A stretch of DNA of 47,589 nucleotides from Desulfobulbaceae bacterium. Lineage in GTDB: Bacteria > Desulfobacterota > Desulfobulbia > Desulfobulbales > SURF-16. This document shows positions 1 through 47,589 of this stretch, piece by piece; within the stretch, counting starts at the first letter, position 1; each line of letters opens with the position of its first letter. The DNA is taken from contig JAHLLM010000042.1 of assembly GCA_020444175.1 (NCBI GenBank), forward strand, positions 1 through 47,589. The letters are read 5' to 3'. The notes under the pieces were generated by a model that had not been told where the DNA came from, searched no databases, and saw only the letters and a program-made list of their open reading frames with translations. The translations under genes and the position numbers were made by a program.

Positions 1-101
1 TGAATAGTTACGGCCTGGAGTTGAGGCCCATTTCGAGCCCTCGCTGAATAAATACCTTCTTCAATGGGATTCAGATCACCCCGGCAAATTTCCGGACGGT
101 A

Positions 102-440
102 TCATTCATTCTCCACCATCTCAATTTCTTCATTCTCTGCTCTTGTCTCCATCATCTGCTGCAGCCACGCTTCTTCAAAATCTATGACATCACCCAGGCT
201 GCCCAGCTGCCATTGACCCGATTTTTCAAATTTTGCATCAGGATTTGATTTACTCCTGAAAGCCACTGTCTTCTCTACAGGATCGAGGAGAACCAGCTGA
301 ATGACGGGAGGAAGACTGTATGGAAAAATTTCCTGACCTATTTTCACCTCATGAACAAACCCCAGTTTTTGATTTTTCAGGGTCTTCTCAAGTTCGAGAT
401 ATAAGGTTTGATGATTTTTTTTGACGAGTTTTCTGCTCAT
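102..440 (-). CDS. Hypothetical protein, 112 aa
   Basis: Soluble protein with no signal peptide or membrane segment, a basic N-terminus (MSRKLVKK) and a very acidic C-terminus ending in a run of Glu/Asn. I do not recognise a family. The ATG is preceded by a weak purine-rich AGG. The gene lies alone at the window edge, upstream (on the minus strand) of nothing else visible, so no operon context can be used. The even codon texture and the absence of a longer overlapping frame suggest a real gene. Confidence 0.5.
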   Translation of the reverse strand: MSRKLVKKNHQTLYLELEKTLKNQKLGFVHEVKIGQEIFPYSLPPVIQLVLLDPVEKTVAFRSKSNPDAKFEKSGQWQLGSLGDVIDFEEAWLQQMMETRAENEEIEMVENE

Positions 441-536
441 GGTATGACCTCAATGTAAATAAATTCTCATTTTGGAAATCGACACAATCCTGCAGCATAT
501 ATCTTCCTGATTTTCTGCCTTCACTCTGCGCAGGCT

Positions 537-1491
537 CTACAGAGTCAATTCTCCGACAAGGGGCAGATGATCAGAGGCTATACGGGTGATTCTGCTCTTG
601 TATGCAAAAAGTCCGGCCAGTCTATCTGCCGGAGAACACCACAGACGGTCCAGCGCGAGAAAGGGAAAACGGGCCGGATATGTCCTTATATAAAGGGACT
701 GACCAAAATATCTGCGAAGCCAACGCAAAGGACGTCCCCATAAAAACCACTCATTAATGTCTCCAGCCAAAACAGTGACAGGAACTTCCCTCTCACTGTT
801 GCGCATTGCAGCCAGCAGTTTTTTGATCTGATGGCGTCTTTCAGTGGGATTCAGCCCTAGATGAGTGGCAATCACGCGCAACCTGCGGTTATGCGCAGAA
901 AGTTCTGCAACTATGGCTCCCCGACGCTCCCGCCCCGGGACACTGAGATCAATATGCTGCACAGATAAAACGTCCAGCCGAGTCAATAACATATTTCCGA
1001 AATGTCCTTGTTCAGCAATTATCGTCGGGCCCTCAATCGGTGTTAAGCCATTTTGTCGTGCCAGAAATTCGAGCACCTGACAGTCGTCGGTATCTTTTGC
1101 TTCAACCTCCTGCAGGGCAGCAATATCCGGTGAGAGATACTTCAACACAGCACCGATGCGGAGAGGGTCATGCTCACCGTCACTGCCAAGGATGTTTTCC
1201 ATCCATTTCAAGATGGATGCGCCTGTGGGTGCTCCAGTCTAACTTTATGGGAAGAAACCATTCACGTTCCAATCCGAACAGCACGGAAAAATCCCACAGC
1301 AAAATATGAATCTCGAGCCTTTTCCGCCTGTTGGCAAGGGCATTTAAAAATTCACCAAGCTGCAGGGGGAAATCGTCCGCGGCATCAATCAAGAAAGCTG
1401 CCCGGTCCGCATTTTCACATTGCCGGCAATTTTTCCCTGGCTTCAGAATAGAAGGGGAAAGGCTGCTTCGGCTTCTTTCTTCTTTCGTCAT
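537..1491 (-). pseudogene. Remnant of a phospholipase D / EEP-nuclease fusion gene with internal deletions
   Basis: Two overlapping minus-strand frames are pieces of one ancestral gene. The 5' piece (1491-1180, 103 codons) has the phospholipase-D-family opening (CENADRAAFLID, then LGEFLNAL and HILLWDFSVLFGLEREW, then KLDW..HRR). It stops at DGKHP, just where family members continue into the first HKD catalytic motif. It also seems to lack the segment normally lying between AFLIDAAD and LGEFLNAL. The 3' piece (1211-537, 224 codons) is an endonuclease/exonuclease/phosphatase domain from LQEVE through THLGL, LAGDINEW and ASDHLPL, but lacks its own N-terminal strand with the metal-binding Asn. 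PLD-EEP fusions are known, so the simplest reading is two deletions in one long gene, the second also shifting the frame. Neither piece is likely to be an active enzyme. Confidence 0.75.
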
Positions 1492-1537
1492 ACAATTCTT
1501 TTAGAATAGCTTCAAAAACCCGACAAAATCAGGTCAA

Positions 1538-1630
1538 CTATTCCTGACCTGCCTCCAGAAAAGCCCTGACGGGCTCGGTGTATTCCGAGTCTTCAAACAT
1601 ATCCGTTACGATGACTGCAATTTTCGCCAT
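1538..1630 (-). pseudogene. N-terminal stub of a DJ-1/PfpI-family gene
   Basis: A 30-codon frame too short for ordinary ORF listing reads MAKIAVIVTDMFEDSEYTEP and ends in TAG about ten residues later, after AFLEAGQE. This matches the first strand and helix of DJ-1/PfpI class I glutamine-amidotransferase-like proteins, where the conserved Glu after DMF lies in the active site. Full-length members have about 170-190 residues; the nucleophile-elbow cysteine region is absent and the downstream sequence in this frame shows no resemblance. It is either a truncated remnant or, less likely, a tiny protein. A full-length but different DJ-1/PfpI protein lies 2.4 kb away. Confidence 0.7.
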
Positions 1631-1702
1631 ACGATTTCCCTTTAACAAGCATGATACTTTGCCAATACGGGCAGAATTTCAATAACCGTTCCATTCGAAA
1701 AT

Positions 1703-1873
1703 TCAACGCTTGTCAACGGGTTTTGCGTCGGATTGTTTGTGAAGTTTTTTCTCCCGCTCGTCCCTTGACATTTTATCAGGAGCAACAGATTTTTCCTCCT
1801 GCACCTCCTCTATCAACTCGTCTAATTTCTTAAAGGTCGCATCGAGTACTTCATGCGCTTTTTTGTGTTCCAT
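1703..1873 (-). CDS. Small charged helical protein, 56 aa
   Basis: Highly charged, predicted all-helical protein (Lys/Glu/Asp-rich, ending in KPVDKR) without cysteines or membrane segments. An upstream TTG could add six residues, but the ATG at 1873 follows a GGAG at a fair distance and is preferred. Family unknown. It sits between the DJ-1 stub and another small minus-strand gene. A 7-bp perfect hairpin (GTTCGCA, loop of four, TGCGAAC) at 1900-1917 separates it from the latter. Confidence 0.4.
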   Translation of the reverse strand: MEHKKAHEVLDATFKKLDELIEEVQEEKSVAPDKMSRDEREKKLHKQSDAKPVDKR

Positions 1874-1921
1874 AAAGGATTGCTCCAGCAAGCTTATTCG
1901 TTCGCATAGTTGCGAACAGAA

Positions 1922-2152
1922 TTAGAATTGATTGGAAAATTGCTGCAGATATTGCACTAACTGCTCTTTATTATCTATTATCTTAATGACTTCCGAAGAG
2001 GCATCGGAAAACTCCTGTTCTATTTTTATTACTCCCCCTTCTTTCAGGGTCTGGATGCCTTTTTCATAGACCGTTGCAAACCAGGCATCATCCTTTTGGT
2101 TTTGCGCCGTTTCGCATGCTGATCTCCAGACAATATATTCTTGATGAGACAT
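1922..2152 (-). CDS. Hypothetical protein, 76 aa
   Basis: Small acidic soluble protein, probably mostly helical, with an aromatic N-terminal half (YIVWRSACE, WFATVYEKG). A good Shine-Dalgarno, GGAGGTGCACC, directly precedes the ATG and is the best sign that it is expressed. No family recognised and no obvious functional partner; it may be co-transcribed with the 56-residue gene downstream of it on the same strand. Confidence 0.5.
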   Translation of the reverse strand: MSHQEYIVWRSACETAQNQKDDAWFATVYEKGIQTLKEGGVIKIEQEFSDASSEVIKIIDNKEQLVQYLQQFSNQF

Positions 2153-2692
2153 GGTGCACCTCCGTTTTATTTCTTATTTCAAATTGAACCAGGAACGTAA
2201 GAGAGCTGAATCGCCATCGCCCCCCGAATGTCTTTTTCACGGGGAAACATGCATTCCCTTCATTCCTCATTCATGCCAACCGGCAGTCCTTGAGTTCACA
2301 CAGTAAAAATTCGGTGATAGTATATGGTTTATTCAAGAAACATACCATTTACTCAACCTGCCCAAAGGCTGGGCTCATTCCGCCTGCACTCCGGAGTTTA
2401 AATGGTACAGCACTTGCAACTACTCATAGAAAAAGAAAAAAACGAGGGAACCCTGGAGAGATTGCCCCTCACTGTCGGAATAAACCGACATATCGTCGTT
2501 GAAAAGAGGAAGGTTGCGGCAGGAACGCCACTCCTCTCGTCCGAAGAGCCTGTCAAAACATCCTGCCATGAAAAAAATATCAGTCCTGTTGAGCGGGACA
2601 GAATCCTATCCTGCAAGACAGGCTGCTTGTTTTAATAACAAAAATGACCTGCAGCACTTTATCTCAAACCCTTGCTTATGGAGGTTGCAACC
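2153..2692. other. Intergenic region without a convincing gene
   Basis: 540 bp between the minus-strand small gene and the plus-strand oxygen-defence group. Short frames here (for example a 77-codon one at 2402-2635) have no ribosome binding site and no recognisable similarity. It should contain the promoter of the plus-strand group, but I see no clear -35/-10 or -24/-12 box. Confidence 0.4.
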
Positions 2693-2947
2693 ATGCATAC
2701 CCCGAAAGAACTCTGCCAGAAGATCATCGAGCTTTACCCGGAAATCGGCCAGTGCGGCATTAATGTAAAAGTCAACTACAACAACGCCAAAAAGGTCTGG
2801 GTGGTCGATCTCAAAAAGGATAACCATGAACTCCAGCATCATCTTGAAATCCCTGATGCTGACGATTGCATGGAAGGCAAACAGTGCGTTTCCCTCGGCC
2901 TGGAAATTGCTCAGTTAAAAAAGAACATCCAGGGGGAGCAATTCTGA
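2693..2947 (+). CDS. Small cysteine-containing protein, 84 aa
   Basis: Start chosen at the ATG after GGAGGTTGCAACC rather than the upstream in-frame ATG, because the Shine-Dalgarno fits only the later one. Soluble alpha/beta-looking protein with four cysteines (LCQK, GQCG, DDCME, KQCV), two close together in a C-x5-C arrangement near the end. A compact domain with N-terminal helix, two strands (INVKVNYNN, KVWVVDL) and C-terminal helix is suggested. I do not recognise a named family. It is 67 bp upstream of the superoxide reductase gene and likely co-transcribed, so a role in redox or metal handling is possible but inferred only from position. Confidence 0.6.
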   Translation: MHTPKELCQKIIELYPEIGQCGINVKVNYNNAKKVWVVDLKKDNHELQHHLEIPDADDCMEGKQCVSLGLEIAQLKKNIQGEQF

Positions 2948-3014
2948 AAGGCTTTTTTCTGAAAGACACGTTGCATTCAAGAACACCAACAAATCATTTG
3001 TAAGGAGATGTACA

Positions 3015-3410
3015 ATGGAAACAATTGGAAAATGTTATCAATCTGCTGACTGGAAAAATGAAAAACACGTTCCGGTAATCGAAACCCCGCAAGCGGTGCC
3101 TGCTGAAGAGATCTTTCAGGTGACCGTTTCCATTGGCAAGGAAGTGGCCCATCCCAATACCACGGAGCATCATATCCGCTGGATCCAGCTTTTTTTTAAG
3201 CCGGAAGGTGAAAAATTCACCTACCAGGTCGGTAATTTTGAATTTACTGCACATGGTGAATCTGCTCAGGGGGCGGACAAGGGATGCATCCATACCCACC
3301 ACTCGGTCACCGTTTCACTGAACATAAACAAGCCGGGAACGCTCATTGCCACGTCTTTCTGCAACATTCACGGACTGTGGGAAAACGCGCAGCAAATTAC
3401 ATTAAAATAA
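3015..3410 (+). CDS. Superoxide reductase, class II (neelaredoxin type)
   Basis: 131-residue protein carrying the complete Fe(His4)(Cys) centre of superoxide reductases: EKHVPVI near residue 20 (catalytic Glu-Lys and the first His ligand), HPNTTEHHI (two further His) and CNIHG near the C-terminus (Cys and the last His). The desulforedoxin-like N-terminal FeCys4 domain of class I enzymes is absent, so this is class II. The enzyme reduces superoxide to hydrogen peroxide in the cytoplasm of anaerobes without making oxygen, usually with rubredoxin as electron donor. AAGGAG precedes the ATG. Next gene is an exported Ni-SOD, giving superoxide removal on both sides of the membrane. Confidence 0.95.
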   Translation: METIGKCYQSADWKNEKHVPVIETPQAVPAEEIFQVTVSIGKEVAHPNTTEHHIRWIQLFFKPEGEKFTYQVGNFEFTAHGESAQGADKGCIHTHHSVTVSLNINKPGTLIATSFCNIHGLWENAQQITLK

Positions 3411-3520
3411 TGCTGAACGCCCTTCAGCCACTAAAACAAAACCAAAGGATTTTTTCCGCAATGGTGCACCTGTTGGGCGCACTTTCCATTGATTGACATT
3501 CACCTAAAGAGGGATATCTC

Positions 3521-3967
3521 ATGAAGAAAATCGTCTTTGTCCTGCTGACAATTGCCGCCTGTTTTGCCTTTTCCATCACTGCTGCCCAGGCCCATTGCGA
3601 AATTCCCTGCGGGATATACGATGACCAGGCGCGGTTGAGTGAAATTGCCGAACACATCCAGACCATTGAGAAATCAATGAACCAGATCATGGCGTTGCAG
3701 AAAGAGGGAAAAATCAACTACAACCAACTGGTTCGCTGGGTTAATAATAAAGAGACGCACGCAGGCTACATCCAGGAAATTGCCAGTCAGTATTTTCTCA
3801 CCCAGCGAATCAAATTCGACACCGAGAATTACGATAAAATGCTGGCGGCTCTGCACCGTATCATTGTTTATGCCATGAAATGCAAACAGACTACTGATCT
3901 TGAGAATGCAGCAAACCTGCGCAACTCTCTGCACGACTTCGAGCATCTGTATCTTGGCAAAAAATAA
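3521..3967 (+). CDS. sodN: Nickel superoxide dismutase with Sec signal peptide
   Basis: 148-residue precursor. After a classic signal peptide (MKK, hydrophobic core, AQA) comes HCEIPCGIYDD, the nickel-hook signature HCxxPCGxY, in which the mature N-terminal His plus two Cys bind Ni. The remaining ~124 residues form the four-helix bundle expected for SodN (typical mature length about 117). Cleavage after AQA would expose the histidine as residue 1, so signal peptidase may do what the SodX protease does in cytoplasmic systems; no sodX-like gene is near. It dismutates superoxide, here outside the cytoplasmic membrane. RBS GAGGG is 8-9 nt ahead of the ATG. Same strand as, and 110 bp after, the superoxide reductase gene. 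Confidence 0.93.
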   Translation: MKKIVFVLLTIAACFAFSITAAQAHCEIPCGIYDDQARLSEIAEHIQTIEKSMNQIMALQKEGKINYNQLVRWVNNKETHAGYIQEIASQYFLTQRIKFDTENYDKMLAALHRIIVYAMKCKQTTDLENAANLRNSLHDFEHLYLGKK

Positions 3968-4003
3968 ATCCATCAAGGGGAAATCGTCCATGGAGCAACA
4001 AAT

Positions 4004-4528
4004 ATGATTCTAAAAAATAAGAAAGCCATCATTCTCGTTGAAACACTCTATAACGACCTGGAGTTCTGGTACCCTTATTACCGCCTCAAGGAGGAAGGAG
4101 CCGAGGTCTGTGTCGTCGGTCCCGAGGCCGGCAGGCAATATACCGGCAAATCAGGCATTGTGGTTAAAGCATACAAAGGCATGAACGATGTCCATGCTGA
4201 AGAGTATGATGCCATCATTATTCCCGGCGGCTATGCCCCGGATCACATGCGCCGACATTCGGCCATGGTGAAACTGGTGAAGGATTTTTATGATGCAGGT
4301 AAAACTGTGGCGGCAATCTGTCATGGCGGCTGGATGCTGGCCTCCGCGGATATCCTTCAAGACAAAAAAGTCACTGCATTTTTCGCCATTAAAGATGACC
4401 TTGTTCATGCAGGAGCCGATTTTGTCGACGATGCAGTGGTGATTGACAAAAATCTTGTCACAAGCCGGACTCCGGATGATCTGCCCGTCTTTATGAAAGC
4501 TATTATTAAAATGATGGCCGACGCATAG
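4004..4528 (+). CDS. DJ-1/PfpI family protein
   Basis: 174-residue protein spanning the whole DJ-1/PfpI fold: AIILVETLYNDLEF at the start with the conserved acidic residue, the PGGYAPD loop in the middle, and the nucleophile elbow AICHGGWML containing the reactive Cys-His pair. Members act as deglycases/glyoxalases, chaperones or peptidases; the exact activity cannot be told from sequence. GGAG stands 8 nt before the ATG. It follows the Ni-SOD by 36 bp and probably shares its mRNA, which fits a role in stress repair. Confidence 0.9.
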   Translation: MILKNKKAIILVETLYNDLEFWYPYYRLKEEGAEVCVVGPEAGRQYTGKSGIVVKAYKGMNDVHAEEYDAIIIPGGYAPDHMRRHSAMVKLVKDFYDAGKTVAAICHGGWMLASADILQDKKVTAFFAIKDDLVHAGADFVDDAVVIDKNLVTSRTPDDLPVFMKAIIKMMADA

Positions 4529-4728
4529 CCCCAGAGACCCGGCGAGTGTCATGTCAGGTGCCAATTGTTGTGTAGATCGTCATACCCATGGCGACTCTTT
4601 AGTATCGGGAGTTTTTTTCGACCTCCTTTATGCGTCAAAAATTATTTGATATGACACCACCAGTATAGGTAGTGGACAATGCGCATGCCCATGGAGAGTG
4701 ACAGCTGGGAATGAGAAAAAACGGCTAT

Positions 4729-5718
4729 TCAGCGTTTTTTTATTTTTTCATGGATGTAGTTGCTGATTTTTGACACATCCCCCACTTCCTCCTGAAAAGC
4801 GGCGACAGGTATTTCCACACGAGCTGCACTCTTATGACCGCCAGCCGACCCCAGCTTACCGAAGAGGCGCATTGCAACCTTACCGGCATCAAGACGAAAA
4901 CCGGCATTTCTGATGATTATGATGATCTTCTGGCCATAAACCCCGGAAACCATGCACCACGTGGCTTCAGCCATCTTCAGAAAAAAATCGGCAATAATCA
5001 CCAGGGCGTCGGCATCCTTTACCTCGCCCATATCAATATAGACCGTATCGCCTATGAATTGCAGGCTGTCAAAAGCCTTATGAAAATGGGCAATATTTTT
5101 TTTGTTAATCTCCGAAGACTCTATCTGCTTGATAATATTAAGATTGACGTAGGGATAAAGATAGCGGAAGGCTTTGACATCAGCGGCTATGGAAGTGCGG
5201 GTAAAGTTATTCGTATCTGTTTTTATTCCGTAAAACAGTGCAGTGGCTAATTTTGCTGAAGGAGTGATACCGGCGGCTTTAAGATATTCCGCCATCATGG
5301 ATGAAACTGCCCCGTAATCCTCACGTATGTCGATAAAAGGCCCCTGGAGAGAATGATCCGGCGGGTGGTGATCGATAATAATACTGAAATTTATTTTTCC
5401 TAAAGATTTATGGTGGTGAGGCTGCGAGTCGACAATTGCCCATTTTGTCACCTCACTGGTATCTACCTTTTTAATGTAAGGAAGAGTAATATTGAGTCGT
5501 CTGATCATAGCCAGATTATCGGACCGTTTAATGGCATTTACGCGGCAGATAATAATTTTTTGGGCCTTCCTCCAGAAGAGTCTTTTCAATGCCAGTGCGC
5601 TGGCAATGGCGTCAGGATCGGCGACAATGGGTATGCAGAGAATGTCATCGGTTGCAACAGTCTCCATAACACTTTCGTAACGAGCTTTATGGGTGGCGAA
5701 CTGGACAGGATTGGCCAT
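4729..5718 (-). CDS. DHH-family phosphoesterase (NrnA-like)
   Basis: 329 residues. DHH-family metal motifs are visible in order: ADPDAIAS (residues 33-40), VDSQP (96-100) and DHHPPD (116-121). A DHHA1 substrate domain is expected in the C-terminal third, where GGHKSAARV (GGH motif) near residue 293 binds the substrate. The family includes oligoribonucleases, pAp phosphatases and cyclic-dinucleotide phosphodiesterases; NrnA-like nano-RNase or pGpG/pAp hydrolysis is plausible, with no way to choose here. It is convergent with the DJ-1 gene; a weak A/T-flanked hairpin at about 4717-4742 may end transcription both ways. Confidence 0.85.
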   Translation of the reverse strand: MANPVQFATHKARYESVMETVATDDILCIPIVADPDAIASALALKRLFWRKAQKIIICRVNAIKRSDNLAMIRRLNITLPYIKKVDTSEVTKWAIVDSQPHHHKSLGKINFSIIIDHHPPDHSLQGPFIDIREDYGAVSSMMAEYLKAAGITPSAKLATALFYGIKTDTNNFTRTSIAADVKAFRYLYPYVNLNIIKQIESSEINKKNIAHFHKAFDSLQFIGDTVYIDMGEVKDADALVIIADFFLKMAEATWCMVSGVYGQKIIIIIRNAGFRLDAGKVAMRLFGKLGSAGGHKSAARVEIPVAAFQEEVGDVSKISNYIHEKIKKR

Positions 5719-5848
5719 AAATTTTTCTCAGTATCCCTGGTTATACTCTTTTTTGCTCAATTGTTTCGCTTGCGAAAATAAACTTCATAAGCCTCTTGGC
5801 AACCCCTGGTCCTGCATGACAGGACTGTATTTTTCCAGGCAAAGGCAA

Positions 5849-6046
5849 TTACTCGCCCTTCGCCCAGTAAATGCATCCAACCGGACAGGTATCCATGGCC
5901 TCCTCTATTAGTTTGATATCACAATCAAAATGGATAACTCTTGCGGCAATCATGCCTTCCTCATACTGGAAACATCCCGGACAAATTTCAGCACAACTGC
6001 CACAGGAGATGCATTCATCATCGTCGATATAGAACTCTTTTCCCAT
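5849..6046 (-). CDS. 4Fe-4S ferredoxin
   Basis: 65 residues counted from the ATG at 6046, chosen over the ATG 15 nt upstream because GGAGGG fits only the later one. The first cluster motif is CISCGSC followed by the distal CP (DTCPVGC). This is the single-cluster arrangement of Desulfovibrio ferredoxin I types; an additional Cys (EICPGC and CD) in the region of a lost or vestigial second cluster is present. It is a low-potential cytoplasmic electron carrier. No partner oxidoreductase is adjacent. The 5' untranslated region carries a perfect 19-bp palindrome (see separate entry). Confidence 0.9.
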   Translation of the reverse strand: MGKEFYIDDDECISCGSCAEICPGCFQYEEGMIAARVIHFDCDIKLIEEAMDTCPVGCIYWAKGE

Positions 6047-6062
6047 CTGGAAACCCTCCATG

Positions 6063-6101
6063 CACTACTTTGATTTTTTTTCAAAAAAAATCAAAGTAGT
6101 G
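6063..6101. repeat. Perfect 19-bp inverted repeat in the ferredoxin leader
   Basis: Arms CACTACTTTGATTTTTTTT and its exact complement are separated by one base. It begins about 6 nt upstream of the ferredoxin Shine-Dalgarno (minus strand). It may act as an mRNA hairpin, a bidirectional terminator between divergent genes, or a repressor site; the A/T-rich inner half and G/C-poor base favour a terminator-like or operator role. Confidence 0.7.
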
Positions 6102-6396
6102 TAGCCAATAGCCTGCTGTCCCAAAGAATTCTAAAAAAAATATAGAATTACAAATATTATGCCACGTTCACACCTCAAGAGGGAAGACGGAAATACTTTT
6201 TCTCCTTCGGCAGGGCACCGGCAACACATTTGCGGCATGAGTCTATTGGCATGATACTTGATTCAATCATCTTGTCATGATGCACACGTTCTCCCCATAA
6301 CGGACAGAACGCTGATTTTGGATATTGCCTCAAGACTCGTTTGATCCGTGTCTTCCGTTGATGCACCCCGGCAGAACTCAACAAAGAGGAAACCGT
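6102..6396. other. Divergent promoter region between ferredoxin and amidohydrolase genes
   Basis: About 295 bp without a gene. On the minus strand at about 6148-6165 there is TGGCATA-N4-TTGTA, a weak match to the sigma-54 consensus, oriented toward the ferredoxin gene. No strong box is seen for the plus-strand gene. Confidence 0.3.
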
Positions 6397-7758
6397 ATGA
6401 ACAGACGCTACCCGATCCCGACAAAAATGATTTCCAACGGAGAATTCCGGCCATTGCCCCAGACCCCGCAACAGAAACTGACGGAGCAAACCCTTCTTCA
6501 GCTTGCCGATAAATACGCAGGAAAACAGGGCACCACCCGAAGACAGTTTCTTCGAAGTGCCAGCGGCATGGCCGCCGCTTTTCTGGCAATGAATGCGGTC
6601 TACGGCTCAATCTTTACTGTTTCCCCCGCAGAGGCCGCTGATCCATACGCTGCCGAAGCAATACGAAAATCACTGGACCATCAATTCATTTTCGATGTGC
6701 AGCTGCACTTTGTGCGCGATGAATATGCCTGGGAAGGCCTGACAGGGCTGCGCCGTTATGCACGGAAATGGAACAGCGAACTGGCTGGCCAGGACACAAA
6801 CCTGAAGAAACTGAAATTTGCCAATTTCATAAAAGAGGTATTCCTGGAGAGTCAGACCAGAATCGGCCTTCTTTCCGGTGCCCCTTCCGATGATCCTGAA
6901 AAATGGTTCCTGACCAACGACGAAATAGCGGAGGCCAGATCCGTTATAAACAGTATAGCCGGCAGCCGGAGACTTCTCAGCCATGCAATTTTCACCCCGG
7001 GTCAACCGGGCTGGCTGGATGAAATTGACAGAGCCATAGATGAACTTCATCCCGACAGCTGGAAGGGATATACCATTGGAGATCCATTGGGCCCATCACA
7101 TTATCCATGGCGACTGGACGATGAAAAACTTGTCTATCCTGCCTATGAAAGAATGGTTAAAGCAGGTATCAAAAATGTCTGCGTCCATAAAGGCCTTCTT
7201 CCGGAGGACTACAAGAGTTCGTTTGCCGATCTCTGGCAATACGCCACGGTTACCGATTTGGGCAAGGCCGCCAGAGACTGGCCCCAGCTTAATTTTATCA
7301 TTTATCATTCTGCTCTGCGGCCTCTGCAGGATTTCTCAGCTGAATACATTCGCTCCTTTGAGGAAAACGGTTACATCCCCTGGGTAAGCGATCTGGCTGC
7401 CATTCCTTCGAAATTCAACGTGACCAATGTCTATGCCGAACTGGGAACAGCCTTTGCAACTTCCGCAGTAACCTTTCCACGCCACTGTGCCGTGCTTCTG
7501 GGGACACTTATCAAGGGTATGGGGGTTGATAAAATTTTGTGGGGCACTGATTCTGTATGGTACGGATCTCCGCAATGGCAGATAGAGGCCTTCCGACGCA
7601 TTGAAATTCCTGTTGATCTCCAGGAAAAGTTCGATTTGCAAGCACTTGGTGCGGCAGACGGTTTTATCAAAAATGCTATTTTCGGCCTTAACGCCGCCCG
7701 GCTTTACAACATCAGTTTAGGGACAGCAAGTAAGGATCTTCCAGGCGGCAGAGGATAA
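6397..7758 (+). CDS. Tat-exported amidohydrolase-2 family protein
   Basis: 453 residues from the ATG after GAGGAAACCGT. A long N-region ends in the twin-arginine motif TTRRQFLRSASG, a mildly hydrophobic stretch and AEA, so the folded metalloenzyme should be exported by Tat. The rest resembles PF04909 TIM-barrel hydrolases: FDVQLHFV after strand 1 (the usual HxH is altered to QxH), YHSALRPL mid-protein and WGTDSVWYG near the end with the metal-binding Asp. Substrate unknown; family members include decarboxylases and hydrolases. The altered first motif may change metal binding. It is a single gene, convergent with the rhomboid gene. Confidence 0.8.
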   Translation: MNRRYPIPTKMISNGEFRPLPQTPQQKLTEQTLLQLADKYAGKQGTTRRQFLRSASGMAAAFLAMNAVYGSIFTVSPAEAADPYAAEAIRKSLDHQFIFDVQLHFVRDEYAWEGLTGLRRYARKWNSELAGQDTNLKKLKFANFIKEVFLESQTRIGLLSGAPSDDPEKWFLTNDEIAEARSVINSIAGSRRLLSHAIFTPGQPGWLDEIDRAIDELHPDSWKGYTIGDPLGPSHYPWRLDDEKLVYPAYERMVKAGIKNVCVHKGLLPEDYKSSFADLWQYATVTDLGKAARDWPQLNFIIYHSALRPLQDFSAEYIRSFEENGYIPWVSDLAAIPSKFNVTNVYAELGTAFATSAVTFPRHCAVLLGTLIKGMGVDKILWGTDSVWYGSPQWQIEAFRRIEIPVDLQEKFDLQALGAADGFIKNAIFGLNAARLYNISLGTASKDLPGGRG

Positions 7759-7773
7759 AGAGCTGATCCTGTC

Positions 7774-8520
7774 TTATCGCCATCCTCTGACTCTTTTGGC
7801 AGAACTCTTCTGCAAACGCTCATCCTTGCAGAAGAGTTTGACCAGTACGATGCCGGTGACAAAACCGCCGACATGGGCCCAGAAAGCCACACCGCCTGTC
7901 GTCTTTCCGACTGTTGGCGCTGCACTGAGCAGCTGCAACAAAAACCAGTATCCCAGCACCAGATAAGCCGGCACGACAACGCGGAAGAAAAAGAACCCCA
8001 GAAAGACGATAAGATGCACCGGAGCTCTTGGATACAGCAGGGCGTAGCCACCCATCACTCCTCCAATGGCTCCGGAGGCTCCAATCATTGGAAGATAACC
8101 GGTTGGATCTGAAAATAACTGGACAGCCACGGCGCCAAAGCCGCAAAGAAGATAAAAAATGAAAAATCGCATGTATCCCATGGCGTCTTCAACATTATCG
8201 CCGAAAATTGACAGAAACCACATATTGATGATGAGATGGAGCCAGCCGCCATGCATGAACATGGACGTAAGGGGGGACAACCAATTCGGATGGTTATCAA
8301 CAAGACAGACAAGCCCGTGTCCAAGAGGGATTTGTGTTCCAGGGCTGAGATTGCCCAGAAATTCACCGGGAATGAGACCGAATTGGCATATGGATTTTGC
8401 CAGAGTGGGATTGGTTCCCAGCCCCTGGAACAGAATCCAGGCTATAACATTGAGACCAATGATGGTAAAAGTTGCAAAGGAAGTATGAAAGGTCGGATTT
8501 TCATCACGAATCGGAAACAT
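7774..8520 (-). CDS. Rhomboid-family intramembrane serine protease
   Basis: 248 residues with the usual opening MFPIRDENPT, a first membrane helix, a long L1 loop, GGWLHLIINMWFL (oxyanion/HxxxN segment), IGASGAIGGVMGGY with the catalytic serine in GxSG, and AHVGGF with the catalytic His. Six or seven membrane helices are expected. It cleaves transmembrane segments within the inner membrane. C-terminus is short, basic and cytoplasmic. It ends 15 bp from the convergent amidohydrolase gene. Confidence 0.92.
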   Translation of the reverse strand: MFPIRDENPTFHTSFATFTIIGLNVIAWILFQGLGTNPTLAKSICQFGLIPGEFLGNLSPGTQIPLGHGLVCLVDNHPNWLSPLTSMFMHGGWLHLIINMWFLSIFGDNVEDAMGYMRFFIFYLLCGFGAVAVQLFSDPTGYLPMIGASGAIGGVMGGYALLYPRAPVHLIVFLGFFFFRVVVPAYLVLGYWFLLQLLSAAPTVGKTTGGVAFWAHVGGFVTGIVLVKLFCKDERLQKSSAKRVRGWR

Positions 8521-8972
8521 CGCAGTTCACCAATTTCCGTTAAAAAGTTTATTGGTCCATAACGGGCTTTGTTCATAACGGATCCAGAATTCGAGCTTAA
8601 TGCTGCTGAAGCCCGGCATCCATTTCCAAGGCCGAAACACAAAAGACCAAACAAAAACAACATAAATAAAATTATATACTTACAAACAATTCTCAGTTAA
8701 AAAATCGCCACTTTTCTGTCGCCAAGTTTCCAATACTGGATTCCCGCCTCCGCGGGAATGACATAACCAAGCCCGCCGTCACTCCCGCGGAGGCGGGAGT
8801 CTAGAGGTAGGCTACTGAGAAATGTATAGAGGCAAATAAAATTAAAAAAATACTTACTTTCTAACTCTCGCTCTTTTCACTATCATACCTTATAGCCTGA
8901 ATAATGAAGTTTTTCTCAACTTTCAGGAAACAGCATCATGTTTGCCCTCTTTTTTAAAAGAGACAGACAGGA
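8521..8972. other. Intergenic region holding a family-B inverted-repeat element
   Basis: About 450 bp between divergent rhomboid and MscS genes. The only structure seen is the repeat at 8686-8825; the A/T-rich flanks probably contain the two promoters. Confidence 0.5.
8686..8825. repeat. Family-B short inverted-repeat element, copy 1
   Basis: 140 bp bounded by ACAATTCTCAGT and the slightly degraded complement ACTGAGAAATGT. The core carries two dRS3-like palindromes (ATTCCCGCCTCCGCGGGAAT and CTCCCGCGGAGGCGGGAG) facing each other. A second copy at 25443-25581 is nearly identical, and similarity runs about 10 bp past the inverted repeats on both sides. It has no coding capacity and is probably a non-autonomous mobile element or REP-like unit. 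Confidence 0.85.
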
Positions 8973-9932
8973 ATGATGGTTAAACCGTTCTCAACGGATA
9001 AAAGGAAATTTCAAATGAATATCATGAAAGAATTTCTCGCTGGTTTTACCTGGAAAACAATTATCTTAACCGGGCTGCGGATTACCATAATTCTCTTTTT
9101 TGCCTGGCTTGTGACGAAACTGCTGCAAAAATTCCTGCTGAATCTTGAAGAACGGCTACTTAAAAAAAGTGAACTGGAAGGCGAGCCGCCTTCGGAGTCA
9201 CAAAAACGGATAGAAACAATTATCCGGTTGATAAAACAGGGCGCGTTCCTTGCCTTGTGGCTGACTGTTTGTTTAATTATTCTCAAAGAATTCGGTGTGG
9301 AAATCGGACCGATCATAGCAAGTGCCGGTATTGTCGGCCTGGCCGTCGGCTTTGGGGCGCAGAATCTGGTTCGCGATTTTATTTCCGGTTTTTTCATCAT
9401 TCTGGAAAACCAGATCAGGGTTGGCGATGTTGCCGTTATCAACGGCACGGGCGGTCTTGTTGAAAAAATTAACTTCCGGACAACCGTGCTCCGCGACCTT
9501 GGCGGCGTGATGCATATATTTCCCAACGGCACAATTACCACTTTGAGTAATCTGACAAATGAGTGGTCGGCCTATGTTTTTGACATTGGAGTGGCCTACA
9601 AGGAAAATACCGATCAGGTTATAGAAATACTCCATTCAGTAGGAAAGACCATGTTTGAAGATAAAGAATACGGCAAAATTATGCTCGAACCTCCTGAGGT
9701 CTTTGGGGTAGACAGATTTGCCGATTCCGCAGTTATCATCAAAGGACGCATACGAACAAAACCCATTCGGCAATGGATGGTGGGCCGAGAATTCCTGCGC
9801 CGTGTCAAACTGGCTTTTGATGAAAATAACATCGAAATCCCCTTTCCCCACCGGACAATTTATTTTGGCGAGGAGAGCAAACCATTCAATCTTCAGATTC
9901 TGGAAAAATTTCAGAAACAGAACAACACGTAA
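8973..9932 (+). CDS. MscS-family mechanosensitive channel
   Basis: 319 residues, about three membrane helices and a soluble C-terminal half. The pore helix is recognisable in IIASAGIVGLAVGFGAQNLV with its Gly/Ala pattern, followed by the beta domain (ENQIRVGDVAVINGTGGLVEKI and FPNGTI). It releases solutes on hypo-osmotic shock; small-size members may also conduct specific ions. The start may instead be the ATG at 9015 (MNIMKEF). It is a single gene. Confidence 0.93.
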   Translation: MMVKPFSTDKRKFQMNIMKEFLAGFTWKTIILTGLRITIILFFAWLVTKLLQKFLLNLEERLLKKSELEGEPPSESQKRIETIIRLIKQGAFLALWLTVCLIILKEFGVEIGPIIASAGIVGLAVGFGAQNLVRDFISGFFIILENQIRVGDVAVINGTGGLVEKINFRTTVLRDLGGVMHIFPNGTITTLSNLTNEWSAYVFDIGVAYKENTDQVIEILHSVGKTMFEDKEYGKIMLEPPEVFGVDRFADSAVIIKGRIRTKPIRQWMVGREFLRRVKLAFDENNIEIPFPHRTIYFGEESKPFNLQILEKFQKQNNT

Positions 9933-10067
9933 CCCCAGAGCCATGTCAGTGGATACTCGAAGGGGTTTTCCCGAGAACAGGCCAAGAATATATCTTGTCG
10001 GGAAAAGACATTGTGGAAATGGAGAAAAGAGCTGGGCGGATTAGATAGTTCCGTGTCTATGATCCTC

Positions 10068-10310
10068 TTATTCAGACAGTTCTTTTTTCAGGTCGATAAA
10101 CTCTTCCCTGCTGATCTCCCCCCTGGCGTAACGCCGGCGAAGAATATCCAGTGCCGTGTCATCATGAGTCGATTTTCCCATGAGGAGTTTGACAAAGTAG
10201 ATAATACCCAAAATCACCAAAACCCAGAAAAGCACCGGAAAAATCCAGCCCAGGGGATGCGCCGTCATGTTGTGCCCGTAAAAGCCGGAACCATTGAACC
10301 AGTGTCCCAT
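10068..10310 (-). CDS. SHOCT-domain small membrane protein
   Basis: 80 residues from the ATG that lies 5 nt after GGAGG (an upstream ATG overlaps this Shine-Dalgarno). There is one membrane helix (WIFPVLFWVLVILGIIYFV), then the short C-terminal SHOCT motif: DILRRRYARGEISREEFIDLKKEL. The N-terminus is His/Met/Gly-rich (MGHWFNGSGFYGHNM), typical of this small family and possibly metal-interacting. Its function is unknown. Confidence 0.85.
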   Translation of the reverse strand: MGHWFNGSGFYGHNMTAHPLGWIFPVLFWVLVILGIIYFVKLLMGKSTHDDTALDILRRRYARGEISREEFIDLKKELSE

Positions 10311-10322
10311 CATTGCCTCCAT

Positions 10323-11293
10323 TTTTATTTATTTCTTTGTTTGAGTGTTCTGCTGATCAGAAAACATTCAAGAACCATACCATCCGTCGTATCAAGCAAA
10401 TTTGCATATCTCCCCAGCAACGCAGCCGTGAATGACCGCCCTCTATTAAAACGAACCTCAAGGTAACATGTCCCGTTAATCTGCACACCTTCCCATGCAG
10501 ACTGACATGAAAAAGTTTAATTCCAACTGTCCGGCAGGAAATCATTGACAACGACAGCGGTCAAATATTTAACGGCAACGGCCTTTTGACATACACGAAA
10601 GTGTACCCTTTGGCAGAAGGAATAAAATCAAGCAGCGGATCCCCCCAAACCGTTTGATGACAGCATACGGGATTTGAAATCAAACGAATATTTCTGGATC
10701 ATCATTTCGCATGTTCTCCCGCCTGAATTCACTCGTGTCCGTTTAAGGAATTGCAGTAAGAAATGTGACCTTCCTGCGGCATATTGTCCCTCGTTCCCTC
10801 GGTCCACCGTGGGAATGCATATCAATTTGCCCCTGGAGATTCATGTATAGGTTCCCACGGAGACCATGGGAACCAGAAGTTTAAACTCCTGAGATACTGC
10901 TGCAAAATTCTAGCCGGACATTGCTGACCTGAATTACATAAAAAAAGTAAAAGCTTTATTTTCGTTCTTCTTTTATCGAATTTGACACTTCTCCTTTTGA
11001 TCGGCTTTGTTTCCTGGGAACTGAGTTTGGCCAATGCCAAAAGACGATTAAATGATTTGATAAATGAGGAAAAGGCAAAAAGCACTCCATCCCAGTTTGT
11101 AACTCTCCCCAAAAGATGTTACTCGTGATCATCCGGATGACTTTGACCGAAACCGTCAAACATTCGCAACAACCCAATGAAACTGTTCCCAACCTGCCTG
11201 GCAAGAAAACCTATTTTTACTGGATCTTAGCAGATGGAGCATGTATGATTTTTCAAGTGACTTTCTTCAAAACAGAAGTCTTAAGGAGACTCC
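10323..11293. other. Long non-coding stretch before the porin-cytochrome operon
   Basis: About 970 bp. The only protein-like feature is a 48-codon frame from a TTG at 10982 to 11128, open further upstream without ATG. It reads as one membrane helix (LLLLIGFVSWELSLANA) and a charged tail, and may be a relic of an inner-membrane protein. No RNA gene or repeat is recognised. The promoter of the operon starting at 11294 should be here; no -24/-12 box is found. Confidence 0.4.
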
Positions 11294-12316
11294 ATGTCTA
11301 CACGACAACGCCGCCTGAACAGATTATGCCTGCCCCTGACAATCCTCATTGCATTCATAGGCGGCTGCGCTGATTTGAAAAAATCAAAGCCGATTCTGCC
11401 CATACGTGAATATGAAAAGATGATTGTCGGCAATCTCTATGCCGATTACGTCGGCACCCAAAACTGTCTTGCGGCCTGTCATGAGCACGACAAGCTCAAG
11501 CTGTCCTTTGATGCCAGCACCATGGGCGCCCAACTGAAAAAAGAATCCGGCATGCCTCTTGTGGATTGTGAATCCTGTCATGGCCCGGGCAGCCTTGCCA
11601 TCAAAGGGTTGACCAGGGAAATGGTGGAAATGAATGCGGCAAAAGGCATCAAAACCGCATGCGATTTCAAGACGCTCATTGATTTAAAAAATCTGCCGGC
11701 CACGGCACAATCCCTCACCTGCCTCAAGTGTCATACGGTCAACGCCACCTTTAACCTGCACAACTGGAATGCCGGACTCCACGCCTTAAACGAAGTATCC
11801 TGTTTTGACTGCCATGATATTCACGCAGGACCCGATTTAAAAGTCACGCCGCTGGCCTCTGGCCGGCTTTGTTTTTCCTGTCATCAAGCCGCCCAGGCGC
11901 AATTTTCCCTGCCCAGTCATCACCCCCTCAAGGAGGGCCGGGTCTTCTGTATTGACTGCCACAATCCCCATGGAGGATTTGCCGACCATAACCTGCATCA
12001 GGATACTGTCAAGGAAACCTGTGTCCAGTGTCATCCGGACAAAAGGGGCCCTTTCCTATATGAACATGCCGATGTGATGGATAACTGCGCCAACTGCCAC
12101 AGCCCCCATGGCTCGGTGAACAATAAGCTGCTGAACGCGCGGGAGCCTTTTTTATGTCTCCAGTGCCATGAGGGGCACAGATTAAACACGGAAGAAGGCG
12201 GCAGTGCCTCTGCCGAGAGAGCCAGGGCTTTTTATACCCGGTGCACGGACTGCCATTCCACACTGCATGGTTCCGATGTTCCATCAACCTCTGGAGGCGG
12301 GAGATTTATCCGATGA
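11294..12316 (+). CDS. DmsE/MtrA-like decahaem c-type cytochrome, lipoprotein
   Basis: 340 residues; AAGGAG precedes the ATG. A lipobox (IAFIGGC, Cys25) suggests lipidation instead of the soluble form of Shewanella MtrA. There are nine CxxCH motifs (CESCH, CLKCH, CFDCH, CFSCH, CIDCH, CVQCH, CANCH, CLQCH, CTDCH). The first site, at the position where family members have CxxCH after YVG, is CLAACH, i.e. CX3CH. This gives ten candidate haems. In MtrAB/PioAB systems such a cytochrome is threaded through the outer-membrane barrel encoded next door and carries electrons across the outer membrane. The stop overlaps the next start (ATGA). No outer-surface MtrC-type gene follows, so this is an A-B-only conduit unless a separate terminal cytochrome docks. 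Confidence 0.92.
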   Translation: MSTRQRRLNRLCLPLTILIAFIGGCADLKKSKPILPIREYEKMIVGNLYADYVGTQNCLAACHEHDKLKLSFDASTMGAQLKKESGMPLVDCESCHGPGSLAIKGLTREMVEMNAAKGIKTACDFKTLIDLKNLPATAQSLTCLKCHTVNATFNLHNWNAGLHALNEVSCFDCHDIHAGPDLKVTPLASGRLCFSCHQAAQAQFSLPSHHPLKEGRVFCIDCHNPHGGFADHNLHQDTVKETCVQCHPDKRGPFLYEHADVMDNCANCHSPHGSVNNKLLNAREPFLCLQCHEGHRLNTEEGGSASAERARAFYTRCTDCHSTLHGSDVPSTSGGGRFIR

Positions 12317-14310
12317 GATACAAAAAAACAAATTGTATCTTCAGCATCTATGTGATCGGCCTTGCTCTTTGCTGCACTGTTTCTCCGGCCATGGCTGCAG
12401 AAGATCCCCTCCCGCCCAAGACTGCCGAGACCACCGCCGAACCTGGACAGGAAGAATCTGCCGTCTCGTATGCCACGGAAGGGAATTTTTTCCTGGGATA
12501 CCGATGGGTATCCAACAAAGATTCCTTACAGGCATCAAAATATATTTATCCCCATTCCTCCGTCGCCTTTGGCCTGGATCTGCTTTCCTGCCCTCTTCCC
12601 TTCCGGTATCATGTCAATGCCGAATTTCTCAGCAATTATAATTATTATACGGATGCCGGCTTTGCCTATAAGGATCTGGTTCTGTTCAGGGACATTGTGG
12701 TCGGGGTCCATCATAATCTGAATCATGTAAGCTATCAGCAGGACGATGATCCCCCTGAAATAACTTACACGGACAGAAATGCAGGAGACGACTATTATAT
12801 CGATTTTGCCAGCAATCTGTTGTCACTCAGGCTCAAGGTACCTGACTTTCCGTTTCATACTTTTTTAAAACATCGCCATATTGAACGGGACGGCAAGATC
12901 CAGCAGAGATTTTTGCTGGGAGATTTTGATCAGCTCAACAAAAATTCCGAATCACGTGATATTGACTGGAAATCAGATGCAATGACCCTGGGGGCCAACA
13001 GTCATGTCGGGCCGATTGAAGTTGAATACAGCTATGATCAGGCCAAGTTCAAGCCGGGAAGCGACAGCATTCTTTACGACAGCTATCCCGCTGCTCTGGA
13101 TTTATCAAGGCCCGCGGACGTCTATCCGCACAATGTTGTTCCTGAAACCGAGTCATCGGCTCACGCCATCAAGCTGCACTCATCCTATACCGGCGGCATT
13201 GTAACCGCAGCCACCGTCAGTAATCTCTACCAGAAAAACAACTACAGCGGTACGGAATCGACCACATGGAAAGGGGCCTTTGACGTCAGCTGGATTCCCG
13301 CCCCGCCTATCGGTTTCTTTTTCAAATACAGGCACCGGGATGTGGATATGGACACCCCGAGCGCAGTCAGTCTCATCGGACAGAGCAACAGCTTCAACTA
13401 TTCGGTCAGGCAGGGCATTTCATATGACAAGGATGAGTTTTCCCTGTCTGCCAGATATAAACCGCTCAACAGCCTTACTCTTTTTGCAAATTACGATTTT
13501 TCCCATCTTTCCCGGGAAAATGTTAACGAATGGATCGTGCTGCCCGATGAAACCGACATCCACACCATCAATTTCACGGCACACGTCAGCCCCTTAAAAA
13601 AGGTTAAGGTCAAGGCCGGCTATGAATATAAAAATTACGACAACCCTGCCTATAATAGCACGCCGGACAACTCCAACAAGCTGCGTCTGACAACCACCTA
13701 CATCCCGACTCACTGGATCTACCTCTATCTGGAATACATTCTGTCCATGACAGAACGCGACTCCCTGCACTACCTCAACAACTCCCCTTCCCTGCTTCTG
13801 GAAACAGGAGAAAGAGATGGTCGGCACGATCAGTTTCTGGCCAGCCTGACAGCACAACTGTCTGCCAAGACATCCCTGACTGCCAGCTGGTTTTATCAAC
13901 GCTGGGATGTGGAACAGGACCTGGCTTACGGCAAATGGCTCACCTTCGACCTCGGGGACCTGCCTTATATTGACGTCGGAGTTCCCTATACCGACAAATC
14001 AAACTCCTTTTGCCTGTCTCTTCAGTATTTCCCCCGCAAGGATATAACCCTGACTGCCGATGCAACCTACACCATAAGCGAGGGCAAAACAGGGTATGAC
14101 GATGTGGTGGGTGGAGCACCATTTTCTCTTTCCTCTTTTTCAGCCTTAAAATCATCCGAAACCATCTTTTCCGTTGAAATAACAAAAAAGATTTCCAAAG
14201 AATGGGAAATCGGAGTCAGATCACATATGGAGATCTATAATGACAAGGCATACGATTTCCTGGACGGCAATGTATTCACCACGATCTTTGGTATAAAAAG
14301 GTATTTTTAA
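12313..14310 (+). CDS. MtrB/PioB-like outer-membrane beta-barrel
   Basis: 665 residues from the ATG overlapping the upstream stop; the longer in-frame ATG at 12241 lies inside the cytochrome gene. A signal peptide ends at SPAMA. The remainder alternates polar and hydrophobic residues in long strands with aromatic girdles and ends in IFGIKRYF, a typical C-terminal barrel strand. Length and pattern fit the 26-28-strand MtrB/PioB porins that sheath a decahaem cytochrome. A single cysteine (LLSCPLPF) is present in the mature part, so the N-terminal CxxC of Shewanella MtrB is missing. It is second in a five-gene operon. Confidence 0.88.
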   Translation: MRYKKTNCIFSIYVIGLALCCTVSPAMAAEDPLPPKTAETTAEPGQEESAVSYATEGNFFLGYRWVSNKDSLQASKYIYPHSSVAFGLDLLSCPLPFRYHVNAEFLSNYNYYTDAGFAYKDLVLFRDIVVGVHHNLNHVSYQQDDDPPEITYTDRNAGDDYYIDFASNLLSLRLKVPDFPFHTFLKHRHIERDGKIQQRFLLGDFDQLNKNSESRDIDWKSDAMTLGANSHVGPIEVEYSYDQAKFKPGSDSILYDSYPAALDLSRPADVYPHNVVPETESSAHAIKLHSSYTGGIVTAATVSNLYQKNNYSGTESTTWKGAFDVSWIPAPPIGFFFKYRHRDVDMDTPSAVSLIGQSNSFNYSVRQGISYDKDEFSLSARYKPLNSLTLFANYDFSHLSRENVNEWIVLPDETDIHTINFTAHVSPLKKVKVKAGYEYKNYDNPAYNSTPDNSNKLRLTTTYIPTHWIYLYLEYILSMTERDSLHYLNNSPSLLLETGERDGRHDQFLASLTAQLSAKTSLTASWFYQRWDVEQDLAYGKWLTFDLGDLPYIDVGVPYTDKSNSFCLSLQYFPRKDITLTADATYTISEGKTGYDDVVGGAPFSLSSFSALKSSETIFSVEITKKISKEWEIGVRSHMEIYNDKAYDFLDGNVFTTIFGIKRYF

Positions 14311-14311
14311 G

Positions 14312-15253
14312 TTGAATTCTTTACTCCACCCATTACTGAGATTAGTGCTCACCGTTTTTTTCGTCATGGCAGCCGCACCGGTTTTGCATGCTGAAAAACG
14401 CATCGGCGTCATTATGACCGGCAATATTCCTTATTACGGTGCCATGCACGAAACCTTTGTCACCGAGCTGAACGAGAGACTTCACGGAGCTGAGAAAACA
14501 GAAATAATCCTGCAAAGACCTTTTCCAAATCCCATATCCTGGAGTAATGCGGCGCGAAAGCTCATCGCCTTTGATGTGGACCTCATCGTGACCTATGGTT
14601 CACCTGCCACCCAGGCGGTTCTCCATGAAAAAAGCAACATTCCCTTAATCTATGCCGGGGTGTACGAATCAGGAGGCCATGCGGATGTTGACAGCAAAAA
14701 CGCAACAGGTTGCGGTTTCAAGGTCCCCTTATCAAGCATTATCAGGTATTTCAAAAGCCTCAAAACCCTCAGCAGCATTGGCATTGTCTACAGTGGTGTT
14801 GAGGAAGATTCAGTCAGTCAATACCAGTACATGAAACGACTGGCCGAGCAGCAGAAAATCAAGGTTGAAAAAATCGATATCCGATCACAGGCTGATATCT
14901 CTAAAATAAGGCCGGCAAATCCCGATGCAGTCTTCATTACGGGAAGCTCCATCGCCCATTTGTATCTTGATGAGATTCTCTCTGATCTGAAAAAAAAACA
15001 TATTCCCGCCGCAGATATTTTCCCGGATGATTCAGAATCCGGGCTGTTGATGACTCTGTTTCAACCTGCTCAGCCCCAGGGACAAATGGCTGCCGAAATG
15101 GCGTCACAAATTCTGCTCGGCAAAAAAGCCGCAAACATTGTTCCTCATACCTTCAGGGATACGGAGCTTGTCTTCAATCTTGTCGAGGCCAGGCATCTTG
15201 ACATCGCTTTTCCCATCCACCTGCTCATTGAAGCGACAAGGGTGATAAAATGA
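14312..15253 (+). CDS. ABC-type periplasmic binding protein (PF04392, TrpX-like)
   Basis: 313 residues; starts at a TTG one base after the barrel stop codon, with a signal peptide ending at VLHA. The mature protein opens with KRIGVIMTGNIPYY and has the two-lobed periplasmic-binding fold (DLIVTYGSPATQAVL, IPLIYAGVY, SIGIVYSGVEEDS, PDAVFITGSS). Relatives bind amino acids or related small ligands for uptake. No permease or ATPase gene is near, so here it may present a ligand to the haem-c kinase two genes downstream. Its stop overlaps the next start (ATGA). Confidence 0.85.
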   Translation: MNSLLHPLLRLVLTVFFVMAAAPVLHAEKRIGVIMTGNIPYYGAMHETFVTELNERLHGAEKTEIILQRPFPNPISWSNAARKLIAFDVDLIVTYGSPATQAVLHEKSNIPLIYAGVYESGGHADVDSKNATGCGFKVPLSSIIRYFKSLKTLSSIGIVYSGVEEDSVSQYQYMKRLAEQQKIKVEKIDIRSQADISKIRPANPDAVFITGSSIAHLYLDEILSDLKKKHIPAADIFPDDSESGLLMTLFQPAQPQGQMAAEMASQILLGKKAANIVPHTFRDTELVFNLVEARHLDIAFPIHLLIEATRVIK

Positions 15254-16272
15254 GCAGCCATCCCCTGTCAAACCTTGATGGTTTCGCAAAAAGCTCTCAA
15301 GCTGACCATCCGCCAACGCAATATCAACAAGTTACATACTTGTCGGCGGCGGTTGAGGGGGTTTTTACGAAACCGTCAAACCTTAATTTATGCAAAAAGC
15401 TCATCGGCTGCCTGCTCATATGTCTTTTCAGTGTAACCGCCCTGCCCGTTTCGGCAATGGACCAGCCGGAGGAACTGCTGATCGGCATCGAGCCGGAACA
15501 TAACATTTTTGACCAGATGGAACGCTATCGCTCTTTAGCTGCCTATCTTTCCGATCAACTCGGAGTCAAAGTAAAGCTCACCATTATGAGTCGTTATGGA
15601 GAGGTGATAAAGCGCTTTAAGTTCCTCAATCTCGATGGCGCCTTTCTCACCTCCTATACCGCCACCATGGCTATCAATGAGCTGCATCTGCAACCTGTGG
15701 CCAATCCCGTTAACCTGAACGGTGAGTCTACTTCCCAGGGATACATGTTTGTGCGCAAAGACAGCGACATACATGAGGTCAAGGATATGCAGGGCAAAAG
15801 ATTCATATTTGTAGACCCGGCAACAATGGAAGGCTACCTCTTTCCCCTGGCCTATTTGAAACAGCACGGCATTACGGATATCAATAAATTTTTTTATCGA
15901 TTTGATTTTTCCGGCAGTCATGCCTCGGCAATCTTTGCGGTCCTGGACGGGAGAGCTGATATCGGCTCGGCCAAAAATACGGTTTATAACAGACTGGTTA
16001 ACAACGACCCATCCATCCGGCAGGAACTGAACATCCTTGCCAAATCCTCCAAAGCCCCGGAAATTACCCTCTGTATAAGAAATGAAATCGATCCCCGGTT
16101 ACGGGAAAAACTGAGTGACATTCTGCTTCATATGGACGAAACATCTGCAGGCAGAAAGGTCCTCAAGCTGTTCAAGGCCCTTCGTTTCGTTAAGCCGAAC
16201 AGAGCGGATTTTGTCAGAATAGAAGAGATGGCACAGGAAGCAAGGGCGGCCATAGCGGAACACGGAAAGTAA
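15250..16272 (+). CDS. PhnD-like periplasmic binding protein with repeat-derived N-terminal extension
   Basis: 340 residues. The conserved part begins EELLIGIEPEHNIFDQMERY and continues as a PF12974-type phosphate/phosphite/phosphonate binding protein (FLTSYTATM, GKRFIFVDPATMEGYLFP, ADIGSAKNTV). The hydrophobic signal segment ends at LPVSA near residue 68, far from the ATG. Residues 10-45 or so are encoded by a 101-bp inverted-repeat element plus one 7-bp target duplication. Removing these 108 bp restores MSSHPLSNLN-LCKKL and a normal signal peptide. No transporter partners are present; a sensory role with the adjacent kinase is likely. The ATG overlaps the previous stop, so translational coupling supports this start. 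Whether Sec still recognises the displaced signal is uncertain. Confidence 0.85.
   Translation: MSSHPLSNLDGFAKSSQADHPPTQYQQVTYLSAAVEGVFTKPSNLNLCKKLIGCLLICLFSVTALPVSAMDQPEELLIGIEPEHNIFDQMERYRSLAAYLSDQLGVKVKLTIMSRYGEVIKRFKFLNLDGAFLTSYTATMAINELHLQPVANPVNLNGESTSQGYMFVRKDSDIHEVKDMQGKRFIFVDPATMEGYLFPLAYLKQHGITDINKFFYRFDFSGSHASAIFAVLDGRADIGSAKNTVYNRLVNNDPSIRQELNILAKSSKAPEITLCIRNEIDPRLREKLSDILLHMDETSAGRKVLKLFKALRFVKPNRADFVRIEEMAQEARAAIAEHGK
15277..15377 (+). mobile_element. Family-A 101-bp inverted-repeat element, copy 1 (intragenic)
   Basis: Starts GATGGTTTCGCAAAAA and ends TTTTTACGAAACCGTC, i.e. 16-bp terminal inverted repeats with two mismatches. It is flanked on both sides by the direct repeat AAACCTT (15270-15276 and 15378-15384). 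It has no own gene. The same element occurs at 18795-18913 and 25597-25697 in the other orientation. Confidence 0.9.
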
Positions 16273-16275
16273 CTG

Positions 16276-17823
16276 ATGAAGAAAAAAATTATCATTTCCT
16301 TTATCCTGTTATTTCTGCTCTTTCTGGCCGGCATCGTCACAACTCTGCATATTATCACCAAGACAACCGCAAATCTCACAGCCCTTCTTTCGCTTCACAA
16401 GGTCGAGGTTATCCGCCAGGATCTGGTCATCAACGTCCAGACCGTGCAGTCAAACCTGTATACTACAGGAACCTCATTCGGCAAGGAGTTGGACACCATA
16501 GTGGACAATGTTCTCAAACTCCAGGACAGGGCTCAAACATGTACGGACTGCCACCATGAACCGAACGTGGAAAAAGAAATCATTCACCTGCAGGAGCTGA
16601 CTGAACAGTACAAGGAAGCTCTCAGTTACTTTATAACCTCTACGGCGGATGCCCAGAGGGTCAAAAGACTTCAGACCTTTGCAGCCGATATCGGGGACAG
16701 GATAATTGTAAAATCCCAGTGGATGGCCATGACCGCCAATAACACCTTGCGGGACAAAACAACCTCTGCAATGAAGGAAGTGGCGGACTCTAAAAAAATC
16801 CTCACAGGCACGCTTGCTTTTGCCTTCCTGCTGAGCGTCTTCATTTCCCTTTATTTTATCAAAAGCATCACCAAGCCCGTGGCAGAACTTTTGAGTGCCA
16901 CCCGCAAAATAAAGTCAGGCAAGCTGCAGTACCGGATTGAGGAAGAATTACAAGATGAATTCGGTGAACTGGCAGCCTCGTTTAATGAGATGGCCGGTTC
17001 CCTGAAGGACCAATATAAAAGATTACAGGAAACGGAACGCCTGGCTGTTGTAGGCGAACTTGCAGCAGGCATGGCCCACGAAATCAAAAATCCCATGGCC
17101 GGCATAAAGGTGTCCATGGAGGTGCTGAGCCAGGATTCTCCCCTTGATCCTGAGGACAAAGAGGTTCTTCACCAGGTCATCAATGAGATTGACAGAATTA
17201 CGGCTCTGCTCAAAGGACTGCTCAACTACGCCCGGCCGCCGAAGCCCAAAATGATTTCCCTGGATGTGAACCAGGCGCTGGAAGCCACGATGAAATCTGC
17301 AAAATATGCCCTCAACACACCGAAACGAAAGACCATGGAACAGGAGAGGCAAATCGAATTCGTCACAGATTTAAGCCCTGATCTCTCGCATATCATTGCT
17401 GACCCGGCCCAGCTGCAGCAGGTTTTTCTCAACCTTATTCTGAATGCAGTGGACGCTGTTTCCTCTCTTTCCGAACGTCAAGGCCTTATAACAATACAAA
17501 CCCGGCAATCAGAGGAAGGCTTTGTGCAAATTTCCATTACCGATAATGGAAAAGGCATAGGCCGAGAATCACTTGGGAAAATATTCAACCCGTTTTTCAC
17601 GACAAAACCCCAGGGAACCGGCCTGGGTCTGGCAATCACAAAACGTCTTATTGAACAGCACAATGGCGGCAGCATTACGGCAACCAGCAACCCGGACGGC
17701 CACGGGGTGACCTTTACCATCTCTCTGCCGGTTGAACAAAACAAGGCCAACAGCCAAGGCAAGAAAATTACCCGGCACGGCAACGCGAAAAACCGCAACC
17801 AGACTGACGACAGGCGAGAATAA
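16276..17823 (+). CDS. Sensor histidine kinase with haem-c site in the periplasmic domain
   Basis: 515 residues. Membrane helix 1 (residues 5-28), periplasmic helical sensor with one CTDCHH (Cys89, Cys92, His93) for covalent haem, membrane helix 2 (about 175-195), HAMP, HisKA with AHEIKNP (phospho-His near 268), and HATPase with NLILNAVDA (N box), DNGKGIG, FTTKPQGTGLGL (G boxes). It should sense redox state, a gaseous ligand or a docked binding protein and autophosphorylate. It is last in the operon of the decahaem conduit and two binding proteins and has no response regulator of its own; the sigma-54 regulator at 20700 is the obvious partner. Its C-terminal tail is basic and disordered. Confidence 0.93.
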   Translation: MKKKIIISFILLFLLFLAGIVTTLHIITKTTANLTALLSLHKVEVIRQDLVINVQTVQSNLYTTGTSFGKELDTIVDNVLKLQDRAQTCTDCHHEPNVEKEIIHLQELTEQYKEALSYFITSTADAQRVKRLQTFAADIGDRIIVKSQWMAMTANNTLRDKTTSAMKEVADSKKILTGTLAFAFLLSVFISLYFIKSITKPVAELLSATRKIKSGKLQYRIEEELQDEFGELAASFNEMAGSLKDQYKRLQETERLAVVGELAAGMAHEIKNPMAGIKVSMEVLSQDSPLDPEDKEVLHQVINEIDRITALLKGLLNYARPPKPKMISLDVNQALEATMKSAKYALNTPKRKTMEQERQIEFVTDLSPDLSHIIADPAQLQQVFLNLILNAVDAVSSLSERQGLITIQTRQSEEGFVQISITDNGKGIGRESLGKIFNPFFTTKPQGTGLGLAITKRLIEQHNGGSITATSNPDGHGVTFTISLPVEQNKANSQGKKITRHGNAKNRNQTDDRRE

Positions 17824-17924
17824 GCAGAGAAATTTTGCTATTGTACTGAAGGCTATTTTGTTTTAAGATTAAATAAGGAAGAAAAAAAAAATTAATCCTC
17901 CAAGATGATTTTCTTTTGCTTCCT

Positions 17925-17961
17925 GGAGTAGGGCCTTTCCAGGCTCTACTCCTTTTTTTTT
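17925..17961 (+). terminator. Rho-independent terminator after the kinase operon
   Basis: GGAGTAG-GGCC stem, short loop, complementary GGCT-CTACTCC, then nine T. It ends the 11.3-17.8 kb operon; the opposing hexahaem gene ends 46 bp further on. Confidence 0.88.
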
Positions 17962-18006
17962 CGATTCTTTCCCAAAGCCTTTGAGCCACTATTGGTTCAT
18001 TGCGGT

Positions 18007-18774
18007 CTATTTGTTTTTTATGCCGGGATGGCATCTTTTACAGTCATTAAGAGGAAAAGCCACATTAAGATGACATACCCCGCAGAATTTCTTTTTTAAA
18101 ATAAATTCCATCAGGAAATACTCTGTCCCTTTCTTTTTAATGAAAAAAATATCAGGGTGACAGTTTCCGCAGTCCAGTAATCGCGTATGCACGGAATGGG
18201 GGAAAAATGCAGGCGGGACGTAGTCCCATTCAGCCTGCAGTTCAAGACGCTCTTTAAATTTCATGTTGACGCGTGGCTTTTCATTGCTCAGTGAGTATAT
18301 CGGCTTCACGATTTTATTTTTCATTGCCAGCGTCCAATCAACCTTGTTGCCAAAAGGGGCTCTGGGCAGCTTGGGATCGGCTGTAAATTTTTCAAATCTT
18401 TCCCTTCCTGTGGAAAGATCGCCGGAATGGCACTTATCGCAATGCTCCTCGGTATGCCCGAAAGCCACTTTACCGTCATGACAGGCTCCGCAGAAAAAAC
18501 CATCCCGGTTGTCCTGTTCGGTAATTTCTGTCTTGTTTACTGAAAATTCGAATTCCAGTTCCAGATGGCAGACGCGGCAGGAATATTTTATCCGATGACT
18601 CCAGTGGGAGAAAGAAACAGGCTTGATATTATTTGTCTCGGATGTGCGGTTTATCAGAATGTTGCCGTATTCGTGGGGCGGAGGAAGAGGTGGAAAATCC
18701 CAATAGGCAAGCAACGCGGCGGGATACATCAGAAAGAGAAGCAGCAGGAATATTGAAGTCAGCTTAGCTGTCAT
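18007..18774 (-). CDS. Hexahaem c-type cytochrome (two triheme c7-like modules)
   Basis: 255 residues from the ATG after AGGAGGCTCAAA; an in-frame ATG 18 nt earlier contains the Shine-Dalgarno and is rejected. After a signal peptide (to LLA) come CRVCH, CGACH, CDKCH, then CGNCH, CGVCH, CKRCH. Each half begins with a SHxxH-type motif (FSHWSHR and FPHSVHT), the signature of triheme c(7)-type repeats that use distal His ligands. It is presumably periplasmic, shuttling electrons between inner membrane and the outer-membrane conduit or filament. It is convergent with kinase 1 and divergent from kinase 2. A family-A element ends only 20 bp upstream of its start codon and may have replaced its promoter. 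Confidence 0.9.
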   Translation of the reverse strand: MTAKLTSIFLLLLFLMYPAALLAYWDFPPLPPPHEYGNILINRTSETNNIKPVSFSHWSHRIKYSCRVCHLELEFEFSVNKTEITEQDNRDGFFCGACHDGKVAFGHTEEHCDKCHSGDLSTGRERFEKFTADPKLPRAPFGNKVDWTLAMKNKIVKPIYSLSNEKPRVNMKFKERLELQAEWDYVPPAFFPHSVHTRLLDCGNCHPDIFFIKKKGTEYFLMEFILKKKFCGVCHLNVAFPLNDCKRCHPGIKNK

Positions 18775-18794
18775 TTTGAGCCTCCTTGACATTT

Positions 18795-18913
18795 GACGCT
18801 TTCGTATTTATGCCCTTTAGGGTGAAAACCCTCTCAACCGCCGCCGGAACGTGTGTAACTTGTTGATATTGCGCCGGCGGATGGTCAGCTACAGGACTTT
18901 TTGCGAGATTGTC
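18795..18913 (-). mobile_element. Family-A inverted-repeat element, copy 2 (with 18-bp insertion)
   Basis: Outer parts match the 101-bp element (GACGCTTTCGTA at one end, TTTTTGCGAGATTGTC at the other), with about 18 extra bases near the left end including CCCTTTAGGG. It is flanked by ACATTT on both sides (18789-18794 and 18914-18919). It is more diverged than copies 1 and 3, so probably older. It lies directly upstream of the hexahaem cytochrome gene's ribosome binding site. Confidence 0.85.
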
Positions 18914-19237
18914 ACATTTCCCTCTCGCCAAATGAGAGAGGAGAGGAATATTATGTTGTTGTGAGATATGATACTCTTCAGTAAAGTAATACCATGTGGG
19001 ATTGTTATTGAGAAGCCGACAGCTTTTCCTTTTCATGGCAGATACGAAATTACATTCATGTAGCATGGACGAGACTGAAAGTATATCATAGTTTTCAAGT
19101 TTCTTGGCCGCTGCCCGGAAGAGGAAAAGACCAGATCAACCTCACACCCCAGGAATACAGTCAATGCAAACAGGACCTGTCCTTGAGCAGGATCATTCAA
19201 AACCAATAGACACACCCCTTTTAAGTCCGGTACCTGT
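18914..19237. other. Intergenic region upstream of kinase 2
   Basis: About 325 bp without a supported gene. Short frames here are chance or derive from the repeat. It should hold the promoter for the kinase 2-regulator pair; no -24/-12 box is seen. Confidence 0.35.
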
Positions 19238-20710
19238 ATGAAGAAAAAAGTTTACCTCGCCCTGTTCATTCTGGTTTTCTGCTTCACAGGAGGAGGCCTT
19301 TATATAACACGTTCCACTGAGGATGTGGTCAGCAAACTGGAAATAATTACAACCCTGCACCAGGTGGAGTTTTTCAGAAAGGACCTGCAGAGTAAAATCA
19401 AAACCGTACAGACCGACCTGCTTCTCAAAGATTCCCCCCATGCCCTGGATATCGATGAATTCACCGTCCACGTGGAGGACATGGAAAAGGCCGCCGACCT
19501 CTGCTTCACCTGCCATCATTCCCCAGAAGTGCTGCAAAGTCTGACCAGTATGCAGAACGGCATGAAACGATATATAAAAAGTCTGAGCCGGGTCTATACA
19601 ACCAGGGCGAACAGAGAGAGACTGGAACAGGAAAAAGGAGAGGCTTTCAACCTTGGCAAAAAAGTTCTCGCAGATGTACAGAATATCGTCATTACCTCTT
19701 CTGATAAAATAGCGGCGCGCATAGCCCGGGCCCGCAAGAGCATTGACGAGAGCCAGCGTCTCCTGTTTTTCTTTATTACGATCGGCCCTTTTCTGCTCAT
19801 TCTTATCACCTACTTTTTTTTGGATCATGTCAGCGGTTCTGTTTCCGTACTGATCGATGCCATCAGAAAAATAAAGGAAGGTGACCTGCAGGTCCGGGTA
19901 AAAGACAAATTATCCGATGAATTTCTGGAGCTTGCCACGGTGTTTAATGAAATGGCAGGATCTCTGAAGGAACAGTGCCTCTACATGCAGCATGCTGAAC
20001 GGTTGGCCGTTGTCGGCGAACTCTCGGCCGGACTGGCCCATGAAGTAAAAAATCCCCTGGCAGGCATCAAGGTATCCATTGAGGTGCTTGCCAACGATCT
20101 TCCCTTAAACCAGGAGGACAGGGACGTTTTTTACAGAATTATCAATGAAATTCACAGGATTGAGGCATTGTTGAAAAGCCTGATCAATTATGCCCGGCCT
20201 CCGGAACCAAGGCCGAAAGTTATTGATGTGCATGAGCTGCTTGCTTCCACTATAAAAAATGCGAAGTATTCACTCGTGAATCCGACAAACAACGTGCAAT
20301 CGGCAAAAAAGATAGAATTTATCAGGGATTTCAGCTCAAAAAAACTGGAGATCATGGCCGATCAGGGCCAGTTACAGCAGGTGTTCCTCAATCTGCTGCT
20401 CAATGCCGTTGATGCCATTCCTGCCCAGGGGACCATAACCGTGAAAACCAGGCAGGAATCAAACGGAGCCATGCAGATTTCCGTATCTGATAACGGTAAG
20501 GGCATACACAGCGACAATCTAGGTAAAATATTTAAACCTTTTTTTACGACAAAACCAAAAGGAACCGGACTGGGGCTTTCCATCTGCAAACGTCTTATCG
20601 AACTCCATGACGGCACCATCCATCTCTCCAGTCAACTGGGAGAAGGCACAACTGTATACATCACTTTGCCTGAAAAACATCAACCCGAATTGGTGAAACA
20701 TGAAAAATAA
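19238..20710 (+). CDS. Second sensor histidine kinase with periplasmic haem-c site
   Basis: 490 residues, same architecture as the kinase at 16276: membrane helix, helical periplasmic sensor with CFTCHH, second helix (about 172-195), HAMP, HisKA (AHEVKNP, His near 267) and HATPase (NLLLNAVDA, DNGKGI, FTTKPKGTGLGL). The haem motif is at Cys89/Cys92/His93, exactly the positions in the other kinase, so the two are paralogues. It overlaps the response regulator gene by 11 bp and forms a cognate pair with it. It may sense periplasmic redox potential or a gas and switch on the filament genes. Confidence 0.94.
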   Translation: MKKKVYLALFILVFCFTGGGLYITRSTEDVVSKLEIITTLHQVEFFRKDLQSKIKTVQTDLLLKDSPHALDIDEFTVHVEDMEKAADLCFTCHHSPEVLQSLTSMQNGMKRYIKSLSRVYTTRANRERLEQEKGEAFNLGKKVLADVQNIVITSSDKIAARIARARKSIDESQRLLFFFITIGPFLLILITYFFLDHVSGSVSVLIDAIRKIKEGDLQVRVKDKLSDEFLELATVFNEMAGSLKEQCLYMQHAERLAVVGELSAGLAHEVKNPLAGIKVSIEVLANDLPLNQEDRDVFYRIINEIHRIEALLKSLINYARPPEPRPKVIDVHELLASTIKNAKYSLVNPTNNVQSAKKIEFIRDFSSKKLEIMADQGQLQQVFLNLLLNAVDAIPAQGTITVKTRQESNGAMQISVSDNGKGIHSDNLGKIFKPFFTTKPKGTGLGLSICKRLIELHDGTIHLSSQLGEGTTVYITLPEKHQPELVKHEK

Positions 20711-22097
20711 GGGTAGAATTTTCCTTATCGACGACGAAGAGCTCATTGTCTCAATGCTGGCCAGGTCCTTGAAAAAAGAAGGGTATGAGACAAAAACACA
20801 GACAACGGTCGATGATGTGGTCAATAGGATCGCAGCGTGGCATCCCGACCTGGTGCTGCTGGATATCCATCTTGAAGAAGACCGGGACGGCCTTGACATT
20901 CTTGCCGACATCAGGGAAGAGAAAATCGACACCCAGGTGGTGATGCTGACGGCGGACGATACGGCGGAATCAGCGATCAAGGCAATGAAACTTGGAGCAG
21001 CCGACTATCTCACCAAACCGTTTAATATTGATGAAGTAAAAATCGTTATTGAAACAATCCTTGAAAAAGAGCGGCTTAAGGATGAGGTCATTTACCTGCG
21101 CAAAGCAGGATCCGCGCACCTGGGAGACACCATGGTGGGTCAGTCCCCCGCCATGCTCAAAATTATTGAAAACGCTAAAAAAATTGCCGAGGCCAAAGCG
21201 GCAACCGTTCTGATTACCGGCGAATCCGGTACCGGCAAGGAGGTCATGGCGCGTTATATTCACAACTGGCGCCATCTTCGCGAGGCAGATGAAGAGAATC
21301 ATGTGCCTTTTATCACGGTAAATTGTACCGCCCTGCCTGAAAACCTCATTGAAAGCGAGCTATTCGGGCACGTCAGAGGCGCCTTCACCGATGCAAAGGC
21401 GGATCAGAAAGGCATGTTCGAACTGGCCGACGGCGGCACCATTCTACTGGATGAAATAGGAGACATGCGGCTGGACCTGCAGAGCAAATTCCTCCGCGTA
21501 CTTGAAGAACGCAAGGTGCGGCGCCTGGGAGGCCGCGTTGACCTACCCGTCGACGTGACCGTCATTTCCACCACCAATAAGGATCTCACAAAGGCTGTGG
21601 CCGACAAGGAGTTCCGTGAAGACCTGTTTTTTCGCCTCAATCTGTTCGCCATTGAGATGCCCCCCCTGCGTGAGCGCAAGGAAGATATTTCCCTGCTGGC
21701 CGAACATTTTCTCATTCATTTCTCCCAGAAGTACATGAAGAAAAACATCAAGGGTTTTTCACCCGAGGCCATGAAAATCATTACCTCCTACGCCTGGCCG
21801 GGCAATGTCAGGGAACTGAAAAATGTTATCGAGCGCATCGTGGTCCTGGAAAATGAAGATCTTATCAAACCGAAACATCTGGCCATCGGTCTGACAGGGG
21901 AAGAACCTTTTGCCTCATTAAACGAGGCAGGCCTGCTGACCCTGCCCGAAGAAGGAATTTCCCTTGATGAAGTTGAAAAGGACCTGATCAGACAGGCCCT
22001 GGAACGGACCGGAGGCAATCAGACCAAAGCGGCAAAACTCCTGAATATCTCCTATGACACCCTGCGTTACCAGGTAAAAAAATATGACCTGAAATAG
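20700..22097 (+). CDS. Sigma-54-dependent NtrC-family response regulator
   Basis: 465 residues. Receiver domain with DDE at 11-13, phospho-Asp55 (VLLDIHL) and TKPF; AAA+ domain with Walker A GESGTGKE (174-181), Walker B ILLDEIGD (248-255) and R-finger region; C-terminal Fis-type helix-turn-helix (GNQTKAAKLLNISYDTL). The sigma-54 contact loop reads GAFTDA (227-232) instead of GAFTGA, a recurrent natural variant. It should activate -24/-12 promoters; two good ones lie just downstream (22323 and 23714). It overlaps kinase 2. I recall a kinase/regulator/NHL order next to omcS in Geobacter; unverified. Confidence 0.95.
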   Translation: MKNKGRIFLIDDEELIVSMLARSLKKEGYETKTQTTVDDVVNRIAAWHPDLVLLDIHLEEDRDGLDILADIREEKIDTQVVMLTADDTAESAIKAMKLGAADYLTKPFNIDEVKIVIETILEKERLKDEVIYLRKAGSAHLGDTMVGQSPAMLKIIENAKKIAEAKAATVLITGESGTGKEVMARYIHNWRHLREADEENHVPFITVNCTALPENLIESELFGHVRGAFTDAKADQKGMFELADGGTILLDEIGDMRLDLQSKFLRVLEERKVRRLGGRVDLPVDVTVISTTNKDLTKAVADKEFREDLFFRLNLFAIEMPPLRERKEDISLLAEHFLIHFSQKYMKKNIKGFSPEAMKIITSYAWPGNVRELKNVIERIVVLENEDLIKPKHLAIGLTGEEPFASLNEAGLLTLPEEGISLDEVEKDLIRQALERTGGNQTKAAKLLNISYDTLRYQVKKYDLK

Positions 22098-22141
22098 TGT
22101 CTGTCCGGAAATCGGAGAAAGAACCATTTCCGGACGGACAC
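22097..22141. repeat. 16-bp hairpin after the response regulator gene
   Basis: GTGTCTGTCCGGAAAT and its near-perfect complement (one G-T pair) with a 13-nt loop. No T-run follows, so it is not a classic terminator. It may be an mRNA-stabilising hairpin or protein-binding site between regulator and NHL gene. Confidence 0.6.
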
Positions 22142-22322
22142 GAAGAAGGCCTTCATGGCTGAATCAGAGCGGCTGCTTTTCTCCCCCCACGCGAAACAAG
22201 GTGGTGAGTTGCCAAACATGATCTGGTGAAATCACCATTTTTTTGACATTCCGTTCCGTTTTTCCCAATCGCCACTTCCCCCGCTGCCCCCAAATACCTG
22301 ATCAAACGAAGGAAGCCGGATA

Positions 22323-22338
22323 TGGCACAGGTCTTGCT
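22323..22338 (+). promoter_or_regulatory. Putative sigma-54 promoter of the NHL gene
   Basis: TGGCACA-GGTC-TTGCT matches the -24/-12 consensus with correct spacing. The start codon used here (22352) lies only 14 nt past this, so transcripts would be nearly leaderless; the hairpin GCTACC-ACAC-GGTAGC (22336-22351) abuts the ATG. Confidence 0.6.
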
Positions 22339-22351
22339 ACCACACGGTAGC

Positions 22352-23350
22352 ATGACAACAAAATTCAAAGCATATTTTTCCACAATTTTTATACTCTGTC
22401 TTGCGGCCCTGTTGTTTGCTCCCCTGCAGGCAAAGGCAATGCAGGTAACTTTTATGGGACGCCTGGCCAACTTTGAAGGCATAATCCCCTCTCTCTGGTC
22501 TAAAATCGCCCTGGACAAGGAGCGAACCGAGGTCATCACGCTCAATCCCCGTCAGCGGGACGTACGCGTCTTTAATGAAGCCGGCATGGAAATCTATGCC
22601 TTTGGCGACAATATTGAACTTGCCGGCGCCACTGATCTTGACCTGGACGAACAGGGCAATATCTACCTTGTCTTTCCCAGGGCGCAGAACCAGCAGCTTC
22701 TCAAGCTCGATTACAAGGGCGACTATCTTGAAGCCTTTGCTCTGAAGGATATCCCGGCAGACTATCTGCCTTTCAATCCGGAACATCTGCAGTACCTTGA
22801 CGGCATGATCTATCTGGCAGACAGCGGCTCCATGGATGTCATTGTCACCGACACCAGTGGGAACTTCCAAAAGGGCTACCGCCTTAAAGAAGCCCTGCGT
22901 CAGGTCGAAGACGAGTTCAGCGGTCTTGAGGGCGAAGACGTCTTCAATGATCCGAAACGCTTCGAGAACCTTGACATGACCGGTTTTTACGTGGACCACG
23001 ACACCAATATCTACTTTACCATTTCGGTCCTGTTTTCCGCTTTCAAGCTTCCCGCGCAAGGAGAACTTCGGATTTTCGGCAGTTCTGGAAGCGGACCGGG
23101 CAAGTTCGGAGTTGTGGCCGGCATCACCACGGACACACAGGGCAATATCTATGTAACGGACCGTTTGCGCAGCGTTGTCATGATTTTCGACAGCAGCTTC
23201 TCCTTTATCACGGAGTTCGGTTTTCGCGGCACACGGCCCGGGAATCTTATCGTGCCGGATGACGTCATTGTTGACGAAAAGAAAGGATATATCTATGTAG
23301 CCCAGGCGGCTAACAGAGGCGTCAGCTTCTTTAAACTCATCACCGACTAA
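22352..23350 (+). CDS. Exported NHL-repeat beta-propeller protein
   Basis: 332 residues from the ATG that gives an intact signal peptide (MTTKFKAYF..., ending LQAKA); the ATG at 22322 is inside a -24 promoter box. The mature chain has repeated blades of the type DLDLDEQGNIYLV, GITTDTQGNIYVTDR and DVIVDEKKGYIYVAQ, so a six-bladed NHL propeller is likely. No catalytic residues are evident. NHL propellers recur beside multihaem cytochromes in Geobacter-type genomes and may serve as periplasmic or outer-membrane scaffolds. No Shine-Dalgarno precedes it. Confidence 0.85.
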   Translation: MTTKFKAYFSTIFILCLAALLFAPLQAKAMQVTFMGRLANFEGIIPSLWSKIALDKERTEVITLNPRQRDVRVFNEAGMEIYAFGDNIELAGATDLDLDEQGNIYLVFPRAQNQQLLKLDYKGDYLEAFALKDIPADYLPFNPEHLQYLDGMIYLADSGSMDVIVTDTSGNFQKGYRLKEALRQVEDEFSGLEGEDVFNDPKRFENLDMTGFYVDHDTNIYFTISVLFSAFKLPAQGELRIFGSSGSGPGKFGVVAGITTDTQGNIYVTDRLRSVVMIFDSSFSFITEFGFRGTRPGNLIVPDDVIVDEKKGYIYVAQAANRGVSFFKLITD

Positions 23351-23370
23351 AACCTCTGGCCGGACTCCCT

Positions 23371-23410
23371 ACGGCATGCGCTGTCATCTTTTGTGCCATG
23401 CACATGCCGT
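23371..23410. repeat. Hairpin after the NHL gene
   Basis: ACGGCATGCG and CACATGCCGT pair with one mismatch around a 20-nt loop. Weak or factor-dependent terminator is possible. Further GCATG-containing palindromes (to about 23440) could be activator sites for the sigma-54 promoter 300 bp downstream. Confidence 0.4.
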
Positions 23411-23713
23411 TTCCCCATATCCAAAGCATGACGCATGCTGCCTACGTTTCCCCAAACTCGTTGTTAACTTCATCTTTTTTTTTCATAAAATCGGCACTCA
23501 TCCCCGACAAACGGAAAACACCTTTTGCTCCCCGAAATACACTGGACAGTAACCTGAGATAGTGTCTGTACACAGCGGTAAAAAAAAGATGGTAAAATAC
23601 CCAACCCACATAAGTGAAAACCCTAAACCAGCTGCCACACGCCTTTCCCATTCCTCTGTTATCCCCACTGCAACACACTGTTATTATGGCACATTCACAC
23701 AACAGCCACTTTG

Positions 23714-23729
23714 TGGCACGCTCTTTGCT
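23714..23729 (+). promoter_or_regulatory. Sigma-54 (-24/-12) promoter of the OmcS-like gene
   Basis: TGGCACG-CTCT-TTGCT is an essentially perfect match to TGGCACG-N4-TTGCW, with exact spacing. The start site would be near 23741, giving a leader of about 290 nt that contains the riboswitch. The NtrC-type activator is encoded 1.6 kb upstream. Confidence 0.88.
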
Positions 23730-23919
23730 CCTGCATAAAGTAACAACAAGCACCCCGATGTCCTGCCTCCTTGAACAACTCGACATCGGCAAAAGAAAAA
23801 AACAATTCCATACATAAATCAGACTGAAAAGGAGGGAAAAGGCAACAAAAAGGAAAACAAAAGAAAAAAGCGAAATTTGAGAACAGAATGACAAATCAGT
23901 CGGAAGTCCGACAACGAAA

Positions 23920-24008
23920 ATCCTCCGAAAAAGGTAAACCTGCTGCAAGGCAGGGACACAAAGTCGACGGATCCTTGAAACGAACAAGGATGGCCGGGCT
24001 GCCGGGGA
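23920..24008 (+). ncRNA. GEMM-I (cyclic di-GMP-I class) riboswitch
   Basis: All core elements occur in order: AAAGGTAAACC (23930-23940), a 6-bp stem capped by the GNRA loop GCAA (23939-23954), GGGACACAAAGTC (23953-23965; consensus GGGACGCAAAGCC), a second stem ATCCTTG/CAAGGAT with an A-rich loop (23971-23991), and the closing GCCGGGCTGCCGG (23993-24005). The base matching Vc2 G20 appears to be G, which favours cyclic di-GMP over cGAMP, subject to proper alignment. It ends about 15 nt before the Shine-Dalgarno of the OmcS-like gene. A small hairpin TCATC-TTGGAG-GATGA (24015-24030) can hold that site, suggesting translational control. Confidence 0.86.
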
Positions 24009-24031
24009 AACAAATCATCTTGGAGGATGAA

Positions 24032-25189
24032 ATGAAAAAGACGTATAAAATCTCTTTAGTAGCAGGCGCAACAATGTTGACTCTGGCCTTCGCCGGTACC
24101 GCAATGGCATTTCATGGCGGCGGTGTTGCCCACTGTGACGGATGTCATTCCATGCATAATTCTCCGGAAAACCCGGTTGCAGGAACACCTGGCGGCCAAC
24201 TGCTGAAAGGAACGGACGCAAGCTCCACCTGTCTGAACTGTCATGACGGCGCCGGCAGCTACCATGTCAACAGTGCCGACGGCTCCAATGCCAAGGAAGG
24301 CGGCGACTTTTACTGGGTAACCAATCCCTATGATGTGGTCGTTCGCGGCAACACCAAGACCTATGGCGGCGACAATGCCGGTCATAATATTGTTGCAGCC
24401 GACTTCAGCATGAACGCCGACCCGGTAAACACCCAGGCCCCAGGCGGCACCTATTCCGCCACCCTGCTCGGCTGTACTAGCTGCCATGACGCCCATGGCC
24501 AGGTTCTTGACGGAACAAAGGGCGGCAGCCTGCCCATCTCCGTTTCCGGTTCCTATGACGACACCGTCCCCACCGGAACCATTGCCGGTAACTACCGTCT
24601 CCTCGGCGACTCCATGTACGAGGCCGGTAACCATACTGCTGACGGTTTTGCCTACTCCAATGACGCCCCGGTTGCTCTGACCAACGGCTCAAGCGGCGCC
24701 TGGACCCGTTACGGAACCGGTATGTCGGAATGGTGCGCCAACTGTCACGGCGACTACCTGAACTCATCAACCAAGCATGTGGCCGGTGCCGGCAACGGTA
24801 TCCTGAACGGTTTTGGCACCAACTATAACTCCTATGTGGCAACCGGTGACTTCGAAGGCGTTCAGGCAACAGCCTATGATGATCTCGTTCCCTTTGAGAC
24901 CGGCGGCGACAAAGCATCCCTGATTACCGCAGGCCAAAGCACAGCCGGTCCGGTTGCAGGAGCCCAGGTTATGTGTCTGACCTGCCATCGCGCCCATGCC
25001 TCCGCCCACAACAATATGGGCCGCTGGGACTTTGAGACCGAGCTTATTGCCGAATCCCACGCCCTTGAATCAACTGACGTACCGGCGACCGCTGCAGTTT
25101 ACTACAAAGACGGTGTGGTCATCGATGTTGCCACTGATTACGGACATTACCAGCGCTCACTGTGTAACAAGTGCCACGTCCAGGATTAA
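24032..25189 (+). CDS. omcS: OmcS-like hexahaem cytochrome (nanowire-type)
   Basis: 385 residues; start chosen after GGAGG, downstream of the riboswitch. Signal peptide ends TAMA, mature start FHGGGVAHCDGCHSMHNS, matching Geobacter OmcS (FHSGGVAECEGCHTMHN, from memory). Six CxxCH: CDGCH, CLNCH, CTSCH, CANCH, CLTCH, CNKCH. OmcS landmarks continue: SYHVNSADG, GGDFYWV, GHNIVAADF, APGGTY, CHDAHG, LPISVSGSY, YGTGMSEWCANCH, CLTCHRAHAS and YQRSLCNKCH. Geobacter OmcS is about 430 residues and polymerises into a filament of stacked haems for long-range extracellular electron transfer. This protein is shorter, mostly by loop deletions. It is controlled by a sigma-54 promoter and a riboswitch and followed by a strong terminator, so it is probably monocistronic and highly expressed. 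Confidence 0.9.
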   Translation: MKKTYKISLVAGATMLTLAFAGTAMAFHGGGVAHCDGCHSMHNSPENPVAGTPGGQLLKGTDASSTCLNCHDGAGSYHVNSADGSNAKEGGDFYWVTNPYDVVVRGNTKTYGGDNAGHNIVAADFSMNADPVNTQAPGGTYSATLLGCTSCHDAHGQVLDGTKGGSLPISVSGSYDDTVPTGTIAGNYRLLGDSMYEAGNHTADGFAYSNDAPVALTNGSSGAWTRYGTGMSEWCANCHGDYLNSSTKHVAGAGNGILNGFGTNYNSYVATGDFEGVQATAYDDLVPFETGGDKASLITAGQSTAGPVAGAQVMCLTCHRAHASAHNNMGRWDFETELIAESHALESTDVPATAAVYYKDGVVIDVATDYGHYQRSLCNKCHVQD

Positions 25190-25240
25190 TGCCTGTTTAG
25201 CATAGGCTCTACTGGCAATCTGCAAGGAGGCATGTAGCAT

Positions 25241-25279
25241 AAGGCTGAGGGAGCTTCGGTTTCCTCAGCCTTTTTTTTT
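25241..25279 (+). terminator. Rho-independent terminator after the OmcS-like gene
   Basis: AAGGCTGAGG, short loop, CCTCAGCCTT, then eight or nine T. Strong 10-bp stem. It separates the nanowire gene from the downstream operon. Confidence 0.92.
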
Positions 25280-25442
25280 AAAAAATAAAATCTCTTTAAA
25301 TTTTTTTATTTGAATACTGCAGCTACAAAGTGATAGAGTTTACGGGAATAGTAATAATAATAACCTGTTTCTTGCTCCGGGGCACCCGGAGTTCCAGACA
25401 AAATGAATGCAGAAAAATGACCATTTTCCATTATGCTTATAA

Positions 25443-25581
25443 ACAATTCTCAGTTAAAAATTGCCACTTTCTTGTCGCCAAGTTTCCAATACTGGATTCC
25501 CGCCTCCGCGGGAATGACATAACCAAGCCCGCCGTCACTCCCGCGGAGGCGGGAATCTAGAGGGTGGCTACTGAGAATTGT
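25443..25581. repeat. Family-B short inverted-repeat element, copy 2
   Basis: 139 bp bounded by ACAATTCTCAGT and its exact complement ACTGAGAATTGT; the core has the same paired GC-rich palindromes as the copy at 8686-8825, with only a few substitutions. A family-A element has inserted a few bases past its right end. Confidence 0.88.
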
Positions 25582-25596
25582 CTAGAGGCAAATTTT

Positions 25597-25697
25597 GACG
25601 GTTTCGTAAAAACCCCCTCAACCGCCGCCGACAAGTATGTAACTTGTTGATATTGCGTTGGCGGATGGTCAGCTTGAGAGCTTTTTGCGAGACCATC
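25597..25697 (-). mobile_element. Family-A 101-bp inverted-repeat element, copy 3
   Basis: Same length and nearly the same sequence as copy 1 in opposite orientation (GACGGTTTCGTAAAAA to TTTTTGCGAGACCATC). Flanked by perfect 7-bp direct repeats AAATTTT (25590-25596, 25698-25704). It lies immediately beyond the family-B repeat and about 100 bp upstream of the second OmcS-like gene. Confidence 0.92.
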
Positions 25698-25801
25698 AAA
25701 TTTTCCATTAATCTGCAAAAAGCGCGTAGGGTGTTCCTGCAGCAGTTTCCCCTGCGCTGAACTGATAAAACAAACAAGCAGCTGTCATTACCTGGGTCTT
25801 C

Positions 25802-27049
25802 ATGCGACAAACATCCGGATTCATGCAAGCAGCACTCATTCTCCTTCTTCTGGAAGGCTTTGCCCCTATCGGTCCTGCCCAGGCATTTCACATCGGCGGT
25901 GTCGGGGCCTGCGACAGTTGCCATTCCATGCACAATCCCATGGATGGCGGCAGCTCTTCAGGTTCCCTGCTCCTGGCCTCTGATCCCAGCTCAGTCTGTT
26001 TAAACTGCCACGCCGGACCCGGCGGAGGCACCAGTCCATCAGTCTTTAGTCCGGACGGCTCGGCGCTGACTCCCGGCGGAGATTTCTACTGGCTGTCCAA
26101 GACCTTCACCTGGGGCAGCGGTTCAAGTACCGGCGACAGCCACGGACACAATATTATTGCCCAGGATTTCAACCTGGGCCAGGATTTGCACCTCAGCCAG
26201 TCACCGGGTGGCACCTATCAGTCTTCAGCCCTTGGCTGCACCAGCTGCCATGACCCTCATGGTCAGGTCCAGGGCGGCACAGGAGGAAGCGGCGCCCTGC
26301 CCATCAGTGTCTCCGGCTCCTACGGTGAACAGCCTGCTGCCGGAACGCTCAGGGGTAATTACCGCCTGCTGGGTGATTCCCGTTACGAAGGAGGGAGCGC
26401 GGCAACGTCTTTTCTTTTTTCCTACGATGCCCCCATTGCCAGACAGAACAATGCGATCCCCTTCGGGGAGTCGGATTTCTCCCATGTGGACTACGGCACC
26501 GGCATGAGCGAATGGTGCGCCAACTGTCACGAGCAAATTCTGCGCGGCGAGCACGAACAGATGGCTGGAGGGGGCTTTGAGCATCCCTCCGGCAGCAGTG
26601 CCCTCTTGCCGGGTGAAATAATATCCATGTACAACAGCTACATCAGGACAGGTGAACTGTCAGGCTCCAGCGCCACCGCCTTTCTCCAGTTCGTGCCTTT
26701 TGAACGAGGCATAAGCGACCCGCTGCAGCTTGATCCCCTCAGCCGGAGCGGCCCGAACACGAACTCCAGGGTCATGTGCCTGACCTGTCATCGAGCCCAT
26801 GCCTCCGCCTTCAGGGCTATGGGCAGGTGGGACCTTGATGCGGCTCTGCTGGCCGACTCACACCCTGCGGCCGGCGATGGCGGTGTAGCGGGCACCGATA
26901 TCTATTACAGTTATTATGCAAGAAATATCGCCATTGAATTCGGACCGACCCAGGGGCCATTCTGTGAAAAATGTCATGGCACCAGCCTGGAAACCATGAC
27001 CGCACCCGGCCAGGACCCGCTTCTTCCCGGGCCGGATATACCTTTTTAA
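25802..27049 (+). CDS. Second OmcS/OmcT-like hexahaem cytochrome
   Basis: 415 residues, clear paralogue of the upstream gene. Signal peptide ends PAQA, mature start FHIGGVGACDSCHSMHNP; six CxxCH (CDSCH, CLNCH, CTSCH, CANCH, CLTCH, CEKCH) and shared blocks GGDFYWL, GHNIIAQDF, CHDPHG, LPISVSGSY, YGTGMSEWCANCH and CLTCHRAHASAF. The segment equivalent to SYHVNS reads SPSVFS, so a His that is a candidate axial ligand is lost. It extends past the last haem with a Pro-rich tail. It has no riboswitch and a weak ribosome site, so it may be a minor subunit, cap or alternate filament. It begins an operon; the next gene starts 15 bp later. Confidence 0.88.
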   Translation: MRQTSGFMQAALILLLLEGFAPIGPAQAFHIGGVGACDSCHSMHNPMDGGSSSGSLLLASDPSSVCLNCHAGPGGGTSPSVFSPDGSALTPGGDFYWLSKTFTWGSGSSTGDSHGHNIIAQDFNLGQDLHLSQSPGGTYQSSALGCTSCHDPHGQVQGGTGGSGALPISVSGSYGEQPAAGTLRGNYRLLGDSRYEGGSAATSFLFSYDAPIARQNNAIPFGESDFSHVDYGTGMSEWCANCHEQILRGEHEQMAGGGFEHPSGSSALLPGEIISMYNSYIRTGELSGSSATAFLQFVPFERGISDPLQLDPLSRSGPNTNSRVMCLTCHRAHASAFRAMGRWDLDAALLADSHPAAGDGGVAGTDIYYSYYARNIAIEFGPTQGPFCEKCHGTSLETMTAPGQDPLLPGPDIPF

Positions 27050-27064
27050 GGAGGAAAAAGGGTT

Positions 27065-28486
27065 TTGAACACAGGATACAACAGACTGTATATGCTCTGC
27101 CTGCTGCTGGCGGCTGTTTTCTCCTGCAGCTGTGCCGTCCAGCTCAGGACCGAGTACAAACAGCCTCTTATCGACCAGGGGGAGTTATATTTTTACCTGC
27201 AGCCTCTGCCCCAGGAGATGCTGGCCCTCACTTTTACCATCAGTGATCTGTCCGCTCTCCCCAAACAGGGAAACGCCGTTCCGCTTATGCAAGGCGAGCT
27301 GCGCATCAATGGCAGTGACCTGGTGGACAAACAGAAACGTCTGTTGCGTAAAACCCTGCCGCCCGGCTCCTATGCAGGCGTTTCACTCACCATCTCACAG
27401 GCGACCATTGAGACGGAACAAGGGGAAGTGGACCTCATGGTGCCTGAACAGCCGCTGCGCATAGAGCTGGACTTTTCAATCCTGCGCGCCAACTCCCATG
27501 CACTTTTTCTCATTCTTTCGCCGGAATATCTGCTCAGCGAGGGTTTCAGATTCACTCCCCGCTTTGTGCTGGCAAAACCCCATCAACTTCCGAAAAACTA
27601 CCTTGGTTTTATCAGCAGCACAAACGACAATCTGATCACCGTTTTCAATAAAAGAACCATGGAGGTTGTTCAGACCATTCATGCCGGTGTCGCCCCGAAA
27701 GGAATGGCGCTTGACCAGGAAAGAGGCATTGTCTACGTCGCCCTGGCCGGAGAGGACGCCGTTGCCCGCATCAATGTCGATTCCATGGATATCTCCGGTA
27801 AAATCAAGCTGCGATTCGGGGATGAACCAAGCGAGCTCGCCCTGGGCCCTGACGGCAGGACCCTGATATGTGCCAACACCGGCTCCGGCACAGTCAGCAT
27901 TATCGACACAGGCTCCATGGCGGAAAAGGAACGCCTCAGTCTTGAACCGGATCCCGCCTGGGTGGTAACCGGCCGGAATGACCAGAGGGCCTACGTCCTC
28001 CATCCCCTGTCAAATACGGTTTCTGTTATCGATCTGTCCGCACGACGCCTGTCTTCCTCCTTCACCCTCGACGAATCTCCCCTGCGGGGAGCATTGAATC
28101 GTGAAGAAGACACACTCTACATTGTCTCTCACTTTTCCACGGGTCTGCAGAGCATTGATACCCGCTCACACCGGGTCGGCAAAACCATATTTTCAGGGGG
28201 CAACGCCGTCTCCATAACAGTAGACCCCAAAAACGACCTCATTTACATCGGCAAGAAAAACGGAGAGGTCGCTATTGTCGATCCGTCATCCGGAATGTTT
28301 ATCGACAGCTTTCCGGTCAATGGAGATGCCGGCTTCATGGCCATTGACGGAGAAACAAACATGCTGCTGGTCTTATCCACCAGCCGGGATGTGGTGCAGA
28401 AATTCAATCTGGTGAGTAAAAGCGAAGTCTCGGAACTGTTTACGGAAGCAGGAGCACACGCCCTGGTTGTTATGGGAGAATTATAG
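27065..28486 (+). CDS. Propeller lipoprotein (YncE/NHL-like)
   Basis: 473 residues from a TTG with a strong AAGGAGG ahead. Lipobox SCSC near residue 23. The first ~180 residues form a beta-rich domain (YFYLQPLPQEMLALTF...VSLTI) like carbohydrate/DUF4382-type sheets; then seven-bladed propeller repeats of the YncE kind (GVAPKGMALDQERGIVYVALAGEDAV, EPSELALGPDGRTLICANTGSGTVSIIDT). It is probably anchored in the outer membrane. With cytochrome neighbours on both sides a role in assembly or attachment of the filament is plausible. Confidence 0.85.
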   Translation: MNTGYNRLYMLCLLLAAVFSCSCAVQLRTEYKQPLIDQGELYFYLQPLPQEMLALTFTISDLSALPKQGNAVPLMQGELRINGSDLVDKQKRLLRKTLPPGSYAGVSLTISQATIETEQGEVDLMVPEQPLRIELDFSILRANSHALFLILSPEYLLSEGFRFTPRFVLAKPHQLPKNYLGFISSTNDNLITVFNKRTMEVVQTIHAGVAPKGMALDQERGIVYVALAGEDAVARINVDSMDISGKIKLRFGDEPSELALGPDGRTLICANTGSGTVSIIDTGSMAEKERLSLEPDPAWVVTGRNDQRAYVLHPLSNTVSVIDLSARRLSSSFTLDESPLRGALNREEDTLYIVSHFSTGLQSIDTRSHRVGKTIFSGGNAVSITVDPKNDLIYIGKKNGEVAIVDPSSGMFIDSFPVNGDAGFMAIDGETNMLLVLSTSRDVVQKFNLVSKSEVSELFTEAGAHALVVMGEL

Positions 28487-28490
28487 AAAT

Positions 28491-30707
28491 ATGACGAAAC
28501 GGTTTCTTTGCAGTCCGGCTCCGGCGCTCATGGCAGTCCTTGTGGTATCCGCCGTGCCTGCCGCTCTCCAGGCCGAAGAGGTCTCCCTTCTGGCGGACTT
28601 TGAATATTTTCTGTCAAAGGAGGAGGCGAAGGACAAGGAGACCGGCATCGGGACCGACTCGGAGTTTTCCCGTTTCTCACAGCTTTATCAGCTTGATATC
28701 GGCAGATTTATCTACCCCAATGTCTTTCTGAATTTTGGCGGCTATTTTGAACAGGATGATACGGAAAGTACTGTGAAAACCGCATCTTTTCCCGAGATAA
28801 CAAGCGAAAACAAGGAAACGACCAGGAGGCCGTATGTGGAGCTCAATCTTCATAACCCACTCTACAAAACAGGTCTGGCATACAGAAAAAGGGAAACAGA
28901 GACCGACGGTTCGTCCCGGACAGCGGAAACCGTCTCTGTGGATGAGTACAATGCCAACCTCAACTGGCGCCCTGTGAACCTCCCCCTGCTCACTGTCAAC
29001 TACCAGCGCATCGAACTCGAGGATGATCCACTGACCTTTGATGCGACCCGTGACACCCTGAACCTGGTCAGCAAATATACATACAAGGACTTTTATTTTC
29101 AGTATTCCTACAACAGCCTCGACAGTACGGACCACATTGAAGAAAGCGGCAGTCTGTCGGTTAACCACAATGGCAGTGTCCGCTTCAACAAGGGTTTTGA
29201 CTATAAGGACAACCGCTTTGACGTTCAGGCAAGTGCGAAATATATTTACAATACCATCGAATTTACCGGCGCCAATGCCGACAGCGCTTCGGTGGATACG
29301 CCTGCGGCAAACCCCGGCAGCCCTTTTTATATTGCCAATGACATTACACCGACCGGTAATATTGACAGTGACTTTGTCGATGACAGCCCCTTAAACGATA
29401 TAAACATAGGCAGCGGCGGCGGCTTCAATCCGGTCAGCATCGGTCTTCATTTCAGCTCGCCGACAGATGTCGATACCATCTATATACAGCTGAACGCCGA
29501 TCAGGATGCATTTCCGAACCTGGCCACATCCCAGGAAGTAAAACAGCTCGTTGACGCCAATTCCTTTGACACCCAGGTCTATGTCAGCGACGACCAGCTT
29601 GATCCGGACTGGACCACACGTCCGTCATCCATGAAATACAACAGTATTGACAATCGATTTGAAATACGCCTTGCCTCCCCTGTGCGTACCCGGCAGATCA
29701 AGGTCACCACGGTGCCGCTGACCCTGACCGCACCCGGAGAAATCCGCTATGACAACATCAGTGTCTTTACAAGGGTGACTGGAAGCTCCGAGGAGGAACC
29801 GGAGAACTTTGACCAGTACTACACCTATGGCCTGCAATGGACGCCAACCCCCAAAACCGTCATCGGCTATGAAGGTTTTTACAAGGGCCAGGATACCAAA
29901 CATACGGATCTGCAGCGGACCTCCTGGACAAACGGCCTTTTTTTTCGCCATAGACTGACGCCGATACTGAGCACCTATGGCCGCTTCTACCACAATGAAC
30001 GCACGGAAACGCAGCAGGGAGACAGGGAAGAGCAGACGGAACAGCTTTACAGCCTCTCCATCAAAGCGAATTATTTTGAAACCCTGAGCCAGGTGCTGAC
30101 CTACAGCGGCGCCAACACCACGGAGCCTGAGGGCTCAACGGAATCAAACTTCATCATTCTCCGCACCAATGCCGATCTCTATACGGGCTGGAGTATGAAC
30201 CTGGATACCGGTTATGCCTTCAATACCCTGCTGGACGGTGTTGAACAGAAAATCAAAAGCATACGAATCGGCACAACAGTGGAGCCAAACAGGGACATTA
30301 ATATCAGTATGGACTATACCAAAAGCTGGACAGAAGAAACGGACCGGGTCGATGCAGAAAGCTCCTATGGAACCGTCCAGCTTCTCTGGGCTCTGACCGA
30401 TACCTTAAATGCCTTTTTCAGGTACAACTTCAGAGATCAGAAGGACGTCCAGACCACGTCAACCAATCAGAGGGAATTCAACGTAAACTGGGCTCCCTTT
30501 CCGGACGGCACTCTCCACTTTTCCATCGGCTACAACGAATCAACCGACTCCGCAGGCCAGGAAATAAAAACAATTTCACCCACCCTGACCTGGCAGATTG
30601 CTAGGAGTGTTTTTCTGGACCTGCGATACAATACAGGGACAATTGAATCATCGACTGAATCGAGTGACGTGGAAAATATAATCGCAAAGCTGAGGATATA
30701 TTATTGA
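28491..30707 (+). CDS. Large outer-membrane beta-barrel with an inserted sheet domain
   Basis: 738 residues; ATG chosen 4 nt after the preceding stop since it gives a clean signal peptide (to ALQA). Two stretches of amphipathic strands (residues about 25-260 and 440-738) frame a non-barrel segment (about 300-430: IGLHFSSPTDVDTIYIQL..., YDNISVFTRV) that looks like a jelly-roll/discoidin-type module. C-terminus ends IIAKLRIYY, a typical barrel strand. It is longer than the MtrB-like barrel at 12313 and not obviously the same family. It could be the pore through which filament subunits or electrons pass. Confidence 0.8.
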   Translation: MTKRFLCSPAPALMAVLVVSAVPAALQAEEVSLLADFEYFLSKEEAKDKETGIGTDSEFSRFSQLYQLDIGRFIYPNVFLNFGGYFEQDDTESTVKTASFPEITSENKETTRRPYVELNLHNPLYKTGLAYRKRETETDGSSRTAETVSVDEYNANLNWRPVNLPLLTVNYQRIELEDDPLTFDATRDTLNLVSKYTYKDFYFQYSYNSLDSTDHIEESGSLSVNHNGSVRFNKGFDYKDNRFDVQASAKYIYNTIEFTGANADSASVDTPAANPGSPFYIANDITPTGNIDSDFVDDSPLNDINIGSGGGFNPVSIGLHFSSPTDVDTIYIQLNADQDAFPNLATSQEVKQLVDANSFDTQVYVSDDQLDPDWTTRPSSMKYNSIDNRFEIRLASPVRTRQIKVTTVPLTLTAPGEIRYDNISVFTRVTGSSEEEPENFDQYYTYGLQWTPTPKTVIGYEGFYKGQDTKHTDLQRTSWTNGLFFRHRLTPILSTYGRFYHNERTETQQGDREEQTEQLYSLSIKANYFETLSQVLTYSGANTTEPEGSTESNFIILRTNADLYTGWSMNLDTGYAFNTLLDGVEQKIKSIRIGTTVEPNRDINISMDYTKSWTEETDRVDAESSYGTVQLLWALTDTLNAFFRYNFRDQKDVQTTSTNQREFNVNWAPFPDGTLHFSIGYNESTDSAGQEIKTISPTLTWQIARSVFLDLRYNTGTIESSTESSDVENIIAKLRIYY

Positions 30708-30733
30708 ACCGAAAAAATCGGGGGGCTTGTCAT

Positions 30734-31318
30734 ATGAAAAAGAAAATCACCGTACTGCCGTTACTGCTTATTTGCGCCTTCCTTGCCCTTGTCCAGGGAT
30801 GCGCCCAAAAAACCTCAGGAGGGGTGTTTTTTAACGAAATGGTTGATTTTGCTTCCATTCAAACGGTGGCGGTCATGCCTTTTGAAAACCTGACCGACAA
30901 TGAGGATGCGGCTGAAAGGGTACGGGATGTCTTCATGGGCATGCTGCTTGCCACCGAGGCAGTCTACGTACTGCCCCCGGGAGAAGTATTCCGGGGAATC
31001 AGCAGGGTCGGCATGCTTAATCCCGCTGCTCCTTCCACCGATGAGATCAAGAGCCTGGCCGGTATTCTCAGTGTCGATGTTGTCATCACCGGCGTCTTGC
31101 GGGAATACCAGCTCGTCAGGGCCGGTGCAAGCACGGCAAATATAATCTCCGTCAGCCTGCAGATGATCGAAACCCAGACTGGAACCATTATCTGGAGCGC
31201 CTCCTCCACCAAAGGAGGCATTACCCTCACTGACCGTATGTTTGGAGGCGGAGGCAGACCTATGAATGATGTGACATTAGAGAGTGTTGATGAACTGCTC
31301 AACAAACTTTTCCAGTAA
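30734..31318 (+). CDS. CsgG-like small lipoprotein
   Basis: 194 residues; start chosen after GGGGGC rather than a TTG 30 nt earlier. Lipobox LVQGC. The mature domain (TVAVMPFENLTDNEDAAERVRDVF, VDVVITGVLREY, IISVSLQMIETQTGTIIW) is typical of the CsgG/DUF799 family of outer-membrane-associated lipoproteins. Curli CsgG forms a secretion channel for amyloid subunits; this one lacks the long barrel hairpins and is more like a periplasmic-facing accessory. It overlaps the next gene. Confidence 0.82.
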   Translation: MKKKITVLPLLLICAFLALVQGCAQKTSGGVFFNEMVDFASIQTVAVMPFENLTDNEDAAERVRDVFMGMLLATEAVYVLPPGEVFRGISRVGMLNPAAPSTDEIKSLAGILSVDVVITGVLREYQLVRAGASTANIISVSLQMIETQTGTIIWSASSTKGGITLTDRMFGGGGRPMNDVTLESVDELLNKLFQ

Positions 31319-32741
31319 AGCGCTTTTGCTGCTTGGCCTGATGCTTGCGGTTCTACCGGCATGCGCCCTTGTGCAGCAGCAGCCTGCACTGCGGCTCAAC
31401 TCCCTTGACTCCGACAAGGTTGGGCCCCAGCAGGCCGTGCTGACATCCATCCGCTGGACTGCGGACGGTTCCGGCGGCAGCGGGGAGCTTTCCTATAAGT
31501 TTTTTATAGGCCGTGACTCTGCTATTACTCTTGCACAGGAGGGGCCGGACCCGGTATGGGAATGGATTCCCAAAAAACCTGGGAAATACCGCATCAAGGT
31601 TGAGGTTTCGGACGCCCGGGGTGATTCGACTGCAAGCCGGTGGTCGCCGGAATATATCATTACAGCACCCCTGGGAGGCGAGTCGCTCATTGCCGTTCTG
31701 CCGATTGACAATCTCAGCGGCACCAGTGCACCGATGTCCGAGCTTGCTGAATCTTTCCATGCCGGCCTGGCCTCCAAAGGCTTTCATCTCGTAACCCCGG
31801 AGGCAATTGAACAATTCAGGAAAAAGCACAGAATGCGCTATACCGGTGGAGTGAATTCACATTTATCCCGGGCCATCAGGGAGGAAACAGGAGCCGATGC
31901 CCTTCTCATTACAGCACTTGAGGCTTATCATGAACGCAATCCGGTCCAGATATCGCTTATTGCAAGGCTCGTGTCAAGCGGCAGTGAGCCGGAGATTCTC
32001 TGGATGGACAGCGTCGGCCTGTCCGGCGACGAATCTCCCGGACTGCTCGGGCTCAATCTCATAACCGATCCTGAAGCCCTCCGGGAAAAGGCGGTGGGAC
32101 AACTGACCGGCTCTCTTTTCGCCTTTCTGCACAGTGCGGCCCCGTCTTCGGACTTTGAGGACTCCGCCGAGTCTGCCGAACCTGCCTCACAGGAAAGAGC
32201 TTCCCATGTGCACCGGAAAAGCAAATATATGCCCTATGATTATTTCCGCTCCCAGATCATTGACCCCAACAAAAAACACAGGGTCGCCGTTATCCCCATG
32301 CTGAACCTGGCGGTGCGGAAAAATGCAGGGAAAATCGTCTCGCTTCATTATGTCAAGGAACTGTTTAACGCAACGAATTTCAAGGTAGTGGAACCGGGCC
32401 TGGTGCGAGAGGAACTTCTCAGGTTCAGGGCTATTATGCCGGCCGGACCTTCCCTTGCCGTGGCGGATCTCATCACCAGCCAGGGCTCACTTGCTGTCGA
32501 TCTGGTTCTGTCGGGCAAGGTCTTTGACTACCAGAATATCTCCACGAATCCAAAGGTGGATTTTTCCATGCAGGTTATTGAGGGCCAGAGCCGGGAGGTG
32601 GTCTTCGGGGCAAGAACCTTCAGTACGGGAAATAAGGGCGTCTATTTCTTTGATTTTGGCAAGGTTTACACTGCCCACAAACTGTTGGAAGAGATGACAG
32701 GATCGACCACCTATCTTCTCTCATCGCGTACTCTGCCGTAG
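31290..32741 (+). CDS. Lipoprotein with Ig-like module and two CsgG-like domains
   Basis: 483 residues, starting inside the previous gene; GTG and TTG codons directly upstream are alternatives. Lipobox VLPAC. Then a sheet domain resembling Y_Y_Y/PKD modules (LSYKFFIG...WEWIPKKPGKYRIKVEVSD), and two CsgG-type domains (SLIAVLPIDNLSGTSAPMSELAESFH and HRVAVIPMLNLAVRKNAG, ending in repeat strands such as VDLVLSGKVFDYQ). A tandem CsgG-like lipoprotein beside a single one suggests a hetero-oligomeric ring in the outer membrane. Function inferred only. Confidence 0.78.
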   Translation: MNCSTNFSSKALLLLGLMLAVLPACALVQQQPALRLNSLDSDKVGPQQAVLTSIRWTADGSGGSGELSYKFFIGRDSAITLAQEGPDPVWEWIPKKPGKYRIKVEVSDARGDSTASRWSPEYIITAPLGGESLIAVLPIDNLSGTSAPMSELAESFHAGLASKGFHLVTPEAIEQFRKKHRMRYTGGVNSHLSRAIREETGADALLITALEAYHERNPVQISLIARLVSSGSEPEILWMDSVGLSGDESPGLLGLNLITDPEALREKAVGQLTGSLFAFLHSAAPSSDFEDSAESAEPASQERASHVHRKSKYMPYDYFRSQIIDPNKKHRVAVIPMLNLAVRKNAGKIVSLHYVKELFNATNFKVVEPGLVREELLRFRAIMPAGPSLAVADLITSQGSLAVDLVLSGKVFDYQNISTNPKVDFSMQVIEGQSREVVFGARTFSTGNKGVYFFDFGKVYTAHKLLEEMTGSTTYLLSSRTLP

Positions 32742-32909
32742 GAGGCAACAGATGACCTGATGCAGAGAAGATAGAATTGACGCGGATGTTGTACCCATAT
32801 TGTTACCATTAACAGGTGTCTGTCAGGAAACAGAGTATTGCGGAGTCTCGTAACCTCGCTTCCCTGTCCGAAATCAAAGACCGGCACTTACTGAAAAAAG
32901 AGAGGACCC
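32742..32909. other. Short intergenic gap before the chaperone gene
   Basis: 168 bp, possibly with a new promoter. A degraded match to the GTGTCTGTC hairpin arm seen at 22097 occurs at about 32816. No clear promoter box. Confidence 0.3.
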
Positions 32910-34664
32910 ATGCAAAATTATTTTCGCACCTTCGTGACACCAATCTGGACCTTACTTCTTCTCCTCACCCTCTCAGCCGATGTCCGATGCGCTGATCTGC
33001 AGCCCGGAGCCGCCGGGGAAACAGGCAGCTCGCCTTCTTCGTCCGGGCCGGTCACTGGAAAAATGATCTCCCTGTCCTTTCCTCTCCAGTCTCCATATTT
33101 TGGCAATACCCCGGTTGCCCTGGTCAACGATGAACCTATTACCGTGGCCGAACTGGACGCAGCCCTCGGTCCTCTGCCGGCTGAGCAGAACACGGACCAC
33201 GACAATGAAGCAGCCACTGATTATCTTGCTGTTCTTGAGCGCATGATCAGTTCGCGTCTTGTGGTACTGGAAGCCAAAAATATCGGCCTGGATGAAACCA
33301 CCGACATTCAGACCGAACTGAAATCCTTCAGGTTAAAAACACTGCTCCAGATGCTGGTCAGCAGGCACCTTGAAGGCCTCCAGCCCGATGCCGCCGATGT
33401 GGCGGCCCTCTATCATAAGATGTCCAGGGAAGTTCAGCTCTATTCCCTCACCTTTACGACTGGCCCTGAAGCAGAGCAGTTTCTCAAGGAAGCGAAAGAT
33501 GGCGATTTTGATCAGCTTGCCGAACGCTTTATTGCGGAAGAAAAAGCCACAGGGGAAAAAAGTGAGCAATACGTCAAAATTAAAGACCTCAGACCCCAGA
33601 TCGGTGAACAGGTCTACGCTATGGAAAAAGGCGATATCAGCAACATCTTTCGCACGGATAAGGGATTTCTCCTGTTCCGGCTGGCGGATACACGATTTGT
33701 TGAGGATGAGGCAGTTGAAAAGGAGGCGAAAAAAATTGTGGGCAATGGTTTCAGAAGGCAGAAAGCCGTGGAGTACAGTGATGCCCTGACGGAAAAATAT
33801 GTCTCCTTTGATGAAGAACTGTACGACAGCCTCAATTTTGACCAGGATTTTTCCCAGTTGAAATCTGATCAACGTGTCCTGGCAACGGTGAATGGTGATG
33901 TGCCCGAGACCATAACAGTGGCAGATCTGGCTGCAAAGCTTGAAGGCCAGTTTTTTCACGGCACCGACAAGGCCCAGAATCTGAACATGCTGAACAAACG
34001 TAAGGATATTGAAATTTCCAACATCCTCTTTCAGCGTACCGGTGAACTTGAGGCCCGGAACCTTGGAATCGATAAATCAGAAGAGTTTATCAAAAAAATA
34101 AATGACTTTGAGCGCTCTATCCTGTTCAGATCCTTTATGAAAAAAGTCGTTTTGCCCGAGGTCAAACTCACCCCGAAAGAAGTAAAAACTTACTATGACG
34201 AGCATATAACGGAATATTCAAGCCCCGCCATGCTGCGCATAAAAAGCCTGGCGTTTCATGAACTGCAGGATGCGGAAAACGCCTTGAACAAGCTGCACAA
34301 AGGAGCTGACTTCAAATGGGTTTCAGCCAATGCCACAGGTTACGTCCCCCCTGATGCCGAAGGCCTCCTGCCCTTTGACGAAAAGCTGCTGAGCCTCACC
34401 GCCCTGCCGGAAGATCTGCAGGACAAAGCAGGAAAAGCCCAAAAAGGCGACTCTCTTCTCTATGGCGACCAGGAAAAAAATTATTATTACGTGCTTGTCA
34501 TGGACCAGATTTTTCCGCCCAAACCGCAACCTTATGAGGAGGCCAAGGATGCTGTGGCTAAAACCGTCTTTGAACGAAAGTCCCAGGAAGTGCTTGAAGA
34601 ATGGGTCGGCAAGCTGAAAGAGGTGTATGAAACGAAAATATTTATAACCGGCCGGGAACTGTGA
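32910..34664 (+). CDS. SurA/PpiC-like peptidyl-prolyl isomerase chaperone
   Basis: 584 residues; GAGAGGA precedes the ATG. Signal peptide ends VRCA. The N-terminal part (VALVNDEPITVAELDAAL) is the SurA-N opening, followed by a parvulin-like segment (about 174-270, GDFDQLAERF, GEQVYAMEKGDISNIFRTDKGFLLFRL), a second SurA-N-like opening (LATVNGDVPETITVADLAAKL, about 330), and a second degenerate parvulin segment (424-550). The duplicated plan is unusual. It is probably a periplasmic foldase for unfolded haem proteins or barrel precursors encoded on either side. Confidence 0.85.
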   Translation: MQNYFRTFVTPIWTLLLLLTLSADVRCADLQPGAAGETGSSPSSSGPVTGKMISLSFPLQSPYFGNTPVALVNDEPITVAELDAALGPLPAEQNTDHDNEAATDYLAVLERMISSRLVVLEAKNIGLDETTDIQTELKSFRLKTLLQMLVSRHLEGLQPDAADVAALYHKMSREVQLYSLTFTTGPEAEQFLKEAKDGDFDQLAERFIAEEKATGEKSEQYVKIKDLRPQIGEQVYAMEKGDISNIFRTDKGFLLFRLADTRFVEDEAVEKEAKKIVGNGFRRQKAVEYSDALTEKYVSFDEELYDSLNFDQDFSQLKSDQRVLATVNGDVPETITVADLAAKLEGQFFHGTDKAQNLNMLNKRKDIEISNILFQRTGELEARNLGIDKSEEFIKKINDFERSILFRSFMKKVVLPEVKLTPKEVKTYYDEHITEYSSPAMLRIKSLAFHELQDAENALNKLHKGADFKWVSANATGYVPPDAEGLLPFDEKLLSLTALPEDLQDKAGKAQKGDSLLYGDQEKNYYYVLVMDQIFPPKPQPYEEAKDAVAKTVFERKSQEVLEEWVGKLKEVYETKIFITGREL

Positions 34665-34773
34665 CTTTTAACCGGTCAGCGGTGTTTCATGCGGGACAAA
34701 GCTGCCTGATGAGCCCACCGGAAAATGTGTTGAGAGGGAATAACCTATAACCTTTAGAACAGATGGTCTGATT
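34665..34773. other. Intergenic leader of the 26-haem gene
   Basis: About 110 bp with outer arms CCGGT/ACCGG that can pair; contains CTGATGAG and GAAA but no hammerhead fold (see rejected items). It may be a structured leader or a weak terminator. Confidence 0.3.
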
Positions 34774-36756
34774 ATGCTGAACAAAAGAGGAATCAACAAA
34801 GTATCTATTTTGGCAATTGTACTTTTCTGCAGCTGCCTGGTTGTTTTCGGCCTCAATTCAAAGAGTGATGCGAAAAAAAGGACATTTGCCAAGAAAGGAT
34901 GTCTGGACTGCCATACCGACTTTGCGGACAAATACCTTTCCATGAAGAATGTTCATAAGGTGGTGGCAGAGCAGAAATGTGAAGAATGTCATCTTCGTCA
35001 CGGCATCGTGGCCAAGTTGCTGCTTAAAGAGGACGGCAATGAACTCTGCTATACCTGCCATAAGGTGGAAGAGTTGAACCTGGATCAGGAGTACGTTCAT
35101 ACTGCCGTGAGCCGGGGAAAATGCGTTTCCTGCCATAACCCCCATGCCTCGGAAGGTTCTTTCCTCATGAATGCCGAGGGCAGCGGCGTCTGCTTTGAGT
35201 GTCATCAGGAAGAACAGTACAATAAAAAAGTCGTCCACCAGGTTCTCAAAGAAGAGGGCTGCAGTGCCTGTCATAATGCCCACGCCTCGTCTGAAAAAAA
35301 TCTGCTCAGCAAGAAGGCGGACGACCTGTGCATTTCCTGTCACGACAGCGGTGAAAGCGGCTTTAAGAAAGCACATGGCGGTTATCCCGTTGAGCAATCG
35401 TCCTGCACGACCTGCCATACTCCCCATTCTTCCGAGCAGGCCAAGTTGCTCAAGGCAAGCACCCACTCCCCGGTTGCCTCGGCGGAATGCGACTCCTGCC
35501 ATGTTGACCCATCTGAATCAAACCCCTTTGCAACGACGAGCAAGGGCGGAGAACTCTGCATGAACTGCCATGACAGTGATTCACTCATGGGCGGCGGCAA
35601 AATCGAGCACGAGCCCTTTGCCCAGGGAGACTGTCTCTCCTGCCACGACCCACACACGGCGGACTACAAAAAGCTGCTGCTTGCGGGAGGGAACAACCTC
35701 TGTTTCAGCTGCCATGAAGACTCCCAGTCCAAGGTCAGGGTTCCCCATCAACCCGTTGACAGCGAAAAGGGCTGCCAGTCATGCCATTCAGCCCATGCCG
35801 GAGCATTCAAGGGACTTATCAACAAGGAAATCGGCCCCCTCTGCTTTTCCTGTCACTCAAAGACGCAGGCGGTAGGGAAAAGAATGCCGAACAGGCATCT
35901 GCCCTATGAAGAATCGGATTGTACAAGCTGCCACAACCCGCATGGCTCCAATGTGGACAACATCCTGATGAACAGGGCGGATACGGTCTGTTACTCCTGT
36001 CATCTGGAGCTTGAAACTGAGTATCAGAAATCCGTTATCCATGATCCGGTTCGCAAGGGAAACTGTATCGCCTGCCATAGCGGCCATGCCGCAAGTAATG
36101 CCAGCCTGCTCAAAGAGACAGGCAAGAAGCTCTGCCAGGAATGCCACACAACGCTGATGAGCAAAGAGTTGAACGAAAACCTGCATTCTCCCTTTGATGA
36201 GGAAGAATGCACAACCTGCCATCGCCCCCATGCCGGCGAGATCAAGGGCATGATCGTCGACACACAGGATAAACTCTGTTTTTCCTGCCATGATGATCTC
36301 GACGAAAGCCTGAAAGCGGCGAAAAGCAAACATGCTGCCGTGCAGAACGGACAGTGTACAGAGTGCCATAATCCGCACAAATCAACGCTGGAGACGCTGC
36401 TGCTGGCGCCAAGCCCTGATCTCTGCCTCGCCTGTCACAAGGAAATCAAGGAAAAAATGGATACGGAACGAACGCATCCGCCGGCAGCGCGGGACTGCAT
36501 GCGTTGCCATAAACCCCATTTTGCCGAGGAGGCATCTCTCTTGAACCAACCGCTTCAAACCCTGTGTACGGAGTGCCATGAAGCAGACCGTGACACTTTT
36601 CAGGAAGCACATCTGGGGATAGATGCTGCAGTGATGAACTGCATGAGTTGTCATACTCCCCATGCCTCGAAAGATGCGAATTTTTTCAAACCCAAGGTGC
36701 ATGGGCCTTTTGCGGTGGGAACGTGCGATCCCTGTCACAACGTTGGTAAGAAGTAA
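34774..36756 (+). CDS. 26-haem c-type cytochrome
   Basis: 660 residues. N-terminal hydrophobic segment (ILAIVLFCSCLVVFGLNSKSDA) is a signal peptide or anchor. I count 26 CxxCH, from CLDCH to CDPCH, in a regular doubled-CxxCH arrangement: CxxCHxPHxS..., about 20-25 residues, LCxxCH, a His-containing linker (VHxxV, HxP), then repeat; about 13 such doublets. Nearly every haem has a nearby free His, so bis-His ligation is expected. Probably a periplasmic or outer-surface wire. I recall a 26-haem gene near omcS-omcT in Geobacter sulfurreducens; unverified. Its TAA overlaps an ATG, but the next gene likely begins 12 nt later. Confidence 0.94.
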   Translation: MLNKRGINKVSILAIVLFCSCLVVFGLNSKSDAKKRTFAKKGCLDCHTDFADKYLSMKNVHKVVAEQKCEECHLRHGIVAKLLLKEDGNELCYTCHKVEELNLDQEYVHTAVSRGKCVSCHNPHASEGSFLMNAEGSGVCFECHQEEQYNKKVVHQVLKEEGCSACHNAHASSEKNLLSKKADDLCISCHDSGESGFKKAHGGYPVEQSSCTTCHTPHSSEQAKLLKASTHSPVASAECDSCHVDPSESNPFATTSKGGELCMNCHDSDSLMGGGKIEHEPFAQGDCLSCHDPHTADYKKLLLAGGNNLCFSCHEDSQSKVRVPHQPVDSEKGCQSCHSAHAGAFKGLINKEIGPLCFSCHSKTQAVGKRMPNRHLPYEESDCTSCHNPHGSNVDNILMNRADTVCYSCHLELETEYQKSVIHDPVRKGNCIACHSGHAASNASLLKETGKKLCQECHTTLMSKELNENLHSPFDEEECTTCHRPHAGEIKGMIVDTQDKLCFSCHDDLDESLKAAKSKHAAVQNGQCTECHNPHKSTLETLLLAPSPDLCLACHKEIKEKMDTERTHPPAARDCMRCHKPHFAEEASLLNQPLQTLCTECHEADRDTFQEAHLGIDAAVMNCMSCHTPHASKDANFFKPKVHGPFAVGTCDPCHNVGKK

Positions 36757-36767
36757 TGGAGGGTATT

Positions 36768-38042
36768 ATGAAATTGCATATTACAATGTCTATTTTGCTG
36801 CTCGCTGCTCTTTCAATATTCCTTCCCGCGCGGCAGGGGTATGCGCAGCAGGAATTTAAATTAAAGGCCGGCGCCTCGGGGAAAATATGCCTGAGCTGCC
36901 ACGACGGCCTGCAGGAAAAAATGAAAAAGGCCTTTGTCCACAGCCCACTGGCTGACGGGGATTGTATAGGATGCCATAATCCTCATACATCCTCCTTTGA
37001 CAAGCTCATGTCCGCATCGACTGACGATATCTGCTATACCTGTCATGACAGCGTTATTCCGGAGAACGCCAGGAGTGTTCACAAGGTTGTGGCGGATGGC
37101 GCCTGCACCTCCTGCCATGATCCCCATGCTGCGGATAATGAAGCCAATCTGCTGAAAAAGGGGAGTGAGCTCTGCTACGAATGTCATCAGACCCTTGCTG
37201 CCAAAATACAGGAAAACAAATATGGGCATCCGCCGGTCCGGAAAAACTGTGTGGGCTGCCACGATGCACATGGCTCGGAAAAGAATGTCAGCCTCCTGAA
37301 CGATGGGTCTCCGGCACTCTGCCTGAAATGCCATGCCACAGATAAGTCGACCTTTAAAAAACTTCATCGGAATTATCCGGTCCAAAAGGCCGACTGTACC
37401 TCCTGCCATGATCCCCATGGCTCGAATACCGCAGCCATGCTGTATGATAATGTCCATGAACCTGTGGCCAAGCGAAACTGCGAGCGCTGTCACGTTGCCG
37501 CCTCTTCCTCAAAGCCCTTCAGCCTGAAAGCAAGCGGCAATGAAACCTGTCTGGCCTGTCATTATGAAATGATGACCGGCGTGCTGAATAAAACACATAT
37601 ACACTGGCCGGTAGTTGATAAAAAGGGCTGCATGAACTGTCATACTCCCCATGCTTCGGCGGAGAAAAAACTCATGAAAGAACCGATGATTACGGTCTGC
37701 GGTTCGTGTCATGCCGACACGGTGGCACGACAGGAAAGAGCAACAACAAAACATCCGCCTGTTGCCGAGGGAGAATGCAGCCAGTGCCATTCGCCGCACA
37801 GCTCCAACAATCAATTCATCATGAAAAAGGATTCCCTGATAGAGACCTGTGCGGAATGCCATGAATGGCAGACCCACACGACACATCCAATCGGCGAGGA
37901 ATACGTTGATCCAAGAAACAAGAACATCACCGTGCAGTGTGCGAGTTGCCACCGGACACATGGAACCGAGCACAAGCATTTTATTTACTATGCAACAACC
38001 AACGAATTATGCGTTCAATGCCATGTTCGTTTTCGGAGGTAA
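36768..38042 (+). CDS. 16-haem c-type cytochrome
   Basis: 424 residues from the ATG after GGAGGGTATT; the ATG at 36756 lies before this site. Signal peptide ends GYA. I count 16 CxxCH (CLSCH to CVQCH), again as doubled-CxxCH units with CHDPHG/CHNPH spacing like the upstream protein, so the two probably arose by duplication and repeat-number change. Coupled to the previous gene (TAATG) and 4 bp from the NHL gene that follows. Probably periplasmic, delivering electrons to the outer-membrane complex or filament. Confidence 0.94.
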   Translation: MKLHITMSILLLAALSIFLPARQGYAQQEFKLKAGASGKICLSCHDGLQEKMKKAFVHSPLADGDCIGCHNPHTSSFDKLMSASTDDICYTCHDSVIPENARSVHKVVADGACTSCHDPHAADNEANLLKKGSELCYECHQTLAAKIQENKYGHPPVRKNCVGCHDAHGSEKNVSLLNDGSPALCLKCHATDKSTFKKLHRNYPVQKADCTSCHDPHGSNTAAMLYDNVHEPVAKRNCERCHVAASSSKPFSLKASGNETCLACHYEMMTGVLNKTHIHWPVVDKKGCMNCHTPHASAEKKLMKEPMITVCGSCHADTVARQERATTKHPPVAEGECSQCHSPHSSNNQFIMKKDSLIETCAECHEWQTHTTHPIGEEYVDPRNKNITVQCASCHRTHGTEHKHFIYYATTNELCVQCHVRFRR

Positions 38043-38046
38043 GCCC

Positions 38047-38946
38047 ATGAGAAAAATAGCCGTGCTGTCTGTTCTATTGCTGCTCAATTGTCTGTTTGCC
38101 GGATTCTCACTGGCAGCCAGTCCGTTGAAAATTAAATTCCTCCAATCGGTCTACGAAGATAATGGGGGAACAGGCTTGAAATCACCGGAAGGAGTGGCCT
38201 GCACTGACGATTATTTTATTGCAGCCGATACCGGCAACAACAGACTCGTCAAGTACGCTTTCAAGGATAACACCGTGGGGGCGATGGAGTTTGAAATCCC
38301 GGTCACCGCACCCCTCATCGCCCAGATCAACTCGGACGGGGACATTTATGCCCTTGACGGCAGAGACCGGCGTATCCAGATATTTAATGCGGATGGCCAG
38401 GCAAAGGGCACGCTCTCAGCCAAGGGCGCGCCGGTTGCCGCCAAGATGGTGCCGAGAAGCTTCAAAATAGATGAAAACAACAATATTTATATCCTGGATA
38501 TTTCCGAAGAGGTGGTGCTTGTTCTAGATTCCAGCGGCAAATATCTCAAGCATATCCCCTTGCCGGAACAGGGAGGATTTTTCAGCGATCTGGCCGTGGA
38601 CAGGCAGGGGATCGTCTATGTCGTGGACAGTGTGCATCCCGGGGTCTATTCCTCGGCGCCCGAAGGGGACACGTTCTCATTGATTACCAAAAACCTGCAG
38701 GAGTTTGTCAATTTTCCCGCCACTATTACCTTAGATAATCAGGGCGTTATCTTTCTGATGGATAAGCACGGCGGCAGTCTTGCTCTTCTGGGCAGAAACG
38801 GCTCCTTTCTCGGGCATAAATTCGGTTACGGCTGGCGTGAAGGACAGTTCTATTATCCTGCCCAGATATGCGTCAACCAGGCAAAAAACATTTTTATAGC
38901 CGACCGCAACAACAGTCGGGTGCAGATATTTGCAACGGAGGAGTAG
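38047..38946 (+). CDS. Exported NHL-repeat protein
   Basis: 299 residues after GGAGGTAAGCCC; the longer frame from 37849 lies inside the cytochrome gene. Signal peptide ends SLAA. Blades such as DGDIYALDGRDRRIQIFNADG, FKIDENNNIYILD, LAVDRQGIVYVVD and ICVNQAKNIFIADRNNSRVQIF give a six-bladed NHL propeller. It is the second NHL protein of the locus, translated with the 16- and 26-haem cytochromes; a structural partner of these is likely. Confidence 0.87.
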   Translation: MRKIAVLSVLLLLNCLFAGFSLAASPLKIKFLQSVYEDNGGTGLKSPEGVACTDDYFIAADTGNNRLVKYAFKDNTVGAMEFEIPVTAPLIAQINSDGDIYALDGRDRRIQIFNADGQAKGTLSAKGAPVAAKMVPRSFKIDENNNIYILDISEEVVLVLDSSGKYLKHIPLPEQGGFFSDLAVDRQGIVYVVDSVHPGVYSSAPEGDTFSLITKNLQEFVNFPATITLDNQGVIFLMDKHGGSLALLGRNGSFLGHKFGYGWREGQFYYPAQICVNQAKNIFIADRNNSRVQIFATEE

Positions 38947-39010
38947 CCCCTGCACGGGTCTGGATGCCGGCGTTTCCCTAACTGGTATCAAAATTTTCAG
39001 GGAACCTATT

Positions 39011-40552
39011 GTGACGAAAATCAGCAGGAAGCTCAAAAGAAAAAAAAAGGCTGCCGTGCCGGACCCGCTCCTGCAGGAGGCAATCGCCTTCTACAAGGCA
39101 AGGAACTGGCAGGCAGCCGACAGGACCTGCCGCGAGCTTCTTCGCAAAAATCCCTCCCACCACAAGGGCCTGAATCTGCTCAGCATCGTGCTGACAAACA
39201 AACCTGACCTTGTTGAGGCTGAAAAACACATTCGTCGGGCCATAGAGATAAAACCGAACCAAGCCGCCTATCACAGTAATTTAGGGCTCATTCTCAAGGA
39301 GCAGGAAAAGTGGGAGGAATCGTTCCAGGCCTTTGCAGCCGCCTCGCGAATCAACCCCCGGGATGATGAAACACTCTATAATCTCGGAACCGTCCATCAG
39401 GCCCTGCACAATACGGAACAGGCCCTGGAATGTTACCGCCGGGCCATTTCCGTGAATCCGAGCCACGTCCAGGCCTGCTGCGCCCTGAGCAGCCTTCTCA
39501 GCCGGAGCCCGGAACACAGGCAGGAACTGGAGGCTGTCCTGCAGCACATGGAGGAACTCCTCACTCAACCGGCACTCCAGGCCAGGGAACAACTCTGTTT
39601 TGAGCTTGCCAGGGTGCATGACAAACTTGGCAATACGAACAGGGTGTTTGAATTTCTTGATCCGGCCAACAAAATAGTCAGGGAACGCTTCCTCTACGAC
39701 GTTACCGGAGAAAGAGAGCTGTTCGCCTCGATAGAACAGGCCTTTACCCCGGATCTGCTGCAGGAAAAAGAAGGCAACGGCCTGGATGATTTTTCCCCTA
39801 TTTTCATTATCGGCATGCCGCGCAGCGGCACGACTCTGGTTGAACAGATTCTGGCCTCCCACTCCCGGGTTGCTGCCGGAGGAGAACTCTATTTTCTGAA
39901 TGCCGCCATCAGCAAAGCACCCGAACTGGCTGTTCCCTTCCGTCCGGACACCATCAAACTGCCGAATTATTCGCAGATCAGGCTGGTGCCTGGGGCAACA
40001 ATTACAGAAATCGCCGGGATGTACAGGGATTCCATTCTCTCCCTCCAGAAAAACGGCAGACAGGTCACAGACAAAATGCCCCATAATTTCATACATGCAG
40101 GGATGATACGCCTTCTCTTTCCGCACAGCAGGGTCATACACTGCCGGCGCGACCCCATGGATAACGGACTGAGCCTCTACATGCAGAATTTCAAGTCGCT
40201 GCATCCCTACATTTATTCACTCAAGGAAATCGGGGAGTATTATTCCGCCTACCACAGCCTGATGAGCCATTGGCAGCAACTGCTGCCCGGTTTCATACAC
40301 TCTGTCAGCTACGAGTCTCTGATACATAATCCTGAACAGGAGACGAAAAAACTTCTCAAATACTGCGGCCTGGAATGGGAAGAATCCTGTCTGGCCTTTT
40401 ATAAGTTGAAACGCTACATCAAGACAGCAAGCGAAGGGCAGGCGGATCAGCCCCTGTACACGTCATCCATAGGTCGCTGGAAAAAATATGAAGAGCATCT
40501 GCACCAGCTCCGCAACGTTTTGCAGGAAAATGGTGTTATCGCCCCGCAATAG
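39011..40552 (+). CDS. TPR-sulfotransferase
   Basis: 513 residues from a GTG after AGGGAACCTATT; an ATG at 38930 overlaps the NHL gene end and is possible but less likely. N-terminus is basic (KISRKLKRKKK). TPR motifs occupy about residues 20-190 (AAYHSNLGLILKEQEKWEESFQAF, TLYNLGTVHQALHNTEQAL). The sulfotransferase domain has the 5'-phosphosulfate loop GMPRSGTTLVEQIL (about 269) and the 3'-phosphate motif VIHCRRDPMDNGLSLY, so PAPS binding is expected. Relatives sulfate proteins or glycans. No PAPS synthesis gene is near. No signal peptide; the modification would happen in the cytoplasm or at the membrane. Confidence 0.9.
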   Translation: MTKISRKLKRKKKAAVPDPLLQEAIAFYKARNWQAADRTCRELLRKNPSHHKGLNLLSIVLTNKPDLVEAEKHIRRAIEIKPNQAAYHSNLGLILKEQEKWEESFQAFAAASRINPRDDETLYNLGTVHQALHNTEQALECYRRAISVNPSHVQACCALSSLLSRSPEHRQELEAVLQHMEELLTQPALQAREQLCFELARVHDKLGNTNRVFEFLDPANKIVRERFLYDVTGERELFASIEQAFTPDLLQEKEGNGLDDFSPIFIIGMPRSGTTLVEQILASHSRVAAGGELYFLNAAISKAPELAVPFRPDTIKLPNYSQIRLVPGATITEIAGMYRDSILSLQKNGRQVTDKMPHNFIHAGMIRLLFPHSRVIHCRRDPMDNGLSLYMQNFKSLHPYIYSLKEIGEYYSAYHSLMSHWQQLLPGFIHSVSYESLIHNPEQETKKLLKYCGLEWEESCLAFYKLKRYIKTASEGQADQPLYTSSIGRWKKYEEHLHQLRNVLQENGVIAPQ

Positions 40553-40565
40553 ATACAAAAGAATA

Positions 40566-40754
40566 TATGATTACCACTCATCTTCAGCTTTTTTATACGT
40601 CATTCCCGCGAAGGCGGGAATCCAGGCGAACAAGCCAATTACTCTGGATTCCCGCTTTCGCGGGAATGACTTTAGGGTGGACAGTATTTTTCGAATTATT
40701 AATGCATTCCAGTACCTGCTTCAAGACTGGCTGACTTTCAGTGGTAATAGCAAA
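40566..40754. mobile_element. Family-C inverted-repeat element with dRS3-like core
   Basis: Left end TGATTACCACTCATCTTCAGC and degraded right end GGCTGACTTTCAGTGGTAAT match the termini of the element at 45604. Core is a long palindrome of GTCATTCCCGCGAAGGCGGG and its complement. Flanked by 11-bp direct repeats CAAAAGAATAT (40556-40566, 40751-40761). It lies immediately upstream of the SBBP gene start. Confidence 0.8.
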
Positions 40755-40759
40755 AGAAT

Positions 40760-42154
40760 ATGAAAATCATGCGTTATTTCACCATGCCCCCACATGACAG
40801 ACAGAACCCGTATCATCCAGGCAATGGAACGGCATCCTTTTGCCTCCCTCTTGCCGGCCTCCTTGTTTCCTTTCTCTGCATTGCCCCGGCCCACACCGCC
40901 CAGGCGGAAGAGCCGCCTCATGCCGCCGCAATGAAGGTTACCGGTTATGCCATTGCCGTTAATGACAGCGGCAATGCCTTTATCGCCGGAACCAGCACCT
41001 CGTCCTGGGGCACCCCTGTTCATCCCTACACAAAAGGAACAGCCGACTGTTTTGTGGCCAAACTCTCAGAAAAAGGCGCCCTGCAATGGCATACCTTCCT
41101 GGGAGGAGAGCACGATGACGGATGCCGCGCCATAGCCCTCGACACCCAGGGCAACATTTACGTGACAGGTGAAAGCGCCTCATCATGGGCTGACCCGGTC
41201 AGGCTTTTCAGCGGAGGAGGATATGACGGCTTTGTCGCCAAGCTTGACGGCAGCGGAAACCTTAAGTGGAATACCTTTCTGGGCGGCGGGCTGTATGACG
41301 GAGGCTATGGTCTTTGCCTTGACAACAGCGGCGATGTGATTGTCACCGGCAACAGCGCCGATACCTGGGGAAAGCCGCGCACTCCTCACACCGAAAGAAA
41401 TCATGATGCCTTTGTTGCACGGCTGGATAAAAACGGCTCCCTGCTGTGGAATACTTTTTTAGGCGGCGAAGACTATGACGGAGGATACGCCGTTACTGTT
41501 GACGGCCGGGGCAATCTGTACGTGGCCGGTGAAAGCAGTGCAGACTGGGGCAAGCCGGTAAACAATTTTTCACCGGGCTATTATGGGAATTACGACGCCT
41601 TTGCCGCGAAATTAGACCGCCGGGGAACCCTTGTCTGGCATACCTTCATGGGAGGTATCGGTTCAGACTTTGGCCAGGGCATAGCCGTTGACCGGGAAGG
41701 CACTCTTTACGTCACCGGCAACAGCAATATCTCCTGGGGACAGCCGCTGACCCCCCACAATGGGAACCATGATGCCTTTGCCGCCGCCCTTGATGACAAC
41801 GGCGTCCTGCAGTGGCATACCTTCATGGGAAGCAACGGTGATGATTATGGTCGAGCCATTGCCACCCACTGGTCCGGCGACATCTTTCTCACCGGACAAT
41901 ATGCTTCTTCCCGGCCTGCACCGGAGAATGGTTCCGGCGAAGCGGAGAAGGCCTTTATCATCAAGCTCAGCAGAAACGGCACCATGCAATGGAACAACTT
42001 TGCCGGGGAAGCGGGTACTGATTTCGGACGAGGCATCACAGCAAGCAGAATCGGCAATATATATCTTACAGGTTCAAGAGAAGGGCATGTCTTTGTCGCC
42101 CAGTTCAATAACGCAGGGGCTCTCCGCTGGCAAACAAATATAGGCAAAAAATAG
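40760..42154 (+). CDS. Exported SBBP-repeat (beta-propeller) protein
   Basis: 464 residues. A long N-region precedes the signal core (CLPLAGLLVSFLCIAPAHTAQA), so the true start may be a later ATG such as the one at 40769. The mature part is about seven repeats of 50-60 residues with the signature GNxYVTGxSxxxWGxP...DAFVAKLDxxGxLxWxTFLGGxxxDxG, the PF06739 SBBP pattern. Surface-exposed or secreted structural protein; repeats of this type occur in exported glycoproteins. The ATG coincides with the right direct repeat of a family-C element, and no clear Shine-Dalgarno is left. Confidence 0.85.
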   Translation: MKIMRYFTMPPHDRQNPYHPGNGTASFCLPLAGLLVSFLCIAPAHTAQAEEPPHAAAMKVTGYAIAVNDSGNAFIAGTSTSSWGTPVHPYTKGTADCFVAKLSEKGALQWHTFLGGEHDDGCRAIALDTQGNIYVTGESASSWADPVRLFSGGGYDGFVAKLDGSGNLKWNTFLGGGLYDGGYGLCLDNSGDVIVTGNSADTWGKPRTPHTERNHDAFVARLDKNGSLLWNTFLGGEDYDGGYAVTVDGRGNLYVAGESSADWGKPVNNFSPGYYGNYDAFAAKLDRRGTLVWHTFMGGIGSDFGQGIAVDREGTLYVTGNSNISWGQPLTPHNGNHDAFAAALDDNGVLQWHTFMGSNGDDYGRAIATHWSGDIFLTGQYASSRPAPENGSGEAEKAFIIKLSRNGTMQWNNFAGEAGTDFGRGITASRIGNIYLTGSREGHVFVAQFNNAGALRWQTNIGKK

Positions 42155-42205
42155 CATGGGCTGAAATTTTCGAAAGCAGGCCGAATTTTCAAAAAGACAA
42201 CTATT

Positions 42206-44143
42206 ATGGCATCTCGTAATCCAAAATCAAAAAACAGCATGGAAAACATGACCTTGCATGTTTTCAACAATGCTCCGGTGCCGATACTGCTCATCATCAT
42301 TGTCGCTGTTTCGTTTGCCGTCTATTGCAACTCCCTGTTCAACGAATTTGTCTATGACGATTACCAGCAGATTGTCGCCAATTACGCCCTGCGCGACCTC
42401 GGCAATCTGCCGCGGGTTTTCTCTGAAGACGTCTGGAGTTTCATGGGAGGAGGTCAGTCCAACTATTACCGCCCCATGATGCATACCATGTATATGATCA
42501 ACTATGCCCTTTTCGGACTCAAGCCGTGGGGATTTCATCTGGTCAACATACTTGTTCATGCAGGTGTCGGAGTCATGGTCTTTTTCACCTGCCGCCGCCT
42601 CTTTGCCATGGCATCCGTGGTCTCGGGCAACATGACCTCCTTTTTTGCCGCCCTGCTCTTTGCCACCCACCCGATCCACACCGAAGCCGTCACCTGGGTC
42701 GCCTGCCTGCCCGAGCTGTCCTTCACTCTGTTTTACCTTTGGTCCTTTTACGTTTATATGGGAGCAGTAGATGGTGAACGGATTGCCCCGGGAAGGCGAG
42801 GCCGCTTTTTCCTGTCCGTACTTCTCTTTTTCCTGGCAAGTCTCTACAAGGAGACGGCTCTCACCCTGCCGCTGCTGCTGGTTGTCTATGACTACTGCCA
42901 GGCGCCCCATTCCTTCAGGCCGCTTCGTTATATAAAAAGATATCTGCCCTTTCTGGCAACAGCAGTAATCTACCTTGTCCTGCGGATGATGGTAATGAGC
43001 AGCTTTGCTCCGGTGAAGCGGCACAGCTCCCTGAACGCCTATGAGTATTTCATCAATATTTTCCCACTCTTTTCCCGTTATATTGAAAAACTCATTCTGC
43101 CGCTCAACCTCAAGGTCTATTATGTTTTCCACCCGATTTCCTCGCTCCTGACATTTGTCGGCGCCGTGAGTCTTGTTGCCACGCTCATTTATATCGCTGC
43201 CGCCTGGCTGACAGCCCGGAAAAACAAACTGATATTTTTCAATCTCATGTTCATTGTCATTCCCCTGTTGCCCGTACTCTACATTCCCGCCCTGGGAGAA
43301 AATACCTTTACAGAGCGCTACCTCTACCTGCCCTCGGTGGGTTTTGTTTTTCTCATAGCGCAGCTTGTCAACCGGCTCTGCAAACAGAAACCGCAATCAA
43401 CGCCGCTGCTCTTAGCCGCCGTTCTGACGGTTGCCTTCCTCTACTCGGGATTAACCGTCACGAGAAACATGGCCTGGAAAAACGAACTGACACTCTGGCT
43501 CGACGCGGTGGAAAAATCACCGGACGGTGTTCTGCCGCACAATCAACTGGCCAATGCCTATCTCGAACGAGGTGATACAGCCAGAGCCCTGGAACAGTAC
43601 CGGCTGGCACTGCAAATCAACCCTGATTTTGCCGATACCTATACGAACATCGGCCTCATCTACTCACAATTGGGCCTGATCCAGCAGGCCGTGGAATACT
43701 ACGAAAAGGCGCTCAATCTCAAACCGGCCTCTCCTGAAGGGCATAACAATATCGGTGTGGCCTACCTGCGCCTGGGTATGTTTGACAAAGCGGAAAGCTC
43801 TTTTCTTGAGTCGCTCAAGCTTAATCGCCAACAGCCCGGCGTCTACAACAACCTTGGAGACGCCTACGAAAAAATGGGGCTTGTCGACAAGGCCATCGGG
43901 CAGTATCAACGCGCCCTGCAGATTCAGGAAGACAACGCCGAAGCCCTCAACCATCTGGGTATAGCCCTGGCCAAGAAAGGAGAGATCGATGCGGCAATCG
44001 GCAACTTCGAGAAAGCCCTGCAGATTGATCCGGATAATGCCGGTTTTCACAACAACATTGCCAATGCCTACAGCATGAAGGGATTGACCGGACTTGCCGG
44101 ACAGCATCGGGCCAGGGCTCAAGCCCTGCAGCAGGGAAAATAA
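42206..44143 (+). CDS. TMTC/PMT-like membrane glycosyltransferase with TPR tail
   Basis: 645 residues. About eleven membrane helices (residues 23-430), with the GT-C-type first-loop acidic motif FVYDDYQQI (Asp51-Asp52) and HPIHTEAVTWVACLPEL typical of the TMTC family, then about six TPR motifs (440-640: NQLANAYLERGDTARALEQYRLAL, ADTYTNIGLIYSQLGL). Family members transfer mannose or another sugar from a polyprenyl-phosphate donor to Ser/Thr of exported proteins. The next two genes can make and flip such a donor. Spacing of 2 bp to the GtrB-like gene indicates one transcript. Confidence 0.87.
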   Translation: MASRNPKSKNSMENMTLHVFNNAPVPILLIIIVAVSFAVYCNSLFNEFVYDDYQQIVANYALRDLGNLPRVFSEDVWSFMGGGQSNYYRPMMHTMYMINYALFGLKPWGFHLVNILVHAGVGVMVFFTCRRLFAMASVVSGNMTSFFAALLFATHPIHTEAVTWVACLPELSFTLFYLWSFYVYMGAVDGERIAPGRRGRFFLSVLLFFLASLYKETALTLPLLLVVYDYCQAPHSFRPLRYIKRYLPFLATAVIYLVLRMMVMSSFAPVKRHSSLNAYEYFINIFPLFSRYIEKLILPLNLKVYYVFHPISSLLTFVGAVSLVATLIYIAAAWLTARKNKLIFFNLMFIVIPLLPVLYIPALGENTFTERYLYLPSVGFVFLIAQLVNRLCKQKPQSTPLLLAAVLTVAFLYSGLTVTRNMAWKNELTLWLDAVEKSPDGVLPHNQLANAYLERGDTARALEQYRLALQINPDFADTYTNIGLIYSQLGLIQQAVEYYEKALNLKPASPEGHNNIGVAYLRLGMFDKAESSFLESLKLNRQQPGVYNNLGDAYEKMGLVDKAIGQYQRALQIQEDNAEALNHLGIALAKKGEIDAAIGNFEKALQIDPDNAGFHNNIANAYSMKGLTGLAGQHRARAQALQQGK

Positions 44144-44145
44144 AA

Positions 44146-45159
44146 ATGGATCAGGGGAATACAGACAAAACACCATTATTGTCGGCGATTGTTCCCGTCT
44201 ACAACGAGGAGGGCGTCCTGACGGAACTGCATCGCCGTCTTTCCCAGGCACTTGCGGGAATCCCGGCTTCCGTGGAAATGCTCTTTATCAACGACGGCAG
44301 TGCGGACGGGACATTACAGGAACTGCAAAGCTTGCGCGCCAGTGATCCCCGGGTCTGCATCCTCGATCTCAGCAGAAACTTCGGCAAGGAAGTTGCCATG
44401 ACCGCAGGCCTTGACTATGCCCGTGGAGATGCCGTGGTGATCCTGGACGCCGACCTGCAGGACCCGCCGGAGCTGATACCGGAACTCTTTGCTCAGTGGC
44501 AGAACGGTTTTGATGTTGTCTATGCCCGACGCGTCGAACGAAAAGGAGAATCATGGCTCAAGCGCGCCACAGCCTATATGTTTTATCGATTCATGCGCCG
44601 CTTCACCAATGTGGCCCTGCCCGAGGATACCGGGGATTTCCGGCTCCTCAGCCGCCGGGCGGTTGAGTCACTCAAAGAGCTGCGGGAGCAGCATCGCTTC
44701 ATGAAAGGCCTCTTCGCCTGGATAGGCTATCCCCAGAAAGCGGTTCCTTTTGAGCGCGATCCCCGTTTTACCGGTTATTCAAAATGGAACTATCCCCGAC
44801 TGTGGAACTTTGCCATTGAAGGCATTACCTCCTTTACCATCGCCCCTTTAAAAATATCAACCTACCTGGGCCTGCTCACGGCCTTCAGTGCCTTGATCTA
44901 CGCCCTGGTGGTCATTATCAAAACCCTTCTCTTCGGCGACCCGGTCAAGGGCTACCCCTCTCTCATGGTCGTTATTTTATTTCTGGGAGGCATGCAGCTT
45001 TTTTCACTGGGTGTGATCGGTGAATATCTGGGCAGGATGTTTAATGAAACGAAACAGCGTCCTCTCTACATAGTGCAGGATTATGCGCCATGCGAGCTGA
45101 TTCCGGGGAAGTTGGACGCCCCGGGTCAGAAGCCGGAAGAGCCGGAGAGACAACCCTAG
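44146..45159 (+). CDS. GtrB/DPM1-like polyprenyl-phosphate glycosyltransferase
   Basis: 337 residues. GT-A family 2 domain: SAIVPVYNEE, INDGSADGT, LDADLQDPPELI (metal-binding DxD-type), GDFRLLSRRAVE and KWNYPRLWNFA; then two C-terminal membrane helices (about 245-268 and 277-300). It transfers a hexose from a nucleotide sugar to undecaprenyl phosphate on the cytoplasmic face. It is coupled to the transferase upstream and to the GtrA flippase 3 bp downstream. Confidence 0.93.
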   Translation: MDQGNTDKTPLLSAIVPVYNEEGVLTELHRRLSQALAGIPASVEMLFINDGSADGTLQELQSLRASDPRVCILDLSRNFGKEVAMTAGLDYARGDAVVILDADLQDPPELIPELFAQWQNGFDVVYARRVERKGESWLKRATAYMFYRFMRRFTNVALPEDTGDFRLLSRRAVESLKELREQHRFMKGLFAWIGYPQKAVPFERDPRFTGYSKWNYPRLWNFAIEGITSFTIAPLKISTYLGLLTAFSALIYALVVIIKTLLFGDPVKGYPSLMVVILFLGGMQLFSLGVIGEYLGRMFNETKQRPLYIVQDYAPCELIPGKLDAPGQKPEEPERQP

Positions 45160-45162
45160 TTC

Positions 45163-45552
45163 ATGCTCAGTCAGTTCTTTAAATTCTCACTGGTCGGCGT
45201 TGCCAACACGGTCATTCATTACGGAGTGTTCTATCTTCTGTACAGCGTCTGGGGCCTGTATCACCTGCTGGCCTCGGCACTTGGTTTTATCGTTGCCGTT
45301 ACCCACAGCTATATCCTCAACAAGTTCTGGACCTTTAAACGCAGAGGCTCACCTGTGAGCAGGGAATTCTCCAAATTCGTATTAATCAATATCCTGTCGC
45401 TGACCGTTAATCTGACCGGCATGGCTGTTCTGGTCGAATCATTTCAGGTCAATCCCCTTCTCGCCCAGCTCGTGACAATCGCCATCACCATGGTCATTAA
45501 TTTCCTGGGCAACAAGTTCTGGACATTCGGCCCGCAGACGAAGCAGCAGTAA
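45163..45552 (+). CDS. GtrA-family flippase
   Basis: 129 residues, four membrane helices (FSLVGVANTVIHYGVFYLL, LASALGFIVAVTHSYILNKFWTF, FVLINILSLTVNLTGMAVL, QLVTIAITMVINFLGNKFWTF) with the two NKFWTF motifs characteristic of GtrA/PF04138. It is thought to flip polyprenyl-phosphate-sugar across the inner membrane. Last gene of the glycosylation operon. Confidence 0.93.
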   Translation: MLSQFFKFSLVGVANTVIHYGVFYLLYSVWGLYHLLASALGFIVAVTHSYILNKFWTFKRRGSPVSREFSKFVLINILSLTVNLTGMAVLVESFQVNPLLAQLVTIAITMVINFLGNKFWTFGPQTKQQ

Positions 45553-45603
45553 CCTGCAGGATATGTGGATGATGGGTGCGGATTTATAAAGGAGTAAAAG
45601 AAA

Positions 45604-45804
45604 TTTGATTACCACTCATTTTCAGCCATAGTTGCCAAGTTGCATGTAACCTAATGACTTGTCTACAATACGACCAATGTCGTCATTTCGAACGGATGTG
45701 AGAAATCTGACTCCACCGCAATAAAGATTTCTCACATCCGTTCGAAATGACAAGAAAAATTAACATACAGCTATAACCTTGGCTGAAAATGAGTGGTAAT
45801 CAAA
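45604..45804. mobile_element. Family-C inverted-repeat element, intact copy
   Basis: 201 bp with perfect 25-bp terminal inverted repeats (TTTGATTACCACTCATTTTC... at 45604-45628, complement at 45780-45804). Inside is a second perfect 26-bp inverted repeat (45682-45707 and 45726-45751; GTCATTTCGAACGGATGTGA...). No coding capacity. It follows the GtrA gene and marks the border to the accessory tail. Confidence 0.92.
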
Positions 45805-45889
45805 AAAAATGAAATGGGTCATGCAGAGGCGCGCCCGGTGCTTGCTCGTCTAGGCCACCCGATCTCTTCGCGACCACTGTACTAAATTG
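45805..45889. other. GC-rich spacer at the accessory border
   Basis: Short spacer including a G/C-rich stretch unlike the flanking A/T-rich DNA. No gene, attC or tRNA structure recognised. Confidence 0.3.
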
Positions 45890-46561
45890 TTATGTTATTA
45901 TTCTTGCAATATCACTTAGGTTCCCGATAACTATTATTTTTTCTTTTGGAGCCCCTTGCATAGCTTCTTTTCTGAAGTCATATTTTGAATTTATCACTAT
46001 TTTTTGTACTAACCTGAATGCTTTTCTGTTGCCAAAAATCAAACGATATTCTTCTTGGTTTTGGAAGTATTCGTCTTTTGCAAAAGCCAACTCTTTAGGG
46101 TCTTTAATGTTGAATTGTGCTGGCGCATTTTGTGCGTAATAATGGGCACTCCCATGTAGCAAACCGTTGTTATGAACGGACAATAATTTCTTTAATTTTA
46201 TTCGGACTCTACGGATAAATTCTGGCACATTCGTTATTTCGATACATGAATCTGATTTGAACTCCTTACATAAATCTTTTTTGAATGATTTAGACAAGCA
46301 GAACACATAAATATGATCAGAGTCTGTGGTGTTTAAAAATGAGAAGTCACCAACAACTTGTTTCCCTGTGTCCTTAATTGTCAGCGTAATATCATTATCT
46401 GGATTATCTCGATGATGTGCCTCTAGGAAATCACCTCTTTGTCGACATTCACTTTGACGAAAATATGTCAGATTTCGGAAAAGCAGCTCACCCTTATTTA
46501 ATACGTTGTCAAGAAATTCTGAGGGAAGGTACTTGTACAACTTTTCTGGTGGTATTTTCAT
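45890..46561 (-). CDS. DUF2971-like hypothetical protein
   Basis: 223 residues from the ATG giving MKIPPEKLYKYLPSEFLDNVLNKGELLFRNLTYF; a GTG 66 nt earlier could extend it, but the extra residues are GC-rich and unlike the rest. The LYKY opening, 'region/ring' segment FRQSECRQRGDFLEAH and the DHIYVFCLSKS strand resemble DUF2971 proteins, often found in defence or mobile regions. Function unknown. The gene is A/T-richer than the operon before it, so recent acquisition is likely. Confidence 0.6.
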   Translation of the reverse strand: MKIPPEKLYKYLPSEFLDNVLNKGELLFRNLTYFRQSECRQRGDFLEAHHRDNPDNDITLTIKDTGKQVVGDFSFLNTTDSDHIYVFCLSKSFKKDLCKEFKSDSCIEITNVPEFIRRVRIKLKKLLSVHNNGLLHGSAHYYAQNAPAQFNIKDPKELAFAKDEYFQNQEEYRLIFGNRKAFRLVQKIVINSKYDFRKEAMQGAPKEKIIVIGNLSDIARIIT

Positions 46562-46662
46562 TTTCAAAACACGATTCAACAGCGGTGCCGCCCACCACTT
46601 TTCGCGATTAGCTCCGCCAATGTTCACGCCATCCGCTCAACAAAATTGATGTGCAATATTGA

Positions 46663-47508
46663 CTAGTTATCTATCCTCTGAACAACTTCACTCATTGTAT
46701 AATGGACGAATTGTTTACCTAACTCAGTGAGCACGTATTGCTTGGTTGATTCAAAAGCTGATTCCATTGTTCTTGACCCGCTTGATTTGCCCCTCGTAAC
46801 CTTTTTTTTCAAAAACTGCCCATCATGTGTAGTATCTCTGGCTTGGCGAATAACACCGCCAGTACTTAAATCCCTTATAAGCAGTTTGTATAAATCAGCT
46901 TCTGCTGAATCTTCACGCGGGATTTTCCCATGAATGACCGTCCAAATATCATATCGAGTCACACCTGGATTTTTGTATATTTCTCGAATAACAGCAAAAT
47001 GTGCCTCATGATATGTTTCAAGCCAATCTATAAACAAACGGACAACATCATCAGAGCATAGGCGAGTACCAGCTGCATTTGTGATCAGATTAGCGACATA
47101 ACTCTTTTTTTCATCTGTGTCAGCCTTGTCCCATGTTCTAAAGGCTTTTCTTACTACATCAAGATATTCCTCGCTCAGAATACGATCATCAATTTCCTCT
47201 CCCAAAGAATCAAAGCGTCCACCAATGTCATTCATGGTTTCGCCGAGCTTGTTCATTTTTTGTTCATGCTCTTCAAGCCATTGATTTCGTAATGTGTCTG
47301 CCTTTAATGAGCTTTCTTCCGTTTTGAGAGATATCGCGGCGCTAATAAAGCCACCAACCCATGGTATACTTCCCAAGGCAGCGAGTGCGAATTTTTCAAA
47401 TACTCTTTTCTTTTTACTTGGCGCGACAGCCTCTATTTCCTTTTTTATTTCTTCGACTGGATTGCTCTCAGCGCCAGAGACATTTGTTAATTTTTTCTCA
47501 TTTTTCAT
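46663..47508 (-). CDS. Hypothetical protein with a hydrophobic hairpin
   Basis: 281 residues from the ATG at 47508 (weak GAGAAG ahead). The frame stays open to the window edge through a TTG at 47583, so a longer start cannot be excluded. N-terminal charged part, a Gly/Ala-rich hydrophobic stretch (FALAALGSIPWVGGFISAAISL), a coiled helical region (EEHEQKMNKLGETMNDIGGRFDSLGEEI), then a winged-helix-looking C-terminal half. I do not recognise the family. It resembles effector-like proteins in accessory islands only in a general way. Same strand as the DUF2971-like gene 101 bp away. Confidence 0.5.
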   Translation of the reverse strand: MKNEKKLTNVSGAESNPVEEIKKEIEAVAPSKKKRVFEKFALAALGSIPWVGGFISAAISLKTEESSLKADTLRNQWLEEHEQKMNKLGETMNDIGGRFDSLGEEIDDRILSEEYLDVVRKAFRTWDKADTDEKKSYVANLITNAAGTRLCSDDVVRLFIDWLETYHEAHFAVIREIYKNPGVTRYDIWTVIHGKIPREDSAEADLYKLLIRDLSTGGVIRQARDTTHDGQFLKKKVTRGKSSGSRTMESAFESTKQYVLTELGKQFVHYTMSEVVQRIDN

Positions 47509-47589
47509 TTGCTTCTCATAATGATTTATCACTAATTGAGCCTGATCAAAATAATTGAGGGAAAAAGCGAAGAAATTGTGCAAAATAGC

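Follow-up and report, generated by a model that had tools for sequence, protein, structure and literature searches.

A recent in-frame MITE insertion shifts the predicted signal core of a periplasmic binding protein and is probably tolerated

In-frame fusions of MITEs with protein-coding genes are already known from Rickettsia, Yersinia, and Coxiella, and one of those described falls within a predicted signal peptide. In Rickettsia, small palindromic repeats (RPEs) are reported in frame within protein genes that they do not destroy (PMC10969869 and PMC2229807), and nearly half of the 44 RPEs of R. conorii lie within genes (PMC10969869); the RPE duplication is entered as "?" in PMC2229807. Such fusions are also described from enterobacteria, among them Yersinia YPO1552, the predicted signal peptide of which is partly derived from a MITE, RU-2/YPAL (PMC2759123). 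Coxiella QMITE2 provides in-frame extensions, for example, 33 C-terminal residues of EnhC in the Dugway strain (PMC5896051). Very long N-terminal signal sequences also serve Sec export in autotransporters (PMC2805444).

The window that we analyzed, a 47,589-nt stretch of DNA from a Desulfobulbaceae bacterium, contains a further clean example with strong empty-site evidence: a 101-bp MITE within the leader of a gene for a PhnD-like periplasmic substrate-binding protein. Several differences from those cases stand out. RPEs are frequent in genes, whereas this element gives 1 clear case in 92 copies; target duplications are clear here, in contrast to the "?" given for RPEs, and the likeness to RPEs is one of kind, drawn from the papers rather than from sequence. 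In YPO1552, the element supplies residues 1–30, including the start, whereas the window element interrupts a leader that already existed, ahead of the hydrophobic core, and orthologues in a conserved operon show the empty site. The Dugway EnhC example is C-terminal, unlike an insertion in a leader, and the extended signal peptide region of autotransporters is a class-wide feature, whereas ours is a single recent insertion. A literature search returned no paper on a MITE in Desulfobulb- taxa and, in the text accessible for the papers that it did return, no insertion of this kind beyond that of PMC2759123.

The gene (positions 15250–16272, forward strand) encodes 340 aa with the element and 304 aa without it, and its 340 codons contain no internal stop. 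Residues 89–320 of the 340-aa protein match Phosphonate-bd (Pfam PF12974; E = 7.8e-58), and the protein scores 152.9 bits against TIGR01098, for which the cut-off is 112.05. A Shine-Dalgarno-like AAGGG followed by the ATG start can be read in the sequence at 15238–15252 (forward strand). The start overlaps by 4 nt, as ATGA, the stop of an upstream gene (14312–15253, forward strand) for an ABC_sub_bind substrate-binding protein (PF04392; E = 1.4e-24). Downstream lies a gene for a sensor histidine kinase with HAMP, HisKA, and HATPase domains by Pfam (16276–17823, forward strand); it is open along its full length and shows 74%–82% identity, over the part compared, to the eight closest orthologue loci. 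Upstream of the two binding-protein genes and the kinase gene, a multihaem cytochrome gene adjoins an MtrB/PioB-like porin gene (11294–14310), a pair that suggests outer-membrane electron transfer.

The element occupies 15277–15377 (forward strand) and extends from GATGG to CCGTC, the 101-bp consensus extent across copies. As RNA, it is predicted to fold as a single long hairpin (−41.9 kcal/mol, z = −5.5), in which its ends pair with each other as terminal inverted repeats. On either side stands AAACCTT, a 7-bp target-site duplication with its left copy at 15270–15276 and its right copy at 15378–15384 (both forward strand), and an exact 10-bp direct repeat, GTCAAACCTT, is found at both element edges with a period of 108. 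The element plus one duplication makes 108 bp, or 36 codons, added in frame after codon 9 (CTT), the last base of which directly abuts the element. Two of the six frames are stop-free through the insert and its two junctions. Within the 36-residue extension, SSQADHPPTQYQQVTYLSAAVEGVFTK is a tryptic peptide. A promoter scan and Rfam returned nothing for the element; a terminator scan did not flag it, under a rule (loop of 3–8, then a T run) that is ill-suited to a long imperfect hairpin. The initial annotation had proposed a mobile element with a target duplication (101 + 7 = 108 bp), excision of which rejoins SNL to NLCKKL as a standard signal peptide, and which is open in the frame of the gene and adds 36 codons ahead of the signal. 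Each part holds: the boundaries were set by comparing copies, deleting 15277–15384 fuses MSSHPLSNL with NLCKKLIGCLLICLF, and the 340-aa frame is intact.

To compare the site among orthologues, we took the 12 closest loci (L042–L053) and 11 named loci (L139–L149); L150, an element copy alone, was left out, and more distant loci (47% identity or less) were inspected and kept out of the counts. A script placed the start in 22 of these 23 loci, 4 of which repeat the same contigs, leaving 18 distinct orthologues; L047, read by eye, is the 19th. Identity of the 18 to the window protein is 54%–77% over at least 259 residues, except for L149 (82.5% over 80). The 36-residue extension is absent from all 18 (22 loci, by script) and from L047 (by eye). 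Between 37 and 45 residues precede a GIEPEHN-type motif in 22 of 22 loci, and in the window protein the number is 78, or 42 once the element is removed; L047 has the ATGA overlap and 42 residues ahead of the motif. The 4-nt overlap with the upstream gene recurs in 21 of the 22 loci, the upstream gene being out of view in the remaining one. In an alignment of 11 sequences, the extra block is present in the window protein alone. The proposed insertion therefore came through the comparison with orthologues well: 0 of 19 carry the extension, and no orthologue was found that has the extension without flanking duplications.

The same element is dispersed through its own genome. An exact core pattern gave 93 matches there (0 for the reversed control), of which 92 were screened, one having flanks identical to those of another; the exact-core set omits some copies, e.g., L030. 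A DNA search, with the best 40 of 226 candidates scored, gave 43 full-element matches, 40 of them at 95%–100% identity. The left duplication usually ends in T, and the right one usually begins with A. A duplication of at least 5 bp was detected in 82 of the 92 copies and none in the other 10, although the search used many offsets, so that a small number of the shortest repeats could be coincidental, and the longer printed lengths include matching element bases. Periods in the 82 copies are 107 (46 copies), 108 (22), 125 (6), 126 (3), 109 (3), 106 (1), and 105 (1); with a 101-bp element, 107 and 108 correspond to 6- and 7-bp duplications. At 101 bp, transposase-free, with terminal inverted repeats, a target duplication in 82 of 92 copies, and dispersed copies, the element is a MITE. 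Elsewhere in the window are a second young copy, which is intergenic (25594–25704, reverse strand), and an older diverged one (18822–18922, reverse strand; 86% over 85 bp). A second palindromic repeat family, 138 bp long, is also present at 8700–8837 and 25456–25593 (94% identical), and one of its copies directly abuts the young element copy at 25594–25704.

The insertion in the window gene is recent, because the copy is near-identical to its sister copies (1 mismatch in 102 positions to 16 of 43 others and at most 2 to 28 of 43), no full copy was found in 57 relatives (at most the best 15 candidates scored per genome), and of 257 genomes in the order, its own is the only one with the exact core. 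Element matches were found in 3 of 58 genomes, namely its own and two with weak partial matches (at most 15 candidates scored in each). A near-identical copy lies at 2256–2359 of L150, on a contig binned as Deltaproteobacteria MAG130, where it adjoins Fic-like and restriction-modification-like frames (by eye). MAG130 has 2 element matches, both on this contig, the end of which is one of the copies; a 1-kb piece of the contig matches the genome studied here over a limited 183 bases (82%). Mis-binning or a mobile region is a possible source of this copy. Of the 92 copies, 73 are open in the frame that the window gene uses, and 65 in the next one. We considered selection on the element as coding sequence and rejected it: hardly any copy is in a recognisable gene, and the open frames reflect youth.

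A candidate partner for the element is found on contig 56 of the same genome (L004, 516–1814), where TGATGGTCTCGTAAAAAG occurs at both ends of an insertion sequence (IS) in inverted orientation, matching the most frequent left end of the element at 17/18 positions. In this IS, a frame of 296 aa encodes a DUF772 transposase domain and weakly resembles IS1182; a stop and decayed sequence come after it. The fragment scores 39.8 bits against NF033551 (IS1182), for which the family cut-off is 270. No further such transposase was found in the assembly searched, and no duplication was seen by eye in the flanks of the contig 56 IS. Transposase matches were present in 7 of 116 genomes, including its own. 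In the best relative, the transposase is 74% identical over 296 aa, spans at least 560 aa (its frame is still open where the contig stops), and has DDE_Tnp_1_6, DDE_Tnp_1, and DUF772 domains. It is closest to NF033551, at 165.2 bits against the cut-off of 270, with a frame that runs off the contig. About 120 bp before it lies an end 16/18 identical to the contig 56 IS end, the other end being beyond the contig. The ends of an IS1182-like IS thus match those of the element, whereas the element itself lacks a transposase and both candidate transposases fall below the family cut-off. The candidate partner IS is called IS1182-like only, its transposase being below the curated IS1182 score; judged by these sequences, an IS1182-like transposase is a likely driver of the element.

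To assess how often genes are hit, we screened the 92 copies for frames of at least 100 aa across the element, 82 of them also at the empty site and 12 loci also by eye; genes shorter than 100 aa are missed by this screen, and a Pfam-negative frame may still be a gene. A crossing frame was found in 19 of the 92 copies. Apart from the window gene, 2 of the 18 crossing frames have a Pfam match (L086, phosphorylase, and L091, aminotransferase), in both cases with the domain and the likely start downstream of the element, and the other 16 are Pfam-negative at E 0.01. Among the 92 copies, the window copy is the sole one that we found within a gene body, flanked on either side by coding sequence. 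In 6 of 82 cases (L005, L022, L083, L087, L098, and L103), the element is inserted at the final sense codon of a long frame, or at most 3 codons past it, and the frame keeps its length; in L087, L098, and L103, the stop codon read is a TGA at the left junction of the element. Several other candidates were rejected. L030 appeared to be a second in-frame case (437 → 473 aa), but its frame is Pfam-negative and opposite a TrkA-domain gene, at the very end of which the element lies. Frames at L086, L091, L107, and L121 reach into the element, with Pfam domains and likely starts (read by eye) downstream, and the frame at L120 lies antisense to a gene encoding Hpt and histidine-kinase dimer domains. 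At L118, a GNAT acetyltransferase frame has an old diverged copy with a doubtful duplication at its 3′ end (171 aa with the copy and 183 aa without), and the copy may supply the last residues of that protein.

Long frames make up about 87% of the window, yet the copies lie nearly all outside genes; the element therefore avoids genes strongly, by target choice, selection, or both. Its duplications are A+T-rich, which is compatible with target choice, and G+C in the window is 44% between long frames vs 49% overall. The initial annotation had further read the locus as showing how the element can donate coding sequence. An in-frame case does exist, but the generalization was overstated: with only the window copy in a gene body among 92, and perhaps a few C-terminal residues at L118, coding sequence is rarely donated in this genome. 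Periods are divisible by 3 in 26 of 82 copies, which together with 2 open frames of 6 means that an insertion at random within a gene would keep it open about 1 time in 10. That the sole intragenic copy is in frame and open hints at selection for a working product, on n = 1 and short of proof.

The features of a Sec signal, judged by eye and a hydropathy window, are present in the interrupted leader. The end of the n-region (NLCKK), the hydrophobic core, and the likely cleavage region, LIGCLLICLFSVTALPVSA, are at 15385–15456 (forward strand), with a KK pair before the core and small residues at the putative cleavage site. The most hydrophobic 10-residue window begins after 50 residues with the element and after 14 without it, against 9–19 in the 22 orthologue loci. 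An AlphaFold model of the protein is weak (mean pLDDT 53.5, with residues 1–44 below 50). Translation most likely starts at ATG 15250, given its conserved position, the preceding AAGGG, and a predicted accessibility that is the same with or without the insert (unpaired probability of the start region, 0.34 and 0.33, respectively).

We suggest the following course of events. A MITE with IS1182-like ends, presumably mobilized by an IS1182-like transposase, inserted at AAACCTT in codons 7–9 and duplicated these 7 bp. Since its landing orientation and frame is stop-free, translation from the original ATG would read 36 extra codons, lengthening the n-region from about 13 to 49 residues and leaving the KK pair, hydrophobic core, and cleavage region untouched. 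The protein would still be targeted to Sec, and the extension would be removed together with the signal peptide. From the sequence, we infer that the longer protein is translated, exported, and functional, and that a near-neutral, tolerated insertion is the likeliest outcome. We hold with considerable confidence that a recent in-frame MITE insertion has moved the signal core, itself intact, from near residue 14 to near residue 50 and is probably tolerated; the insertion, the empty orthologous sites, the open frame, and the open neighboring genes are direct observations.

Other readings deserve weighing. Unlikely, although to be taken seriously, is a hidden knock-out, in which the long charged n-region or the hairpin blocks export or expression of a gene too young to have decayed. 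A hairpin as strong as that of the insert (about −42 kcal/mol), lying early in the mRNA, could reduce expression or act as a terminator. As the element has hardly mutated, decay would so far stay invisible, and the open frame by itself says little on function, including the survival of the gene that the initial annotation read from it. Loss of the protein might also be bearable, as 36 own-genome matches, mostly element copies, include at least 2 other related proteins (44% and 22% identity). Against this reading, the sole intragenic copy of 92 keeps the frame, contains no stop, and sits at an insensitive point of the gene, an outcome expected at random in about 10% of cases, again with n = 1. 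An internal start at TTG 15340, which would yield only a short extension or else another leader, is improbable: this codon is in frame, and the insert offers no other start of a common type in that frame, but by eye no Shine-Dalgarno-like sequence precedes it, whereas ATG 15250 keeps its AAGGG and conserved position. We regard as very improbable the idea that the 36 MITE-derived residues form a functional extended n-region altering the timing, route, or amount of export; if true, a transposon would have given a sensor-linked binding protein a new targeting property. An assembly error that fused two repeat copies at the site is hardly credible. The genome is a draft of 90 contigs with dozens of near-identical copies, but both flanks match one contiguous orthologous gene, share the site-specific 7-bp duplication, and leave the gene joined in frame. 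Finally, an ancestral coding extension merely resembling the repeat can be dismissed, as it is absent from 19 of 19 distinct orthologues and near-identical copies are found at other sites in the genome, very few of them in recognisable genes.

The locus is an unusually clean natural experiment, combining an exact duplication, dozens of sister copies, a conserved neighborhood, and an empty site in 19 distinct orthologues. The filled and empty leaders form a ready allele pair for probing the n-region length that a Sec signal tolerates. They also illustrate one route by which a transposon lengthens a protein while the frame is kept open, a principle already published. Elsewhere in the window, a c-di-GMP-I-GGC riboswitch (RF03167; 59.5 bits against a threshold of 59) lies at 23924–24007 (forward strand), at the start of a frame (23888–25189) with CXXCH motifs by eye, the true start of which is probably downstream.
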